64,000 nucleotides of DNA from SAR86 cluster bacterium (GTDB lineage: Bacteria > Pseudomonadota > Gammaproteobacteria > Magnimaribacterales > Magnimaribacteraceae): NCBI GenBank assembly GCA_023703575.1, contig CP097969.1, positions 1,459,517 to 1,523,516 of the forward strand, in the 5' to 3' direction. Both the position numbers and the translations under genes were made by a program. The first letter of the stretch is position 1. Every line of letters begins with the position of its first letter. The notes under the pieces are model-generated. The model was not told the origin of the DNA. It made no database searches and was given only the letters and a program-made list of their open reading frames with translations. Shown in pieces: positions 1-64,000 of the stretch.

Positions 1-1
1 G

Positions 2-706
2 GAATTTAAAGATGGAAGAGTTTTATGGGATGCAGCAATGGAAGATAGTGATAAGGATGAGGCTTTAGGCGTTTACAAATCTATGAATGATTCTATGGCT
101 AAACTACATTTAGTAAACCCTAGTGAGATTGGTTTGGAGGATTTTGGAAAACCTGGGAATTATGTTGGTCGCCAAGTTTCTAGATGGTCAAAACAATATG
201 TTGATTCTGAAACTGAAAATATTGACTCGATGAATTGTCTAATCGAATGGTTACCCAAGAATTTACCCTCAGAAAAAAGAACTGGAATTGTTCATGGGGA
301 CTATAGTTTAACGAATGTCATGATAGGGAAAAATGATCCAAATGTAATTGCTATACTGGATTGGGAGCTTTCAACTTTGGGCGATCCTTGTGCTGACTTT
401 AATTATCACTGCCTTCAATACATAATGAACCCAAAATTAGCTGATAAAGATTATTGTAGAAATCAGGGTATTCCTGTGATTGATGATTACGTAAAAATGT
501 ATTCAGAAAAAATCAATGTAGATTTAACTGAAGAATGGGATCTATATTCTGCATATAATTTGTTTAAATTAGCTGGTATTTTACAAGGCATATTAGGTAG
601 AGTAAGAGATGGGACAGCCGCTCACGAAAATGCTGCCGAGAGAGCTAGCGGAGTAAGGAACTTGTCTGATAAAGCATGGGATTTAGTAAAAAAGAATTTT
701 TTATAG
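2..706 (+). CDS. Aminoglycoside-phosphotransferase-fold kinase (ACAD10/11-type), 5' end cut off
   Basis: The reading frame is open back to the window edge, so the gene starts upstream and only the C-terminal ~234 residues are seen. The kinase catalytic loop is visible as HGDYSLTN (nt 293-316) and the metal-binding motif as DWE (nt 359-367). A long helical C-terminal part follows, as in the APH family. Homologues of this type accompany acyl-CoA dehydrogenases and are thought to phosphorylate hydroxyacyl-CoA or related substrates; the substrate here is unknown. Two MaoC hydratase genes follow within 10 nt each, which supports a role in CoA-thioester catabolism. The family call is firm, the substrate is inference. 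Confidence 0.8.
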   Translation, partial: EFKDGRVLWDAAMEDSDKDEALGVYKSMNDSMAKLHLVNPSEIGLEDFGKPGNYVGRQVSRWSKQYVDSETENIDSMNCLIEWLPKNLPSEKRTGIVHGDYSLTNVMIGKNDPNVIAILDWELSTLGDPCADFNYHCLQYIMNPKLADKDYCRNQGIPVIDDYVKMYSEKINVDLTEEWDLYSAYNLFKLAGILQGILGRVRDGTAAHENAAERASGVRNLSDKAWDLVKKNFL

Positions 707-715
707 GAGAGGAAT

Positions 716-1219
716 ATGGCGATTGAGAAATTTTTAGTAGAGGCTAGTCATATCATGATGTTTGCAAGATCGGTAGGAGATGCAAACCCAATTTATCATG
801 ATGAGGATTACGCTAAAGAAACAGAATTAGGGGGAATAATTGCTCCACCCACATTTGCACAATCTAGTGCGCAGTTTGATCCTGACTACTTTCTTAGGCC
901 TAAGATAGGCGGTGAAGGTTGGTTTGGTTCAGGTAAAGAAGCATCTGGGGCAAAGCCCTCAAAAGATAAGGGTGGTGGCGGAGGTGGTGCAGCTATGGGT
1001 CTTCATGCTGAGCAACACTTTGAATATCATCTGCCTGTGAAGGCTGGAGATGTTTTAACTGCTACAACCAAACCAGGAAATACATGGGAAAAAGAAAGTA
1101 AAAGAGCTGGAAAATTAAAATTTAGTGAAAGTGTAACTGAATACAGAAATCAAAATGGTGAATTAGTTATAACTGCAACAGGTGTTGGAGTTCAAACTGA
1201 AAGAGCCGTAGATAGTTAG
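716..1219 (+). CDS. MaoC-like hydratase, FAS1-type N-terminal hotdog protein
   Basis: A 167-aa single hotdog-fold protein with the FAS1-like dehydratase pattern: SVGDANPIYHDEDYA near residues 19-33 and IIAPPTFAQ near 41-49. It should act with the next gene as a heteromeric enoyl-CoA hydratase, as in ChsH1/ChsH2-like pairs. Residues ~65-94 form an unusual Gly/Lys/Ser-rich insertion that includes six consecutive glycines. A GGAGAGG ribosome-binding site sits just before the ATG. The acyl-CoA substrate cannot be read from sequence. Confidence 0.8.
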   Translation: MAIEKFLVEASHIMMFARSVGDANPIYHDEDYAKETELGGIIAPPTFAQSSAQFDPDYFLRPKIGGEGWFGSGKEASGAKPSKDKGGGGGGAAMGLHAEQHFEYHLPVKAGDVLTATTKPGNTWEKESKRAGKLKFSESVTEYRNQNGELVITATGVGVQTERAVDS

Positions 1220-1228
1220 GAGAAACAG

Positions 1229-1648
1229 ATGCTAAAAGAAAATGAAATAAAAGTCGGGGATACTCATACAGCTATATTGGTAGAGGACTTAAAAAGAACC
1301 CAAATAGTTCAATATGCTGGAGCTTCAGGTGATTATAACCCTCTGCATACCGATGAAATATTTACAACGCAAGTAGCAGGATATCCCAGTGTTTTTGCAC
1401 ATGGCATGTTATCCATGGGACTTACTGGGACAATGCTCACAAATTATGTTGGCGACGGCGCGTTAAAGAAATACGGAGTTAGATTCACAAATCAAGTTTG
1501 GCCCGGTGATACACTGACTGGAAAAGCCACAATTATTGAAATCCGTGAAGAAGAAGGGTCTAAAGTAGTTGATCTAATGATTGAAACAACAAATCAGAAT
1601 GATGTTGCGGTAATTACTGGCAATGCAACTGCAATCATAGAAACTTAA
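1229..1648 (+). CDS. MaoC-like enoyl-CoA hydratase (R-hydratase type)
   Basis: A 139-aa hotdog protein carrying the hydratase-2 signature, SGDYNPLHTDE (about residues 33-43), then a Gly/Pro-rich stretch ending FAHGMLSMG. Asp and His of this motif are the usual catalytic pair for adding water to trans-2-enoyl-CoA. It starts 9 nt after the preceding FAS1-type partner, behind a GGAG site. The pair probably forms one heteromeric enzyme with the catalytic residues on this subunit. An MFS transporter follows in the same direction. Confidence 0.85.
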   Translation: MLKENEIKVGDTHTAILVEDLKRTQIVQYAGASGDYNPLHTDEIFTTQVAGYPSVFAHGMLSMGLTGTMLTNYVGDGALKKYGVRFTNQVWPGDTLTGKATIIEIREEEGSKVVDLMIETTNQNDVAVITGNATAIIET

Positions 1649-1677
1649 GAATAAAGTAAATTAAATAAGGAAAGACT

Positions 1678-3255
1678 TTGTCAGAAGATAAAAGTTCTGA
1701 GGTAGGAGGCTATCACGCAAAAATTGCTTTAAGCCTTCTAGTGTTGGTTTATATTTTTAATTTCATTGATAGACAAATACTTTCGATATTAGCCGAAGAT
1801 ATAAAAGCTGATTTAGGGATCTCTAACAGCGATATAGGTTTTTTATTTGGGACAGCATTTGGTGTTTTTTACTCAGTTGTAGGCATCCCGATGGGAAAAT
1901 TAGCTGATTCTTGGAATAGAAAAAACTTAATCAGTATTGGTCTGGCTTTTTGGAGCTTCATGACATTCCTTTCAGGAACAGCAAAATCTTTTCTAAGTTT
2001 ATCAATCTACAGATTCGGCGTAGGCATTGGTGAGTCCAGTGCATCTCCCTCGGCATACTCATTACTTTCAGATTATTTCTCTCCAAAAGTTAGAGCTACG
2101 GTTTTATCTATCTATTCCAGCGGATTGTATATTGGAGCAGGAATTGGTCTGTTTCTTGGAGGAGCAATTCTTGATACATGGAATTCTGCATACCCCGATC
2201 ACACTTTAGCCCCTTTTGGATTAAAAGGATGGCAAGCAGCTTTTATGGGAGTGGGACTTCCTGGTATTTTATTATCGATAATCACTTTTTTCTTTATAAA
2301 AGAGCCAGTAAGAGGAATGAGTGAAGGGATTGCCACTGAGACAAGTAAGGAGCCTTTTAAAGATACATTTAAAGAATTTATTGGGTTAACGCCTATTTCT
2401 CTTATTGGTGAAAAAGAATCTTTAAAGGCAATTGCCATAAATGCACTTCTTGCTTTTGTTATCTTTGGTTCATGCTATGTTTTATATCAGCTTACTGGTG
2501 ACTTTCTTCAATGGACCGCATGGGGAATTGGAGCCTATTTAGTATCTACATGGATACAAAGCTTAAGTAAAAGAGATGTCGTAGCTTTTACGTTGATGTT
2601 TAAAAGTAAGGCGGCCTTGTATTCTTTTATGGCATTTCCTTGTATACCTTTTGTAGGATATGCCTACTCCGCTTTTACTCCTTCTTTTTACATAAATAAT
2701 CATGGGATGTCTGCATTAGAAATAGGAACACTTATTGGCCTTATTACAGCAATTGGCTCTTTTATAGGTGTCATAGGAGGAGGTTATTTTGGAGATAAGC
2801 TTCGCGAGAGATATGTAGGGGGAAGACTATATGTAATTTTTGCAGGCGGTGTGTTAATTACTCTTGTAGGCTGTTTTGGCATGATTTATGCTGAATCGAA
2901 GAATATTTCTTTAATATTCAATTTCATATATCACATTGGTAGCTCTGTCTATGTGGGTTGTGCTGCAACGACCGTTACAAATTTAGTATTACCCAGAATG
3001 CGGGCCATGGCCGGAGCTTTTTTTATTCTCACTTTAAGTATGATAGGCCTTGCCCTTGGACCTTATACTCTGGGAAGAATTAGTGATATGTTTGAAACTC
3101 AGGGTTATACAGCAGGTGATGCAATGCAAACGTCTATGGCCCTTATACTAATCATACTTATCATCCCAAGCATTTTTCTTTTCTTGGCAGCCAAAAACCT
3201 TAAAGCGGACGAAGAATCAGTGGTTGAAAGAGCAAAAAAACTGGGGGAAAAATAA
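1678..3255 (+). CDS. MFS transporter, spinster-like
   Basis: A 525-aa polytopic membrane protein. The N-terminal part has the MFS pattern: a first helix with NFIDRQILSIL, then the loop 2-3 motif GKLADSWNRK and GVGIGESSASPSAYSLLSDYF, as in spinster-type carriers common in lipid- and steroid-degrading marine bacteria. A long cytoplasmic loop (~210-250) divides the halves. The likely start is TTG at 1678, preceded by AAGGAAAG; no ATG fits the conserved N-terminus. The substrate is unknown. Its position after CoA-ester genes suggests uptake or export of a lipid-like or aromatic acid. Confidence 0.8.
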   Translation: MSEDKSSEVGGYHAKIALSLLVLVYIFNFIDRQILSILAEDIKADLGISNSDIGFLFGTAFGVFYSVVGIPMGKLADSWNRKNLISIGLAFWSFMTFLSGTAKSFLSLSIYRFGVGIGESSASPSAYSLLSDYFSPKVRATVLSIYSSGLYIGAGIGLFLGGAILDTWNSAYPDHTLAPFGLKGWQAAFMGVGLPGILLSIITFFFIKEPVRGMSEGIATETSKEPFKDTFKEFIGLTPISLIGEKESLKAIAINALLAFVIFGSCYVLYQLTGDFLQWTAWGIGAYLVSTWIQSLSKRDVVAFTLMFKSKAALYSFMAFPCIPFVGYAYSAFTPSFYINNHGMSALEIGTLIGLITAIGSFIGVIGGGYFGDKLRERYVGGRLYVIFAGGVLITLVGCFGMIYAESKNISLIFNFIYHIGSSVYVGCAATTVTNLVLPRMRAMAGAFFILTLSMIGLALGPYTLGRISDMFETQGYTAGDAMQTSMALILIILIIPSIFLFLAAKNLKADEESVVERAKKLGEK

Positions 3256-3258
3256 ATA

Positions 3259-3273
3259 ATCAAATAATTTGAT
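3259..3273. terminator. Possible bidirectional AT-rich hairpin at MFS/folK junction
   Basis: ATCAAAT-A-ATTTGAT is a perfect 7-bp inverted repeat between the MFS stop and the end of folK. An A-rich run lies to its left and CTTTTATTT to its right, so it could end transcripts from both sides. The stem is purely AT-rich apart from one G-C pair and the loop is only one base (in practice a 5-nt loop with a shorter stem), so this is weak. Confidence 0.25.
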
Positions 3274-3709
3274 CTTTTATTTCTCTAAAAGAAATCTTTA
3301 GTTCTGGATGAATAGCATCGCCCGCTAATTCACACAAAGGTTCAAGCACGAAGTTGTATTTCTCAATATCTTTGCTGGGTATATCCAATTGGTCTGTTTT
3401 TTCTATCAAATTTCCATAAAGAATTAGATCTAAATCAATCACTCTACTCGACATACCCTTTTGACTGGGCGTTCTGCCCATTTTCTTTTCAATTTCTTTT
3501 AAAAACGATCTTAATCCAAGAGGATCAAAATTTGTCTCAAATGAACAAACCAAGTTCAAAAAATCTTGTCCAGGAAAGCCTTCTGCTGGAGTTTTATAGA
3601 TGCTTGAATAGGTTACTTCAAAATGGCTGTCGAGATGAATCTTAACCTTATCAATATTCTTCTCAGGATCTAGGTTTGAACCTATGCTTATGAATACTTT
3701 TTCAGTCAA
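3260..3709 (-). CDS. folK: 2-amino-4-hydroxy-6-hydroxymethyldihydropteridine pyrophosphokinase (HPPK)
   Basis: A 149-aa cytosolic folate enzyme. It transfers pyrophosphate from ATP to hydroxymethyl-dihydropterin. The N-terminus VFISIGSNL and the family signature RVIDLDLILYGN (residues 89-100), whose aspartates bind Mg-ATP, are clear. Its start overlaps the folB stop by 4 nt, so DHNA aldolase and HPPK, consecutive steps of the pathway, are translationally coupled. It is the last gene of the minus-strand tsaD-folB-folK unit. Confidence 0.95.
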   Translation of the reverse strand: MTEKVFISIGSNLDPEKNIDKVKIHLDSHFEVTYSSIYKTPAEGFPGQDFLNLVCSFETNFDPLGLRSFLKEIEKKMGRTPSQKGMSSRVIDLDLILYGNLIEKTDQLDIPSKDIEKYNFVLEPLCELAGDAIHPELKISFREIKDQII

Positions 3710-4053
3710 GGTCGTTCAATAATTATTCCAACAGACTCAGATCCTCTTAGAGCTCCCGGTTTGCTTAAAGTTACTTTAACCTTTCCAACAGGAAATTCTT
3801 TAAGAATTATCTTTGCTATATTCTCGGCAAGTGACTCAACAAGTTTAAATTTTGACTTTTGTACGAAAGCCGTGACCCTCTTTCCTACTTTCTTATAATT
3901 CAGTGCATCTTCTATAGAATCTGACTTAGCAGCTAACTTATTATCAAATTCCATTTCTATATCTACGGATATAACTTGTTTTACCTCGCGTTCCCACTGA
4001 AAAATACCAATGATTCCTTCGACTTCCAAACCTTTAATGAAAACTTTATCCAT
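3706..4053 (-). CDS. folB: Dihydroneopterin aldolase
   Basis: A 115-aa protein of usual FolB length. It opens MDKVFIKGLEVEGIIGIFQWERE, split by the G-I-x-x-W-E pattern typical of the family, and has ALNYKKVGKRV and LVESLAENIA in the middle. It cleaves dihydroneopterin to hydroxymethyl-dihydropterin and glycolaldehyde. It overlaps tsaD by 8 nt upstream and folK by 4 nt downstream. folB next to tsaD is a common gammaproteobacterial arrangement. Confidence 0.92.
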   Translation of the reverse strand: MDKVFIKGLEVEGIIGIFQWEREVKQVISVDIEMEFDNKLAAKSDSIEDALNYKKVGKRVTAFVQKSKFKLVESLAENIAKIILKEFPVGKVKVTLSKPGALRGSESVGIIIERP

Positions 4054-5056
4054 TTGTTATCTCTGATAGAGGCCATCTGGGCTTAATATCCAGATCAAGA
4101 TTCTCTTTTGCGTTTTTAATGTAAAAGCTGCCGGCATAAGCAATCATAGCTCCATTATCTGTGCATCTATTAATGGGCGGAAAAAAGATTTTTTTATCTT
4201 CCAAACCTTCTATTAACTTACTACGAATATACTTATTAGATGCAACGCCCCCACCTATTACTAATTCATCAAGGTTAGTTGCCTCCATTGCTTCCTTTGT
4301 TTTTATTAAGAGTGTATCTGCAACTGCAGCTTGAAAAGAAGCTGCCAAATCTGCTTTTTTGGAAGCATCTATTTCTTTTATTTTTTTAAATTCATAATAA
4401 ACCGCCGTTTTTAAGCCGCTGAAACTAAAATCAAAGTTTTTCTTATTTGTCATTGGTCTGGGGAAATTAAATGATTCAAGATTTCCTTCTTTTGCTAGAG
4501 ACTCTATCAAAGGGCCACCTGGATATCCTAGGTTTAGAATCTTAGCCACCTTGTCGAAAGCTTCTCCAACTGCATCATCTAAAGTTTGCCCTAAAATCTC
4601 ATAATCTCCCAGAGCCTTAGCATTGATCAACAAACAATGACCACCAGAAATTAAAAGTGTTAAGAAAGGAAAAGATGGAGCGGGATTTTCTAATAAATTA
4701 ATTAATAGATGCGCCTCCATATGATGTATACCGATACAGGGTTTGTTCAAAGACATTGAAATCGCTTTAGCTGTAGAAGCTCCTATCAATAGAGGTCCTC
4801 TCAAGCCAGGTCCAGCGGTGTAAGCAATTGCATCTATAGCCTTAAGATCTTGGCCAGATTTTTCAATAGCTAGATTTATAAGAGGGATTAATTTCTTAAG
4901 GTGATCTCTTGAAGCCAATTCGGGAACAACACCACCATATTCGGCATGCTTAGAAGCCTGACTATATAGTTGCTCAGAAATAATACTATTTGTCTCCATA
5001 TCGAATATGGCTACACCAGTTTCATCGCAAGAGGTTTCTATTCCAAGTATTTTCAT
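4046..5056 (-). CDS. tsaD: tRNA N6-threonylcarbamoyladenosine transferase TsaD
   Basis: A 336-aa ASKHA-fold enzyme that transfers the threonylcarbamoyl group to A37 of ANN-decoding tRNAs, acting with TsaB/TsaE/TsaC. The N-terminus KILGIETSCDETGVA and the metal-binding HMEAH motif (residues 112-116) are diagnostic. GPGLRGPLLIG and the late VIGGGVASN also fit. The frame is open further upstream (to 5110), but the conserved N-terminus sets the start at the ATG at 5056. It is divergent from rpsU, as in most gammaproteobacteria. Confidence 0.95.
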   Translation of the reverse strand: MKILGIETSCDETGVAIFDMETNSIISEQLYSQASKHAEYGGVVPELASRDHLKKLIPLINLAIEKSGQDLKAIDAIAYTAGPGLRGPLLIGASTAKAISMSLNKPCIGIHHMEAHLLINLLENPAPSFPFLTLLISGGHCLLINAKALGDYEILGQTLDDAVGEAFDKVAKILNLGYPGGPLIESLAKEGNLESFNFPRPMTNKKNFDFSFSGLKTAVYYEFKKIKEIDASKKADLAASFQAAVADTLLIKTKEAMEATNLDELVIGGGVASNKYIRSKLIEGLEDKKIFFPPINRCTDNGAMIAYAGSFYIKNAKENLDLDIKPRWPLSEITNG

Positions 5057-5155
5057 TAGCTTAAAGATAGTCATTTTCGTTGAAAATAAAAAAAAAGAAA
5101 CACTTTCCAAATTAAAAATGGTTCTATAGAATTGCGGCCTCTTAAGAGATTATTT

Positions 5156-5371
5156 ATGCCATCAATAAAAATAAGACCAAATGAATCTTTTGATGTAGGG
5201 CTCAGGAAGTTCAAGAGAGCATGTGAAAAAGCAGGTATCATCCCAGAAGTCAGGAAAAGAGAATTCTATGAAAAACCGACATCTGTTTTAAAGAGGAAGA
5301 AAGCTGCCGCTGTTAAAAGAGAACAAAAAAATCAAAGAAAAAATAGATTAGGAAGACCTCCTAGATTTTAA
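5156..5371 (+). CDS. rpsU: 30S ribosomal protein S21
   Basis: A 71-aa basic protein of exactly the usual S21 length. It starts [21 protein letters not shown] and ends in an Arg/Lys-rich tail ([10 protein letters not shown]). An upstream in-frame TTG at 5132 exists, but the ATG at 5156 matches the conserved N-terminus. S21 helps the small subunit pair with mRNA leaders. It is divergent from tsaD and followed by a YqeY gene; dnaG and rpoD, which often follow, are not next here. Confidence 0.95.
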
Positions 5372-5382
5372 TCAATAGCCTT

Positions 5383-5835
5383 ATGGCAGATTCAATAAGA
5401 CATCTCATAGAAGAGGCAGTCAAATCCTCAATGAGAGAAAGAAACAAAGATAGAACATCTACATTAAGGATGGCCCTGTCTGAGTTAAAAAAAGAAGAAA
5501 TAGATAATAAAATTGAATTATCTAACGAGGATTCAATTAAGATTCTTCAAAGAATGATAAAGCAAAGAAAGGAATCAATGTCTCAATTTTTAAATGCTCA
5601 AAGAAATGATCTTGCGGAAAAAGAAGAGTCGGAAATCGTCATATTGCAAGACTTTCTCCCAGAGCAAATGAGCGAGGAAGACATCTACAAACTAGTCATA
5701 GAGGCGATTAAAGAAACTGATGCGAAAGAACCTAAGGATATAGGAAAAGTAATGGGCTTTTTAAAAACCAACATTCAAGGAAATGCTGATATGGGAATTG
5801 TCAGCAAACTAGTTAAAGAGAATCTTCAAGGCTAG
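5383..5835 (+). CDS. YqeY/GatB-like domain protein
   Basis: A 150-aa helical protein of the YqeY family (GatB/YqeY tail domain). Clues are an N-terminal helix with RNKDRTSTLRMALSELKKEE, the IKQRKESMSQF segment, and the C-terminal domain with LPEQMSEEDI and IGKVMGFLK. The domain binds tRNA in the amidotransferase GatB; the role of the free protein is not settled. It follows rpsU after 11 nt, a widespread order. Its stop codon shares CTAG with the stop of ribE on the other strand. Confidence 0.85.
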   Translation: MADSIRHLIEEAVKSSMRERNKDRTSTLRMALSELKKEEIDNKIELSNEDSIKILQRMIKQRKESMSQFLNAQRNDLAEKEESEIVILQDFLPEQMSEEDIYKLVIEAIKETDAKEPKDIGKVMGFLKTNIQGNADMGIVSKLVKENLQG

Positions 5836-6434
5836 TTTTCTTCAAATCTTGCCTCAGAAGCTTTCACAGCAGCATAAGTCGTCTGATCTACCTCAATATT
5901 TAATGAATCACCATCTTTGATATCAGAAAGATTGGTTGCATTTAATGTCTCTGGAATTAAATAAACCGAGAAAGTATCATCTGTTTTATTCGCAACAGTA
6001 AGGCTAGCGCCATTTAAAGCAATATAACCCTTATGAAAAATGTAATTTATCCACTCCTTCGGACACTCTACTTTAAGCTCAATTTCATCATCCGAACTAA
6101 TTAGCTTTGAAGGCGCTCTACATGAGATATGCCCAGATAAAATATGACCTCCCACTTCATCGCCAAACTTTAGAGATCTTTCAAGATTAACTTTTGAGTC
6201 AACAGATAGAAATTCTATGTTTGTAACTCTCAAGGTTTCAGGTATTACATCAAAAGAAATGGTATCGTTTCCAAATTCGATGACTGTTAAACAAACACCA
6301 TTGACAGAAATGCTGGCTCCCTTCTGTAATTTAATAAGAAAAGTTTTTGAAACTTTAACTTCAAGCCTTACACCTGATTCAGTTTCTTCTTTGTTAGAAA
6401 TAATACCGATTTCTTGAATAATTCCTGTAAACAT
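5832..6434 (-). CDS. ribE: Riboflavin synthase, alpha chain
   Basis: A 200-aa protein of two tandem lumazine-binding barrels. The start MFTGIIQEIG is the family hallmark, with SVNGVCLTV in repeat 1 and ALNGASLTV in repeat 2. GDEVGGHILSGHI lies between them. It dismutates two 6,7-dimethyl-8-ribityllumazine molecules to riboflavin. The ATG directly follows the pyrE stop, so the two are one transcript. No other rib gene is in the window. Confidence 0.95.
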   Translation of the reverse strand: MFTGIIQEIGIISNKEETESGVRLEVKVSKTFLIKLQKGASISVNGVCLTVIEFGNDTISFDVIPETLRVTNIEFLSVDSKVNLERSLKFGDEVGGHILSGHISCRAPSKLISSDDEIELKVECPKEWINYIFHKGYIALNGASLTVANKTDDTFSVYLIPETLNATNLSDIKDGDSLNIEVDQTTYAAVKASEARFEEN

Positions 6435-7064
6435 TTAAGCACCTAAAAGATAGTTTTTTATAATTTCTGCTTCACCTTGACGTTCACAGTTTTCTAAAAA
6501 TTCTATAAGTTTTGAAATTTTAGCTATAGAAGTTACAGAGATATTAAAATCTTGAAATATTTTATCTCTTGCCAATAAATCATCTAGGATTTCTTCTCTA
6601 TCTAACGCAACTAAACAACCTATTGCACTACCGCCTTCTTGAGTAATTATTTCTAGTGACTGTTTAAGAGCAGTACCTGCGGTAAGCACATCATCAACCA
6701 CTAAAACTTTCTTATCCTTTAACTCCCCTACTATATTGCCGCCTTCTCCGTGAACTTTCGCTTCTTTTCTGTTGAATGCAAAGGGAATAGGTTTAGAAAT
6801 CTTAGTACTTAACGACGCTGATACGGCTGCAGCCAGAGGTATACCTTTATATGCAGGACCAAAAACTACGTCAAACTCTAATTTGCTTGAAATGATTTCT
6901 TCGGTATATAGATTTGATACCTCAGCTAAGAAGCCTTGATTAAAAAAAGATCCAACATCAAAGAAATATGGACTTTTTTTTCCAGATTTTAAAATGAAAT
7001 CACCTAATAAAAGTGCATTTGACTTTAGAGCCAATTCAAAGAAAAGAGTTTCATTTTTTAACAT
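6435..7064 (-). CDS. pyrE: Orotate phosphoribosyltransferase
   Basis: A 209-aa pyrimidine enzyme joining orotate to PRPP. The PRPP-binding signature VVDDVLTAGTA lies at residues 122-132, and the catalytic flexible loop is NRKEAKVHGEGG at ~98-109. The N-terminal KSGKKSPYFFDVG motif is typical. It is divergent from gmk over only 59 nt, so both promoters must lie in that gap. The last codon abuts ribE. Confidence 0.95.
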   Translation of the reverse strand: MLKNETLFFELALKSNALLLGDFILKSGKKSPYFFDVGSFFNQGFLAEVSNLYTEEIISSKLEFDVVFGPAYKGIPLAAAVSASLSTKISKPIPFAFNRKEAKVHGEGGNIVGELKDKKVLVVDDVLTAGTALKQSLEIITQEGGSAIGCLVALDREEILDDLLARDKIFQDFNISVTSIAKISKLIEFLENCERQGEAEIIKNYLLGA

Positions 7065-7123
7065 AAATTCTAAAAACTTAAATATTTTAAATGTATTTCA
7101 CCTACAATAAACTTTTTTTAATC

Positions 7124-7738
7124 ATGGGCAAATTATTTGTTATATCGGCACCGTCTGGAACCGGCAAGACTTCTCTTATACAGGCTGTTCTTGAAGACCC
7201 AGTTGCCTCTAATACCTATCTGGGAATTTCTTATACAACAAGGAAGGCAAGACCGAAAGAAAAGGATGGTGTTTCTTATTTTTTCATATCAGAAATTAGT
7301 TTCAAGGAAAAAGTAAAAAATAATGATTTTCTGGAATATGCAGAAGTGTTTGGTAATTTTTATGGCACTCCTAAAGACTGGGTCCTTTCAGTGCTTTCAA
7401 AAAAAGAAAATGTACTGCTTGAACTTGATATTCAAGGTGCATTACAAGTCAAAAAAGCTTTTCCTGAAGCAAAGACTGTATTCATAATTCCTCCTTCTTA
7501 TAAGGATTTGACCAAAAGACTCGAATCTAGAGATCAAGATTCAAAAACGGAGATAGCTAAAAGACTTAAAGAGGCTAGAAATGAAGTAAATATTGGAAAA
7601 GATTTTGATCAGGTAATTGTAAATAATGAATTTGATGCTGCTTTAGAAGATTTGAAACAATTTATGTTCACATCAGAGGGGATAACTAATGAAAGAAGTG
7701 AAATTATCAAAAATTCTCTAGATCTATTACTGGATTGA
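7124..7738 (+). CDS. gmk: Guanylate kinase
   Basis: A 204-aa kinase converting GMP to GDP. The P-loop SAPSGTGKT is at residues 8-16. YTTRKARPKEKDGVSYFF and LELDIQGA are the GMP-binding and Walker B-like segments. An in-frame ATG at 7091 would add 11 residues; the conserved MGKLFVISAP start at 7124 is preferred. There is no obvious Shine-Dalgarno. It heads the conserved gmk-rpoZ-spoT-ridA-recG series. Confidence 0.95.
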   Translation: MGKLFVISAPSGTGKTSLIQAVLEDPVASNTYLGISYTTRKARPKEKDGVSYFFISEISFKEKVKNNDFLEYAEVFGNFYGTPKDWVLSVLSKKENVLLELDIQGALQVKKAFPEAKTVFIIPPSYKDLTKRLESRDQDSKTEIAKRLKEARNEVNIGKDFDQVIVNNEFDAALEDLKQFMFTSEGITNERSEIIKNSLDLLLD

Positions 7739-7747
7739 AGCTTAAGT

Positions 7748-7776
7748 TTGCATTAAAATGCGCGTCCGCATATTAA
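7748..7776 (+). promoter_or_regulatory. Possible promoter for rpoZ-spoT
   Basis: TTGCAT (7748-7753) and TATTAA (7771-7776) are separated by 17 bases and lie just before the rpoZ start. Each hexamer matches the sigma-70 consensus only partly (3/6 and 4/6). A small ATGCG...CGCAT inverted repeat sits in the spacer and could be the gmk end hairpin instead. Confidence 0.25.
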
Positions 7777-7788
7777 AACACTAAGAAT

Positions 7789-8061
7789 ATGGCTAGAATT
7801 ACAGTAGAAGAAGCTTTAGAAAAAGTCAGTACAAGATACGAGTTAATTATACTTGCTGCTAAAAGAGCCAGACAACTGGCTACTGGTGGAAGACGTCCCA
7901 CTCTTGAGTGGGAAGACGATAAACCTACAGTAATGGCATTAAGAGAGATTGAAGCTGGAACCGTTACAACAGACAATATTAATGAGCTAAAAGTTGATAT
8001 TGCTGATTTAGAACAAGAGTTCTCCGATGAGCTTGCAGCCGAAGATCTACCTCAATCATAA
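7789..8061 (+). CDS. rpoZ: RNA polymerase omega subunit
   Basis: A 90-aa protein with the omega signature [20 protein letters not shown] and [12 protein letters not shown] (residues ~24-35). Omega helps beta-prime fold and carries one ppGpp-binding site, which suits its place just before spoT. The C-terminal third is acidic and variable, as usual. Spacing to gmk is 50 nt and to spoT 66 nt. Confidence 0.96.
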
Positions 8062-8127
8062 AAAACCTAAAAAGATTCGCAATAAGCTCTAAAAACAGGG
8101 ATACTTAATCTCTGTATTAATATTATT

Positions 8128-10269
8128 ATGGAATCAATTGGAGCCCTATCAAAGAAACTGTCAGACTATTTAGATCCAAAAAAGGTTAAACAAGTTAATA
8201 AAGCTTATAACTTTGCTTGTGAAGCTCATTCCGGTCAGTTTAGATCCAGTGGAGACCCATACGTAACACATCCAATAGCTGTTGCTTCAATCTTGAGCTC
8301 TTTCAGGATGGACGAAGATAGCCTATCAGCTGCTATGCTTCATGATGTTATTGAAGATACAGGTATCCCAAAAGCCATTATAGAAAAAAAATTTAATAGG
8401 GATGTTGCCAACCTTGTAGATGGGGTCAGCAAACTAGATAAGCTTTCAATATCTAATCGGACTGAGGCTGAAGCAGAAAATCTCCAAAAAATGGTTTTAG
8501 CAATGTCTAAAGACATTAGGGTGATCGTCGTAAAACTTGCAGACAGGCTTCACAATATGAGAACTTTGATGTATCTGAATAGAGAGAAGCAAATAAAGAT
8601 AGCAAAAGAAACACTAGAAATTTATGCCCCAATTGCTCATCGGATTGGCATGAATAATTTATATCGTGAACTTGAAGACTTGGCATTTAAGGTTATTTAT
8701 CCAAAGCGTTATGAAAGGCTCACCTCCGCCGTTAAAAAGAATAGAGGCGGTCAAAAAAGAATACTAAATAAAATACAAAAAGAACTCAGTAAGAGACTTC
8801 TAGATCAAGGTATCCCTGCTTTAGTTGAAGGGAGAGAAAAGCACACCTATAGTATTTATAGGAAAATGAAAGAAAGGCACAGGTCCTTTGAAGAGATTAT
8901 GGATGTATATGCCATAAAAATTATTGTAGATACTCCAGAAAACTGTTATCGCACTATTGGCCATATTCATAACTTATACAAACCAGTGGAAGGTCGTTTT
9001 AAAGACTATATAGCTATTCCCAAATCGAATGGATATCAGTCCCTTCATACGGGTGTAGTCGGATTGAAAGGATTTCCCGTGGAAGTACAAATAAAAACAC
9101 AAGAAATGAATGATATGGCAGAAAATGGGATAGCTTCTCACTGGCTATATAAATCAGGTGATAAGTCAGATTTTAATCCCCAGATAAGGGCAAGGAGATG
9201 GGTAGCTGGTCTTCTAGAGATGAGAGAAAATTATGATTCTACCGAAGAGTTCATTGATTCAATAAAAACTGATATTTTTCCTGATGAAATATATGTGTTT
9301 ACTCCACAAGGTAAAATTATTGAAATGTCTAGCGGCTCGACTGCTATAGATTTCGCATATGCAGTCCATACAGACATTGGCCATCATTGTAGAGCATGCA
9401 GAATAAATAAAAGACTCGCCCCTCTGAGTGTACCTCTAGAAAGTGGTCAAACAATTGAAATCCTTACCGAGAAGGTTCCTCAAACTTCACCTGCTTGGTT
9501 AAATTTTGCAGTAACCCCAAGAGCCAGAAATAGCATTCGTCACTATCTAAGTAACTTAAAGACCTCCGAAGCAAGGAAATTTGGAAAGAAGCTGCTTGAT
9601 CAATCATTGACGAATATGGGAATTAAGTTAAGAGAAATAGAAAAGGATGACCTTCGTAAAGTATTAAAAAATATCGGAGTAAGAAGTCTCAACAAACTAC
9701 TAGAGGAAATAGGATTAGGTCAGAGAGTAGGTAATATTGTGGCTCAACAAATAACAGGATTCTTAAAAGATGATGACATTGAGCACAAGGAAGTTGTGCC
9801 TCTTGAGATTACCGGATCGGAGGGTCTGATTGTAAATTATGCGATCTGCTGTAAACCTATCCCCGGGGATTCTGTTATTGGTCATTTCACTGCTGAAAGA
9901 GGTCTCGTCATACACCAAGAAAGGTGCAAAAACATCCTATCTGTCAGAGAAGATCCTCAACAGTGCTTCCCTGTAAATTGGGGTAAACCCTCCGGAAGGT
10001 CCTTCTTAGTTCAAATAAAAGTAATTGCAAGAGATGAGCCAGGTCTTCTAGCAAATTTAGCTGCTGTAATTACAGGCCTCGAGACCAATATAGCTTCTAT
10101 TCAAACAATGGATACAAATACTGAGATACATGAATTTATACTTGATCTTGAAGTATCAGATAGAACACATCTCTCCAAGATATTAAGAAAAATAAGAACA
10201 GTAAATAATGTAGTTTCTGTAACCAGAATACATGATTGGGAGATGAGGCAAGCAGCAGCATTACACTAA
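8128..10269 (+). CDS. spoT: Bifunctional (p)ppGpp synthetase/hydrolase
   Basis: A 713-aa RSH protein with full domain order. The HD hydrolase has HDVIEDT at 72-78 and the conserved VTHPIAVA before it. The synthetase domain (~230-350) contains RFKDYIAIPKSNGYQSLHT. A TGS domain (~390-450) starts DEIYVFTPQGK, and a C-terminal ACT domain covers ~640-713. Both active sites look intact, so it should make and degrade the alarmone. No second RSH gene is in view. It is followed after 1 nt by ridA. Confidence 0.96.
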   Translation: MESIGALSKKLSDYLDPKKVKQVNKAYNFACEAHSGQFRSSGDPYVTHPIAVASILSSFRMDEDSLSAAMLHDVIEDTGIPKAIIEKKFNRDVANLVDGVSKLDKLSISNRTEAEAENLQKMVLAMSKDIRVIVVKLADRLHNMRTLMYLNREKQIKIAKETLEIYAPIAHRIGMNNLYRELEDLAFKVIYPKRYERLTSAVKKNRGGQKRILNKIQKELSKRLLDQGIPALVEGREKHTYSIYRKMKERHRSFEEIMDVYAIKIIVDTPENCYRTIGHIHNLYKPVEGRFKDYIAIPKSNGYQSLHTGVVGLKGFPVEVQIKTQEMNDMAENGIASHWLYKSGDKSDFNPQIRARRWVAGLLEMRENYDSTEEFIDSIKTDIFPDEIYVFTPQGKIIEMSSGSTAIDFAYAVHTDIGHHCRACRINKRLAPLSVPLESGQTIEILTEKVPQTSPAWLNFAVTPRARNSIRHYLSNLKTSEARKFGKKLLDQSLTNMGIKLREIEKDDLRKVLKNIGVRSLNKLLEEIGLGQRVGNIVAQQITGFLKDDDIEHKEVVPLEITGSEGLIVNYAICCKPIPGDSVIGHFTAERGLVIHQERCKNILSVREDPQQCFPVNWGKPSGRSFLVQIKVIARDEPGLLANLAAVITGLETNIASIQTMDTNTEIHEFILDLEVSDRTHLSKILRKIRTVNNVVSVTRIHDWEMRQAAALH

Positions 10270-10270
10270 T

Positions 10271-10651
10271 ATGAAAAAAAAAATTAGCTCTAAAAAAGCA
10301 CCGACAGCAATTGGACCATATTCTCAAGGAATAGAGACTGAGAATTTGATATTTCTATCAGGGCAAATACCCTTAGATCCCGAGACCATGAAATTAGTTG
10401 AAGGAGATGAAAATCAGATTCGACAAGTTTTTAAAAATATCGATGCTCTATGTACTGCAGCTGATCTAAATATGAATCATATTGTTAAACTCAATGTCTC
10501 TCTTCATGATCTATCACTCTTCAGTTTAGTAAATGAAATTATGAAAGAAATATTTACAGAGCCTTATCCTGCAAGAGCCGCGCTTCAGGTAGCAAGATTA
10601 CCCTTGGACTCTTCTATTGAGGTAGAAGCCATTCTAGCCAAGACTATATAA
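10271..10651 (+). CDS. ridA: 2-iminobutanoate/2-iminopropanoate deaminase RidA
   Basis: A 126-aa RidA/YjgF protein that hydrolyses reactive enamine/imine products of PLP enzymes. APTAIGPYSQGI (residues 10-21), FLSGQIPLDP, and YPARAALQVARLP with the substrate-clamping Arg102 are all present. It follows spoT by 1 nt and precedes recG by 4 nt. In E. coli this position holds trmH; ridA here is the pseudomonad-like order. Confidence 0.95.
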   Translation: MKKKISSKKAPTAIGPYSQGIETENLIFLSGQIPLDPETMKLVEGDENQIRQVFKNIDALCTAADLNMNHIVKLNVSLHDLSLFSLVNEIMKEIFTEPYPARAALQVARLPLDSSIEVEAILAKTI

Positions 10652-10655
10652 ATAA

Positions 10656-12740
10656 ATGACTGAAGAATCTAAAGATCTTCATTCAATCCAGGAACTGAAG
10701 GGCGTAGGTCCAAAAAGTGCAACATCTCTCAATAATTTAGGGATATTTAATATTACAGATGCCGCGTTTCATCTTCCCTTTCGTTATGAAGATAGAAGTT
10801 TTATAACTCCAATAAGTTCAGCGAATTATCAAACACCAGTTTTGATAGAAGGTGAGATTATGAAATCCACAGTAGTCTTTAGAGGGAGAAGGATGCTTTT
10901 TTCGGAGATTTATGACGGTACTGGAAAATTGACAATGAGAATGTTCAATTTTGCAATGGCTCAACACAAAGCCTTAGAAAAAGGAAAAATGATTAGATGT
11001 TATGGAAATATTACTCCAGGGCCTAATGGTAAACAAATGATTCATCCTCAATATCAAGTATTCGGCAAGGAAGATTCAATAGAAGTTGAAAAGAATCTTA
11101 CGCCGGTTTACCCAACAACTTCTGGGATGCAACAAAATAAACTCAAAAAGATAATTGAGAGCTCACTGATTTACTGTGATGAAAACAATCTGCTGAAGGA
11201 AGAATCGCAAAACAAAGATTACTCTGAATTTGGTAATCTTCTAGAAACTTTAAAGTTTCTTCATAAGCCGCCTGTAGAAACTAATCTTTACGAATTAATT
11301 GAAGGTAAACATCCAGCTCAACAAAAACTGATAAAAGAGGAACTAGTTGCACATATGCTATGTGCAGGTATTTTAAAGAATGAACTTGAAGGAAGAAAAG
11401 GACCATCAATGGTAAAAAATTCAATCTATGAAAAAGATTTTTTTAACTCTTTACCTTTCGCTTTAACAAATTCGCAAAGAAAAGTTTGGGATGAGATTAA
11501 GGATGATATGTTGGCCATGGTTCCAATGAGGAGATTATTACAAGGTGATGTAGGTTCAGGTAAGACAATCGTGGGAGCATTAGCTGCCCTTCATGCTAAA
11601 TCCAATGATTGGCAAACTGCAATTTTATGTCCTACTGAAATATTAGCTGAACAACACTTTACCTCTTTTTCAGAGTGGTTTAAGTCTCTAGGTATAAAAG
11701 TTAGTTTGCTGACAGGATCTACAAGAGCTAAAGATAAAATACTAATAATTAGAGAGCTGGTTAAAGGTAATATAGATATCCTCATCGGAACTCATGCGAT
11801 ATTCCAACAAGGAATTAAATTTAAAAATCTTGGCTTAACAGTTATAGATGAGCAGCATAGGTTTGGAGTTCATCAGAGATTTTCAATGTTAGAAAAAGGA
11901 GGAGAGACAAATCAGAGTCCACATCAATTAATTATGACTGCTACCCCAATTCCTAGAACTCTGGCAATGACGGTTTACGGCTCTCTAGAAACATCCATAA
12001 TCGATGAGCTTCCACCCGGTAGAAATCCAGTTCATACATCATCGAGGCCTGATTCGCTTAGAGAAAAGGTCATCAAAAGAGTAGAAGAAGTTTGTTTAAC
12101 CGGGAAAAGAGCTTATTGGGTTTGTACGTTAATAGAAGATTCTGAAGAGTTAGAAGCTCAGTCAGCAGAAGAACTATACAAAGAGATCTCAAATTCGTTA
12201 CCAAAAGTTAAGGTTGGGCTTGTACATGGCAGGCTTAAGAAAGATGAAAAAGATTCAGTCATAGAAAAATTTAGGAATGGAGATATACAACTTTTAGTTT
12301 GTACTACAGTTATTGAAGTCGGTGTAGACGTACCAGAGGCTACGCTAATGATTATAGAAAATCCGGAGAGATTAGGATTATCTCAGTTACATCAATTAAG
12401 AGGTCGAGTGGGAAGAAAAGCTAACACTGATTCCCATTGTCTGCTTCTCTATAAAGAACCTCTTTCTGGTCTTGCTGAAGAAAGAATAAAGACTATGGAA
12501 GAGACCAATGATGGTTTCAAAATAGCAGAGAAAGATTTGGAATTAAGAGGAGCCGGAGATATTTATGGTATCAGGCAGTCTGGTCTAATGGATCTGAAGA
12601 TTGCAAACCCGATAAGAGACTCAAATCTATTGTTAGCTGCTCAAGAAGAAGCTATTGAACTAAGCAGGAATGAACAGGGATTCGCTAAGATGCTTGTTGA
12701 TAGATGGATAGGCAATAGAGTCGATTATTCTGAGTCTTAA
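10656..12740 (+). CDS. recG: ATP-dependent DNA helicase RecG
   Basis: A 694-aa branch-migrating helicase that remodels stalled forks. The N-terminal wedge/OB region (1-~240) begins IQELKGVGPKSATSL. The helicase core has Walker A GDVGSGKT (~residue 298), a DEQH box (~398), TATPIPRTL, and motif VI HQLRGRVGR. The C-terminus with ELRGAGDIYG is typical. Its stop overlaps the cmoB stop as TTAA. Confidence 0.96.
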   Translation: MTEESKDLHSIQELKGVGPKSATSLNNLGIFNITDAAFHLPFRYEDRSFITPISSANYQTPVLIEGEIMKSTVVFRGRRMLFSEIYDGTGKLTMRMFNFAMAQHKALEKGKMIRCYGNITPGPNGKQMIHPQYQVFGKEDSIEVEKNLTPVYPTTSGMQQNKLKKIIESSLIYCDENNLLKEESQNKDYSEFGNLLETLKFLHKPPVETNLYELIEGKHPAQQKLIKEELVAHMLCAGILKNELEGRKGPSMVKNSIYEKDFFNSLPFALTNSQRKVWDEIKDDMLAMVPMRRLLQGDVGSGKTIVGALAALHAKSNDWQTAILCPTEILAEQHFTSFSEWFKSLGIKVSLLTGSTRAKDKILIIRELVKGNIDILIGTHAIFQQGIKFKNLGLTVIDEQHRFGVHQRFSMLEKGGETNQSPHQLIMTATPIPRTLAMTVYGSLETSIIDELPPGRNPVHTSSRPDSLREKVIKRVEEVCLTGKRAYWVCTLIEDSEELEAQSAEELYKEISNSLPKVKVGLVHGRLKKDEKDSVIEKFRNGDIQLLVCTTVIEVGVDVPEATLMIIENPERLGLSQLHQLRGRVGRKANTDSHCLLLYKEPLSGLAEERIKTMEETNDGFKIAEKDLELRGAGDIYGIRQSGLMDLKIANPIRDSNLLLAAQEEAIELSRNEQGFAKMLVDRWIGNRVDYSES

Positions 12741-13672
12741 GAAGCTTTTCCTAATACATAAAATTTTCTTTTAGGTGCAGGGTATCCCTCTACGGTGATA
12801 GATTTGTTTTTCAGATTTAAAGCTGATTCAAATGATTTAAATGGCATCCAATTGGTGCTCCTTTGCTCTTTGTCATTTGTTACTGCTAGATCGCTCTCAG
12901 CGTAAACTTGTAGACTAAGATCTCTAAAAATGGACTTGCACCCATTATCAGTATGGACAAAATGAACATTTGGCATTGATGCATATTTTCCATTCGAAGG
13001 TTTTAGAGCTATGCCGCATTCTTTTGGTGAGATAATTGTTTCAACAACTAACTTTCCATTATCTGCTAATAAATCTTTTAAGTTATTCAGATGCTCAGGA
13101 GGATTTCTTTGGTGATACAAGAGGCCCATACTAAATATTACATCGAATTTAGAATTTTTTAATCCTGACTCTTCTATACGCTCAGGTATCATCCTGATAT
13201 TTTCAGAGTCAACGAAATGATTAATGGCATAGAATTGTGCAACATGTACCAGGTTAGGTTCTAAACAAAGAACTTTATCTGCACCCATGCCCAGCATTCG
13301 AAAAGCATAGTATCCATTACCAGATCCCACATCAAGAATGGACTTACCATCTAAGTCAATATTAAGTTTTTGAAATCTTTTCCATTTTTTTGCAGAGTCC
13401 CATTCACTATCAATAAATATATCATTTATTATAAAAGGCCCCTTCCGCCACGGGATTAATTGCAAAAGTAAGCTTTCTATTTCGTCATTGTCTTCAATAT
13501 AGAAATTTATGTTAATCTCATTAATTAATTCCACTTCTGCATTTAGAATATTTGGTAATCTACTTAAGATTTCTAACCAACTTTCAATTCTTCTATCCTT
13601 CTTGTTACCAAATGGATTGTCTTTATATCGGTAATACAATGCCTCTACTTCTTTAGAAATAAACATGTTCAC
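12737..13672 (-). CDS. cmoB: tRNA U34 carboxymethyltransferase CmoB
   Basis: A 311-aa Rossmann methyltransferase-fold enzyme that uses carboxy-SAM from CmoA to turn ho5U34 into cmo5U34. The PWRKGPF segment (74-80) and the SAM-site LDVGSGNGYYAFRM (113-126) are characteristic, as are SMGLLYHQRNP and the C-terminal NWMPFKSFE. It overlaps the cmoA stop by 4 nt, so the two are coupled. Length is close to the E. coli protein. Confidence 0.95.
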   Translation of the reverse strand: MNMFISKEVEALYYRYKDNPFGNKKDRRIESWLEILSRLPNILNAEVELINEININFYIEDNDEIESLLLQLIPWRKGPFIINDIFIDSEWDSAKKWKRFQKLNIDLDGKSILDVGSGNGYYAFRMLGMGADKVLCLEPNLVHVAQFYAINHFVDSENIRMIPERIEESGLKNSKFDVIFSMGLLYHQRNPPEHLNNLKDLLADNGKLVVETIISPKECGIALKPSNGKYASMPNVHFVHTDNGCKSIFRDLSLQVYAESDLAVTNDKEQRSTNWMPFKSFESALNLKNKSITVEGYPAPKRKFYVLGKAS

Positions 13673-14391
13673 TTTGAAAATACAAAGGTCCTGAAATTTA
13701 AATTAGATAAAATTTTCTCAGCCTTAATAAAACCAACTTTTCTTGCTCTTAAAATATGTTCTTCTTCACATTCCGTCTTTAGAATCCCTTCCAGAGAATC
13801 TCGTTTTCTGGAAATTTCTATATCGGAGTAACCATTTGCTGATTTAAATAGATGATGTGTATTGATAATTCTTTGATTCTCAAACTTATTTTCATAATGA
13901 ACTTTCTCTGACAAAATTAAAATTCCATTCGGGATTAAAGCTTTAAATATTTTTTTAAATAGAATATCTCTTTCTTCCAAGTCCAAAAATTGAATGAGAT
14001 AGTTTACAACTATTAGAGAAGCATTCTTTAAATTGCTTTCCATAATATCTTCATTCAAGAAAACTAATGAGCTAGGATTTTTATAGTTTTTAAATATACG
14101 CTCGCACTCATCTATCATGGCCTCTGATTTATCAATCGCTATTACTTTAGCTTTGTTTGCACCTTGAAGGATTGAAAAGCTAGAGGCCCCTAGTGAGCAA
14201 CCAATGTCATAACAATTTGTATCAGTTTTATAAAACTTTTTAGCATAATGGGCAATGATATTTAGACTAGTTTTATAGCCGGGAACAGATCTTTTTATCA
14301 TATCTTCAAAAACTTCAGTTACCTCTTCATTGAAGGTAAAAGGCAAACCACTTAAATTGCCTTTTTCATAAATATTATCCTGCTTTCCCAT
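13669..14391 (-). CDS. cmoA: Carboxy-S-adenosyl-L-methionine synthase CmoA
   Basis: A 240-aa enzyme that makes carboxy-SAM from SAM and prephenate. The SAM-binding motif CYDIGCSLGASS (60-71) and NYLIQFLDLEERD are recognisable, with SEKVHYE downstream. It is first in the cmoA-cmoB pair and divergent from a GNAT gene over 30 nt. Confidence 0.94.
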   Translation of the reverse strand: MGKQDNIYEKGNLSGLPFTFNEEVTEVFEDMIKRSVPGYKTSLNIIAHYAKKFYKTDTNCYDIGCSLGASSFSILQGANKAKVIAIDKSEAMIDECERIFKNYKNPSSLVFLNEDIMESNLKNASLIVVNYLIQFLDLEERDILFKKIFKALIPNGILILSEKVHYENKFENQRIINTHHLFKSANGYSDIEISRKRDSLEGILKTECEEEHILRARKVGFIKAEKILSNLNFRTFVFSK

Positions 14392-14421
14392 AACAGCTAT
14401 TGTAGAATCTTACGCCTTAAT

Positions 14422-14865
14422 ATGCCTAATTACTCTATAAAATCTCCTGAAAGTATTGAAGAATGGGAAAGCTATCTCTTATTTAGATGGGAAGTACTTC
14501 GAAAACCCCTAGGCATGTCAAAAGAATCTTTAGCAGATACCATAGAAGATAAAAGTTTTCATTTGATGGGAATAGATGAAAAAGAAAATGTAATCGCTTC
14601 AGGTAGAGTGCATTTCAATTCTGAGAATGAAGCTCAAATAAGATACATGGCCGTAGATAGCAGGTTTAAAAGAAGGGGTATAGGTTCAGAGATTGTTGAT
14701 AAATTGGAAAGATATGCTACTTCTAAAGGGGCAGGAATTATGGTTTTGAATGCAAGAGAAGAGGCAATAGGTTTCTATTCAAATCTTGGCTATAAAGAGG
14801 TATGTCCATATCATTCTGATACAGGCATACCTCATAAGACTATGCAAAAAGATCTTCTTATTTAA
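14422..14865 (+). CDS. GNAT N-acetyltransferase (ElaA/YitI-like)
   Basis: A 147-aa single GNAT domain. The acetyl-CoA site is the segment RFKRRGIGSEIVDKLE (about residues 92-107), preceded by beta-4 IRYMAVDS and followed by LNAREEAIGFYSNLGY. Length and pattern fit small-molecule acetyltransferases. The acceptor is unknown. The stop is shared as TTAA with hppA on the other strand. Confidence 0.8.
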   Translation: MPNYSIKSPESIEEWESYLLFRWEVLRKPLGMSKESLADTIEDKSFHLMGIDEKENVIASGRVHFNSENEAQIRYMAVDSRFKRRGIGSEIVDKLERYATSKGAGIMVLNAREEAIGFYSNLGYKEVCPYHSDTGIPHKTMQKDLLI

Positions 14866-16868
14866 AGCAAAGGAGCAATTACTAAACTTACAATTGCCAT
14901 TACATTAATCAGAATATTCATTGATGGACCTGATGTATCCTTAAAAGGGTCTCCAACAGTATCACCAACAACAGCTGCTGAATGAGTATCAGTTCCTTTA
15001 CCACCAAGGTTTCCTTTCTCAATATACTTCTTAGCATTGTCCCAAGCACCCCCAGCATTTGCCATGAATAATGCCATAAGCACACAAACTAGAAGACCTC
15101 CTGCAAGCAAGCCACCCAAAGCCTCAGCTCCAATTCCTAATCCAACTAAAGGTGGTGCCGAAACAGCAATAACACCGGGTAGGAGCATTTTCTTAAGTGC
15201 GGCTGCTGTTGCAATATCTACACATTTCGCAGTATCAGGCTCTGCATTACCTTCTAAAAGTCCTGGGATTTCTTTAAATTGCCTTCTAATTTCGTTAATC
15301 ATCTCAAAGGCTGCGTCTCCAACAGCTGTCATAGTAATTGAAGCTATTAAGAAAGGTATAGCACCTCCAATAAATATACCTATTAATACTGTAGGATTAG
15401 ATAAAACAAGTTGAAGTGGCTCGGCCCTATTGGCAGAAACTGTTTCAACAAAAGCCGAAATTATTGCTAATGCTGCTAAAGCAGCAGCTCCGATAGCGAA
15501 ACCCTTACCAATGGCAGCGGTAGTGTTACCTTGCTCATCTAATTCGTCTGTAATTACTCTAGTCTCAGAAGGCATACCTGCCATTTCTGCTATCCCTCCA
15601 GCATTATCTGCAACAGGTCCATAAGCATCTATAGCCATAGTTATACCTACAGTTGACAACATACCGACTGCAGCAATACCAACACCATAAAGGCCTGTTA
15701 ATTCAGTTGAAATATAAATAATGAGAATAATGCAAGCTATAGGTAAGACCACAGATTGCATACCCACTGAGAGTCCAGTGATCATTACGGTCGCAGAGCC
15801 AGTTTGGCCGGCCTCAGCAATCTTTACTACTGGGCTAGAACCAGTGTAGTATTCCGTTATTAACCCAATAGCTATTCCACCTACTGAACCACAAACAACA
15901 GCCAACCAAACATCAAAACCATTAGTTCCTACTAAAACATTAGTTAAAAAATAAGCCGCTACGATGAAAATAAAAGGTGCACCCATAGTGCCCCATCTCA
16001 TTGCATTTGCGGGTGAAGACTTAGAAAAAAGTCTAACAATCACAATACCTAAAATAGATGCTATCAAACCTATTGAAGCCAATGCCAAAGGTAAGAACAT
16101 CATTCCTTCTTTATCTGCTTGAGAAAATTCAGAGGTTATAAGATAAGTTGAAGCTATTGCTATACAAGCCACCATTGAACCACAATAGGATTCAAAAATA
16201 TCTGAGCCCATACCAGCTATATCACCTACGTTATCTCCGACATTATCAGCTATCACTCCAGGATTTCTTGGATCGTCTTCTGGAATCCCAGCTTCTACTT
16301 TGCCAACTAAATCTGCGCCAACATCAGCACTTTTGGTATAAATCCCTCCACCAACTCTTGAAAATAGAGCCACTATAGATGCACCCATTGCAAAACCTTC
16401 AATTGAATGTGCATCACCACTTAATATATAAAAAAGCGTTCCTAGACCAATCAAACCGAGTGAAGCTACACAAAGACCCATGATAGAACCGCCATAAAAA
16501 GCTACAGATAAAGCTGATTCAGCACCTGAGTCAGAAGCAGCTGTTGCTGTTCTTACATTTGCTTTAGTAGCAGAGTACATGCCTATCCAACCGGCTACAG
16601 AGGAAGATAAGGCTCCTGCGAAAACAGCTATTGCTGTTCCTTCACCCAAAGAAAACCATACTAAAACTATAACTATTAATGCAAAAATGCTTAAGTAGGT
16701 ATATTCGGTCTTCATAAAGGTCATAGCACCAAGATGTATTTGGTCACCTATTTTCTTTACACTCTCATCTCCTTCAGGAAACCTGGTAACAACTAGATAT
16801 ATACCCAAAGCAACTAGTAAGCCCAAAACACCAAGCATTGGTGGTATAGCAAGATAACTTTCTAACAT
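14862..16868 (-). CDS. hppA: Membrane-bound ion-pumping pyrophosphatase
   Basis: A 668-aa protein with about 16 membrane helices. It couples PPi hydrolysis to H+ (or Na+) export. The PPi-binding motif [11 protein letters not shown] is at 182-192, followed by DNVGDNVGD (208-216). The loop [10 protein letters not shown] (447-456) has Ala451 and Gly454, the residues typical of K+-dependent enzymes; K+-independent ones have Lys and Thr. A strong GAGGAG site precedes the ATG. H+ versus Na+ specificity was not resolved. Confidence 0.95.
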
Positions 16869-16941
16869 TATTTCTCCTCAAAAAAATTGGAATCTGTAAT
16901 CCAAGCGCTTAGTCTAACGGTATAAAGGTTTAATTAAAATA

Positions 16942-18204
16942 TTATTTTTCAGAATGAAAAGTTTCTATATCAAATTCATCCTCAGAGACTGCAACTACAC
17001 TAGAAACCATTGCGTCTCCAGTAACATTGACAGCAGTTCTCGTCATATCTAACAACCTGTCAACCCCTATTATTAGAGCAATGCCCTCTACTGGTAAACC
17101 AACCTGTTCAAGAACCATTGCAAGCATAATTAAGCCAACTCCGGGAACGCCAGCAGTGCCTATAGATGCCAGAGTTGCAGTAAGAATAACCATCAAGTAA
17201 TCGACCATAGAAAGTTCTATGTTGTAAGCTTGAGAAATGAAGACTGTAGCTATGCCTTGCATGATAGCGGTTCCATCCATATTAATTGTTGCACCAAGAG
17301 GGACCGTAAAAGATCCAATTGAAGAGTTAACTCCTATTTTATTTTTTACTGTATCTAAGGTTATAGGCATTGTTGCGCTGCTTGATGAGGTACTAAAAGC
17401 AAAAACTGCAAGCGATCTTACTTTCATGAAAAACTTAATAGGATTTAATCGTGCTAGAAGAGTCAATAAGCTGCCGTAAGTAATGAATGCATGGAAGATT
17501 AAAACAAAGACAAGCAAAAAGAAGTACTTTGCTAAATCCCCAATCATACCGAATCCTTGAACAGCAAATAGTGAAAAAAGTAACGCAAAGATTCCATAAG
17601 GAGCAAGTTCTATGAGCATCCTTACCAAACTCAAGATGACATCATTTATTAACTCAAAAGCATTTTTCAATGGTTCACCTGCAGATCCAAGACTCTTTAA
17701 GGCAATTCCAAATAAGAGCGAGAAAACAATAATTTGAAGCATATTTCCTTCAGCCATGGCAGCAATGGGATTTGTCGGAAAAATATTGATTAAAACTTCT
17801 TTTATAGATGGTGCCTCAGTTGAAGCGAAAGTTGTTGGCAAGGCTAGATCAATTCCTACACCGGGTTGAAATAAAAGAGCGAAGGAAAGTGCTATCGTTA
17901 TGGCTATTGCAGTTGTTAATAAATATAGAGATAAAGTTTTGATACTTATAGTACCTATTCTCGATGTAGAAGAAATTGAAACAACGCCACAAACGAGAGA
18001 GAAGAACACAAGGGGAACAATTACTAATCTTAAAGAGGCTATGAAAATTTGTCCTACAACATCCAATAAACCTTCGGTAAAAAAATTTATCAAAATTAAT
18101 TGGCCTATACTCCCTAATAAACCTGCATCATTTACCAATTTAAGCAAGATACCACCAGCCATGGCCAAGAGCATGGAAAGAATAATTCTAGAAGTAAGAG
18201 TCAT
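16942..18204 (-). CDS. Dicarboxylate/amino-acid:cation symporter (SDF/DAACS family)
   Basis: A 420-aa protein of the GltP/DctA/GltPh fold. The serine-rich hairpin tip STSSSSATMP is at 271-280, and the substrate/cation motif TINMDGTA at 306-313. A second half contains AGVPGVGLIM, and helix 8 has DRLLDMTRTAVNVTGD, whose Asp and Arg contact the carboxylate substrate. It imports glutamate, aspartate or C4-dicarboxylates with Na+ or H+. It begins 3 nt after the rubredoxin stop, so the two are probably one transcript. Confidence 0.9.
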   Translation of the reverse strand: MTLTSRIILSMLLAMAGGILLKLVNDAGLLGSIGQLILINFFTEGLLDVVGQIFIASLRLVIVPLVFFSLVCGVVSISSTSRIGTISIKTLSLYLLTTAIAITIALSFALLFQPGVGIDLALPTTFASTEAPSIKEVLINIFPTNPIAAMAEGNMLQIIVFSLLFGIALKSLGSAGEPLKNAFELINDVILSLVRMLIELAPYGIFALLFSLFAVQGFGMIGDLAKYFFLLVFVLIFHAFITYGSLLTLLARLNPIKFFMKVRSLAVFAFSTSSSSATMPITLDTVKNKIGVNSSIGSFTVPLGATINMDGTAIMQGIATVFISQAYNIELSMVDYLMVILTATLASIGTAGVPGVGLIMLAMVLEQVGLPVEGIALIIGVDRLLDMTRTAVNVTGDAMVSSVVAVSEDEFDIETFHSEK

Positions 18205-18207
18205 TAA

Positions 18208-18375
18208 TTAACCTATTTCAACCATCTCAAAATCTTCTTTGCCTACTCCGCAATCTGGACATATCCAATCTTCGGGTACATCTTCCCATTTTGTTCCAGG
18301 CTCAATGCCATCATCTGGCCAGCCTTCCTCTTCATCATAAATCAGACCACAAACAATGCATTCCCACTTTTTCAA
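18208..18375 (-). CDS. rubA: Rubredoxin
   Basis: A 55-aa protein from a TTG start (18375) with AGGAG upstream. The iron-binding cysteines are in two knuckles, CIVCGLIYD (Cys6 and Cys9) and CPDCGVG (Cys39 and Cys42). [19 protein letters not shown] lies between them as in all type I rubredoxins. It is a one-electron carrier in the cytoplasm. It is divergent from ubiA; in pseudomonads rubA also sits by the ubiquinone genes ubiC/ubiA. A possible reductase partner is the FAD enzyme at 41744. Confidence 0.93.
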
Positions 18376-18468
18376 AGCTTACTCCTTTTTCAAAAAAAGA
18401 TATTCTAACTCAACTTTATTAGCAACTTAGACTAAAGTATCAATCTTCTCGACAAGTATTATTTGCCG

Positions 18469-19329
18469 ATGTACAAAACAAAGAAAATTTTAAGCTTTAT
18501 TAAATTAATGAGAGCAGATAAACCAATTGGTACTGCACTCCTTTTATGGCCTACCCTCAGTGCTTTTTTCATTCTGACAAATGGTAATCCAAACTTACGC
18601 TTAATATTTTTATTTATCCTTGGGACATTTTTAATGAGATCAGCAGGCTGCGTAATAAATGATTATTTTGATAGAGATTTTGATGGAAAAGTAGAAAGAA
18701 CAAAAAATAGACCTATGATTAGCGGAGAAATTAGACCCGGTGAAGCCTTGGGCCTTTTTACTTTGTTGGTATTACTTTCTGCCTCTCTACTAATTTTCAT
18801 GAATCTATTAACCACTTATATGGCTATGGTTGGTCTAGCCCTAGCGACTATTTATCCTTTAAGTAAAAGATTCTTTTCTGTCCCTCAGATTTTTTTAGGA
18901 CTCGCTTTTTCCTGGGGGATAATTATGGTGTCTACAGCTGAAACAAATAACATTAGTAATATTAGCCTCTTATTATTTTTTTCGTGTTTTTTTTGGATTA
19001 TTGCTTATGACACTGCTTATGCACTTTGTGATAAGAAAGATGATTTAAATTTGGGTATAAATTCTTCAGCAATTACTTTTGGGAGTATCGTAGTTCCTCT
19101 CTTCTTTTTGTTTCATCTCACTTCTATTCTGATATTAGTTTATGCAGCGGTTCTTCTTAATTTACATATTAGTTTTTACCCTTTTGCATTAATGAGTTTC
19201 TTACTAGCAATTTACCAAACCTATCTGATAAAAGATCAAATAAGTAGTCAGTGTCTTAAAGCTTTCAAAAATAATAATTGGTTGGGGCTTTCTATCTTTC
19301 TGGGTTCCATTCTGGGTGTTTCGTTATGA
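18469..19329 (+). CDS. ubiA: 4-hydroxybenzoate polyprenyltransferase
   Basis: A 286-aa integral-membrane prenyltransferase of ubiquinone synthesis. The first Asp-rich motif is NDYFDRDFDGKVERTKNRP and the second is in the segment AYDTAYALCDKKDD; both bind Mg-prenyl-diphosphate. MRADKPIGTALLLWPT near the N-terminus is typical. An in-frame TTG lies 6 nt upstream (18463); ATG 18469 is chosen. The stop overlaps the next start as ATGA. Confidence 0.93.
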   Translation: MYKTKKILSFIKLMRADKPIGTALLLWPTLSAFFILTNGNPNLRLIFLFILGTFLMRSAGCVINDYFDRDFDGKVERTKNRPMISGEIRPGEALGLFTLLVLLSASLLIFMNLLTTYMAMVGLALATIYPLSKRFFSVPQIFLGLAFSWGIIMVSTAETNNISNISLLLFFSCFFWIIAYDTAYALCDKKDDLNLGINSSAITFGSIVVPLFFLFHLTSILILVYAAVLLNLHISFYPFALMSFLLAIYQTYLIKDQISSQCLKAFKNNNWLGLSIFLGSILGVSL

Positions 19330-20489
19330 AGATAGATTTCCTAGATTCAATAGAAAAAATTTGTAAAGAAGACTGGGATACTGTTTTAAGCAGTCAATAT
19401 CCTTTCTTAAAATATGAATTCTTAAAAGCCCTAGAAGTAACAAATTGTGTGTCTCCAGAGCAAGGATGGACTCCATTTCATTTGATAGCTTCAGAAAATG
19501 AAAGAATTTTAGCTATTATGCCTCTTTATATAAAAACAGATTCGCAAGGAGAATTTATTTTTGATTGGTCATGGGCTGATGCCTATTACAGAAATGGACT
19601 CAACTACTATCCAAAGCTAGTAAGCTCAATACCTTTTACTCCTGCAAGTGGTCCTAGAATACTTATTACCGATAAAACAAGAAGTAGAGAAATTATCCAA
19701 GAAATATCCGAGGCTCTTAAGCAAATAACTGAAGAGAGTGATTTCTCAAGTGTACATATTCTTTTGGCTAATAAAGAAGAAATTGAAGATTTATCGCAAG
19801 AAGGTTTTAGCTTAAGAACAAGTTACTCTTTTCATTGGTTTAATAATCACTATCTTAATTTTGAAAATTTTCTACAAGATATGACTTCACGACAAAGAAA
19901 AAATATTAAGAAAGAAAGAAAAAAGATTAATGACCAAGGCGTTACGGTATCTAGAATACGTGGCAGTGAAATCACTCCAGAAATGCTTGAGACTTTTTAT
20001 CAGTTCTATCAAGTCACCTACTTAAAAAGAGGTATGCGCGGATATTTAAATTTTGAATTTTTTAAAAAAATTGTAGAGTCCATTCCCGAGACTATTATGT
20101 TGGTGCTTGCCAAAAATAATTCAGGAGAATATGTGGCGGGTGCTTTAAACTTTTTTGATGATGAAAAGCTTTATGGCCGTTACTGGGGATGTCTACAAGA
20201 ATATGATTCTCTTCATTTTGAAACATGCTATTACCAAGGTATTGAGTTCTGCATTGAAGAAAAACTTAATTCTTTTGATCCAGGTGTTCAAGGTGAACAC
20301 AAGATTAAAAGAGGCTTCTGCCCTATTGAGACCTTCTCTCTTCATTGGGTAAAGGATTTAAGATTTAAAGAAGCCATCGATGATTTTTTAGATAGAGAAA
20401 GAGAACATATTCTAGAATACAACCAAGCTCGAAGAGCTCTATTGCCCTTCAAGAAAGAAGTAGCTATCGACTTATATGACAAAATTTAA
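19326..20489 (+). CDS. COG3146-type GNAT-like N-acyltransferase (DUF482)
   Basis: A 387-aa protein of the 'peptidogalycan biosynthesis/FemAB-like' acyltransferase family. Marks are SPEQGWTPFHL, DWSWADAYYRNGLNYYPKLVSSIPFTPA, the SRQRKNIKKERKKI basic helix and FDPGVQGEHKIKRGFCP. The frame is open to an earlier start at 19278, but ATG 19326 gives the conserved N-terminus and overlaps the ubiA stop. The biochemical role of this family is not established. It overlaps the next gene by 14 nt. Confidence 0.82.
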   Translation: MKIDFLDSIEKICKEDWDTVLSSQYPFLKYEFLKALEVTNCVSPEQGWTPFHLIASENERILAIMPLYIKTDSQGEFIFDWSWADAYYRNGLNYYPKLVSSIPFTPASGPRILITDKTRSREIIQEISEALKQITEESDFSSVHILLANKEEIEDLSQEGFSLRTSYSFHWFNNHYLNFENFLQDMTSRQRKNIKKERKKINDQGVTVSRIRGSEITPEMLETFYQFYQVTYLKRGMRGYLNFEFFKKIVESIPETIMLVLAKNNSGEYVAGALNFFDDEKLYGRYWGCLQEYDSLHFETCYYQGIEFCIEEKLNSFDPGVQGEHKIKRGFCPIETFSLHWVKDLRFKEAIDDFLDREREHILEYNQARRALLPFKKEVAIDLYDKI

Positions 20490-21102
20490 ATTGCTCAATG
20501 AAGAAACCTTAAAAGAAGGTTTTGATTTCCTTGCAAAAAAAGAGCCAGGTTTTAAGAAAGTACTCGAAGAAAAAAATTATGAGATAAACCCCTTCAGTAA
20601 GAGAGATGGTTTTGAAGGGCTGGTAAGTTTGATTGTAGAACAGCAGCTCTCAGTCGCTTCCGCACAAGCTATCTTTGGAAGAATGAAAACTTTAATAAAA
20701 CCCTTTACGCCAGAGAAGTTTCTATCTGTAAATCCAAAAAAATTTAAAGAGGCAGGATTGAGCAAACAAAAGATAGATTATTGTTCCGGTATAGCTAAAC
20801 AAATTGTAGATAATGATTTAGATCTAAAGGCTCTCAAAAACAAAGAAGATTCACAGGTAATCAAGGAACTAATTAAAATTAGAGGAATTGGAGAATGGAC
20901 TGCCCAATGCTATTTAATGGCATGCTTAAAAAGGCTTGATGCTTGGCCATATTCTGATTTGGGACTAATTGTTGCAGCCCAAAGAATGAAGGGTCTCAAA
21001 GATAGACCTGACTATTTGACAATGGAAAAAATCTCTGAACCTTGGTCTCCCTTCAGAAGTATAGCTGCGTTAATATTATGGTCTACTTATGACAAAGAAT
21101 AA
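20476..21102 (+). CDS. DNA-3-methyladenine glycosylase II-like (HhH-GPD)
   Basis: A 208-aa base-excision glycosylase of the AlkA type without AlkA's N-terminal extra domain. The helix-hairpin-helix is IRGIGEWTAQCYLMACL, followed by the catalytic Asp in WPYSDLGL. The VEQQLSVASAQAIFGRM segment is also typical. It should excise alkylated bases such as 3-methyladenine. It overlaps its neighbours by 14 nt on both sides, so ubiA-GNAT-alkA-DUF1249 look like one operon. Confidence 0.88.
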   Translation: MTKFKLLNEETLKEGFDFLAKKEPGFKKVLEEKNYEINPFSKRDGFEGLVSLIVEQQLSVASAQAIFGRMKTLIKPFTPEKFLSVNPKKFKEAGLSKQKIDYCSGIAKQIVDNDLDLKALKNKEDSQVIKELIKIRGIGEWTAQCYLMACLKRLDAWPYSDLGLIVAAQRMKGLKDRPDYLTMEKISEPWSPFRSIAALILWSTYDKE

Positions 21103-21544
21103 GATTAATAAATATAAACATAGCAAGAGAGTTTTGAATCAACTTCTACGTTTATATGAGAGGAATTATTTAAAACTTGTTCACTTCTTCCCTATAGCAG
21201 ACCATGAGAAAAGTATGGTCTATTCGATGCCTGAAGGTCTATTTAACAATGAAATAAAAATTTCCTGTAGAAAGTTATCTAGTCATACTTCAGTGATAGA
21301 GATCTATAAATCTAAGTCTCTATCTTTACTACAAAATATGGAAATTGAAATATATGTCTACCATGATGCAAAAATGGCTGAGGTTAGAAAATTCAATGGT
21401 AAGAGGCAGTTCTGGCTAAGAAATAAATATCCTAATAAGCATATGCTCAGTAAAGATGAAAAATTCCAATGGAATTTCTTCTTGGAAGAGTTCTTAACTC
21501 ATACAAAAACACATGGATTAAGCATTCTAAAGAACGCACTATAA
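21089..21544 (+). CDS. DUF1249 family protein (YqiB-like)
   Basis: A 151-aa protein of the gammaproteobacterial DUF1249 family. It has an N-terminal RLYERNYLKLVHFFP motif, then an alpha/beta body with IEIYVYHDAKMAEVRKFN and the C-terminal NKHMLSKDEKFQWNFFLEEFL. Function is unknown. In E. coli yqiB sits beside nudF and cpdA; here it ends the ubiA cluster. No cysteines or catalytic motif suggest an enzyme. Confidence 0.8.
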   Translation: MTKNKINKYKHSKRVLNQLLRLYERNYLKLVHFFPIADHEKSMVYSMPEGLFNNEIKISCRKLSSHTSVIEIYKSKSLSLLQNMEIEIYVYHDAKMAEVRKFNGKRQFWLRNKYPNKHMLSKDEKFQWNFFLEEFLTHTKTHGLSILKNAL

Positions 21545-21593
21545 AGGTGCTTCTGCACATTTTAAGAACTTTTCTATAGAATTTTATCTACTT

Positions 21594-21610
21594 TTTGCAC
21601 AAAAATTGTT
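21594..21610 (+). promoter_or_regulatory. Possible sigma-54 promoter for glnA
   Basis: TTTGCACAAAAATTGTT aligns with the -24/-12 consensus YTGGCACG-N4-TTGCW. GCAC and TTG are kept at the right spacing; the -24 GG is TG and the -12 GC is GT. It lies about 60 nt before the glnA start, and glnA is followed by ntrBC. A GTGC-TTCT-GCAC inverted repeat at 21547-21558 lies upstream, but its half-site order is not that of a standard NtrC site. Confidence 0.3.
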
Positions 21611-21669
21611 CTTTTATGCTTTTTGACGTGCTACTATTCGTCGGCTTTTAATAAAGAATGGAGAAATTA

Positions 21670-22641
21670 ATGACAAAATATGAATATATATGGCTCGACG
21701 GTTATGAGCCTGAAGCTAACTTGAGAAGTAAAGTTAAAGTAACAGACGGAGAGCCACCTGCATGGTCTTTTGATGGTTCCTCCACTTTACAAGCAGAAGG
21801 AGGGAGCTCTGACTGTATACTTTTACCAGTTCAACAATACGAGAATCCAACAAATGAGGGTTCCTTGGTTTTGTGTGAAGTTGAAACTGGGGAGCATGAA
21901 ACTCACCCTTCAAACTTTAGAGCAGCAGCAGCTTCTGTTGTGACGGATGAATGGTGGTTTGGGTTTGAACAAGAATATTTCTTAACTAATCCTGATGGAA
22001 CAATACTCGGTTGGGAAGATGGAACTCCTGCTAGGCCACAAGGAGAATACTACTGTGCAGTTGGAGCGGCCAACGTCAAAGGGAGAGAAATAAGTGATGC
22101 ACATTTAGATGCTTGCCTAGATGCTGGTATTGAGCTAACCGGCACAAATGCCGAAGTTGCTTTAGGCCAATGGGAATATCAATGCTTTGGAAAAGGAATT
22201 AAAGCTGCTGATGATCTTTGGATGAGCAGATATATACTCTTTAAAGTTGCTGAGGAATTCGGCGTATCAGTAAACATCCATCCTAAGCCAAAAACAGGTG
22301 ATTGGAATGGATCAGGAATGCATACTAACTTTTCCAATGAAGAGATGAGAACTTCTGGTAGTGAAAAACTATTTAGTTCTATGTGTGATAAGTTAGGAGA
22401 AGTGCACAAAGAAGGAATAGCTCTATATGGATCCGACAATGATATGCGTCTAACAGGATTACACGAAACTCAAAGCATAGATCAGTTCTCTTACGGAGTT
22501 AGTGACAGAGGAGCGAGTATCAGGATTCCTATCTACACTGTTGAACATGATTGGAATGGATACTTAGAAGACAGAAGACCTGCCTCTAATGCAGATCCTT
22601 ACAAAATTGTTGCGCATATAGTCGGAACATTAACTTCTTAA
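21670..22641 (+). CDS. glnII: Glutamine synthetase, type II (GSII/GlnII)
   Basis: A 323-aa short GS of the eukaryote/rhizobial GlnII type, not the ~470-aa GSI. EYIWLDGYEPEANLRSK, WSFDGSSTLQAEG (substrate Asp loop), WWFGFEQEYFL, DWNGSGMHTNFS and YGVSDRGASIRIP match GSII. The adenylylated Tyr region of GSI is absent, so control must be mainly transcriptional. The upstream ATG at 21658 contains the GGAG site for the ATG at 21670, which I take as the start. A hairpin and then ntrB/ntrC follow. Confidence 0.92.
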   Translation: MTKYEYIWLDGYEPEANLRSKVKVTDGEPPAWSFDGSSTLQAEGGSSDCILLPVQQYENPTNEGSLVLCEVETGEHETHPSNFRAAAASVVTDEWWFGFEQEYFLTNPDGTILGWEDGTPARPQGEYYCAVGAANVKGREISDAHLDACLDAGIELTGTNAEVALGQWEYQCFGKGIKAADDLWMSRYILFKVAEEFGVSVNIHPKPKTGDWNGSGMHTNFSNEEMRTSGSEKLFSSMCDKLGEVHKEGIALYGSDNDMRLTGLHETQSIDQFSYGVSDRGASIRIPIYTVEHDWNGYLEDRRPASNADPYKIVAHIVGTLTS

Positions 22642-22654
22642 GTTCGTAAATTTA

Positions 22655-22687
22655 ATATCCGGAGACTAGCTCTCCGGATATACTTTT
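22655..22687 (+). terminator. Hairpin terminator/attenuator between glnII and ntrB
   Basis: ATATCCGGAGA (22655-22665) pairs perfectly with TCTCCGGATAT (22671-22681) around a 5-nt loop, followed by ACTTTTA. It begins 14 nt after the glnII stop and ends just before the GTG of ntrB. It can reduce read-through so that the regulators are made less than the enzyme, as at the E. coli glnA-ntrB junction. The T-run is short, so processing or partial termination is equally possible. Confidence 0.7.
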
Positions 22688-22690
22688 AGA

Positions 22691-23776
22691 GTGAATATAT
22701 CTTTTCTCTCAGAGCTCAGCACTGGCATTGTCATTCTTGACGATAGTCTAGAGATAATTTTTATAAACTCCTCAGCCCTATCAATTCTCGATACAACAGA
22801 GAAGAACTCGATTGGCAACACCATTGACCAAATTTTTTATGAAGAACCTGAAAGCATTAATGATTTTGTTGGTGCTTTAGAACTCAATAGAAATTTTACC
22901 AAAACAGATACCGTTCTAAATCTAAAGAAAGGAAGAAAGGTTTTTTGTACTTATATAGTTCATTCAATAGAAAACAATAATGAAAAAGGCTTAATGCTTG
23001 AAATAATAGATAAAGAAAGTTCTTCTGAATTAATCGAAAGATACAGAATGAAAACAAATCAACAGATATCTCAAGATTTTGTTAGAGGCCTAGCACATGA
23101 AATAAAAAACCCTTTAAGTGGCATTAGAGGTTCTGCTCAGCTGCTAAGCAATAAACTGGACAATCAAAATTTGCAAGAATACACGGATATAATAATAAAG
23201 CAGACGGATAGACTGACTTCCCTTGTGGATAATATTTTGGGACCGAATAAAAAACCAGATTTTCAGTTTCAAAATATTCACTATCCTATAGAAAATGTTC
23301 TTAACCTTATAGATAACGAGTCTGGATATAAAGATATCAAGATAATTAAAGATTTTGATCCCAGCATTCCAGATCTATTTATTGATAGTTATTTGATCGA
23401 AAATAGCATACTCAATCTTACAAAGAATGCACGGGATGCACTCATTGACTCAAAAATACCCAATCCTGAAATAAAAATTGTAACAAGGATTTCTCATGGA
23501 GAAATGATTGACGGCGAAAAAAATGCAATGGTTTGCAAGATATCGATAATAGATAATGGACCAGGTATTCATGAGGAAATTAAAGACTCTATATTCTTTC
23601 CAATGATCACAGGCAAAGACAAAGGGACTGGATTAGGACTTTCTATTACACAAGGCATCATTTCTCAACATAAGGGCAATATACACTTTACAAGTGAGCC
23701 TAACAGAACAGAATTTTTTATTAATATTCCAGTAAATATTCAAAAAGATATAGACTTAAAAACTAGCAATGGATAA
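22691..23776 (+). CDS. ntrB: Nitrogen regulation sensor histidine kinase/phosphatase NtrB
   Basis: A 361-aa soluble kinase starting with GTG. A PAS domain covers ~5-110. The dimerisation/phosphoacceptor box has GLAHEIKNPLSGIRGSAQ with His136. The ATPase has the N box NLTKNARDAL, G1 DNGPGI and G2 GTGLGLSI. There are no membrane segments, as in NtrB, which is controlled by PII. It overlaps ntrC by 8 nt. Confidence 0.93.
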   Translation: MNISFLSELSTGIVILDDSLEIIFINSSALSILDTTEKNSIGNTIDQIFYEEPESINDFVGALELNRNFTKTDTVLNLKKGRKVFCTYIVHSIENNNEKGLMLEIIDKESSSELIERYRMKTNQQISQDFVRGLAHEIKNPLSGIRGSAQLLSNKLDNQNLQEYTDIIIKQTDRLTSLVDNILGPNKKPDFQFQNIHYPIENVLNLIDNESGYKDIKIIKDFDPSIPDLFIDSYLIENSILNLTKNARDALIDSKIPNPEIKIVTRISHGEMIDGEKNAMVCKISIIDNGPGIHEEIKDSIFFPMITGKDKGTGLGLSITQGIISQHKGNIHFTSEPNRTEFFINIPVNIQKDIDLKTSNG

Positions 23777-25148
23777 AAATGTTTGGGTAGTCGACGACGA
23801 TGAATCAATCAGATGGGTTCTTGAAAAAGGTCTTTCTGATGGAGGAATGGATGTGCAAACTTTTGATTCAGCCAATAAGGTTATTAAGAAACTTGAAACA
23901 GAAAATCCGCATCTCATACTTACCGACATTAGAATGCCCGGACCTAGTGGAATAGACCTACTCGATAAAGTAAAAGAACTTCGACCAGAAATCCCAGTTA
24001 TCGTCATGACTGCTCATTCGGATCTAGATAGTGCTGTTGAATCTTATGAACATGGTGCGTGGGAATATTTACCTAAACCTTTTGATATTGAGGAAGCATT
24101 ATCAATGGTTAAAAGGGCTACATCAGCTGATGAGATTAATAGGGAGGAACCAACAGAAACTCAGGCTGAGGTTATTGGAGAAGCGCCTGCGATGCAAGAA
24201 GTCTTCAGAGCGATTGGTAAGTTATCAAATTCAAATTCTACCGTTTTGCTAAATGGCGAATCTGGTACAGGAAAAGAGCTTGTTGCCAGAGCCCTTTATC
24301 AGCATAGTCCTAGAAAAGATAAAACCTTCATTGCCCTAAATATGGCAGATATTCCGAAGGAACTCCTAGAAGCAGAACTCTTTGGGCATGAGAAAGGTGC
24401 TTTTACTGGTGCAGATGAAAGAAGGATCGGAAGATTTGAACAGGCAGATGGAGGTACCTTATTTCTAGACGAAATTGGAGATATGCAACTTGAAACTCAA
24501 ACTAGACTTTTGAGAGTACTTTCTAACGGAGAATTTTATAGGGTTGGTGGCAGGGAGCCGATAAAAGTTGATGTCAGGATCATTACAGCAACGCACCAAA
24601 ATATCGAAGATTTAGTTAAAGCTGGAAATTTTAGAGAGGACCTTTTCCATAGACTTAATGTAATTAAACTATCCTTACCGAAGTTAAATGAAAGAAAAGA
24701 AGATATTCCAACTTTAGTAAAACATTTCTTTAAGAAATCTTCTGATGAACTTGCTGAAGAAAAAAAATATCTTTCTGCAGAGGTAGAAGACTACTTTATG
24801 ACTCTTTCTTGGCCGGGTAATGTCAGACAACTAGAAAATACTTGTAGATGGCTCACAGTCATGTCTCCAACTAGAGAAGTAAAATTGGAAGATTTACCCG
24901 ATGATCTCAAAGTAGAAAATATAGAAAATATGAATGATTGGACTAAGGTCTTACAGTCTTGGTCAGAGAATTATTTAGCAAAAGGTAATAACAATTTACT
25001 TGAAGAAGCTATACCAGACTTTGAGAGAACCATCATTAAAGTCGCGCTCAATAAAACTATGGGAAGAAAAAAAGAAGCTGCGGAATTGCTCGGTTGGGGA
25101 AGGAATACTTTAACTAGAAAAATTAAAGAGCTTGGCTTAGATAGCTAA
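23769..25148 (+). CDS. ntrC: Sigma-54 dependent response regulator NtrC
   Basis: A 459-aa protein. The receiver domain has Asp53 in LTDIRMPGPSG. The AAA+ domain has Walker A GESGTGKE (163-170), the sigma-54 contact loop GAFTGA (210-215), and Walker B GGTLFLDEIGD. A C-terminal Fis-type HTH ends KKEAAELLGWGRNTLTRKIKELGL. It activates sigma-54 promoters under nitrogen limitation; the likely local target is glnII. Its stop abuts the rhodanese gene end. Confidence 0.94.
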   Translation: MDKNVWVVDDDESIRWVLEKGLSDGGMDVQTFDSANKVIKKLETENPHLILTDIRMPGPSGIDLLDKVKELRPEIPVIVMTAHSDLDSAVESYEHGAWEYLPKPFDIEEALSMVKRATSADEINREEPTETQAEVIGEAPAMQEVFRAIGKLSNSNSTVLLNGESGTGKELVARALYQHSPRKDKTFIALNMADIPKELLEAELFGHEKGAFTGADERRIGRFEQADGGTLFLDEIGDMQLETQTRLLRVLSNGEFYRVGGREPIKVDVRIITATHQNIEDLVKAGNFREDLFHRLNVIKLSLPKLNERKEDIPTLVKHFFKKSSDELAEEKKYLSAEVEDYFMTLSWPGNVRQLENTCRWLTVMSPTREVKLEDLPDDLKVENIENMNDWTKVLQSWSENYLAKGNNNLLEEAIPDFERTIIKVALNKTMGRKKEAAELLGWGRNTLTRKIKELGLDS

Positions 25149-25568
25149 TTATTTTGCTTTTACAAGGGGCATGCCACTCTGTGTCCAGTTCATCATCCCA
25201 CCAGAAAGAACATTTACGTTTATATAACCCTGCTTTTTTAACTCTCCTGAGGCTTTGGAAGAAACAGTACCATTTTTACAAATTAGAATGATGCAATCTT
25301 CTTCGCCAGCCTTAAAGAGTGCATCTTCTTTTAAGAGATTACTAGGTTGAAGATTCATAGCGCCTGCAACGGTTCCAGCTCCATATTCAGCAGAGCTTCT
25401 TAGATCATAAATAAAAGGACTTTCCTTGTTGATCAACCTTGTCATCTCTGAATTGTCTACTTTATTACCACCTTTTCTTCTTTCATAAACAATCAAAGCG
25501 AATATGAGTGTCAATAGGACTAAGACAGCCAAAAAATTATCACTGATAAATACAAAGAATTTATTCAT
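25149..25568 (-). CDS. Membrane-anchored rhodanese-domain protein (YibN-like)
   Basis: A 139-aa protein with one N-terminal membrane helix (residues ~8-26, NFLAVLVLLTLIFALIVY) and then a rhodanese domain. The active loop has Cys in LICKNGTVSSKAS, within the usual CxxGxxS-like loop, so persulfide chemistry is possible. GGMMNWTQSGMPL ends the domain. It is divergent from gpmA, recalling the yibN-gpm neighbourhood of enterics. The sulfur acceptor is unknown. Confidence 0.85.
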   Translation of the reverse strand: MNKFFVFISDNFLAVLVLLTLIFALIVYERRKGGNKVDNSEMTRLINKESPFIYDLRSSAEYGAGTVAGAMNLQPSNLLKEDALFKAGEEDCIILICKNGTVSSKASGELKKQGYINVNVLSGGMMNWTQSGMPLVKAK

Positions 25569-25625
25569 TTCGGGACAGGATTATATAGATTACTAAGTTA
25601 AAATATAAAAACTTTTAATAATATT

Positions 25626-26231
25626 ATGAAATCAAAACTTGTTCTGGTCAGACACGGTCAAAGTGAATGGAATGCAAAAAATCTATTTACAGGTTGGAAA
25701 GATCCTAAATTAACTGATCTAGGAATTCGGGAGGCAATAAAAGCTGGAGAGCTATTGGATATAAGAAATCTAAAGTTCGATCTAATGTTCACTTCAGATC
25801 TATTTAGGGCTCAAGAAACCGGTCGCTTGATCCTAGAACAGATAAACCAAAAAGATATAGAAATAATTCAAGATCAGTCTCTTAATGAAAGAAATTATGG
25901 AGACCTAGCAGGACTAAATAAAGACGAAGCGAGAGAGAAGTGGGGAGAAGAACAAGTCCATATTTGGAGACGATCTTTCGATGTCCCTCCGCCAGGCGGA
26001 GAGAGTCTAAAAAATACTGCCGAGAGAGTGCTTCCTTACTTTGAACGCGAAATCATGCCAAAGGTTAAGAAAGGCTTAAATATCTTAGTTGCAGCTCATG
26101 GAAATTCTTTGAGGGCTTTGGTAATGCATTTAGAGAAAATTAGTTCGGAGGAGATTGTGAAATTAGAAATAGCTACTGGGGACCCTTTAATTTATGAATT
26201 TTCGAATGGAGACTTTCTTAGGGTTGATTAA
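25626..26231 (+). CDS. gpmA: 2,3-bisphosphoglycerate-dependent phosphoglycerate mutase
   Basis: A 201-aa histidine-phosphatase-fold enzyme of glycolysis. The phospho-His motif is [10 protein letters not shown], followed by [15 protein letters not shown], which is specific for d[17 protein letters not shown] and the second catalytic His in [11 protein letters not shown] are present. It is shorter than the ~250-aa E. coli enzyme, lacking part of the C-terminal half, as in other short bacterial dPGMs. Its stop is shared as TTAA with hisF. Confidence 0.92.
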
Positions 26232-26995
26232 AACCTAACAGTAATACCGGAAGCCTTCATAGCCTCTTTGGCATCTTTAATGGAGAACTCTGAAAAATGA
26301 AAGATACTTGCTGCTAAAACTGCTTCAGCGCCTCCAATTTTTACTCCATCTATTAAATGATCAAGATTTCCCACTCCACCAGAGGCTATAACAGGAATAG
26401 ATATTCTTGAAGAGACTTTAGAAACCAAGTTATTATCGAAACCTTCTTTTGTTCCATCTCTGTCCATACTGGTAAGTAGAATTTCACCTGCTCCATATTC
26501 AGTAACTTTTTCGGTCCACTCTAAAACATCTATACCAGTTCTATTCCTGCCTCCGTAAGTAACAACTTCCCATGTATTATCTTTATCTGTCTTGGCTTTA
26601 GCATCAACAGCAACAACAATACATTGTGATCCGAATTTATCAGCCGCTTCCTGCACGAAGCCAGGATTCTCTACTGCTGAAGTATTTATGCTTACCTTAT
26701 CTGCACCAGATCTTAAAAGTTTCTTAATATCTTCTATCTTCCTTACTCCACCTCCAACGGTAAGAGGGATAAAAACCTGGCTCGCTATACTTTCTACAGT
26801 CTTATAAGTCGTGTCTCTAGTCTCGTGACTGGCAGTAATATCTAACATAGTGATTTCATCAGCTCCTTCGGTATCATATCGTTTTGCAATCTCGACTGGA
26901 TCACCAGCGTCACGGATATTTAAGAAATTTACTCCCTTCACTACTCTACCCTTATCTACATCAAGACAGGGAATAATGCGCTTTGCAACTGACAT
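26228..26995 (-). CDS. hisF: Imidazole glycerol phosphate synthase, cyclase subunit
   Basis: A 255-aa TIM barrel. It starts [24 protein letters not shown], with catalytic Asp in PCLDVD and a second Asp in [14 protein letters not shown]. It uses ammonia from HisH to close the imidazole ring of PRFAR, giving IGP and AICAR. It is last in the hisB-hisH-hisA-hisF run and starts 2 nt after hisA. Confidence 0.97.
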
Positions 26996-26997
26996 AG

Positions 26998-27720
26998 TTA
27001 GTTTCCTAGTACCTCGAGAACATCGGCATAAGTAAAAGCTTTCTCATATAGTGCTCTTCCACATATTACACCTGAGATATTCTTTCTATCATCAAGTTGG
27101 ATAATATGATCTAGAGAGGAAACACCTCCAGAAGCAATTACAGGAATTTTTGTTTGGTTAGCTAAGTCCGATGTAGCCTCGATATTGGGTCCTATCATCA
27201 TTCCATCCTTTGATATATCAGTGAAGATAATAGCTGCGATAGGATCATCCTCAAATTTTTTGACTAACTCGGCAGGAGAAATTTCAGAACCCTTTAGCCA
27301 GCCCTGAGTTTTTACAATACCATCAAGGGCGTCAATGCCTAGAACCAAGCGATTTGGGTACTTAACGCAAAAGTCTTTTAACATATCGGGCTCTTCAACA
27401 GCAGAAGTGCCCATAATAACCCTCTCGATCCCAGCTTTTAAATATTCCGATGCCGACTCAAAACTTCTAATACCTCCTCCTATTTGTATTCTTTCTTCCG
27501 GAAACTCTGAAATGATAGAAAATATGATTTCTTGATTCATGGGTTTACCTTCAACAGCACCATCTAAATCAACTATATGTAGAATTTCTGCTCCCTGAGA
27601 AAACCAAGAGCCAGCTGTTGAGATTGGATCTTCAGAGAATATAGTTTCTTCATCCATTTTCCCTTCTCGCAGCCTAACGCATTTCCCATTTTTTAAGTCT
27701 ATTGCTGGAATTACGATCAT
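26998..27720 (-). CDS. hisA: ProFAR isomerase (HisA)
   Basis: A 240-aa TIM barrel that performs the Amadori rearrangement in histidine synthesis. [17 protein letters not shown] holds the first catalytic Asp; [15 protein letters not shown] holds the second. It has the half-barrel repeat shared with HisF (QIGGGIRS and IASGGVSS phosphate sites). It starts directly after hisH without a gap. Confidence 0.97.
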
Positions 27721-28332
27721 CTAAACACTCCAATCCAAGAAGTTTTTATATAACTGTAATCCTGCACTTTGGCTCTTTTCAGGATGAAACTGGACAGCAA
27801 AAATATTATCTTTCGCAAAGGACGATACAAACTTTTCACCATGAATTGTTTCGGTAAGAGCATCTTTAGATGAAGGACAGCAATAACTGTGAACAAAATA
27901 AAAATAACTGGAATCTATAATATTCTTCAGTAGAAAGTGCTCTTTTAGATAATAAACCTGATTCCATCCCATATGAGGGACTTTGATATCTTTATTAGAC
28001 TGAATCTTACATACTTTTCCATTCAACAAGCCCAACCCTTCAACTCCACCATTTTCTTCACTTGATTCTAAAAGCATTTGCATACCTACACAGATAGCGA
28101 GAGTAGGTTTCTTTTTAACCTCTTCAAGTACTGTCTCTTTTAAATCGATAGAAAAGGCCTCCATGCAATCCTTAATGGCACCCACTCCTGGAAAAACTAA
28201 TTTATCAGAAGTTTTTATCACTTCCTGATCAGAAGTTATGACTATACTTTCTTTCTGCGAGACAGCCTCTAGGGCCTTGCTCACTGAGTGCAGATTACCC
28301 ATTCCATAATCGATAACAGCAATTTGTGTCAT
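27721..28332 (-). CDS. hisH: Imidazole glycerol phosphate synthase, glutamine amidotransferase subunit
   Basis: A 203-aa class I amidotransferase that feeds ammonia to HisF. VIDYGMGNLHSV is the N-terminal signature. The nucleophile Cys81 lies in LAICVGMQML, and the catalytic His/Glu in AVQFHPEKSQ. It sits 11 nt after hisB and abuts hisA. Confidence 0.96.
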   Translation of the reverse strand: MTQIAVIDYGMGNLHSVSKALEAVSQKESIVITSDQEVIKTSDKLVFPGVGAIKDCMEAFSIDLKETVLEEVKKKPTLAICVGMQMLLESSEENGGVEGLGLLNGKVCKIQSNKDIKVPHMGWNQVYYLKEHFLLKNIIDSSYFYFVHSYCCPSSKDALTETIHGEKFVSSFAKDNIFAVQFHPEKSQSAGLQLYKNFLDWSV

Positions 28333-28343
28333 CTATTAAAGCC

Positions 28344-28931
28344 CTACAAAGCTCCTTTTGTTGAAGGGATAATATCGGCCTGTTTTGAATCTATTTCCAG
28401 AGCCATCCTTAATGCTCTTCCAAAAGCTTTAAAAATGGTTTCAATTTGGTGATGAGTGTTTTCACCATAGAAGTTCTCAATGTGAAGAGTCATAAATGCG
28501 TGATTACTGAGTGATTGAAAGAAGTGCTCAAACATGTTGACATCAATACCGCCAACCTCTTCTTTGACAAAATCGACTTTCATGAATAATCCAGGTCTTC
28601 CAGAAAAATCTAATACCACTCTTGAAAGAGCCTCATCTAGTGGGATATAGGACTGACCATATCTTCTTATGCCCTTCTTATCTCCTATTGCTTTATTAAA
28701 AGCTTCTCCTAATGAAATACCTATATCTTCGATAGTGTGGTGATCATCAATATGTAAATCGCCCTTAGCTTTAATACTAAGATCAATCATTCCATGTCTA
28801 CCAATCTGATCAAGCATGTGTTCAAGAAAAGGTAATCCGGTATCAAACTCTGTTTTACCTGTCCCGTCTAGATTTAGCTCAATAGCTATTTGGGTCTCCG
28901 AAGTATCTCTATTTACAACTACCTTTCGCAT
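28344..28931 (-). CDS. hisB: Imidazoleglycerol-phosphate dehydratase (monofunctional)
   Basis: A 195-aa IGPD with its two Mn-binding motifs, [10 protein letters not shown] and HHTIEDIGI, and the C-terminal [11 protein letters not shown] and [15 protein letters not shown]. It lacks the HisB-N phosphatase domain of enterobacteria, as in pseudomonads. TTG at 28943 is a possible earlier start; the ATG at 28931, preceded by GGA, fits the family. It is first of hisBHAF; hisG, hisD and hisC are elsewhere. Confidence 0.95.
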
Positions 28932-28954
28932 AATAAATTCCAATAAGGGCGCGC

Positions 28955-28983
28955 ATTATATCTAATATGTTCAAGTTCTTCAT
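28955..28983 (-). promoter_or_regulatory. Possible hisBHAF promoter
   Basis: On the minus strand a perfect TATAAT (28955-28960) lies 24 nt before the hisB ATG. Seventeen bases upstream is ATGAAG, a poor -35. The -10 match and its position, in the short gap divergent from mutY, support a promoter; the -35 does not. Confidence 0.35.
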
Positions 28984-29010
28984 TACTAGTACAATTAACG
29001 TAATATTTGT

Positions 29011-30063
29011 ATGTCTGAACTTAGTAAAAAACTGATCAAATGGCACAAGAAATCAGGTCGTAAAGATTTGCCTTGGCAGATTCAAACAAATCCATATAAA
29101 GTTTGGATATCTGAAGTCATGCTTCAGCAGACTCAAGTACAAACGGTAATACCTTATTACCTGAGATTTATAGATAGGTTCCCTAATATCAATTCACTTG
29201 CCGAATCCAATGAAAACGAAGTTTTAAGTTACTGGTCAGGGTTAGGTTATTACTCAAGGGGAAGGAATTTACTTAAGACTGCAAAGATTCTTAAAGATGA
29301 TTTCAATTCCATGATGCCTCAGTGCTCGCAAAAATTAGAATCATTGCCTGGAATTGGAAAATCGACTGCTGGGGCCATTCTCTCTTTAGGTTTTAAACAA
29401 AAAGCTCCTATTCTAGATGGAAATGCAAAGCGACTATTAGTTAGATATTTTAAAGTGGAGGAACCTATTGATTCTACTAAGACAATTAAGAATCTTTGGG
29501 AAATAGCCTCTAAGAATTTGCCTCATCAAGAATGCGATATTTATACTCAGGCAATTATGGATGTGGGCTCCTTGATTTGTAAAAGAAAGAGTCCTGACTG
29601 TGAAAATTGTCCATTAAATAAAACATGCCTCTCATTCAAAGAAGGTATTCAAGATTCACTTCCTCTTAAATCTCCTTCAAAAAAGAAACCAAGCAAACAG
29701 CTCTATTGGCTGCTTTTGCAAAATAAAGAAGGTGAAGTTCTCTTGGAAAATAGAACCTCAAAAGGTGTATGGAGAGGTTTATGGACCTTTATAAGTTTTG
29801 ATGAAATAGAATCAAGAAAAGAATTTATTAAAAGACTCCCCAAAGGTTATGAATTTATAGAACAGCATTTAAAGCTAAAACACACCTTCACTCACTATAA
29901 ATTAGATATAGATACTACTTTAGTGAGATTAAACGAAGATTTCCAAAATCTAGATAATAATAAAGTGTGGTTTAATAACAAAGAATTATCAGAGATTGGC
30001 ATGCCAATGCCTGTAACTAAAATTTTAAAAGATCATATTGAAGATGCGCAAAGTTTTTTGTAA
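29011..30063 (+). CDS. mutY: A/G-specific adenine glycosylase MutY
   Basis: A 350-aa repair enzyme that removes A opposite 8-oxoG. The catalytic Glu is in SEVMLQQTQVQTV (~residue 35), the HhH is LPGIGKSTAGAIL, and the catalytic Asp is in PILDGNAKRLL. The 4Fe-4S ligands are C-x6-C-x2-C-x5-C (CKRKSPDCENCPLNKTC). A C-terminal Nudix-like domain (~230-345) recognises 8-oxoG. It overlaps yggX, its usual partner. Confidence 0.96.
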   Translation: MSELSKKLIKWHKKSGRKDLPWQIQTNPYKVWISEVMLQQTQVQTVIPYYLRFIDRFPNINSLAESNENEVLSYWSGLGYYSRGRNLLKTAKILKDDFNSMMPQCSQKLESLPGIGKSTAGAILSLGFKQKAPILDGNAKRLLVRYFKVEEPIDSTKTIKNLWEIASKNLPHQECDIYTQAIMDVGSLICKRKSPDCENCPLNKTCLSFKEGIQDSLPLKSPSKKKPSKQLYWLLLQNKEGEVLLENRTSKGVWRGLWTFISFDEIESRKEFIKRLPKGYEFIEQHLKLKHTFTHYKLDIDTTLVRLNEDFQNLDNNKVWFNNKELSEIGMPMPVTKILKDHIEDAQSFL

Positions 30064-30310
30064 GAAATACGGTGAAGAGTTAGAGGGATTGGATAAACCT
30101 CCCTATCCAGGACAAAAAGGTGAAGACATATTTGATAATGTATCAAAAAAAGCTTGGGAGGAATGGTTGGAACACCAAAAGATGCTCATTAATGAAGGTC
30201 AAATAAACCTTGCAGATAGGGACTCTCGAAAATGGCTAAATGAGCAAATGGATCTTTTTCTGTCAGGAAAAGATTACGCAAAACCAACGGGGTTCAAGCC
30301 AGTTGAGTAA
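30044..30310 (+). CDS. yggX: Probable Fe(2+)-trafficking protein YggX
   Basis: An 88-aa protein starting at ATG 30044, 20 nt inside the end of mutY. The N-terminal Cys6 in RKVFCKKYGEE, PPYPGQKGEDIF, KKAWEEWLEHQKMLINE and the C-terminal LSGKD...GFKP pattern match YggX. The family is linked to protection of Fe-S clusters from oxidants, fitting its coupling to the Fe-S enzyme MutY. Confidence 0.93.
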   Translation: MRKVFCKKYGEELEGLDKPPYPGQKGEDIFDNVSKKAWEEWLEHQKMLINEGQINLADRDSRKWLNEQMDLFLSGKDYAKPTGFKPVE

Positions 30311-30338
30311 AACCTACTTTTTTAGAGTCAATTAATTG

Positions 30339-30346
30339 TATACAAT
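30339..30346 (+). promoter_or_regulatory. Possible -10 element for tRNA-Phe
   Basis: TATACAAT lies 15 nt before the tRNA 5' end, a suitable distance for transcription starting near 30351. No clear -35 hexamer is present at 17 nt (CTTTTT), so the call rests on the -10 match alone. Confidence 0.3.
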
Positions 30347-30361
30347 CGCAACACCTTAAAT

Positions 30362-30437
30362 GCCCAGATAGCTCAGTCGGTAGAGCAAAGGACTGAAAAT
30401 CCTTGTGTCGGTGGTTCGATTCCACCTCTGGGCACCA
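30362..30437 (+). tRNA. tRNA-Phe (GAA)
   Basis: A 76-nt cloverleaf. The acceptor stem GCCCAGA pairs with TCTGGGC, followed by discriminator A and encoded CCA. The D arm is GCTCAGTCGGTAGAGC. The anticodon arm AAGGA-CTGAAAA-TCCTT has anticodon GAA. The T arm is GGTGG-TTCGATT-CCACC. It is close to E. coli tRNA-Phe in length and loops. It borders the accessory stretch, and tRNA 3' ends are common integrase targets. Confidence 0.98.
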
Positions 30438-30484
30438 CTTCCCAAGCATGTTTCAGCTTGATAGTCTATTAGCCAAATAGAAAA

Positions 30485-30506
30485 AGTCACCACATAGTCA
30501 CCACAT
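30485..30506. repeat. Tandem 11-bp direct repeat AGTCACCACAT x2
   Basis: Two perfect, adjacent copies (30485-30495 and 30496-30506), 48 nt after the tRNA-Phe CCA. Short tandem repeats beside a tRNA 3' end can be arm-type integrase binding sites. No integrase gene is present, so the role is inference. Confidence 0.6.
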
Positions 30507-30551
30507 CTATATCAAAAGCTTTCGCAATCTATAAATCTGTTCGGGTTAGTT

Positions 30552-30584
30552 TCATCTTATGTTTGATGGGTACGCATGAGCCAT
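30552..30584 (-). pseudogene. Possible remnant of an IS5-family transposase N-terminus
   Basis: The minus strand reads MAHAYPSNIR then stop. HAYPSNI is, from memory, the start of IS5/IS1031-type DDE transposases (M-x-HAYPSNI-S/T-x-EQF). After the stop the same frame continues with further stops around a segment reading PEQIYRLRKLL, which could be the degraded continuation. Only ~10 residues support this, so it is tentative. Confidence 0.3.
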
Positions 30585-30661
30585 GCCACATACCGGGGGA
30601 GTATATGAACTGCTCAAACATTTTTAGCCAAAAAAGGTTGTAAAGTAGTAGAGTAAGAATC

Positions 30662-30805
30662 ATGTTAAAACTACCCAATCCAAGAGACCTTGTTCTAGAT
30701 AAAGAGGTTAAAGTTTCTAATGGGATTAAAGGACACCAACACCGGGAAAAGAATCAATTAAAGAGAAAGTATTTCCAGATACATGACTTAGAGGAGTTTG
30801 ATTGA
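30662..30805 (+). CDS. Small ORF, 47 aa, unknown
   Basis: An ATG ORF of 47 codons starting MLKLPNPRDLVLDKEV and ending YFQIHDLEEFD. It is basic in the middle (REKNQLKRKY) and acidic at the end. GAG lies 9 nt upstream. Its TGA overlaps the ATG of the next ORF (TGATG), which suggests coupling. I do not recognise it. It may be a real small protein of the islet or chance. Confidence 0.35.
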   Translation: MLKLPNPRDLVLDKEVKVSNGIKGHQHREKNQLKRKYFQIHDLEEFD

Positions 30806-30891
30806 TGGATATGCTTATATTCCTAATAGCCCTTTCAGTTGCTTTCGGATGCTACTATTTGTTTAGAGGCAAAGAAAGGAAAGATAATTAG
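30805..30891 (+). CDS. Small ORF, 28 aa, single membrane helix
   Basis: A 28-codon ORF beginning MDMLIFLIALSVAFGCYYLF, a single predicted membrane helix, with a basic tail GKERKD. A good GAGGAG site lies 8 nt before the ATG, inside the preceding ORF, whose stop it overlaps. The architecture (short hydrophobic helix, charged end) resembles small membrane peptides. No function can be assigned. Confidence 0.35.
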   Translation: MDMLIFLIALSVAFGCYYLFRGKERKDN

Positions 30892-30955
30892 CTAGTGTTT
30901 GCAGTTGCTTTTGTAACTATGGTCTTTTTAGTTATATTTAATTCATAGATAACTT

Positions 30956-31255
30956 ATGCAAGAAGACGAAGAACTAACTCTTGAAGATGTCGAAGATAAG
31001 ATTGAGAAATTAGAGTCTGATATAAATGACAGGCTAGATGCTCAAGAAGAAGTACTTGAATCTTTCAACGAAGCCTTGGAAAGAATTGATGACTACCTAA
31101 CAAATACTCTAGGAAATGAACTTGAGATTATCGAAGTAGAGATAGAGCATGCCAAAGAAAGAAGATTAGAGGTATCACAAGAACTTCGAGAAGAGATTCG
31201 TGAAGAAGTTATGTCTCTAAGAGAATATATTAATGAAAATTTTAAACATAATTAA
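30956..31255 (+). CDS. Acidic coiled-coil protein, 99 aa, unknown
   Basis: Almost entirely Glu/Asp/Lys/Leu/Ile. Heptad-like spacing of Leu/Ile/Val runs from residue ~6 to 92 (e.g. VEDKIEKLESDINDRLDAQ), predicting a long coiled coil with no cysteine and no membrane segment. No recognisable domain. The gene is close to the secreted ABM-like protein downstream (9 nt). There is no clear ribosome-binding site. Confidence 0.6.
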   Translation: MQEDEELTLEDVEDKIEKLESDINDRLDAQEEVLESFNEALERIDDYLTNTLGNELEIIEVEIEHAKERRLEVSQELREEIREEVMSLREYINENFKHN

Positions 31256-31264
31256 GACTACCTA

Positions 31265-31696
31265 ATGAAACACCTACTTCTCTCACTAACCTTAATACTC
31301 TCTGCTAATGCTTGGGCTGAAGATTACGAAAATGAAATAATTTTTTATCAAGAATTTAGCCCGCTTAAAAATGAGCAAGAAACTGCTAAGTTTGCTGAAT
31401 ACTATCAGAGCATAGTCGATAAAAATGAGCCAGACACTCTCGGATGGAAGTTTTTTAAAGCAGACGACAAAGTCATAGAAATACTAAGATGGAAAGATTC
31501 ACAAGCAATAGTTAGACATCTAGAAAATGTTTCTGAAGGTGGAATCTTTGAAAACGATTTTAAATCTTTTAATGAACACTTTGCTATCGAAAGCATAAAA
31601 GTATACGGAAATGTAGATGCTGATGTTAAAAATTTGCTTATGGATTTTGGACTGCCTTTTGAATTCTATCCACTAATTGCTGGATATAGCAGATAA
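31265..31696 (+). CDS. Secreted ABM-like (dimeric alpha/beta barrel) protein
   Basis: A 143-aa protein with a cleavable signal peptide (residues 1-18, cleavage after NAWA). The mature part has the antibiotic-monooxygenase pattern: a first strand with FYQEFSPLK, a helix, EPDTLGWKFFKADDKVIEILRW, then SQAIVRHLENV. This is the order of the DABB fold. Periplasmic ABM-like proteins are uncommon, and its substrate is unknown. The call rests on pattern only. Confidence 0.5.
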   Translation: MKHLLLSLTLILSANAWAEDYENEIIFYQEFSPLKNEQETAKFAEYYQSIVDKNEPDTLGWKFFKADDKVIEILRWKDSQAIVRHLENVSEGGIFENDFKSFNEHFAIESIKVYGNVDADVKNLLMDFGLPFEFYPLIAGYSR

Positions 31697-31728
31697 ATGA
31701 AACACCTAACCACTTACTGAAATTTGAT

Positions 31729-31923
31729 ATGTATTATCCCGCTTTAATTGTTTTTGTTATAACCCTAATCCCCCTATTTTTCACAAAGTTCCTTTTTCTT
31801 GCTGAATGGGAAAGACCTAAAGATTTAAATGGTTTAGATGCTAGAGTGATTATCTTCTGGGGCTATGTGTTTGGCATGGTTCTACCAATAGGTCTTGTAG
31901 CGTTTAGAGGTTATATTATTTAG
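31729..31923 (+). CDS. Small membrane protein, 64 aa, unknown
   Basis: Two membrane helices (residues ~3-27 and ~41-62) joined by a short charged loop with EWERPKDLNGLDARV. No recognisable family. The islet contains several such short hydrophobic ORFs in the same direction. No clear Shine-Dalgarno precedes the ATG. Confidence 0.45.
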   Translation: MYYPALIVFVITLIPLFFTKFLFLAEWERPKDLNGLDARVIIFWGYVFGMVLPIGLVAFRGYII

Positions 31924-31927
31924 AAGT

Positions 31928-31999
31928 ATGAAAGCTCCATTGATATTTTTATTATGCGTAGTGATATTTGTAATCTCTATGGTGTGGCTTTCTGCTTAA
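31928..31999 (+). CDS. Possible 23-aa membrane peptide
   Basis: MKAPLIFLLCVVIFVISMV is followed by three more residues and a stop: one hydrophobic helix with one basic residue at the front. AGAAG precedes the ATG by 1 nt, too close for a good site. It may be chance in AT-rich DNA. Confidence 0.15.
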   Translation: MKAPLIFLLCVVIFVISMVWLSA

Positions 32000-32054
32000 T
32001 TGTTATGAAAGACCTAGAACTAGAACTCCAAACTCTCCTATAATTAGTGAATAA

Positions 32055-32258
32055 ATGTTTATTAAAACTATATCTTTTTTACTTTTCTTTTTTTGTACCT
32101 TCTTTTTACTGATAGGTGTTTATTTAATAAGCGTCTCATTGACGAATTTCCAAGGAGAACTGCTAATAGTAAATCTCTTATCTTCTTTGATGTGTTTTGC
32201 AATTTCTGGAGCTTTATATCTTCTTAGAAAAAAATTAAATGAAAAAAATATTGATTAG
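32055..32258 (+). CDS. Small membrane protein, 67 aa, unknown
   Basis: Two predicted membrane helices (~5-29 and ~38-57) with a basic/acidic C-terminus RKKLNEKNID. No family recognised. It overlaps an extended in-frame start of the following hydrolase, but not the preferred start at 32275. Confidence 0.4.
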   Translation: MFIKTISFLLFFFCTFFLLIGVYLISVSLTNFQGELLIVNLLSSLMCFAISGALYLLRKKLNEKNID

Positions 32259-32274
32259 TTATTTCAATATCCAA

Positions 32275-33156
32275 ATGAAAAAATTCCTAGTCTTATACCT
32301 CATTTCGTTCGCTTCTCTGAATGTTTATTCAAACTACACATTAGATCAAGAGACGACAATTGCAGAGATCAATGGAATCTCGCTTGCTTATAAAAGTATT
32401 GGCATGGAGGAAGATCCACCTGTATTAATGGTAATGGGCCTACTGGCATCACATAAAGTTTGGGGAGAAACCATTGTCAATGGACTTGTCGATTCTGGGT
32501 ACAGGGTTATCCTCTTTGACAATAGAGATACAGGGGATAGTGAGAAGTTAGATAGGCTAGGAAGACCTAATCTTTATTGGAAGTACTTTCTTTATTCCTT
32601 GGGTATTGGTTTTAATGCGCCATATACACTTGAAGATATGGCATATGATGGTATTGCATTATTAGACCACTTAGATATTGAAGAGGCTCATATAATTGGA
32701 GCTTCTATGGGAGGCATGATAGCTCAAATAATAGCGTCCAAATTTCCAGATAAGACGACCAGCTTAGTGTCACTTATGTCATCTCCTAGAATTCCAAAAA
32801 CCTCTGAGATTTCACAAGGAAATCAAGAAAATCTAAGAAATATGGAAAATGTTGATACAGAAGGTGCGCGAGAATATGGCTTTTATCCAAGGGCAATGCC
32901 TAGGCAATTGACTGCAGTTTTTAAGGCCGGAGACAGGTCTGATATTGTAAAAAATATCTCCGTACCAACGCTGGTACTTCATGGAGAAGATGATGCTTTA
33001 ATACCCGTAAGTTATGGAAGGCTTACTTCAGAACTCATACCAAACTCAACATTTAAGGTTTACAAAGATATGGGTCATAATTTACCCAAAGAAGTTATAC
33101 CTATTTTGATCGAGGATATTGTAAATTTTTACAAAAAAGTAGATGAAGTTCTTTAA
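32275..33156 (+). CDS. Exported alpha/beta hydrolase
   Basis: A 293-aa protein. ATG 32275 gives a signal peptide KKFLVLYLISFASLNVYS; an upstream ATG at 32239 would add 12 residues and spoil it. The fold is clear: an oxyanion/nucleophile elbow GASMGGMIAQ (Ser), an acid in LHGEDDALIP (Asp) and His in DMGHNLP. It is similar to esterases/lipases of the AB hydrolase-1 group. It overlaps the next gene by 14 nt. Substrate unknown. Confidence 0.82.
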   Translation: MKKFLVLYLISFASLNVYSNYTLDQETTIAEINGISLAYKSIGMEEDPPVLMVMGLLASHKVWGETIVNGLVDSGYRVILFDNRDTGDSEKLDRLGRPNLYWKYFLYSLGIGFNAPYTLEDMAYDGIALLDHLDIEEAHIIGASMGGMIAQIIASKFPDKTTSLVSLMSSPRIPKTSEISQGNQENLRNMENVDTEGAREYGFYPRAMPRQLTAVFKAGDRSDIVKNISVPTLVLHGEDDALIPVSYGRLTSELIPNSTFKVYKDMGHNLPKEVIPILIEDIVNFYKKVDEVL

Positions 33157-34105
33157 TAAAGAAAATAAATTATATCCACCAATCGAACCTTATGATTCCG
33201 GCTATATAAAGCAAGGAATCCATGAAATTTATTATGAACAATGCGGGAATCCCAAAGGTAAACCTGCAGTATTCCTTCATGGTGGGCCTGGTGGAGGTGC
33301 TGGAAGCTTTTCTAGAAGATTTTTTAATCCTAAGAAATATCGCATAGTTCTTTTCGATCAGAGAGGATGTGGAAAAAGCAAACCCCACACTTGTCTTGAA
33401 AATAATACTACTTGGCACCTAGTTGAAGACATTGAGTCAATAAGAAAAAAATTAAGCATAGATAAGTGGCTTGTTTTTGGTGGTTCTTGGGGTAGTACTC
33501 TCGCATTGGCTTATGCACAGAGTCATCCTCAAAACGTAACAGAGCTTGTTTTAAGGGGTATCTTTATGTTGAGACATAAAGAAATCCAATGGTTCTATCA
33601 ATATGGAGCAAGCGAATTATATCCGGAAGCATGGCAGGGATTTTTGAACGAAATTCCAAAAGAAAAGAGAGGCGATTTGGTTGATGCCTATAGGGAAATC
33701 TTTAATGGAGATGATGAAGAAAAAAAATTATCAGCTGCAAAAGCCTGGTCTAAATGGGAGGCATCTACTAGTTTTATTAATCATAATCCCGAAGCTGTAA
33801 AAGATTCTGTGGACAGCAAATTTGCATTAGCTTTTGCTCTTATTGAAAACCATTACTTTGTGAATAATGGTTTCTTGGAAAATGAAAATCAACTTCTCGA
33901 TAATATCGATAAAATCAGAGACATCCCTGCTGTAATAATTCAAGGAAGATACGATGTAGTATGCCCTCCTACGACTGCTTATGAGCTACATTCGAGATGG
34001 CCAGAATCTGAACTAAAAATAGCTCCTTTTTCAGGTCATTCTGCATTCGAAAAGGAAATAACACACCTACTAATAGAAACAACAGACAGATTTTCCAAAA
34101 CCTAA
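33143..34105 (+). CDS. pip: Proline iminopeptidase
   Basis: A 320-aa alpha/beta hydrolase with the S33 peptidase pattern. HGGPGGGAGSFSRRFFNP is the oxyanion loop, LVFGGSWGSTLALAYAQ the nucleophile elbow (Ser in GGSWGS), then GRYDVVCPPTTAYELH (Asp) and FSGHSAFE (His). It removes N-terminal proline from peptides in the cytoplasm; there is no signal peptide. It overlaps the upstream hydrolase by 14 nt and is 9 nt from the next. Confidence 0.93.
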   Translation: MKFFNKENKLYPPIEPYDSGYIKQGIHEIYYEQCGNPKGKPAVFLHGGPGGGAGSFSRRFFNPKKYRIVLFDQRGCGKSKPHTCLENNTTWHLVEDIESIRKKLSIDKWLVFGGSWGSTLALAYAQSHPQNVTELVLRGIFMLRHKEIQWFYQYGASELYPEAWQGFLNEIPKEKRGDLVDAYREIFNGDDEEKKLSAAKAWSKWEASTSFINHNPEAVKDSVDSKFALAFALIENHYFVNNGFLENENQLLDNIDKIRDIPAVIIQGRYDVVCPPTTAYELHSRWPESELKIAPFSGHSAFEKEITHLLIETTDRFSKT

Positions 34106-34114
34106 TAATCAAAA

Positions 34115-35185
34115 ATGATAAAAATTCTAAAATTCCCAATTCTGATAACTTTAATTTTATGTAGCCCACTCTTTTATGCTGAGGGTAATCACAAGATATT
34201 CAATCTAGGAGATTTTGACCTAGAGAGTGGAATCACATTACCAAATGCTAAGTTATCTTATGTAACTCATGGAAAATTAAATAAGGAAAAGGATAATTTA
34301 ATAGTTGTTCCTTCTGCATACCTTGGTGATCATCATGGATTTGATTTTTTAATTGAACCTGGGAAAGCTCTGGATCCTGAAAAATATTTCATAGTTGCTA
34401 CAGATATGTTTCAAAATGGTTTGTCTAGCTCACCAAGCAATACCCTGCCTCCATTTGATGGGCCGAATTTCCCTTTAATTTCAATAAGAGACAATGTGAA
34501 GGCAGGATATAAATTAGTTACTGAACTCTTTAAAGTTAAAAAGATAAAAGGTGTTGTAGGATTCTCAATGGGAGCTCAACAGGCCTTTCAGTGGGCTGTA
34601 AGTTATCCAGATTTTGTTGAAAAAATAGTGGGTATAGCAGGCTCAGCAGTAGAGTATCCGCACGGCATAGTAAGACTGGAAGGTTTTATATCTGCAATAA
34701 AAGCAGATGCCTCTTTTGAGAATGGTCAGTATATGTCCCCACCTGAAGTAGGACTCAGAGCAGGAGGAGCGCACTGGGCCAGTTGGGGCTGGTCTCAAGA
34801 ATGGTATCGACAAGGCCTCTATAAAGAAATGGGCTTGAAAGATACCGATGAAGTTATAGATTGGTTTGAAGAATTTGTATTAACCTGGGATGCCAATAAT
34901 CTTATAGCCCTAGCTAGAACCTGGCAAAATAATAATATTGGAAATACACCTGGATTTAATGGTAATTATTCAGAAGCATTAGGATCTATAAAAGCCGATG
35001 TCTTATATATGCCGAGCGAAACGGATATGTACTTTCATATTGATGCATTAACCAGAGAAGCTAGCATGATTCCTGGGGTTAAGCTTAAAGTAATTCCTTC
35101 ACTTTGGGGTCACATAGCTGGAGCAGGCTTTTCAGCTGAAGATATAGAATTCATGAATAATGAAATAATAGAGTTTTACAAATAA
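34115..35185 (+). CDS. Exported MetX-like alpha/beta hydrolase
   Basis: A 356-aa protein with a signal peptide (residues 1-~22, ending LFYA). The homoserine acetyltransferase-like fold shows GFSMGAQQAFQWAVSYP (Ser elbow), PSETDMYF (Asp) and LWGHIAGAG (His). A true MetX acts in the cytoplasm; the signal peptide and divergent sequence argue for a hydrolase, not homoserine acetylation. It is third in a run of three different alpha/beta hydrolases. Confidence 0.8.
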   Translation: MIKILKFPILITLILCSPLFYAEGNHKIFNLGDFDLESGITLPNAKLSYVTHGKLNKEKDNLIVVPSAYLGDHHGFDFLIEPGKALDPEKYFIVATDMFQNGLSSSPSNTLPPFDGPNFPLISIRDNVKAGYKLVTELFKVKKIKGVVGFSMGAQQAFQWAVSYPDFVEKIVGIAGSAVEYPHGIVRLEGFISAIKADASFENGQYMSPPEVGLRAGGAHWASWGWSQEWYRQGLYKEMGLKDTDEVIDWFEEFVLTWDANNLIALARTWQNNNIGNTPGFNGNYSEALGSIKADVLYMPSETDMYFHIDALTREASMIPGVKLKVIPSLWGHIAGAGFSAEDIEFMNNEIIEFYK

Positions 35186-35239
35186 TTTCTAATTTTATCC
35201 TGAATTACATATAAGTTCGTTTTGGTTTAAACTCTATCT

Positions 35240-36130
35240 GTGGGGAATATAAAGCACGTAACAACCGTCACTCCGGTAGAAGAAATATTAAATATTTTAG
35301 ATGAGGATGCGGGTGTTATTATTGATGACTTTCTTGAATCAGCAGACTTAGCTCAAATTAAAAAAGATCTTCGACCCTTCCTGAATGTTACTAACAATGG
35401 CCAAGATGAATTCACTGGTTTCGAGACTAAAAGAGTTGGTGCTCTATTGGCCAGATCAGAAACATGTCAAAATTTAGCGCTGGATCCATTAATTAATAAA
35501 CTAGCAGACGGGTTTTTGGGACCTCACTGCGAAAATTATCAACTGCATTTCTCTTCTGCTATTCAAATTGGACCGGGAGAATCAAGTCAAATTCTTCACA
35601 GAGATCGGGGAGTTTGGGGAGGGTATATTCCAAGAAAGATTGAAACACAATTCAGTACCGTCTGGGCAATTAATGATTTCACTAAAGAAAATGGAGCAAC
35701 ACAAGTAGTTCCTGGATCGCATAAATGGGATAAAAATAGACAACCACAGATTGAAGAAATTGCTTATGCAGAAATGAAAGCAGGATCTGTATTTATCTAT
35801 ACTGGATCGGTATTACATGGTGGTGGAACTAACACAACTGAGGAAACTAGATTAGGAATTTTCTTGCACTATGCACCTAGCTGGTTAAGGCAGCAAGAGA
35901 ATCAATATCTCTCATATCCTCCAGAAGTCGCTAAAAAATTTACTTCTGAACTTCGTTCTTTGATTGGCTACTCAAAGGGGGGGTATGTTCTTGGATTCTT
36001 TACGGATCCAAATGACAAAGAAGGCAAATTGGAGTCAGTATCTCCTGAAAAGTTATTTGGTGATTCAAAAGATAAATATGCAACTTTAGCCACACCTGAA
36101 AAGCTAGTAAAAGAATCTTCAAGAAAATAA
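35240..36130 (+). CDS. Phytanoyl-CoA dioxygenase (PhyH) family protein
   Basis: A 296-aa Fe(II)/2-oxoglutarate oxygenase. The metal facial triad is the HRD in ILHRDRGVWGG and the distal His in GSVLHGGGTN; an Arg follows in ETRLGIFLHY for 2-oxoglutarate. VVPGSHKWD is typical of the family. The start is GTG at 35240 without a clear ribosome-binding site. The substrate is unknown: bacterial PhyH proteins hydroxylate varied lipids or small molecules. Confidence 0.88.
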   Translation: MGNIKHVTTVTPVEEILNILDEDAGVIIDDFLESADLAQIKKDLRPFLNVTNNGQDEFTGFETKRVGALLARSETCQNLALDPLINKLADGFLGPHCENYQLHFSSAIQIGPGESSQILHRDRGVWGGYIPRKIETQFSTVWAINDFTKENGATQVVPGSHKWDKNRQPQIEEIAYAEMKAGSVFIYTGSVLHGGGTNTTEETRLGIFLHYAPSWLRQQENQYLSYPPEVAKKFTSELRSLIGYSKGGYVLGFFTDPNDKEGKLESVSPEKLFGDSKDKYATLATPEKLVKESSRK

Positions 36131-36142
36131 GCTAAAGGATTA

Positions 36143-37504
36143 GTGGATAACAGAACCCAAGAGTTTCTTACAAAACCGATCGTGCCATTGCTGATAAGAA
36201 TGTCAGCTCCAAATACCTTAGCTTTTTTTATCCAATCAATAGTTGTACTTACAGAAGTCTGGTTTATTAGTAAGTTGGGAACAAAGTCACTTGCTGCAGT
36301 AGCGCTTGCTTTTCCATTATTGATGCTAACACAAACTATGTCCGGTGGCGCACTCGGAGGGGCTATCAGCTCAGCTATAGCTCGAAGTATGGGGGCTAAT
36401 GATATAGATCGCGCAGAAAAATTAATTTGGCATTCAATAGTTATCTCGATTTCTGGAGCATTTACCTTTTTAATTTTATTTTTATTATTTGGGAAAGGTC
36501 TTCTTTATTTACTGGGAGGTAGAGGAGAAATTCTTGAAGAATCCTATTTGTATTGCTCAGTTCTCTTCTTCGGAGGAATACTTATATGGTTATCAGGAAG
36601 TTTAAGTGCCGTCTTAAGAGGAATGGGAAATATGCGCTTTCCTGCAACACTCATGATCATTGCTTCTCTTCTACAAGTTCTTCTCTCTGGAGGATTTATT
36701 TTGGGGTGGTATGGATTTCCTAAACTAGGAGTCGCTGGTGCCGCTATCGCTGCCTTGATCAGCAGTATGATTATGGTATCGATAATTGTCATGAAGCTAT
36801 TATCTACCTCAGTTCCGGCGATGCTGAAACGAGAAAAATTAATTTTGAGCAAACCGCTATTCTCTAATATCTTTGAGGTAGCTATTCCAGCATCGGCCTC
36901 TCCACTTCTAACTGTAGGCACAATATTAGTGTTGACCGGTTTAGTTGGAACCTTCGGAACAGAAGCTCTTGCAGGATATGGCATTGGTTCGAGGGTAGAA
37001 TTTCTTATGATTCCTCTTATTTTTGGGATTGGCACGGCCATGACATCTATTGTGGGTGCGAATATAGGCGCTAATAACATAGTGAGAGCAGAGAGAGTTG
37101 GTAATTATGGTGGATCAATGGCGGGTTTAGTTTCAGTGCTTATAGGCTTTTCTTTGGCCTTTTTTCCTGACTTGTGGATCCATTATTTTACTGATGACCC
37201 AAAAGCTTACGAAGTCACAAAAAAATATATTCAAATTGTCGGCCCTTTTTATGCCTTTCAAGGGATAGGTCTTTCTCTATATTTTGCTTCTCAAGGCGCT
37301 AACGCAATGTTTTGGCCGACAGTGGCGACGATTGCAAGATTTTTGATAGCAGGCTTAGGAGGAAGTATTTCAATTTATATCTTAGGATTTGGTATAGAGT
37401 CGATTTTCCTATCCTCTTCGATAGCAATGATGATTTTCGGCACTATGATTTTTGTCTCACTAAAAAGAGGAGCATGGAGAAAGCATGGCCCTAAATATTC
37501 TTAA
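36143..37504 (+). CDS. MATE family efflux transporter
   Basis: A 453-aa protein with ~12 membrane helices in two repeated halves. The N-terminal part reads PIVPLLIRMSAPNTLAFF, and the second half starts EVAIPASASPLL. It is of the NorM/DinF type, exporting organic cations with Na+ or H+. GTG start at 36143 behind AAGGA. It overlaps the convergent PhyH gene by 14 nt at its 3' end. Confidence 0.9.
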   Translation: MDNRTQEFLTKPIVPLLIRMSAPNTLAFFIQSIVVLTEVWFISKLGTKSLAAVALAFPLLMLTQTMSGGALGGAISSAIARSMGANDIDRAEKLIWHSIVISISGAFTFLILFLLFGKGLLYLLGGRGEILEESYLYCSVLFFGGILIWLSGSLSAVLRGMGNMRFPATLMIIASLLQVLLSGGFILGWYGFPKLGVAGAAIAALISSMIMVSIIVMKLLSTSVPAMLKREKLILSKPLFSNIFEVAIPASASPLLTVGTILVLTGLVGTFGTEALAGYGIGSRVEFLMIPLIFGIGTAMTSIVGANIGANNIVRAERVGNYGGSMAGLVSVLIGFSLAFFPDLWIHYFTDDPKAYEVTKKYIQIVGPFYAFQGIGLSLYFASQGANAMFWPTVATIARFLIAGLGGSISIYILGFGIESIFLSSSIAMMIFGTMIFVSLKRGAWRKHGPKYS

Positions 37505-38267
37505 CTTCGCCAGATTTGAGCATGGCTCTATTTTTTGGTTGATAGGTCACGATATACGCCCTCCTCTCTTGATTAGATTGATTAGGCTTCGAGCCGTGAA
37601 CTATATGTTGATTAAAAAAGATTAGAGATCCCGCTGAGGCTATTAAATCAACTGCATCATCGATATCGAATGTATCTTGGTCCGTAAAAAACCCTCCTAA
37701 TTGAGAATTATCAAATGTTCCAGGTAAACAACCTTTCTTATGACTACCTTTAATAACACTGAAACATCCATTTGATTCGTTAGCATCATCTAAACAGACA
37801 TAAACATTAGGCAAAGTATCGACATCTTCACTATCATGAATCCAGTATGGTGAATCTTGATGCCAGCCAAACCCTGACCCAATTTTTGGTCTCTTAAGGT
37901 TCAGCTTATCCGTCCATAAACTAACTTCATCTAGAGACAAGATAGATCTTATTGGATCAGTTAATTTTCTATCTGCAATAATCTTTTCAAGATCTGAATT
38001 GAGAGAATGAGCTGGTTCGATAACTTTTAAGAAATTTTCATGAGGCTCTGGTTCAAATTGAAGAGTCAAGTAATCAATATCAACAAATCTCTTTGCATCT
38101 AAGAAATACTCTTTGCCCTCTCCGGCTATTGAGTGAGCTTTAGAAACAGTAGTCTCAAAGAAATTCCTGAAAATATCTATTTCAGTTGAAGAAAACTGAT
38201 TTTCTCTAAGGATATAACCATCATTCTTATATTGAAGTTTCTCGTGATCTGATAGGAAATACGACAC
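37491..38267 (-). CDS. Second phytanoyl-CoA dioxygenase (PhyH) family protein
   Basis: A 258-aa Fe(II)/2OG oxygenase, clearly different in sequence from the one at 35240. The HxD pair is in GWHQDSPYWI, the distal His in IVHGSKPNQS, and the Arg follows in QERRAYIV. CFSVIKGSHKKG is the usual 'PGSH'-like segment. A MAPEG gene lies 6 nt upstream in the same direction. Substrate unknown. Confidence 0.88.
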   Translation of the reverse strand: MSYFLSDHEKLQYKNDGYILRENQFSSTEIDIFRNFFETTVSKAHSIAGEGKEYFLDAKRFVDIDYLTLQFEPEPHENFLKVIEPAHSLNSDLEKIIADRKLTDPIRSILSLDEVSLWTDKLNLKRPKIGSGFGWHQDSPYWIHDSEDVDTLPNVYVCLDDANESNGCFSVIKGSHKKGCLPGTFDNSQLGGFFTDQDTFDIDDAVDLIASAGSLIFFNQHIVHGSKPNQSNQERRAYIVTYQPKNRAMLKSGEVKNI

Positions 38268-38273
38268 CTCGTT

Positions 38274-38636
38274 TCAAATCAACGCTATAGCCATCATTAC
38301 CAGACAAACAATAGAGACTCCCCAAACAAGTGTTCTAAGATACAAAATACCAAACATATAAGTGAAGTAATAAAGCACCCTTGAGCCTAGCCAAAACATC
38401 GCTAGATTATAATTATCAATTTCCAAAACTATAGACAGAATGGCTAGTGCTAAAAATGCAGGTAAACTCTCTAAGATATTAGACCCTGCTCTTCTGGTTC
38501 GACCAACAACTGGGGCCTCTTCAACAGAACCTTCTCTATTTGAGATGAGAAAATCTAAGTTTTTGCTATTCAGTACTGCTGGAGTTAAAAGTTGAATTAA
38601 GGTTAGTAATAAAGAGAGAATAATTAATGTGATCAT
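38274..38636 (-). CDS. MAPEG family membrane protein
   Basis: A 120-aa protein with four membrane helices. The cytoplasmic loop RRAGSNILESLPAFLALAIL and the late ARVL-like SRVLYYFTYMFG match the MAPEG superfamily (microsomal GST/leukotriene synthase fold). It may be glutathione-linked or have lost catalysis. It is upstream of the minus-strand PhyH, probably co-transcribed. Confidence 0.8.
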   Translation of the reverse strand: MITLIILSLLLTLIQLLTPAVLNSKNLDFLISNREGSVEEAPVVGRTRRAGSNILESLPAFLALAILSIVLEIDNYNLAMFWLGSRVLYYFTYMFGILYLRTLVWGVSIVCLVMMAIALI

Positions 38637-38712
38637 TGCAAATTTCCTGTGTTAATCTCCTGGAGAGATTAAACTAGATTCAGCTGATTTCAAAACATAA
38701 TTTAGAGGTTAC

Positions 38713-39381
38713 ATGAGATTTCTGAGAAGAATTTTCACCATCAAAGAAGTGCCGTCTGTGAGTTGGAGTTCTGACTTTCCACTCAATACTAAGCCGAGAT
38801 CTTATACAGTCATTATGTTGATTACTGGACTATTTTTCTTTGGTTTGGGTGAGGCAATTATCATAAGAAGCGGATCTGGCGTAAGTCCTTGGACTGTTTT
38901 GGCACAAGGTATTTCGACAAAGACTGATCTTTCTGTGGGTACAACAACTTTCCTAATAAGTATTACAATCCTTATCTTCTGGTTACCTCTTAAGCAAGTT
39001 CCTGGAATTGGAACGATTCTTAATGCAATTATTATTGCTTCTACTATAGACTTAACCTTGCCTTATCTGCCCCAACCAAATGATACTTACTTAAAGCTAT
39101 TACAAGCATGCATGGGGATATTTGTTGTAGGTTTGGGAAGTGGAATCTACCTGATCAGTAATCTTGGACCCGGACCGAGAGATGGCTTGATGATAGGGCT
39201 ACAAAAGCAGACTGGTACTTCAATACCGCTAATAAGAACCATTTTAGAATTGTCGGCTGTAATTTCGGGATGGTTCCTTGGCGGAGTTGTAGGCATTGGG
39301 ACGGTTCTATTTGTTTTTGGTATTGGCCCTTGTGTAGGGATAGGACTCACACTTGTAGAAAAGATTTCAAAGAAACCTTAA
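38713..39381 (+). CDS. YczE/YitT-like membrane protein
   Basis: A 222-aa protein with about five membrane helices. GLGEAIIIRSGSGVSPWTVLAQGIS and the later repeat ISNLGPGPRDGLMIGLQ, related to each other, are the hallmark of YczE-type proteins. Function unknown. AGAGG precedes the ATG. It is followed by a DUF1295 protein after 63 nt. Confidence 0.8.
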   Translation: MRFLRRIFTIKEVPSVSWSSDFPLNTKPRSYTVIMLITGLFFFGLGEAIIIRSGSGVSPWTVLAQGISTKTDLSVGTTTFLISITILIFWLPLKQVPGIGTILNAIIIASTIDLTLPYLPQPNDTYLKLLQACMGIFVVGLGSGIYLISNLGPGPRDGLMIGLQKQTGTSIPLIRTILELSAVISGWFLGGVVGIGTVLFVFGIGPCVGIGLTLVEKISKKP

Positions 39382-39444
39382 ATTAAAGACTTGAAAAGAA
39401 GGTTATTGTTCCTTCTAATGACCTAATAACTAATAGAGATACAC

Positions 39445-40314
39445 ATGAAAAGAACTGTAACCATACCAGCAACATTTATAAGTATAGCCTTAGGAGTCAT
39501 TATTGCTCTAGCGGGCAGTCAAGGGTCAGAGCTCTACAACGGAGTAGCACTATTTGCTATATGTGCAAGTGTTAGCTATTTGCTGCACTGGATAATATTC
39601 ATACCCTCTTATATTTATCAAACAGAACATTATTTTGATCTAACAGGTTCAATTTCTTATCTTAGTGCTATAGGTTTGGGTTTTTATCTCAATCCATCTA
39701 TGGACCCTAGGGACTTACTCATTGGTGTTTTGATAGTGATTTGGGCTGTAAGACTTGGGACATTTCTTTTCTCAAGAGTTAAACAAGATGGGAAAGATGG
39801 AAGATTCACAATCATGAAAACTCAATTCCATTGGTACATCATGACTTGGACTTTGGGAGGTCTATGGGTCTTTCTAACAATGGCAGCAGGATTAGCTGCA
39901 ATTACATCTAATGTAAATATTCCTCTTGGAGTCATGGCTTATCTGGGATTAGCTTTATGGATTCTAGGCTTTTCGATTGAGGTTATTGCTGATAAGCAAA
40001 AAAGGGATTTCAAGAAACAACAAAATAAAGAAAAAGAATATATAACTTCTGGTCTTTGGGCCTGGTCTAGACATCCCAACTATTTTGGAGAAATCACCTT
40101 ATGGGCAGGACTGACTTTAATAGCACTTCCAGTATTGAGCGGGTGGCAGTTAGTCACCCTCATCTCTCCAATTTTTGTCTATGTTCTCTTAACAAGAATA
40201 AGCGGCATTCCGATGCTTGAAAATAGAGGAATGAAAAAATGGGGCTCTGATCCAGAATATATCGACTATTTGGAAAGGACGCCTTCATTGCTTCTAAAAA
40301 AACCCAATAAATAG
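39445..40314 (+). CDS. DUF1295 (steroid 5-alpha-reductase-like) membrane protein
   Basis: A 289-aa integral-membrane protein. The conserved C-terminal part has LGFSIEVIADKQKRDFKKQ, then SGLWAWSRHPNYFGEITLW (His-Pro-Asn-Tyr-x-Gly-Glu), and ends EYIDYLERTP. The family resembles isoprenylcysteine methyltransferases and steroid reductases; its reaction in bacteria is not established. A divergent relative sits at 61386 in this window. Confidence 0.85.
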   Translation: MKRTVTIPATFISIALGVIIALAGSQGSELYNGVALFAICASVSYLLHWIIFIPSYIYQTEHYFDLTGSISYLSAIGLGFYLNPSMDPRDLLIGVLIVIWAVRLGTFLFSRVKQDGKDGRFTIMKTQFHWYIMTWTLGGLWVFLTMAAGLAAITSNVNIPLGVMAYLGLALWILGFSIEVIADKQKRDFKKQQNKEKEYITSGLWAWSRHPNYFGEITLWAGLTLIALPVLSGWQLVTLISPIFVYVLLTRISGIPMLENRGMKKWGSDPEYIDYLERTPSLLLKKPNK

Positions 40315-40327
40315 TTTATTTCTCACA

Positions 40328-41386
40328 TTGAAGCCCACCGATCTTTATTCCAACTTGATTGCAGATGGGCAACTAAGCTTTGATAAAGAGCAAAAAACTC
40401 TCCTTAACAAGCTAGATAAATTAAATGGGGCTCTAATAAAGCGCTCTAAGTCTTGGTTTAAACGTAAAAGTATAAAAGGGTTATACATCAGAGGAGAAGT
40501 CGGAAGAGGCAAAACTCAAATGATGGATATCTTCTTTGAAACTTTAGATTTGAAAAAGAAGAAAAGAATTCATTTCCATAGGTTTATGAAATTACTGCAT
40601 GAAGATCTAGATGAGCTTTCAGGAAAGAAAGACCCACTTAAGATTGCAGCCGACAATATATCTAAAGATACTGAAGTGTTATGTTTTGATGAGTTTTATG
40701 TTGAGGATATTGGTGATGCTATGCTTCTTGGTAGATTCATTAACGAACTATTTGAAAAAAAAGTAACTCTAGTTACTACTTCTAATACTCATCCCGATAA
40801 TCTTTATAAAGATGGTCTTCACAGAAGTAGATTCCTGCCTGCAATTGAATCAATCAAGAAAAATTGTGAGATTTACGAATTAGACTCTGCGCAAGATTAT
40901 CGTCTTAGAACTCTAGAACAACTAGAAATATTTGTCATTGGGAAAAAAGAGGAAGGGGCAAGTGAACTTGAATCAAATTTTTCAGAACTTACAAATGATG
41001 ACTATCTTGAAGGAGAAAATATTGAAGTTCTTGGAAGAAAGATTAAGACAATAAAGCTTTCACAAGGTTCCGTTTGGTTATCTTTCAGCGAGATTTGCGA
41101 AGGTCCCAGAAGTGCTAAGGATTACATTGAAATTTGCAGTGAATTTCATACTCTCTTTGTATCTGATGTTCCGGTCTTTCAATCATCTAATGATGATTCA
41201 GCACGAAGGTTTATCGCTTTAGTAGACGAATGTTACGAGAGAAATGTAAACCTAATCCTTTCTATGAAGACGGGATTAAGTGAATTGTATGCAGGAGAAA
41301 GGTTATCTGAACCTTTCAAGAGAACTATTAGTCGTCTTGAAGAAATGAGGTCAAGAGAGTATCTCTCGAGACCTCACATCATGTAA
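40328..41386 (+). CDS. zapE: Cell division ATPase ZapE (AFG1-like)
   Basis: A 352-aa P-loop ATPase beginning with TTG at 40328. Walker A is GEVGRGKTQMMD, Walker B is LCFDEFYVEDI, then TSNTHPDNLYKDGLHRSRFLP and the C-terminal YERNVNLILSM. E. coli ZapE binds FtsZ at late constriction; the mitochondrial AFG1 relatives help protein quality control. Its stop abuts the ABM gene on the other strand. Confidence 0.9.
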   Translation: MKPTDLYSNLIADGQLSFDKEQKTLLNKLDKLNGALIKRSKSWFKRKSIKGLYIRGEVGRGKTQMMDIFFETLDLKKKKRIHFHRFMKLLHEDLDELSGKKDPLKIAADNISKDTEVLCFDEFYVEDIGDAMLLGRFINELFEKKVTLVTTSNTHPDNLYKDGLHRSRFLPAIESIKKNCEIYELDSAQDYRLRTLEQLEIFVIGKKEEGASELESNFSELTNDDYLEGENIEVLGRKIKTIKLSQGSVWLSFSEICEGPRSAKDYIEICSEFHTLFVSDVPVFQSSNDDSARRFIALVDECYERNVNLILSMKTGLSELYAGERLSEPFKRTISRLEEMRSREYLSRPHIM

Positions 41387-41668
41387 TTAGACTGATTGAA
41401 GCATTTTTATTTCAGGCGCCCCTGCCATGAATGCACCCATTTTTGCACCAAGCTCTCTGAAATAATCAGTTTTCCCGTGAGCATCTTGTGCCTCTTGGTC
41501 TTTATATCTTTCAAGAAAAACATAAGTTGTGTCATCTTCTTTATATAAATCGTAATAGACCACACCATCTTCATTTGCATTCACTTTCTCAACCAATTGA
41601 GATGCTACGGCTTCGAAATCTGCTCCAGAACCTTCTTTAATTTTTAAAGTAGCAACTACTCCTATCAT
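41387..41668 (-). CDS. Antibiotic biosynthesis monooxygenase (YgiN-like) protein
   Basis: A 93-aa single ABM domain: VVATLKIKEGSGADFEAV, then GVVYYDLYKEDDTTYVFLERYKD and YFRELGAKMGAFM. Such small dimeric proteins are often quinol monooxygenases or heme-/aldehyde-handling proteins. No signal peptide. The ribosome-binding site GGGAG lies upstream on the minus strand. Confidence 0.88.
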   Translation of the reverse strand: MIGVVATLKIKEGSGADFEAVASQLVEKVNANEDGVVYYDLYKEDDTTYVFLERYKDQEAQDAHGKTDYFRELGAKMGAFMAGAPEIKMLQSV

Positions 41669-41743
41669 TTTTTTCTCCCTTATTTATAAATTAAATGTAG
41701 ACTTTAGATAGTTTCAAAGAAATAATCGAGAACTTTTTTTAGC

Positions 41744-42955
41744 ATGGAAAACTTACTTATTATTGGAGCGGGACAATCCGCTATCCAATGCATTTCGACT
41801 TTAAAGAAAGAAGGTTACTCTGGCTCAATCACTTTAGTTGGAGAAGAGGAACACCTTCCATATCAAAGACCGCCTTTGTCGAAAGGGTTTCTAGAAGATA
41901 GTCTCAACAAAGAAAGACTATATTTTAAGAAACTTGAATTTTTTAAAGAAAATAAAGTTCAACTCTATCTTGGGTTATCTGCTGAAAAATTGGAAATCAA
42001 TAATCAAAAAGTTTACCTCTCAGATAATTCAGTGCTTGAATTTGATAAATTAGTTTTTGCTACTGGCAGTAGAGTTAGATATCTAGATTTTCCGGGCAGT
42101 GAGCTTAAATCAATATTCTATTTGAGAGATCTAGATGATGCCGAGGCAATAAAAAAAGATTTAGAAACTAGTGAAAATTTAGTAATCATAGGTGCTGGTT
42201 ATATCGGACTTGAAGCTGCAGCAATCGTGGCAAAAAAGAATAAAAAAGTCACTATTATTGAAATGGCTGATCGAGTGATGAATCGAACAGTTGACCCTCA
42301 GATATCTGAATATTATTTAAATCTGCATAAAAGTTATGGGGTTAAATTCCATTTCAATACCAGCTTAGAAACTATTAATGAAGTATCTGATTCGTTGGAG
42401 GTAGTTTGCTCTGATGGTACTGAAGTGAAAGCAGATTCTGTACTTATTGGTGCTGGCGTTGTTCCTAATATAGAGCTTGCAGAAGAAGCTGGTATCAATT
42501 GTGACAATGGAATAATCGTAAATGAATTTGGTCAAACTAACTTTAAAAATATATATGCTTGTGGAGATTGCACAAATCATCCTAATAAAATTTTAAATAA
42601 GAATCTTAGATTAGAGTCAGTTCATAATGCTATGGAGCAAGCAAAAACTGTAGCCTCCTCTTTGATGAATAATCCGATGGAATATAATCAAGTGCCTTGG
42701 TTTTGGTCAGATCAATATGATCACAAGCTTCAGATTGTTGGACTTTCTGGCGATCATGACGTGGTTACCATGAGGGGTAACACTAATGATGCCAAATTCA
42801 TGCTTTTTTATACTAAAGATGAGGAATTAATAGCTGTTGACGCAATAAATAATCCAAAAGAGTTCTTAATTAGTAGAAAGCTTGTAGCAAATAAAGTTAA
42901 AATAAAACCCAAGGTAATTTCCGATCTAAATACAAACTTAAACGATTTAATTTGA
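41744..42955 (+). CDS. FAD-dependent ferredoxin/rubredoxin reductase
   Basis: A 403-aa two-dinucleotide-fold enzyme of the BphA4/putidaredoxin reductase type. FAD site LLIIGAGQSAIQC at the N-terminus, PYQRPPLSK, NADH site VIIGAGYIGLEAAA, FAD motif YACGDCTNHP, and the C-terminal reductase domain with VPWFWSDQYDHKLQIVG. It passes electrons from NAD(P)H to a small Fe-S or rubredoxin partner. The rubredoxin at 18208 is a candidate, but they are not linked. Confidence 0.9.
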   Translation: MENLLIIGAGQSAIQCISTLKKEGYSGSITLVGEEEHLPYQRPPLSKGFLEDSLNKERLYFKKLEFFKENKVQLYLGLSAEKLEINNQKVYLSDNSVLEFDKLVFATGSRVRYLDFPGSELKSIFYLRDLDDAEAIKKDLETSENLVIIGAGYIGLEAAAIVAKKNKKVTIIEMADRVMNRTVDPQISEYYLNLHKSYGVKFHFNTSLETINEVSDSLEVVCSDGTEVKADSVLIGAGVVPNIELAEEAGINCDNGIIVNEFGQTNFKNIYACGDCTNHPNKILNKNLRLESVHNAMEQAKTVASSLMNNPMEYNQVPWFWSDQYDHKLQIVGLSGDHDVVTMRGNTNDAKFMLFYTKDEELIAVDAINNPKEFLISRKLVANKVKIKPKVISDLNTNLNDLI

Positions 42956-43287
42956 TGAAAAAAACTATCGAGACCGAATACGCGCTTGGACAAGTTGTTA
43001 AGCATAAATACCTCGACTTTAGAGGAGTGATTTATGATGTCGATCCTGAATTCAATAATACTGAAGAATGGTATCAATCAATTCCAGTTGCCATAAGACC
43101 TAAAAAAGATCAGCCTTTTTATCACGTATTTGCTGAGAATGATCAAGTATTTTATTCTGCGTATGTCTCTCAGCAGAATCTATTAGTTGATGATAGTCGT
43201 ATTCCAGTAGAACATCCTGATGTTCCAATTTTCTTTGGGGGCTTTGATGGAAAGTCTTACGAGATACTGGAAAATAGTAAAAACTAG
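42955..43287 (+). CDS. hspQ: Heat shock protein HspQ
   Basis: A 110-aa hemimethylated-DNA-binding/HspQ family protein. YALGQVVKHKYLDFRGVIYDVDPEF and the YHVFAENDQVFYSAYVSQQNL segment are diagnostic. In enterics it modulates Lon proteolysis. The ATG overlaps the reductase stop (TTGATG). It ends 4 nt before the convergent aminotransferase. Confidence 0.9.
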   Translation: MKKTIETEYALGQVVKHKYLDFRGVIYDVDPEFNNTEEWYQSIPVAIRPKKDQPFYHVFAENDQVFYSAYVSQQNLLVDDSRIPVEHPDVPIFFGGFDGKSYEILENSKN

Positions 43288-43291
43288 ACTT

Positions 43292-44488
43292 TTACTGGGC
43301 CTGTTCATAGGCCAAACCTATACAACATAAGAAAACATCCATAGCAGTATCTAGCTCATCTAAAGAACAGGCTGTGGGAGCTATTCTGATAAATCTGTCT
43401 TCTTCGTCTATGCCATAAGGATGAGTAGCTCCAGCTGGAGTTAGTTTCAACCCAAGCTCTGAAGCCAAGTTAATTATTTTTTTTGCTAAGCCTTTGTTAG
43501 CTTCGAAAAGTAAAAAATAGCCTCCTTTAGGTCTTGTCCATTTCCCAAATTTTTGTGACTCTAATTTATTGATAACAAGATCAAACTTAGGCTTGATTAT
43601 GTCAGCATGTCTTTTCATATGATCCTTTAAATCAACTTGATTAAAAAATCTTACATGCCTCGCTTGATTTAATTTATCAGGACCTATCATTAAGGAAGAA
43701 TAGAATGGTAGAAAAATATTCTGATTATTAAGCGACATAGCAATGAATGCTATTCCAGCACCAGCAAAAGTGATCTTAGAACTAGAACCAAACTGGACAA
43801 CCACATCTTCGCAGCCTTTGGTTTTAGCCATAGCAAATATGTCATCAAAAGATGGGTCACCGTACAGATCATGAACAGCGTAAGCATTATCCCAGAATAT
43901 CAGTGTTTTATTTTTTGTTTTGCTAAAGATTTCAAGTAAACCATCTATTGTCTGATGACTGTAAATTTCTCCAGTTGGGTTTGAGTATTTTGGTACACAC
44001 CACATCCCTCTAATAGAATCATCTGAATCAATTAATCTTTTAACTTCCTCTAAATCAGGTCCAGTACCTGTCAAAGAAACTGGGATCATATTAATACCGA
44101 ATTTTTCGCAGAGATTAAAATGTCTATCATAACCAGGGACGGGACATAATACTGATACTCTTTTCTTGCTATTCCAAGGGCCCTCTCCAATGCCCTCTAC
44201 AAATAGAAAAGACATAAATTGAGACATTAAAGATAGGCTGCTATTGCCTCCAGCCCATACATATTCTTTGGAACATCCTAAAATCTCTGCTCCTAACTCA
44301 CGACAAGAATCTAAGCCTTTAATTTCGCCATAATTTCTTATATCGACACCATCATATAAAAAGTCATTTTCGGAGAAACTCATCAATCCATTTGATAAAT
44401 CAAGCTGATCTGATGATGGTTTGCCCCGAGTAAGATCTAGTGAAAGTTCCTTAGATTTGAGCTCTTCAAACTTTGAAAGATAGTCCAT
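43292..44488 (-). CDS. Aspartate aminotransferase-like PLP enzyme (Rv3722c/PF12897 type)
   Basis: A 398-aa fold-type I aminotransferase. LSLDLTRGKPSSDQLDLSN at ~residue 16 and NYGEIKGLDSCREL are specific for the family of the mycobacterial aspartate aminotransferase Rv3722c. VPGYDRHFNLCEKFG, PKYSNPTGEIY and the PLP-lysine in GSSSKITFAG are visible. It probably supplies aspartate/glutamate. It faces away from gcvT across a 223-nt gap. Confidence 0.88.
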   Translation of the reverse strand: MDYLSKFEELKSKELSLDLTRGKPSSDQLDLSNGLMSFSENDFLYDGVDIRNYGEIKGLDSCRELGAEILGCSKEYVWAGGNSSLSLMSQFMSFLFVEGIGEGPWNSKKRVSVLCPVPGYDRHFNLCEKFGINMIPVSLTGTGPDLEEVKRLIDSDDSIRGMWCVPKYSNPTGEIYSHQTIDGLLEIFSKTKNKTLIFWDNAYAVHDLYGDPSFDDIFAMAKTKGCEDVVVQFGSSSKITFAGAGIAFIAMSLNNQNIFLPFYSSLMIGPDKLNQARHVRFFNQVDLKDHMKRHADIIKPKFDLVINKLESQKFGKWTRPKGGYFLLFEANKGLAKKIINLASELGLKLTPAGATHPYGIDEEDRFIRIAPTACSLDELDTAMDVFLCCIGLAYEQAQ

Positions 44489-44626
44489 TTATTTGAGTTG
44501 GATTTAAAAAAAATGAGATTTTAACATTGGCTTTAGTCGATAGATATATAAAAGACGTATGATCAAATTTCATACAATCACTTCTTAAGCTGATAATAAT
44601 TGACTATCAAGAATCCGTTAACAAAC

Positions 44627-44635
44627 TTATCCACA
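44627..44635 (+). promoter_or_regulatory. Single consensus DnaA box
   Basis: TTATCCACA is an exact DnaA-box match in the 223-nt gap between the aminotransferase and gcvT. It is one isolated copy. It could regulate gcvT or be chance in AT-rich DNA; no origin is implied. The remainder of this gap shows no recognised riboswitch. Confidence 0.25.
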
Positions 44636-44711
44636 TAAATGGGGGATAAAGATCATATTCCGTGAGACATATTTTAGAGGAAATAGTACAATCTACGTTC
44701 AGCAAAGACCC

Positions 44712-45806
44712 TTGAATAAGAAAACTTCTCTATATCAAAACCACCTGGAAGCCAAGGCTAAAATGGTAGACTTTCATGGCTGGGATATGCCAATTAATTA
44801 TGGCTCTCAAATCGAAGAGCACCATGCAGTGAGACAAGGTTGTGGTATTTTTGATGTATCTCACATGACAATTCTTGATTTTGAAGGCAGCGAATCCGAA
44901 CTTTTTATCAGAAAACTGATTGCAAATGACGTAAGAAAACTTCAAGAGAACTATTCTGGTCTTTATTCTGCTATGTTGAACGATAAAGGCTTTGTAATAG
45001 ATGACCTAATAGCCTATCGCATGGATAAAGGATTTAGACTGGTTGTTAACTGTGCAACCAGAGGTGAGGACTTAAAATGGATATCTGCGAGGGCTAAAGA
45101 ATATGAAGTAAATATGCTAGAAAGAGATGATCTGTCAATGGTCGCTATTCAAGGTCCTCAATCTCCAAATGTCCTTAAGAACTTTCCTGCACCAATAGAT
45201 TTTCTTAAAGAGAAAAAGAGACAGCAAGGAATTTTTCAAGATGATATCTTTGCAGCAAAAACCGGTTACACCGGGGAATTAGGTTTTGAAGTGATACTGC
45301 CTAATGAAAAAGCCATAGATCTTTGGAATATAGCAATCAGTGAAGGAGCCAAACCAATCGGCCTTGCAGCTAGAGATACACTTAGACTTGAAGCTGGAAT
45401 GAATTTGTATGGTTTTGAGATGGATGAGACCATCTCGCCTTTCGAATGTAATATGGGCTGGACAGTTTGTTGGCAAGATGAGCAAAGAGATTTTTTTGGT
45501 AAAGAAAGTTTAATAAAACAGAAAGAATCAAATGATCTTAAAGAACTTGTTGGTATAATTACAGACGAAAAGGTGATCCTAAGGCAAGGACAGAAAATAC
45601 ACCTTGAGAAAGAGAATCATGCACGCGGAGTTGTCACTAGCGGAACTTACTCACCAAGCCTAAAGATGCCTATAGCATTAGCAAGATTACCAAAAAGTGA
45701 TAGCACTTCTTGTTTTGCTGAAATTAGAGGTAAAAGAGTAAAAGCTATAATAGGTTCACCGAAATTTATTAAAGAGGGAAAAGTTATTTTCAAGGAAAAA
45801 GTATGA
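44712..45806 (+). CDS. gcvT: Glycine cleavage T protein (aminomethyltransferase)
   Basis: A 364-aa enzyme of the glycine cleavage system, transferring the methylene group from H-protein to tetrahydrofolate. LEAKAKMVDFHGWDMPINYG, VSHMTILDFEG, AARDTLRLEAGMNLYG and WTVCWQDEQRDFFG are typical. It starts with TTG at 44712; no ATG fits the N-terminus. It overlaps gcvH by 4 nt. Confidence 0.94.
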   Translation: MNKKTSLYQNHLEAKAKMVDFHGWDMPINYGSQIEEHHAVRQGCGIFDVSHMTILDFEGSESELFIRKLIANDVRKLQENYSGLYSAMLNDKGFVIDDLIAYRMDKGFRLVVNCATRGEDLKWISARAKEYEVNMLERDDLSMVAIQGPQSPNVLKNFPAPIDFLKEKKRQQGIFQDDIFAAKTGYTGELGFEVILPNEKAIDLWNIAISEGAKPIGLAARDTLRLEAGMNLYGFEMDETISPFECNMGWTVCWQDEQRDFFGKESLIKQKESNDLKELVGIITDEKVILRQGQKIHLEKENHARGVVTSGTYSPSLKMPIALARLPKSDSTSCFAEIRGKRVKAIIGSPKFIKEGKVIFKEKV

Positions 45807-46186
45807 GTTCAGATAACGAAGTGAGATATTTATCAAGTCATGAATGGGGCAGAATAGACGAAGAAGGAATTCTTACTGTAGGGATCAGTGATCACGCACA
45901 AGATCTTCTCGGAGATATTGTATTTGTAGAGTTGCCAGAAGTTGGTGATATGTTAGAAGCAGAGGGAGAGTCTGCAATAGTGGAGTCTGTCAAGGCAGCC
46001 TCTGATGTATATTCACCTCTTACTGGTGAAGTTATCGAGATTAATGAAAAGCTACTTGATGAACCGGAAATAATTAATAATTCTCCATTAGAAGATGGTT
46101 GGTTTTTCAAAATTAAAATTGATGATGATCTACAATTTACTGACTTGCTAACAGAAGAAGAATATAACGATACTTGCGAAGATTAA
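45803..46186 (+). CDS. gcvH: Glycine cleavage H protein
   Basis: A 127-aa carrier of the aminomethyl group. Lipoyl attachment is Lys64 in ESVKAASDVYSP, preceded by GDIVFVELPEVGD. Start ATG overlaps the gcvT stop (ATGA). It is followed by gcvP, so T-H-P are one operon as in E. coli. No lipoate ligase is in view. Confidence 0.96.
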   Translation: MSSDNEVRYLSSHEWGRIDEEGILTVGISDHAQDLLGDIVFVELPEVGDMLEAEGESAIVESVKAASDVYSPLTGEVIEINEKLLDEPEIINNSPLEDGWFFKIKIDDDLQFTDLLTEEEYNDTCED

Positions 46187-46191
46187 AATTA

Positions 46192-49023
46192 TTGGAAAAT
46201 TTAAATAAAATAAATCTCTTTTCAAAACGCCACCTTGGTTCGAGTGAAGCCGATATTAATTATATGCTTCGGGAGGTTGGATACGACTCTATGAGCTCTT
46301 TTATTGATTCAGTAGTTCCCGGATCAATCCTCAAAAGAAATGCCGTTCAAATAGGTGAAGAAAGGACTGAAGAAGGAGTTTTGGAAGAATTGAAAGAAAT
46401 AGCTTCTAAAAATAAGGTATTCAAAAGTTTTATTGGTCAGGGTCATTATGATAATTTCACACCATCTGTAATCCTTAGAAATGTTTTTGAAAATCCTGGG
46501 TGGTACACCTCTTATACACCCTATCAACCTGAAATATCTCAAGGAAGATTAGAAGCTTTAATTAACTTTCAAACAATGGTTAGTGATCTTACCGCTATGG
46601 AATTATCTAATGCTTCTTTACTCGATGAAGCAACTGCAGCCGCTGAAGCGATGACATTAGCTAAGCGCTCATCTAAATCAAAGTCTAATTCTTTTTTTGT
46701 GGATGAGAATAGTTTTCAAAATACAATAAATGTTCTTAAAACTCGAGCAGAGCCTTTGGGCATAAAGCTTATATTTGGAAATCCTATTGACCTTCCAAGC
46801 CATGAGGTTTTTGGTGCATTTCTTCAGTATCCAGGTTCAAATGGAAAAATTACTGATATGAGCCAACATATTAAATCATGCCATGACCAATCTGCTTTAG
46901 CCGTTATAGGTTCTGATCTTTTGGCATTAACAATTCTTAAACCCCCTGGTGAAATGGGGGCAGATATTGTCATCGGGTCCTCTCAAAGATTTGGCGTACC
47001 TTTAGGGTGCGGAGGACCTCATGCAGCTTTTATGGCAGTTAGCGACAAATTGAAAAGATCAATGCCAGGCAGAATAGTTGGAGCATCAGTAGATTCTAAT
47101 GGAGATGTTGCCTATAGATTAGCTCTCCAAACAAGAGAACAACATATAAGACGAGAAAAAGCTACAAGTAATATTTGTACTGCTCAGGCATTGTTGGCCA
47201 TTATGGCGAGTTTTTATTCGATCTATCATGGCAAAGAGGGATTGATTGAGATAGCAAATAAGGTTAACCACCTTACTTCTTTGTTAAAAAAGAATTTCGA
47301 AGTTAATGGTATAGATTGTCTTGAAGATAACTTCTTCGATACCTTAATAATTAGATCCGGCCAACAAACAAAAGAGATACATAAACGCTCTCTAAGCAAG
47401 AATATAAATCTTAGAAGAATAGATGAGGAACATATAGGTATCTCATTAGACGAGACCACTTCCATGAAGGATATAGAAAATATCTTGGAAATATTCACAA
47501 ATCAAAAAATAGATTCTAATTTGAATTTTAAATCTTCAATACCAAAAAAGCTGAAAAGAACGTCCTCCTTCTTAGATCATGAGGTTTTTAAAAAACACAG
47601 GACAGAAACAGAGCTAGTAAGATACATTAGAAAATTAAGTGACAAAGATATAGCACTCGATCGAGCTATGATCCCTCTTGGATCTTGCACAATGAAACTA
47701 AATGCTACTTCAGAAATGATTCCAGTGAGTTGGCCTGAGTTTTCGAAAATTCATCCTTTCGCTCCTAAAGATCAGCTCCAAGGGTATAAAGAGCTAATAG
47801 AGGATATGGAAAAGATGCTTGTTGACCTTACTGGATACTCTAAGATTTCTTTACAACCTAATGCCGGATCACAGGGAGAATATGCTGGTCTTTTAGCGAT
47901 AGATGCATTTCATAAAAAAAATAATGAATCTCATAGAAATATTTGCTTAATACCTAAGTCTGCTCATGGTACTAATCCTGCATCAGCTCAAATGGTAGGC
48001 CTTGAAGTCGTACCGGTCGAGTGCGATGAAGATGGAAATATCGATATTGATGATTTAAAACAAAAAGCAGAGATTCATGAGGAAAATCTTTCCTCTCTAA
48101 TGATAACGTATCCTTCAACACATGGTGTTTTTGAAACGAATGTCAGTGAGGTTTGTGATGTTATTCATTCAAAAGGTGCCTTTGTCTATATTGATGGAGC
48201 AAACTTTAATGCAATGGTTGGAATTTGCTATCCGGGATCCTTTGGCGGAGATGTTTCGCACCTGAATCTGCATAAAACCTTTTGCATTCCGCACGGAGGC
48301 GGAGGTCCAGGTATCGGACCAATTGGTGTTGTCGAAAAGCTTAGTGATTTTGTCCCTTCACATCATGATAAAAGTGACCCAGCTGTGGGACCTGTCTCTG
48401 GTACTGACTGGGGAAGCGCAAGTATACTGCCAATCAGTTGGATGTATATGAAGATGATGGGTTCTGAAGGATTGACTCAAGCAACTCAACTGGCCATTTT
48501 AAATACAAATTACATAGCTAATAGGCTTAAAGATCATTATAAGATCTTATACAAAGGTTCTAATGATTTAGTAGCTCATGAATGTATTATTGATGTTCGT
48601 CCATTAAAGGAAACAGCAGAAGTTGAAGTAGAGGACATTGCTAAAAGATTAATCGATTATGGATTCCATGCACCAACGATGTCCTGGCCTGTAACGGGCA
48701 CCTTAATGATTGAGCCAACAGAAAGTGAATCTCTGAGTGAGATAGATAGATTCTGTGACGCAATGATTTCAATCAGAAATGAGATTAAAGATATTGAGGA
48801 AGGTAAAGTTTCTAATCAAGATAATCTATTAAAGAACTCCCCTCACTGTGCAAAAACTCTTTTACAACATGAATGGGATCATCCCTATACAAGGGCTGAA
48901 GCTGCATTACCTGCGAAGAGTTTACATGAAAATAAATACTGGCCACCTGTTGGAAGGGTAGATAATGTTTATGGAGATAGAAATTTGATATGTAGTTGTC
49001 CTTCTATGGAAGACTACCAATAG
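46192..49023 (+). CDS. gcvP: Glycine dehydrogenase (decarboxylating), P protein
   Basis: A ~943-aa PLP enzyme, full-length and of the fused alpha/beta type. The PLP lysine is in HLNLHKTFCIPHGGGGPG. The N-terminus FSKRHLGSSEADINYML and the YTPYQPEISQGRLEALINFQ segment are typical. Two TTG starts are possible, 46174 and 46192; the latter gives a better match to the E. coli N-terminus and leaves 5 nt after gcvH. The 3' end overlaps the HAD gene on the other strand by 20 nt. Confidence 0.95.
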   Translation: MENLNKINLFSKRHLGSSEADINYMLREVGYDSMSSFIDSVVPGSILKRNAVQIGEERTEEGVLEELKEIASKNKVFKSFIGQGHYDNFTPSVILRNVFENPGWYTSYTPYQPEISQGRLEALINFQTMVSDLTAMELSNASLLDEATAAAEAMTLAKRSSKSKSNSFFVDENSFQNTINVLKTRAEPLGIKLIFGNPIDLPSHEVFGAFLQYPGSNGKITDMSQHIKSCHDQSALAVIGSDLLALTILKPPGEMGADIVIGSSQRFGVPLGCGGPHAAFMAVSDKLKRSMPGRIVGASVDSNGDVAYRLALQTREQHIRREKATSNICTAQALLAIMASFYSIYHGKEGLIEIANKVNHLTSLLKKNFEVNGIDCLEDNFFDTLIIRSGQQTKEIHKRSLSKNINLRRIDEEHIGISLDETTSMKDIENILEIFTNQKIDSNLNFKSSIPKKLKRTSSFLDHEVFKKHRTETELVRYIRKLSDKDIALDRAMIPLGSCTMKLNATSEMIPVSWPEFSKIHPFAPKDQLQGYKELIEDMEKMLVDLTGYSKISLQPNAGSQGEYAGLLAIDAFHKKNNESHRNICLIPKSAHGTNPASAQMVGLEVVPVECDEDGNIDIDDLKQKAEIHEENLSSLMITYPSTHGVFETNVSEVCDVIHSKGAFVYIDGANFNAMVGICYPGSFGGDVSHLNLHKTFCIPHGGGGPGIGPIGVVEKLSDFVPSHHDKSDPAVGPVSGTDWGSASILPISWMYMKMMGSEGLTQATQLAILNTNYIANRLKDHYKILYKGSNDLVAHECIIDVRPLKETAEVEVEDIAKRLIDYGFHAPTMSWPVTGTLMIEPTESESLSEIDRFCDAMISIRNEIKDIEEGKVSNQDNLLKNSPHCAKTLLQHEWDHPYTRAEAALPAKSLHENKYWPPVGRVDNVYGDRNLICSCPSMEDYQ

Positions 49024-49675
49024 CATTTCTTCTGCCTTCAACCAACCAATTTCTTTCTTCTGCAATTTTACGTAATTTATTATCAGGGCTTACAGCCGAA
49101 GGCATGTCCGAAAATTCAAGCAATGGTAAGTCATGAATTGAGTCTGAATAAGCGAATATCCTTTCAAAATGGTCTGACTTCATCCAAATCTTAATTCTTT
49201 TAACTTTCTCCTCAGAAAAGTTAGGAATTCCTTCAACCTTACCTGTAAAAAAATTATCTCTATACTCAGGGTCCGTACCAAAACAAGTTTCAATACCCAT
49301 TTTTTGGCCAATAACTTTCACAAGAAAGGTTAAAGAGCCAGATGTAAGAATTTTTGTATCGTCCCGATGTCTCAATAATAATTCTTCAGTTAATTCATCC
49401 GTAAGCCTTTCTATAACATCGGAAGTAAATATGTCGATTTTATGCTCTAATTCTTTGAGACTTTTTCCTACTAATGGGCTGAGTAAGAATTCGGAATACT
49501 CGTCTACATTTAAGTCACCCTGTCTGTAACTTTTTTCAAAACTCTCCATTTTATTGAAAAATTCAGAATCTTGGATCAGTCCAGCCTTATCCATATATTT
49601 TACCCACTCACCTTCTGTGTCTCCATCAAAAAGAGTGTCATCTAAATCAAATAAGGCTAAATTCTTTTTTTTCAT
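49004..49675 (-). CDS. HAD-IB family phosphatase (SerB-like)
   Basis: A 223-aa HAD hydrolase. The nucleophile motif is FDLDDTLFDGDTEGEW, motif II is ILTSGSLTFL, and motif III/IV is YSDSIHDLPLLE. This is the SerB-like IB subfamily found next to rppH in many gammaproteobacteria. Substrate is unknown, with phosphoserine or a phospho-lipid head group as family options. The frame is open to 49744, but ATG 49675 gives the conserved start. Confidence 0.85.
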   Translation of the reverse strand: MKKKNLALFDLDDTLFDGDTEGEWVKYMDKAGLIQDSEFFNKMESFEKSYRQGDLNVDEYSEFLLSPLVGKSLKELEHKIDIFTSDVIERLTDELTEELLLRHRDDTKILTSGSLTFLVKVIGQKMGIETCFGTDPEYRDNFFTGKVEGIPNFSEEKVKRIKIWMKSDHFERIFAYSDSIHDLPLLEFSDMPSAVSPDNKLRKIAEERNWLVEGRRNAIGSLP

Positions 49676-49703
49676 TATTATATACACAGAACAAGACTGA
49701 AGT

Positions 49704-50198
49704 ATGGAAACAACATTATACAGACCTAATGCTGGCATTATCATTTTTAATAAAGAGGGGAAATTATTATGGTGTAAAAGAAAGAGTGGAGATGGATGGC
49801 AATTTCCTCAAGGAGGAATTGATGATGGAGAGACTCCGGAAAATGCTATCTACAGAGAAGCTTATGAGGAAGTGGGACTTGGAAAAGATAAGATTAAAAT
49901 AATCAAAGAAAATGAAAAGTGGATAAAGTACGATGTCCCAAAAGAAAAAATACCTAGATATTTTTCTTTTAAAAACAGAAAATTTAAAGGTCAATCTCAG
50001 AAATGGTTTTTAGCTCAATTTCTAGGGCAAGATAATGATATAGACCTAACTGTACATAACCAAATTGAATTTACAGAATGGATGTGGGCGAGTTACTGGC
50101 ATCCGGTATCGGCGGGTGTGGAATTTAAGAAAAATGCTTACAGACAAGTGCTCACAGATTTCCTTCCCTTCTATAAAGATCAAATGAAAGTTTATTAG
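49704..50198 (+). CDS. rppH: RNA pyrophosphohydrolase RppH
   Basis: A 164-aa Nudix enzyme that removes pyrophosphate from mRNA 5' ends to trigger decay. The Nudix box GGIDDGETPENAIYREAYEEVG is at 37-58, preceded by WQFPQGG. YRPNAGIIIFN starts the domain. ptsP, often next to rppH, is not here. Its stop is shared as TTAG with the NRDE gene on the other strand. Confidence 0.93.
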   Translation: METTLYRPNAGIIIFNKEGKLLWCKRKSGDGWQFPQGGIDDGETPENAIYREAYEEVGLGKDKIKIIKENEKWIKYDVPKEKIPRYFSFKNRKFKGQSQKWFLAQFLGQDNDIDLTVHNQIEFTEWMWASYWHPVSAGVEFKKNAYRQVLTDFLPFYKDQMKVY

Positions 50199-50968
50199 TC
50201 TTTTACATTAAATGAGAAATCGACACGAGTTCCTTCTATACCCTCTTTCTGATATGTAAGTTCTGAAATATTGATTAAGCCAGATGGTTCAGACGTAAAT
50301 ACTGTAGTGCATCGAGTTCCATATATAGGTGATCTTATAAATCTAAAGGGAATTTCTTCTCCATCCCTGACTTGCAGTTCTTTTTTAGTTTTCTCATGAA
50401 GATTTCCATACTCTTTCCTCATAACATGGAAGCCTTTATCCATTGCAAAACCCTCATGAAGAATTTGGTTAAAATCATTCTTAATTGATTCTATTTTTTT
50501 TGTTGAGGAGTTTAAAGTTAAATTTCCTAGGGCATGGATTCCCTCAGAAATAAAAAATATACCTTCTAGTCGATTGCACAAATAAAATAATCCACTTTTA
50601 TCTCCAACAATTAAATTAAAGCCGGCGTAATTATCTTTGTTAGGTTCTAGTGCTTCAAGGTAAGACTTTGCAGAAATTTGAGACTCTAGGAATTCCGTTA
50701 CAAGTGATCCCCGTGAATTTGAGTACTTGATATCAGTTTCCTCTTTAAGATTTGTAATTGCACCAAACTTGCCTTCTTTACTTACACCAAGCCATGTTCC
50801 TCCAGCCTCTTCGTCTCTTCCTGCAAGCACAATATTGTTTGACCACCATCTCATTCCGCTAGTTGGTCTTTCATGATATTCATCTCGGTTTGCGATTATC
50901 TTGTAAAAATATGAATCTTTACCGCTCCAATCTTTACTTTTTTCAACTGACAAGGCTATTAAGCACAT
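50195..50968 (-). CDS. NRDE (TANGO2) family protein
   Basis: A 257-aa protein of the NRDE family. MCLIALSVE begins with the catalytic-like Cys2, and IIANRDEYHERPTSGMRWW contains the NRDE motif at ~27-30. GRDEEAGGTWLGVSKEGKFGAITN also matches. Human TANGO2 relates to heme and lipid metabolism; the bacterial role is unknown. In pseudomonads this family also sits near lgt-thyA. Confidence 0.88.
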   Translation of the reverse strand: MCLIALSVEKSKDWSGKDSYFYKIIANRDEYHERPTSGMRWWSNNIVLAGRDEEAGGTWLGVSKEGKFGAITNLKEETDIKYSNSRGSLVTEFLESQISAKSYLEALEPNKDNYAGFNLIVGDKSGLFYLCNRLEGIFFISEGIHALGNLTLNSSTKKIESIKNDFNQILHEGFAMDKGFHVMRKEYGNLHEKTKKELQVRDGEEIPFRFIRSPIYGTRCTTVFTSEPSGLINISELTYQKEGIEGTRVDFSFNVKD

Positions 50969-51009
50969 AAATTAGAGAGTGTAATTACACTTAATGTTAA
51001 AATAGATTT

Positions 51010-51795
51010 TTGGAAATTCTATTATACTTTTTACTGGGAACATTCTCTGGCATCTTAGCTGGTTTATTCGGTATTGGTGGGGGAATAATTATAATTCCAA
51101 CTTTTTTTTATACATTCTCTTATCTGCAATTTCCTGAACAAATTCTATCACATATGGTTCTTGGCAGTTCACTTGGAGTAATAGTCTTTAGCTCATTATC
51201 TTCTACTTTCTCTCACAACTTTAGAGGTGCCGTAGATTGGGGCCTCATAAAATTAGTAGCACCAAGTATAGTGATTGGATCATCACTTGGGGGAATCACA
51301 GCTGGCGCCTTAGACAGTGATACGCTTCAAGGATTGGTTGCCTTATTTCTTGTGGTTGCATCCATACAATTAATCTTTGAGTTCCCTCCACCGCCCCAAA
51401 ATCCAAGAACTAACTTAATTGGCCCAGTATTAGCAGGAGGAGGAATAGGATGGCTATCAGGAGTATTTGGAATTGGAGGAGGTATATTTTCAGTACCGTA
51501 TTTCTATCACAGAGGCTTGTCGATGATGAAGGCCATTGGTACTTCTGCAGCTTGCGGCATACCTATTGCTTTAGCTGGGTCCTTATCTTATATGATTATA
51601 GGGCATGAAAATACAAATCTCCCTGAGAATAGCATTGGTTACGTATATTTACCTGCCACTATAATCGTTGGATTAGTTAGCTCAGTAACCGCAAAATATG
51701 GTGTAAAAATAGCTCACAGAATGAAACAAAAGAAACTTAGGATAGGGTTTGCTTTTTTAGTTATGCTAATGGCATTGAACCTATTAATGCGTTAA
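51010..51795 (+). CDS. TauE/SafE family anion exporter-like membrane protein
   Basis: A 261-aa protein with ~8 helices and the two repeated GxxxG motifs, GLFGIGGGIIIIP and SGVFGIGGGIFSVPYF, of TauE/SafE (DUF81). It is thought to export sulfite or organosulfonates. TTG start at 51010. It leads directly into DUF4212/symporter with no gap. Confidence 0.9.
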   Translation: MEILLYFLLGTFSGILAGLFGIGGGIIIIPTFFYTFSYLQFPEQILSHMVLGSSLGVIVFSSLSSTFSHNFRGAVDWGLIKLVAPSIVIGSSLGGITAGALDSDTLQGLVALFLVVASIQLIFEFPPPPQNPRTNLIGPVLAGGGIGWLSGVFGIGGGIFSVPYFYHRGLSMMKAIGTSAACGIPIALAGSLSYMIIGHENTNLPENSIGYVYLPATIIVGLVSSVTAKYGVKIAHRMKQKKLRIGFAFLVMLMALNLLMR

Positions 51796-52053
51796 ATGAA
51801 AGATAAAACTCAGCAGTATTGGAAGGCAAATTTAAAAATTGTTTTTTCACTTCTAGTAATCTGGTTTGTTGCTTCCTTTGGATTTGGAATTATCTTCTCC
51901 GATACTCTGGATCAAATAAGGTTAGGCGGATTTAAACTAGGATTTTGGTTTGCTCAACAAGGTAGCATTTATATATTTGTAATAATCATATTTCTTTATG
52001 TGTGGTTGATGAAGAGGCTTGATAAAAAACTTTCTGAAGAAGAAGAAATATGA
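51796..52053 (+). CDS. DUF4212 small subunit of sodium:solute symporter
   Basis: An 85-aa two-helix protein: YWKANLKIVFSLLVIWFVASF and GFKLGFWFAQQGSIYIFVIIIFLY. This is the small partner of VC_2705-type symporters. It overlaps the next gene as ATGA, so the two subunits are coupled. No enzymatic motif. Confidence 0.9.
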   Translation: MKDKTQQYWKANLKIVFSLLVIWFVASFGFGIIFSDTLDQIRLGGFKLGFWFAQQGSIYIFVIIIFLYVWLMKRLDKKLSEEEEI

Positions 52054-53798
52054 CAACCCAGCTTCTTACATATTTTTTTGTAGGTGCAACCTTTGCCCTT
52101 TATATAGGTATTGCTTTATGGTCGAGAGCAAGATCTACAAATGATTTTTATGTAGCTGGTAAAGATGTCCATCCAGTGGCAAATGGCATGGCTACTGCAG
52201 CGGATTGGATGTCTGCGGCTTCTTTTCTTTCTATGGCAGGTTTGATTGCATTTCTAGGAAAAGATGGATCCGTATATCTAATGGGCTGGACTGGAGGTTA
52301 TGTTTTATTAGCACTTCTTCTTGCACCGTATTTAAGAAAGTATGGTAAATTTACTGTCCCCGATTTCATAGGTGAACGTTATTATTCCAAGACAGCCAGA
52401 AAATTAGCTGTTGTGTGTTTAATATTCATCTCTTTTACCTACATCGCCGGGCAGATGAGAGGAGTAGGAATAGTTTTCTCTAGATTTTTAGAGGTTGATA
52501 TTAATACAGGTGTCATAGTAGGAATGGCCATAGTTTTCTTTTATGCGGTTTTAGGAGGCATGAAAGGTATTACATATACTCAAGTAGCTCAATACTGCGT
52601 ACTTATTTTTGCCTACTTAGTGCCTGCTATATTTATTTCAATCTTGATGACCGGCGAAGTTATTCCACAAATTGGCTTTGGAAGCACTCTAGTTGATAGT
52701 CAAGTATACCTTCTCGATAAACTAGATCAGGTTACAAAGGAGCTAGGTTTCATTGCTTATACTGAAAATGCTAAAAGTAATATTGATATTTTTTGTATAA
52801 CAGCAGCCCTAATGTTTGGTACCGCGGGATTGCCTCATGTCATAGTGAGATTCTTTACGGTTCCTAGTGTTGGTGCAGCAAGAAGATCTGCTGGTTACGC
52901 GCTAATTTTTATAGCACTTTTATATACAACAGCTCCTGCTGTTTCTGCTTTTGCAAGAATGAATTTAATCGATTCGATTCAAGATCAGCCTTATAGCACT
53001 TCACCCTCCTGGTTTAAGAACTGGGAAGAAATAGGTTTAATTGCATGGATGGATAAAAATGAAGATGGAAAAATTCAGTATTCATCTGGTGATGCCCTGG
53101 AAAATGTAAAACCTTCATATCAAAAACTTAGAGGGCCTAATGGACAGAGGCTTCTTGAAAATGAACCCAATTTATCTAATGAAAATGAGATTTATATAGA
53201 CAGGGATATAATCGTTTTGGCAAATCCTGAAATAGCTCAACTTCCGAGCTGGGTTATAGCTTTAGTGGCTGCTGGAGGTCTTGCAGCAGCTCTTTCAACG
53301 GCAGCAGGGCTCCTGTTAGTAATATCTTCGTCTGTTTCGCATGATCTTTTAAAGAAAACCTACATGCCTAAAATTACTGAAAAACAAGAACTCAAGTATG
53401 CAAGAATAGCAGCTGCTGTAGCAATAGGCATAGCTGGCATTTTTGGCATCTATCCTCCGGCATTTGTGGCACAGGTTGTGGCTTTTGCCTTTGGGCTCGC
53501 TGCAGCAACATTCTTTCCAGCACTTTTTCTGGGTATATTCTACAAAAGACTCAATAAGGAAGGAGCAATTACCGGCATGCTTGGAGGTCTACTATTTACT
53601 GCTTCTTATATTATTTATTTCAAATTTATTAATCCAGATATCAATAATTCAGACTTTTGGTTATTGGGTATCTCGCCTGAGGGAATTGGCTGTATAGGCA
53701 TGATCTTGAACTTTGCACTCGCATTAAGTATTTCAATTTTTACTAAACCTCCGCCCAAAGAAATTTTTGATATGGTGGATGAAATCAGGCAGCCATAA
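52050..53798 (+). CDS. VC_2705-type sodium:solute symporter, large subunit (ActP-like)
   Basis: A 582-aa SSSF transporter. RSTNDFYVAGKDVHPVANGMATAADWMSAASFL, split by GKD, is typical. GLAAALSTAAGLLLVISSSVSHDL holds the cation site. A loop at ~residues 335-346 has D-K-N-E-D-G-K-I (nt 53052-53075), like an EF-hand. Acetate or another short organic acid is the likely substrate. It is fused in expression to DUF4212 and followed by lgt, whose start overlaps its stop by 1 nt. Confidence 0.88.
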   Translation: MTTQLLTYFFVGATFALYIGIALWSRARSTNDFYVAGKDVHPVANGMATAADWMSAASFLSMAGLIAFLGKDGSVYLMGWTGGYVLLALLLAPYLRKYGKFTVPDFIGERYYSKTARKLAVVCLIFISFTYIAGQMRGVGIVFSRFLEVDINTGVIVGMAIVFFYAVLGGMKGITYTQVAQYCVLIFAYLVPAIFISILMTGEVIPQIGFGSTLVDSQVYLLDKLDQVTKELGFIAYTENAKSNIDIFCITAALMFGTAGLPHVIVRFFTVPSVGAARRSAGYALIFIALLYTTAPAVSAFARMNLIDSIQDQPYSTSPSWFKNWEEIGLIAWMDKNEDGKIQYSSGDALENVKPSYQKLRGPNGQRLLENEPNLSNENEIYIDRDIIVLANPEIAQLPSWVIALVAAGGLAAALSTAAGLLLVISSSVSHDLLKKTYMPKITEKQELKYARIAAAVAIGIAGIFGIYPPAFVAQVVAFAFGLAAATFFPALFLGIFYKRLNKEGAITGMLGGLLFTASYIIYFKFINPDINNSDFWLLGISPEGIGCIGMILNFALALSISIFTKPPPKEIFDMVDEIRQP

Positions 53799-54565
53799 TG
53801 TTAATTCCTGAATTAGATCCTGTAGCTATACAAATAGGGCCATTAGCAATTAGATGGTATGGCCTGACATGGTTGGCTGCCTTTTCAACTATCTACTTCT
53901 TAATCAAAAGATACCAAAAGGACCTAGATGTAGATCAAATCAGTGACCTAATGTTTTATAGCCTCCTAGGTGCGATATTAGGTGGAAGAACAGGGTATGT
54001 TTTCTTTTACTCGATAGAGCAATTTATATCTAATCCTCTATCTATTTTCTTTATTTGGCAAGGAGGATTATCCTTTCATGGAGGTCTTCTGGGAGTTTTA
54101 ATTGCTTGCTTCTGGCTATCAAGAAGCTGGGGTGTTCAATTCTTCTGGTTGATGGATAGAGTAGCTCCATTTGTGCCTCCTGGCCTGGGATTTGTAAGAG
54201 TGGGAAACTTTATGAATTCAGAACTTCTAGGCAGGCCAACTGATATAAGTTGGGGAGTTATATTTCCTTCAGATCCATTTGGATTAACGAGGCATCCATC
54301 TCAGTTATATCAAGCTTTTGGAGAAGGTATAGTGCTTTTTATTTATATGCTTCTTATCTCAAGGAATTTAAAACCTAAAATGAATATATCTGGACACTTC
54401 CTGTTAGGATATGGAGTCATTAGATTCTTCACTGAATTCTTTAGAACACCAGATCAACATATAGGATTTATTTTTGAAATTTTTACAAGGGGGCAACTCC
54501 TATGCCTTCCAATGATAGTAATTGGTGTCCTTCTAATTTATTATTCGTACAGAAAAAATACATGA
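53798..54565 (+). CDS. lgt: Prolipoprotein diacylglyceryl transferase
   Basis: A 255-aa seven-helix inner-membrane enzyme that adds diacylglycerol to the lipobox Cys of prolipoproteins. [34 protein letters not shown] (catalytic His region), [17 protein letters not shown] and [13 protein letters not shown] are all signature segments. It is followed by thyA after 4 nt. Confidence 0.95.
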
Positions 54566-54569
54566 ATTA

Positions 54570-55472
54570 ATGGAACAATATTTAAATCTACTTACAGAAA
54601 TAAAATCTAAAGGAACTAAAAAAGAGGATAGAACCGGAACAGGAACAATCAGCATATTTGGACATCAAATGAGATTTGATTTGAATGATGGCTTTCCACT
54701 AGTAACCACCAAAAAGGTAAACTTTAATGCCATCTTGCATGAACTTTTATGGTTCATAAAAGGCGATACAAATATTGAATATTTAGTAAAAAATAATGTA
54801 AACATTTGGAATGAATGGCCATTTCAAAGTTGGTTGGAGAAAACAAATCAAAAAGAAGGGCTGATCATGCATTCAAATGAGTGGAAGGAAAAATTACAAA
54901 AATTTGTTGATCTAGTAAAAAAAGACAGTTCCTTCGCAAAAGAGTATGGAGATCTTGGACCAGTATACGGCAAGCAGTGGAGAGATTTTGAAGGAGTTGA
55001 TCAATTAGCTTTGGTAATAGAGGATCTAAAGAATAGTCCTAACTCTAGACGACATATTGTCTCGGCTTGGAATCCAAAAGAAATTCCAACCATGATTAAG
55101 TCAGGCTTGCCGCCGTGTCATACACTCTTTCAGTTCTACGTGGCCAATGGAAAGCTATCTTGTCAGTTGTACCAAAGAAGTGCCGATGTATTTCTAGGTG
55201 TTCCATACAATATCGCGTCTTACGCCCTTCTTACTTTCATGATAGCTTCGGTCACAGATCTAGAGGTAGGAGAATTTGTTCACTCTTTAGGTGACACACA
55301 TATTTATCTGAATCATCTCGATCAGGTTGATGAACAGCTATCTAGAGAGCCACATAAACTACCCAAAATCGAGATAAATAAAAAAGATATTTTATTCGAT
55401 TATAATTTTGAAGATTTCAAACTTGTAAACTATAACTCTCATCCTTTTATTAGTGCTCCCATTGCTGTTTAA
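54570..55472 (+). CDS. thyA: Thymidylate synthase
   Basis: A 300-aa enzyme making dTMP from dUMP with methylene-THF. The catalytic Cys183 is in [21 protein letters not shown] and [18 protein letters not shown] are present. It is ~36 residues longer than E. coli ThyA because of an insert at ~86-126, in the place where Lactobacillus TS also has an insert. Its stop overlaps the folA start by 1 nt. Confidence 0.95.
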
Positions 55473-55951
55473 TGGAAATCATATTAATTGCAGCCGTAGA
55501 TAAAAATCTAGCAATTGGCAAAGACGGAAAAATCCCTTGGGAAATAAAAGAAGATCTAAAGTTTTTTAGAGAAAATACAGAAAATACATCCATAATTATG
55601 GGTCGTGCAACTTTTGATTCAATTGGCAGACCCTTGCCCAAAAGAAAGAATATTGTAATGACGAGAACATTTAAGAAGAGAGAGGGAATAATTGAAGTTA
55701 ACTCAAGTAAGGATGCCTTAGAGCAGGCAAAAAGTTACTCTGAAAAGATTAATATCATTGGTGGAGAATATATTTACAAAGAATTTCTACCCTTAGCTAC
55801 AAAACTTCTAATAACAGAAATAGATATTGAAGTGATTTCACCAGATGCTTTTTTTCCTGAGTGGGATAAAAATCAATGGAAAGAAATCTCAAGAAAACAA
55901 AGTTCTGAAAACGGACTTAATTTTAGTTTTGTGGAATACCAGAGGCATTAG
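55472..55951 (+). CDS. folA: Dihydrofolate reductase
   Basis: A 159-aa DHFR, recycling the dihydrofolate made by ThyA next door. ILIAAVDKNLAIGKDGKIPW, IIMGRATFDSIGRPLPKRKNIVMTR (split by SIG) and NIIGGEYIY are diagnostic. The active-site acid is in EIKEDLKFF. Stop TAG is shared as TTAG with the TPR gene. Confidence 0.95.
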   Translation: MEIILIAAVDKNLAIGKDGKIPWEIKEDLKFFRENTENTSIIMGRATFDSIGRPLPKRKNIVMTRTFKKREGIIEVNSSKDALEQAKSYSEKINIIGGEYIYKEFLPLATKLLITEIDIEVISPDAFFPEWDKNQWKEISRKQSSENGLNFSFVEYQRH

Positions 55952-57417
55952 ACGCCTAAAGCTTTTCTTTTTAACTTAAGAGCTTCAACTCTTTCTTCTT
56001 CACCTTCAGTATATGTCACCCACTTCCTAGCTTGATCTTGAACTCTTTTCTTCTTCTCTTTTTGCTTTTCTTTTTTATCATCAAATTGTCTTTCAGCTAC
56101 ATCTATACATTTTCTGAAAGATTCAATTGCAGATTCCCATTTTTGGTTTTCGAAATTTATTTGTCCTAAGAGCATATAAGCTGCAGCTTCATCTTTCAGC
56201 TTGCCTTTTGCTAAGCCATCCTCAATCGCTTTTTCAGCTTTATCAAATTCATCTAAACTAAAATGAACTTGCCCTAGAAAGATGAACAGCTCGCCCTCCT
56301 TAGATTTTGTTGCTGCCTGTAAATAATAGGGTTTTGCTCTTTCGAGTTCTTTGGCTGCGTGCCAGTATTGAGCAGCAGCCTTTAATGTCTTCTCTTCTTT
56401 TTTGACTATTCCGCGATTTAAACCATCTTCTATGACTTTGGCAGCTTTACGAGGGTTTTCAAACATAAAAAGAAGTTGTGACAGTGCTGTAAACTCTCTT
56501 TGTTTATCTAAAAGATTGTCATCATAAGCAGCTTCAAGGGCACCCATTTGATCCATTTGTCTATCTCTTTGTCCGTATAAACCAGATAGATTAGTCCAGT
56601 ATCTCTTTTTCGGATAGTATTGAACAAGAATCTCATAAATTGGTAAGACTTCAAGGTCTTTCTTTAATTCGGAGTAGAGTGCCATTTTGAGCAAATAATG
56701 ATTTTCTTTAGCTACTCCTTTTCTTGTTTCTCCTGTCTCAATCATCTCCCCTGTTTCATTGCCTTCAGCATCAAGAACTGCGACTTTTATAGGTATATCT
56801 CTAGATTCTTGAATTTCTATTGCAGTATCTATCGCTTCAACAGATTTTTGAAAGTTTTCTACTTGATAGTAGGCTTGAGCCAGAAGTCCGTACCCATCAG
56901 AACTTGGCTCTTCTTCATTATCAAGCCATTCTAGTAAATAACTGATGGAGCCCTTGTAATCTTCTGCAATATATCTGAGTTGTGATAAGGAATATATGGC
57001 TCCCTGTCTCTCTTGATCGCTAGAGTCTTCCTCTGCAATCAAATTCTTATAAGCTCTTTCAGCAAGGCTGTAATCTTCTTTTGAAAAATAGATGTATCCT
57101 CTGTAATAGTACATCTTCGACCTATCTGTGCTGGTAAATTTGGAATCTACAACAGCAACAGGCTCGAGTGCAAGCAGAGCTTCGTCCCATTGTTCATTTT
57201 CAATTAAAGGAACTAAGCCTTGCAAAATTCTTTGCATCTTTTTACTAGGAAGTTTTGTACGTCTTCTTTTCTTTTTCTTCTTAGTATCATCATCAGCTGC
57301 CTCAAGAGATGCACCTTTGTAGTCTAGAGGTGATACTCCTAAAGTAACTGGCAATAAACTTATCACTGTTGCAATTAGAAATATTTTTAAGGGGTAATTT
57401 AATTTTAATCTTTTCAT
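55948..57417 (-). CDS. TPR protein of the TonB2-type cassette
   Basis: A 489-aa exported protein. A signal peptide (1-~30) is followed by a Lys/Arg-rich patch (46-60) and tandem TPR helices over ~60-440, e.g. YYRGYIYFSKEDYSLAERAY and AAYMLLGQINFENQKWESAIESFR. It is probably periplasmic. It is last in the DUF3450-ttpC-exbB-exbD-tonB-TPR row, a conserved arrangement. The role may be scaffolding of the energising complex. Confidence 0.85.
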   Translation of the reverse strand: MKRLKLNYPLKIFLIATVISLLPVTLGVSPLDYKGASLEAADDDTKKKKKRRRTKLPSKKMQRILQGLVPLIENEQWDEALLALEPVAVVDSKFTSTDRSKMYYYRGYIYFSKEDYSLAERAYKNLIAEEDSSDQERQGAIYSLSQLRYIAEDYKGSISYLLEWLDNEEEPSSDGYGLLAQAYYQVENFQKSVEAIDTAIEIQESRDIPIKVAVLDAEGNETGEMIETGETRKGVAKENHYLLKMALYSELKKDLEVLPIYEILVQYYPKKRYWTNLSGLYGQRDRQMDQMGALEAAYDDNLLDKQREFTALSQLLFMFENPRKAAKVIEDGLNRGIVKKEEKTLKAAAQYWHAAKELERAKPYYLQAATKSKEGELFIFLGQVHFSLDEFDKAEKAIEDGLAKGKLKDEAAAYMLLGQINFENQKWESAIESFRKCIDVAERQFDDKKEKQKEKKKRVQDQARKWVTYTEGEEERVEALKLKRKALGV

Positions 57418-57423
57418 AACTAT

Positions 57424-58065
57424 TTATGCACAGCCTTCAGGAACATAATCCGCCGGCTTACTAGGATCTTCAATCTTAAATACAATGATTGTTCGTACAT
57501 TCGGTACTTCTATGGCTTCACCATCTCTTATCTGAGGTTTGTATTTATACTTTAACGCAGACCTCATTGCTGCTCTGTCAAAAATCCCTGGAGGCACTGA
57601 CCATTCAACTTCGGGTTCTTTTGTAGAACCAACTTTCGTGACGGTGAATTTGAGCATTACACATCCTTCTATTCCTCTTTCTAGAGCTCTCCTAGGGTAT
57701 ACAGGTGGAACTTGGAAAATGGGAACATATGAACCATCGGCAAATACCCCTGCCTTCTTTCCTTTGAACCCTAAGTTTGGTCTAGCTGCAGATGTATCTA
57801 GGTCAGCTGGAGGGGTCATATCAAATTCAGGTGGCATTGTTTCAGGCGGAGGCTCCTCTTCTTGAGGACGCTCCATATCCATCATAAGTTCTAGCTCTCT
57901 TTCAGGCATAGTGACATCAGCTATTTTTATTGACTTGTCATTTAGCTCTACGTCACCAACGTCTATTAACCATTGCATAGCATAAAAAATGGCAACTGTG
58001 AGGAATAAAGACCCACTTAAAGTGGCTCCTAGCATTTTAAGATTTTGTTCCGCAAAAAATCCCAT
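57424..58065 (-). CDS. tonB: TonB energy transducer (TonB2-type)
   Basis: A 213-aa protein: one N-terminal membrane helix (~14-34), a short Pro/Glu-rich linker (ERPQEEEPPPETMPP), and a C-terminal TonB domain with VYPRRALERGIEGCVMLKFTV and the segment SALKYKYKPQI. The short linker is typical of the TonB2 type. It transmits the proton-motive force to outer-membrane receptors. It ends in Cys-Ala. Confidence 0.92.
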   Translation of the reverse strand: MGFFAEQNLKMLGATLSGSLFLTVAIFYAMQWLIDVGDVELNDKSIKIADVTMPERELELMMDMERPQEEEPPPETMPPEFDMTPPADLDTSAARPNLGFKGKKAGVFADGSYVPIFQVPPVYPRRALERGIEGCVMLKFTVTKVGSTKEPEVEWSVPPGIFDRAAMRSALKYKYKPQIRDGEAIEVPNVRTIIVFKIEDPSKPADYVPEGCA

Positions 58066-58070
58066 AGAAT

Positions 58071-58481
58071 CTAAAATTTCGGTTCAGATGCTAATGAAAT
58101 TGCATACACTCCAGCTTCTCTGGACTGGTCCATAACTTGTATGATTGCGTCAGCCTGAGCCTTTTCGTCGGCCTGAATAACAACAGATCCTTGGGGGTTA
58201 TCAGCCAATAGCTTAGTAATATTTGCTTTTACTTGTCTTACATCCACCCTTCTACCATCTATCCAAATATCGTTTGTAGCGCCGATAGCTATGAGAATGG
58301 CAGCATTTTCTTGGATATTAGAAGTTTCAGCATCTGGCCTGTTAACCTCTAAACCCGGTTCCTTAATAAAATTAGCTGTTACGATGAAGAAAATCAGAAG
58401 AATGAAAACTACGTCCAACATAGGCGTTAAATTTATATCTTCTTCTTCAGCTACAGCACTACTAATTGGTGATCTTCTCAT
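58071..58481 (-). CDS. exbD: Biopolymer transport protein ExbD
   Basis: A 136-aa protein with one helix. The proton-conducting Asp23 is in LTPMLDVVFILLIFF; INLTPMLD is the family hallmark. The C-terminal periplasmic domain has PQGSVVIQADEKAQ. An upstream in-frame start (58514) exists, but MRRSPI at 58481 is preferred. It is between exbB and tonB. Confidence 0.94.
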   Translation of the reverse strand: MRRSPISSAVAEEEDINLTPMLDVVFILLIFFIVTANFIKEPGLEVNRPDAETSNIQENAAILIAIGATNDIWIDGRRVDVRQVKANITKLLADNPQGSVVIQADEKAQADAIIQVMDQSREAGVYAISLASEPKF

Positions 58482-58491
58482 AATTAAATTC

Positions 58492-59016
58492 CTATTCTGC
58501 GACCAACTGATCAACCAGTAGATCTTTTTCTTTTTGAGCCCTATTGACTAAAAATTGATTTGCTAATGTCCCGGTTAAGGCAACCGCCAAACCTGCCATA
58601 GCAGGTATTGTTGACCTTGAAACTCCTCCGGCCATGGCCTTGGCATCGCCACCTCCAGTAACTGCAAGTAAGTGAAAGACTTCAATCATTCCAGTGATGG
58701 TTCCGAATAAACCAAACAAAGGTGCTATACCAACACACATTTTTATAAGTCCGAGATTTTTATCAATTCTAATTTCGTTCTCTGAAATTAACATGTCTCT
58801 TATGGCTTTAGAATTCCAAGAGCTTTTATCTTGTCGAGAATCCCATTCTGTCATTGAGGCTCCAACATAGTTCTTGTGAGTATAGAAATAGAACCACATT
58901 CTTTCAAAAATGAGGAACCACATAACGAAGGCTAATAGTCCTATTAAGTAAAGAACATCTCCTCCTCTTTGCATAAAAGCGAAAAGAGCATCAGAAAAGT
59001 TATAAAAAAATTGCAT
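58492..59016 (-). CDS. exbB: MotA/TolQ/ExbB proton channel family protein (ExbB2)
   Basis: A 174-aa protein with three membrane helices. FGLFGTITGMIEVFHLL and AGLAVALTGTLANQFLVNRAQ are the channel-lining helices of the family. It partners ExbD and TonB. The N-terminal helix is LYLIGLLAFVMWFLIF. It is the second ExbB-like gene in the row. Confidence 0.93.
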   Translation of the reverse strand: MQFFYNFSDALFAFMQRGGDVLYLIGLLAFVMWFLIFERMWFYFYTHKNYVGASMTEWDSRQDKSSWNSKAIRDMLISENEIRIDKNLGLIKMCVGIAPLFGLFGTITGMIEVFHLLAVTGGGDAKAMAGGVSRSTIPAMAGLAVALTGTLANQFLVNRAQKEKDLLVDQLVAE

Positions 59017-59035
59017 CCTTTTATTTCTTTATAAT

Positions 59036-60427
59036 TTAATTAGTCCCCTCTGAACGTTTAGCTGCCATTCCTGTACTTGACTCTTCAATAGTACCTAGAA
59101 TTCCCCTAGAAATATTATTTACTGTCGCATACATAAAGGTGGTCGGAATAGCGACCATCAAGCCAAGCCATGTTGTTACAAGAGCAGTGGAAATACCACT
59201 TGCCATTGTTTTTGGATCTCCAGTACCGAATAAGGTTATCATTGTAAAGGTTTCAATCATACCTATGATTGTTCCAAACAGACCCATCAAAGGTGCTACA
59301 ACTGAGACAATCTTGAGAACCCAATTTAAGCCCTCTACTGTTGGCCTTTCTTTAAGTATTTGCTCAGCCATTTTTAACTCTAAAGTCTCAGTATCGGCCT
59401 CTTTATCTTCTTCGGCAATTTTTAGAATTCTTCCTAGTGCATTGTCATTACTCAACATCGAATTTCCAGCTTGAGCTATCACGCCACCCCTAATATTCCA
59501 TAGCTCATAGAATCGCCATATAAATAGTAGTGTTGCAAGTAGACCTATTATCATCAACATATATCCAACTGGCCCACCTTCTTGCATCTTGCCCCATGTG
59601 CTTGGCATAGATATCAAACTAGCAAGTAGAGAGCCCCCTTGAGGTCCGGTAGGATCTACGGCAAACTGAACAGGAAATGAGTCCCCGTTCAGGATATCTG
59701 AGGTTTGAGACGTATATCTTCCTGCAGGTTGTGAAGGAAGTTCTGAATAAGCACCCCTTGAAGGAGAATAAGTCAAATACTGTCCATCGGAAACCACATT
59801 AAAGTTACCAACTCTTACAACATCTCTATTTTCCACATTACCATCAGTGGTTATAACTTCGGTATTGAATTTGACAACCTCACCAGATGCATTAATTTCT
59901 CTTTGAAGTTCGTACCATAATGTTTCAAGTTCCTGAATTGAGGCTAATTTAATTCCTTCATTCATTTTAGAACCAAGAGCAGTCATGAATTCTTCTCTTT
60001 CTTTACCAAATTGAGCAGCTGTAATTGACTGCTCCATGATATTTCTAGCTTCAGTAGTATTACCAGCTAGGTGACCAAATATCTCATTTAATGAACCGAG
60101 TCTTTCCCTTAATTGCTCTTCTGCAACAACCAATAATGCCTCGTTCGCTTCGAATTGTTGTTCGAGTCTCGCAGCTTCCCTCTCTAATCTTGCTCTTTCA
60201 TCTTTTGCGTCTGAAAGTAGTTTAGCTTGTTTATTTTTTTCATTTCTAAATGCAGCCTCTCTCTCCCTTTGTTCCTGAGTATCAGCAAACTGACCTTGTT
60301 TTACTATTTCAAGTAATTCTTGAGGGTTTGAAGGCTGTGCAGCCTCTTCTTCACCTTCTTCGGAAAAAGTATAAGAAGATATTAAGCCGAAGCTTACAAG
60401 AAATATAAAAAGTTTAATCTTCTTCAT
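59036..60427 (-). CDS. ttpC: TtpC-like ExbB protein with periplasmic coiled coil
   Basis: A 463-aa protein with a signal peptide (1-22), a long acidic coiled coil (~30-190) and a C-terminal ExbB-like part with three helices (~287-308, VAPLMGLFGTIIGMIETF and TTWLGLMVAIPTTFMYAT). This layout matches Vibrio TtpC, a partner of TonB2. It starts 2 nt after the DUF3450 gene. Confidence 0.9.
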   Translation of the reverse strand: MKKIKLFIFLVSFGLISSYTFSEEGEEEAAQPSNPQELLEIVKQGQFADTQEQREREAAFRNEKNKQAKLLSDAKDERARLEREAARLEQQFEANEALLVVAEEQLRERLGSLNEIFGHLAGNTTEARNIMEQSITAAQFGKEREEFMTALGSKMNEGIKLASIQELETLWYELQREINASGEVVKFNTEVITTDGNVENRDVVRVGNFNVVSDGQYLTYSPSRGAYSELPSQPAGRYTSQTSDILNGDSFPVQFAVDPTGPQGGSLLASLISMPSTWGKMQEGGPVGYMLMIIGLLATLLFIWRFYELWNIRGGVIAQAGNSMLSNDNALGRILKIAEEDKEADTETLELKMAEQILKERPTVEGLNWVLKIVSVVAPLMGLFGTIIGMIETFTMITLFGTGDPKTMASGISTALVTTWLGLMVAIPTTFMYATVNNISRGILGTIEESSTGMAAKRSEGTN

Positions 60428-60428
60428 T

Positions 60429-61193
60429 TTAGTTTGCCTCCGTTGCTGCTGGCAAAGGTAATTCCATTAAATCGACCGTTGCTAATTTATTCGCAATCCT
60501 AAGACCACGTCTTGTTGGATTCCTGTAACTGTTATCTAATTCTTCCCATGCTCTTGTAGAATTATTCCATGCGTGGGTTTGGGTTTCGTCAGCAGTTTGA
60601 AAAACCATAGCAAGTCTTCCAACTCTCAATACATTACCTTCTATTAATTCTCCATCAATGACGATGCTGTCTTTGTATGCATCTATCTTTCTACCGTATT
60701 CTGCTTCAACATTGAATGCCTCTAGAACTTGCCTTAATCCTTCAGCAGGAGAAACAGTCGGATTATCTAAGGCAGCCTTAGCAAATGCTATTCTTTCTTT
60801 CCTTTCTGCAAGGTGAAAAGGAAGATCCAACTCTATAGAAGTCTCCACACCAGCCAACATTCTTCGTGTAAAAGGAGGTATTTGTCTTTGCATCACTTGT
60901 GCTTCTTTTAAAGTTCTATCAATTTCTTTTAAGCGTTCTTCTTGACGTTGTATTTGTTGTCTCATTTGAGCGTTATAAACTCTTAAACCCTCTATTTGCT
61001 TACTTACAGTTTTGAATTCACTTACAATCACTGAAGTTTGTTCATCCATTTCATCAATTTTCGATTGAGATGTTTTTTCTGCAACTTGTCTAGCAGCTCC
61101 TACATCTAGCAAAGGTTGTATTTGATCGGTAAAGCCTAAGTTTGCTACTGATATTCCGGCCAGTATGAAAACAATTTTACACAGACGCGACAT
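60429..61193 (-). CDS. DUF3450 family periplasmic coiled-coil protein
   Basis: A 254-aa exported protein: signal peptide (1-~22), a coiled coil (~30-110, with QIQRQEERLKEIDRTLKEAQ), then a conserved region around VSPAEGLRQVLEAFNVEAEYG and LRVGRLAMVFQT. The family is genetically tied to ttpC/exbB/tonB. It is first of the cassette, with GGAGATAG before its ATG. Its function in the complex is unknown. Confidence 0.88.
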   Translation of the reverse strand: MSRLCKIVFILAGISVANLGFTDQIQPLLDVGAARQVAEKTSQSKIDEMDEQTSVIVSEFKTVSKQIEGLRVYNAQMRQQIQRQEERLKEIDRTLKEAQVMQRQIPPFTRRMLAGVETSIELDLPFHLAERKERIAFAKAALDNPTVSPAEGLRQVLEAFNVEAEYGRKIDAYKDSIVIDGELIEGNVLRVGRLAMVFQTADETQTHAWNNSTRAWEELDNSYRNPTRRGLRIANKLATVDLMELPLPAATEAN

Positions 61194-61385
61194 AGCTATC
61201 TCCTAATATCTAAATTCCTATTTCTTATCTGTTCACAAAGTAGATGAATTATATGTAAGGCAAATATACTTCATGAGATTTTGCACCACACAAATTCAAC
61301 ATTCCCCGCTGCGAACGGTTAAACTATAGAGAGAAATAAGGTTCAATGCAACGAGAAATAACTGTAAATCATGAAAATCTAAAAG

Positions 61386-62162
61386 ATGTCAAATTTTGAG
61401 TTTTTATTGATTTTATTATTTTTCAATTCAATTATCTTAATTGGTTTAGTCTCAATATCTATTAAGAAAAAAAGTCCTAGAATTTTAATTAAGTTTTTTT
61501 TTCTACCAGTGCTTGCAAGTTGTTTATTTGGCATGATTGTCCAAGCCGTATTTCAAGTTTCTGAAATTTCAAACAGACAACTCGTAACAAATATTTTTCT
61601 AATGTTATGGTGCTTGAAATCTTTTTCTTCGTATAAATCAATTAAATCACTATTATTAGAGGACTTTCTTACATTGGTTAGATACCAAATTTCAAATAAA
61701 AAGTATTTTGTCCTATTAATCAACATCATTCGACTCTCTTCATTTCAATTAATATGCTTCAGCTCTGTTTTTTCTTTAAATTATTTGTCAGGGTTTTCGC
61801 TACTAAGCTTTTTTGACAATATCGGGGTAATTTTATGTTTAATAGGATTCTTCATTGAATACATAGGTAATAAGCAGATAAAAGAAAGAACCAAAAGAGC
61901 TGGCTTCTTTATCAAAGGGTCAAGAACCTATGTTCTACATCCAAATATTACTGGCATTATTTTCTTTCTTTCAGGACTTCAAATTCTTGCTTTTGGAGGC
62001 GTGGGTTCAGAATGGTCATTTATAGGACTATTAATTGCAATCTTCATCATTTATAGGATTCTAATACCTAAGATTGAAGGGAATTTATTAAAGAAATATC
62101 CTGATTATTCTTCTTTCATAATTAAAATGCCTAAATTATTTTCTTTCAAAAAAATTATATGA
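61386..62162 (+). CDS. DUF1295-like integral membrane protein, putative methyltransferase/reductase fold
   Basis: A 258-aa protein with about six helices. The C-terminal half has FIEYIGNKQIKERTKRAGF and YVLHPNITGIIFFLSGLQ, a divergent form of the DUF1295 D-x-Q...RHPNY-x-GE signature (His-Pro-Asn kept, Glu lost). The stop overlaps the psd start (ATGA). Coupling to phosphatidylethanolamine synthesis suggests a lipid substrate; this is inference. Confidence 0.55.
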   Translation: MSNFEFLLILLFFNSIILIGLVSISIKKKSPRILIKFFFLPVLASCLFGMIVQAVFQVSEISNRQLVTNIFLMLWCLKSFSSYKSIKSLLLEDFLTLVRYQISNKKYFVLLINIIRLSSFQLICFSSVFSLNYLSGFSLLSFFDNIGVILCLIGFFIEYIGNKQIKERTKRAGFFIKGSRTYVLHPNITGIIFFLSGLQILAFGGVGSEWSFIGLLIAIFIIYRILIPKIEGNLLKKYPDYSSFIIKMPKLFSFKKII

Positions 62163-62992
62163 TGCAAAAGTTGATCCCTCATATTTTTCTAACATTCATG
62201 GCTGGAGCATTAGCTAACTGCAAGATAAAAATCATCAAGAATTTGTTAATAAGAACTTTTATAGCCTTCTATAAACCAAACCTTGAGGAGGCAATGAATA
62301 AGAATATAAATAGTTACAGTTCTTATAATGAATTTTTTACTAGGAAATTGGCAAAGGAGTCAAGGAAAATTGAATTATCAAAAAACAGTTTTATCTCTCC
62401 TGTAGACGGTGAAATTGTAAGTCATGGTTTTATTGAAGACGGGAAACTTTTGCAGGCAAAGAAACATAACTATGAACTAGATGAACTTGTAGGGATAGAG
62501 TATCAAAACAAATATAAAGGGGGCTATTTCATAACTATTTATCTAGCTCCAACAGACTACCACAGAATACATTGTCCGTGGGATGGGGAGATAATTCATT
62601 CAAATCATCTGGGGTCTTCACTATATAGTGTCAATAAGAGAGCCCAAGAGTCCATTCCACGCCTTTATATAAAAAATGAGAGATCTGTTTTACACATTGT
62701 ATCAAACAGTCTTGAATACGCTCTAGTATCAGTGGGTGCCTCTGTTGTAGGCAGTATTGTGCCCTTTTGGATTGATAGTAAAGAGTGTTCAAGAAAAGAA
62801 TTAGTCGAAGAGTGGAAAATAGGTCCACCCAAAGATACTAATGTTAAAAAAGGAGATGAATTGGCTTATTTCCGAATGGGATCAACAGTAATACTAATTT
62901 TTAAGGACTCATATAAAATAGATTTAGATTCCTTGAAAGAAAATAAGCTTGTAAAATTTGGAAACAAACTAGTTTCATTGAAAAATATATAG
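62159..62992 (+). CDS. psd: Phosphatidylserine decarboxylase
   Basis: A 277-aa proenzyme that makes phosphatidylethanolamine. YNEFFTRKLAKESRKI, SPVDGEIVSHG, DYHRIHCPWDG and the self-cleavage site FRMGSTVIL (Gly-Ser cut giving the pyruvoyl alpha chain) are visible. The start overlaps the DUF1295-like gene. The residue before GST is Met instead of the common Leu/Phe, which is tolerated in the family. efp follows after 9 nt. Confidence 0.94.
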   Translation: MMQKLIPHIFLTFMAGALANCKIKIIKNLLIRTFIAFYKPNLEEAMNKNINSYSSYNEFFTRKLAKESRKIELSKNSFISPVDGEIVSHGFIEDGKLLQAKKHNYELDELVGIEYQNKYKGGYFITIYLAPTDYHRIHCPWDGEIIHSNHLGSSLYSVNKRAQESIPRLYIKNERSVLHIVSNSLEYALVSVGASVVGSIVPFWIDSKECSRKELVEEWKIGPPKDTNVKKGDELAYFRMGSTVILIFKDSYKIDLDSLKENKLVKFGNKLVSLKNI

Positions 62993-63001
62993 GAAGAAAT
63001 C

Positions 63002-63565
63002 TTGGTATCGTATTCTACTAGTGACTTCAAAGTCGGTTTAAAAATAATAATCGATAACGACCCTTGCGTGATTATTGAAGAAGAATTCAATAAACCTGGT
63101 AAAGGGCAGGCTTTTAGTAAAATTAAGTTTAGAAACTACCTTACAGGAAGGGTTGGAGAAAAAACTTGTAAAGTTGGTGAATCTCTTGAAGCAGCAGATA
63201 TTGAGGAATTAGACATGCAATTTCTATACAGCGATGGTAGTGCGTGGTTTTTTATGCATCCCGATACTTATGAACAAATTCCAGTAGCTCTAGATATAGT
63301 TTCTGATCTTGAGAAATGGGTTACTGAAGAGGATATTTGTAAAGTACTTCTTTGGAATGAAAAACCAATATCTGTAGTCGCTCCTACTTTCGTTGATCTA
63401 AAGATCACACAAACAGATCCTGGGGTGAAAGGGGATACTGCCACAGGAGGCACAAAGCCGGCAACGCTTTCAACTGGAGCAATAATAAAAGTACCTCTAT
63501 TTGTATCAGAAGGTGAACTCGTCACAATTGATACGAGAAATGGAGAGTATCAAGGTCGAAAATAA
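63002..63565 (+). CDS. efp: Translation elongation factor P
   Basis: A 187-aa protein of three beta-barrel domains. Domain I has Lys34 in EFNKPGKGQAF, the site modified by EpmA in many gammaproteobacteria. Domains II and III run to ~125 and 187; VKGDTATGGTKPATLSTG and VPLFVSEGELVTIDTRNGEYQGR are typical. TTG start (63002) with AGGAAG upstream. EF-P rescues ribosomes stalled at polyproline. No epmA or epmB gene is in the window. Confidence 0.95.
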   Translation: MVSYSTSDFKVGLKIIIDNDPCVIIEEEFNKPGKGQAFSKIKFRNYLTGRVGEKTCKVGESLEAADIEELDMQFLYSDGSAWFFMHPDTYEQIPVALDIVSDLEKWVTEEDICKVLLWNEKPISVVAPTFVDLKITQTDPGVKGDTATGGTKPATLSTGAIIKVPLFVSEGELVTIDTRNGEYQGRK

Positions 63566-63573
63566 ACTGCCCC

Positions 63574-64000
63574 ATGAAAGAAAAAATTAAGGAGAGCTTG
63601 CGTAGCATAATAATAGATTTATATGGGAGTTCAGAATCCATTCATGATGAATTTGAAATAAGCATCCAAGATAATAAAGAGAAGCAATATGGTGATCTCG
63701 CTAGTAATGTAGCTTTAGTGCTAGCCAAACCCCTAAAAAGAAATCCTAAAGAGATTGCAGAAGAAATTAAAGACAAATTTACAACTAACAACGAAATAGT
63801 AAAAGTTGATGTTGCAGGCCCTGGCTTTATAAACTTTTTCTTGTCTAAAGAGTCGCATGGTGCAATTTTGAGAGATATCTCAATTCAAAAAGATAAGTTT
63901 GGAAAATTTGAATCCAATAATAAAAAAGTTCTTATTGAATACGTTTCAAGCAATCCAACAGGTCCTTTACATGTTGGGCACGGAAGAGGTGCAGTTTTTG
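63574..64000 (+). CDS. argS: Arginyl-tRNA synthetase, 3' end cut off
   Basis: The first 142 residues of a class I synthetase. The N-terminal Add1 domain is present (KQYGDLASNVALVLAKPLKR), then VAGPGFINFFLS and the catalytic start IEYVSSNPTGPLHVGHGRG with HVGH, the HIGH motif. The gene runs off the window. It begins 8 nt after efp. Confidence 0.95.
   Translation, partial: MKEKIKESLRSIIIDLYGSSESIHDEFEISIQDNKEKQYGDLASNVALVLAKPLKRNPKEIAEEIKDKFTTNNEIVKVDVAGPGFINFFLSKESHGAILRDISIQKDKFGKFESNNKKVLIEYVSSNPTGPLHVGHGRGAVF

Follow-up and report, generated by a model that had tools for sequence, protein, structure and literature searches.

The tRNA-Phe locus

The window is a stretch of 64,000 nucleotides from the genome of a SAR86 bacterium, assembled as a single contig of 1,591,815 bases. 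G, C and L numbers are our labels for genomes, contigs and loci. The features at and to the right of the tRNA-Phe gene are as follows.

30362 to 30437, plus strand: tRNA-Phe(GAA), the integration target, found by ARAGORN and Rfam; displaced partial copies in relatives start at tRNA position 20-35
30388 to 30437, plus strand: 3′ half of tRNA-Phe (positions 27-76), which is the part found duplicated at attR in relatives, with 100% copies in G005 and G056
30485 to 30506, plus strand: two candidate arm-type integrase sites, AGTCACCACAT twice at a pitch of 11 bp; offset and pitch recur in relatives
30552 to 30584, minus strand: MAHAYPSNIR frame, ten codons, not conserved, rejected as a transposase remnant
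30574 to 30665, plus strand: leader of p45, with 82-89% matches next to tRNA-Val(GAC) in four further genomes (L115, L116, L119 and L124)
30662 to 30805, plus strand: p45, a conserved element-associated ORF of 47 codons defined by a family alignment; a second copy lies within this genome's own tRNA-Val(TAC) element
30805 to 30948, plus strand: small membrane-type ORF (MDMLIF...), broken at 30889-30891 by an in-frame TAG
30956 to 31255, plus strand: acidic, probably coiled-coil ORF of 99 aa, cargo; matched at none of 13 sister loci
31265 to 31696, plus strand: ORF of 143 aa with a signal-like start, cargo; found at two of 13 sister loci (G010, G006)
31729 to 31923, plus strand: membrane-type ORF of 64 aa, cargo; six of 13 sister loci (G002, G007, G008, G010, G012, G015)
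32055 to 32258, plus strand: membrane-type ORF of 67 aa, close to where the variable block ends on the right; six of 13 sister loci (G006, G007, G008, G010, G012, G015)
33143 to 34105, plus strand: alpha/beta hydrolase, conserved right flank; begins +35 (G027) and +94 (G030) past tRNA-Phe

The tRNA gene, the repeat, the two tiny ORFs and the small unknown proteins to their right had all been named in an earlier, sequence-only reading, and all were recovered here. The two copies of AGTCACCACAT are perfect and adjacent, +48 past the tRNA. A scan of the whole window returned this pair as its sole perfect tandem 11-mer; 40 Markov-1 resamples of 64 kb held 0.075 such tandems on average and at most 1. 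Among the 35 tRNAs of this genome, tRNA-Phe alone has an exactly repeated 7-mer with a pitch of 11 within 150 nt. With one gene from G056 added, this survey of 36 tRNA genes ruled out arm pairs as a general feature of tRNAs.

Searches of the 64-kb window returned no integrase, integrase fragment, attR or P461, a protein described below. All own-genome matches of the tRNA-Val integrase lay outside the window, and the tRNA-Phe integrase had no own-genome match at 1e-12. The best ungapped match of the 46-nt tRNA 3′ half in 30438-64000 (plus strand) covered 25 of 46 positions, in line with the earlier remark that no second tRNA 3′ end follows downstream. Rfam searches for an RNA element in the spacer, at E values up to 1, returned the tRNA and a sub-threshold antisense match on it, and nothing else. 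A consensus search of 30438-30700 found neither promoter nor terminator.

The minus-strand string MAHAYPSNIR followed by a stop is present, as had been noted. Its reading as the start of an IS5-type transposase failed. In relatives sharing this DNA the frame is altered or lost: in G010 it runs MAHACPSKRR, and G015, G006 and an old copy of the spacer in G005 lack any counterpart. PF13340, presumably the N-terminal domain of IS5-type transposases, had no match in any of the 19 genus genomes (mostly incomplete assemblies), against control matches in 5 of 14 genomes. The candidate was therefore rejected. Apart from ten residues resembling the start of an IS5 transposase, nothing speaks for an IS5-family transposon remnant beside the tRNA; we give this explanation practically no credence, and the likeness is most likely due to chance.

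Sister tRNA-Phe loci

The tRNA-Phe locus was read in 13 of 18 genus relatives. G014, aligned first, was left out because its contig ends within the tRNA, G009 because its contig starts there, and G001, G016 and G017 because a weak, paralogue-like MutY match gave no usable anchor. Upstream, mutY, yggX and tRNA-Phe could be aligned at all 13 loci. As far as the contigs reach, the block to the right of the tRNA differed in content from the window at every one of them; post-tRNA sequence is short in G005 (322 nt) and G013 (873 nt).

The nearest sister, G010, has the spacer through p45 in common with the window (92% over the aligned block) and matches the window again from 31293 onward as far as compared, with a 187-aa gene replacing the two intervening ORFs. 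G015 likewise has the window spacer through p45. The sequence-only reading had named two observations as speaking against an insertion, namely a spacer shared exactly by all close relatives and a frame unlike any transposase. Only the second was made: 11 of the 13 sister loci do not share the spacer in the window's form.

Elsewhere the block carries a short-chain-dehydrogenase-like gene (G007, G008) or an ABC-F-like ATPase (G003), both assigned by eye, a MazG-like gene together with one of 291 aa (G011), or, in G018, a gene of 470 aa, a part of which matches the candidate defence family PDC-M72B. Two genomes of another genus, G027 and G030, appear to have empty sites, as their hydrolase begins 35 and 94 nt past the tRNA.

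p45 and the interrupted ORF

Members of the p45 family turned up in 13 of 199 genomes of the order; all but one of these belong to the genus, 12 of whose 19 genomes have it. For 11 of 17 separate copies, the distance to a tRNA or displaced tRNA half (Phe, Val(GAC), Ser) is no more than 2 kb, in a tally that includes a G019 copy whose surroundings were not read. One further copy sits within the tRNA-Val(TAC) element, 2.2 kb away. Against this trend, the copies of G018 and G009 are more than 4 kb from the nearest tRNA, and for those of G001 and G013:C2 no tRNA was found within the stretch read. The p45 leader occurs twice in G006 (L125/L044), before two different small ORFs, as if it were a reusable unit.

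The ORF that starts at 30805 stops after 28 codons at the TAG. Uninterrupted relatives have 54 aa (L035) and 46 aa (L044).

Displaced tRNA-Phe halves

Second, partial tRNA-Phe copies starting near the anticodon arm, at position 20-35, were found in 11 of 35 family genomes (tRNA-gene search, E up to 1e-5). In eight of these (G005, G011, G013, G018, G020, G025, G031, G034) the displaced half is at least 96% identical and reaches position 76; it is weaker or shorter in G014, G026 and G029. A partial second copy is also present in G036. Judged from the sequences, this footprint is what integrases cutting in the anticodon loop would be expected to leave.

Both tRNA copies lie on one contig at eight sites examined, and seven of these have no integrase. 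Four of the seven (G025, G031, G026, G034) are also without a clear arm pair. Such sites may have decayed, or may have been moved in trans.

Between tRNA-Phe and its displaced 3′ half, G011 holds a block of 1.36 kb and G018 one of 1.66 kb (loci L045 and L046), each with uninterrupted ORFs and no integrase. Arm-like repeats stand at the right end in G011 and at both ends in G018 (pitch 10 and 12). In G011 the arms read AAGTAATCAT, in agreement with the G005/G010 type. These two blocks lend some weight to a non-autonomous cassette at the window locus as well, that is, a block that came without an integrase and relied on an arm-matched one acting in trans. The window, however, has no attR and contains a broken gene, which fits decay equally well or better, and we regard the cassette explanation as possible but rather unlikely.

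In G013 (L016), the stretch from +1 to +266 past tRNA-Phe contains a 221-bp remnant between the tRNA and a second 3′ half. The first 40 nt or so past each tRNA copy are identical, an arrangement resembling a microCIME.

Elements at tRNA-Phe in G005 and G056

The G005 integrase (489 aa) carries Phage_integrase and Arm-DNA-bind_3 domains, the latter at 28.4 bits with a cut-off of 27, and lies about 100 nt from a 100% displaced tRNA half. The order of tRNA, arms and p45 is common to the window and the left end of the G005 element, where the p45 homologue starts at +214 as against +225 in the window. The element is split across two contigs and the arm types of its ends differ (AGTAATCAT and AGGCATCAT), so that two elements rather than one may be present.

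Beyond the displaced half, G005 contains a window-like spacer with arms identical to those of the window at 22 of 22 positions. Since it lies outside attR, this spacer is flank to the newer insertion. From its arms, p45 and layout we infer that it was itself once an element end, now without a surviving partner.

G056, from another SAR86 family, carries a 9,483-bp insertion at tRNA-Phe that ends in a 100% identical 3′ half (positions 27-76) and is apparently intact. From the displaced half inwards follow a tyrosine integrase of 494 aa, P461 and small ORFs. The integrase is 57.5% identical to that of G005, and P461 is 48.7% identical to the protein in the tRNA-Val element of the window genome. 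Ten G056 proteins were searched against Pfam: the integrase matched Phage_integrase, with the arm domain sub-threshold (23.8 bits, cut-off 27), one protein matched SRAP, one MORN_2, and seven had no match.

Direct repeats at 11-bp pitch are found about 47-51 nt inside both ends of the G056 element. At the left end, AGTCATCAAGAAGTCATCATA (pitch 11) stands at +47, one base nearer the tRNA than in the window; at the right end, an inverted pair, TGATGACTTAATGATGACTTA, stands 51 nt inside attR, with a third copy further in.

Related elements at other tRNA genes

At tRNA-Val(TAC) (L035 6415-13067, C1:534414-541066), the window genome itself contains an element of about 6.5 kb that appears intact, with an integrase, P461 and p45. 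A weaker arm pair is present on one side and a pair seen by eye on the other. The tRNA-Val copies flanking this element are identical over their first 43 nt and divergent after that, from which it appears that the element provides the 5′ half of the working tRNA-Val together with its upstream DNA. The 5′ half thus looks shared here, unlike the tRNA-Phe sites, where it is the 3′ half.

At tRNA-Val(GAC), exact pitch-11 pairs were found in G017, G015 and G003 and a pair matching at 8 of 9 positions in G004; G018 has none. In G017 this tRNA gene carries a 12.8-kb element (L112/L115, G017:C6, about 23.4-36.3 kb) with pitch-11 pairs at both ends. Its cargo comprises an AlwI-like restriction enzyme, a D12 methyltransferase, a PvuRts1I-like enzyme and the candidate defence gene PDC-S02. 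Pitch-11 pairs were also present at tRNA-Ser of G013. The three parent elements that could be sized (6.5, 9.5 and 12.8 kb) thus lie at tRNA-Phe or tRNA-Val; P461 is present in all of them and p45 in two.

P461 (about 415-465 aa) was found in L035 (11244-12629), L112, L113, L134-L137 and L179, the L035 copy matching phrog_4756. It adjoins a tyrosine integrase in the window genome, G017, G056 and one of two Woeseiaceae records. With the G013 protein as query, tblastn gave weak matches to 45 phage records, of which 44 belong to Vibrio phages. One plasmid also gave a weak match to P461. Pattern scans of viral contigs confirmed no relatives of P461 or p45. By eye, we take its motifs (DYS, R..K, VHDS/YDE) to resemble those of family-A polymerases. 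A profile search of the PDB gave no match with E values of 1 or less, and the predicted structure was too poor for use (mean pLDDT 45).

The candidate arm pair across sites

GTCA-type repeats starting exactly at +49 and +60 were found in 6 of 15 spacers, namely those of the window, G015, G010, G006, G005 and G005 past its displaced half. The 15 comprise the window, the 13 genus relatives and the old copy in G005. Nine of the 13 sister loci lack an arm pair near +48; in G013 a pair of different sequence stands at +32. Outside the genus, the pair was found in G056 only among 16 tRNA-Phe sites read, of which G028 offered just 84 nt. The Pfam arm DNA-binding domain scored just above its cut-off in the integrases of G005, G017 and the tRNA-Val element. 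Because the layout recurs and the integrases carry an arm domain, the repeats are best read as arm-type integrase sites of attL.

This recurrence also bears on a hypervariable intergenic region, in which homologous recombination would swap small genes lying between conserved flanks, with the repeat being a chance occurrence. Block content that differs at all 13 sister loci between conserved flanks would fit such a region, as would the nine loci missing the pair. The offset and pitch of the repeat nevertheless return at several sites and in an element that appears intact, displaced tRNA halves are present in relatives, and the resamples put the chance expectation of the tandem far below one. 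We therefore hold this explanation to be quite improbable.

Arm types distinguished among the sites include AGTCACCAC, GGTCATCAC and AGTAATCAT. The two copies at one site resemble each other more closely than do copies taken from separate sites (8.29 vs 6.74 of 9). In permutation tests the counts were 8 of 5040 with seven sites and 2 of 120 with near-identical sites removed, the samples being small and related. Arms and flanks do not go together: the window and G010 are 90% alike in flank and agree at 13 of 22 arm positions, the window and the old G005 copy at 72% and 22 of 22, and G010 and the G005 element at 42% and 20 of 22. In this small sample, arm sequences thus appear to vary between sites independently of the flanking DNA, which is mildly surprising.

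Interpretation of the window locus

Taken together, the stretch from 30362 to about 32240 is very probably an attL-type remnant left by a small integrative element specific for tRNA-Phe, whose cargo later turned over. The case rests on relatives because integrase, integrase fragment and attR are missing from the window. That a mobile element inserted here and lost its integrase had been proposed before; the displaced halves of relatives, the integrases adjoining them in G005 and G056, the block variable at 13 of 13 sister loci and the apparent empty sites bear this out.

Under this explanation, the repeats would bind the N-terminal arm domain of the integrase. Strand exchange would take place within the anticodon loop, so that the incoming DNA would restore a whole tRNA gene. 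The window copy, having presumably lost its right end, could no longer leave on its own. It might still be moved if a related element landed beside it (accretion, as for CIMEs).

More tentatively, the SAR86 tRNA-Phe anticodon loop might serve as a cassette platform, on which integrase-less cassettes of one or two genes are moved in trans by arm-matched integrases. The arm pair would then be exchanged as a unit between related ends and set which integrase can move a site. We think it doubtful that this wider picture holds. If arm types truly switch, the evolution of integrase specificity becomes directly testable. The arm pair, at a pitch of 11 bp and about 48 nt from the tRNA end, also offers a short signature for element ends after integrase loss.

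Comparison with known systems

SAR86 bacteria are abundant and largely uncultured, and how their small genomes gain genes is poorly known. Restriction enzymes and candidate defence genes are found in related elements and cassettes (G017, G018), and the family may therefore matter for how surface-ocean bacteria resist phages. Among the open-licence literature matches listed (titles and abstract openings), none concerned tRNA-anchored elements in SAR86. As regards phage satellites of the PICMI/PLE type, which are packaged in the particles of a helper phage, the weak phage matches of P461 are mostly to Vibrio phages.

CIMEs and microCIMEs, as outlined in PMC7563491, are decayed integrative elements without recombination genes, stacked at one target, and the window resembles them in this. 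MicroCIMEs are given there as 130-220 bp, comparable with the 221-bp remnant of G013. CIMEs keep both att sites, whereas the window keeps the attL side alone and is for that reason called CIME-like rather than a CIME. CIMEs moreover derive from ICEs or IMEs, whereas the scanned proteins of the SAR86 parent elements matched no relaxase or conjugation family.

Arm-domain integrases use arm sites (PMC8138268), and paired arm-type sites lie on either side of the attP core, for which the anticodon loop is a common place in mycobacteriophages (PMC10865867). Lambda-type integrase sites in tRNA genes would share with the SAR86 sites an arm-domain integrase and paired arms flanking an anticodon-loop core. 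They differ in that SAR86 arm types appear to vary between sites independently of neighbouring DNA.

Tycheposons and tRNA-anchored aquatic islands, as described in PMC10872708, have the same tRNA border, a tyrosine recombinase, changing cargo and streamlined hosts. Border and recombinase were both seen in G056, G017, the window genome's own tRNA-Val element and G005 (on two contigs). The remnant borders the 3′ end of a tRNA gene that serves the family as attB, and the window has neither recombinase nor attR. The SAR86 parents measure 6.5, 9.5 and 12.8 kb and carry P461; they were compared with tycheposons by description. The remnant is thus a known kind of thing, met here in a little-studied group of ocean bacteria.
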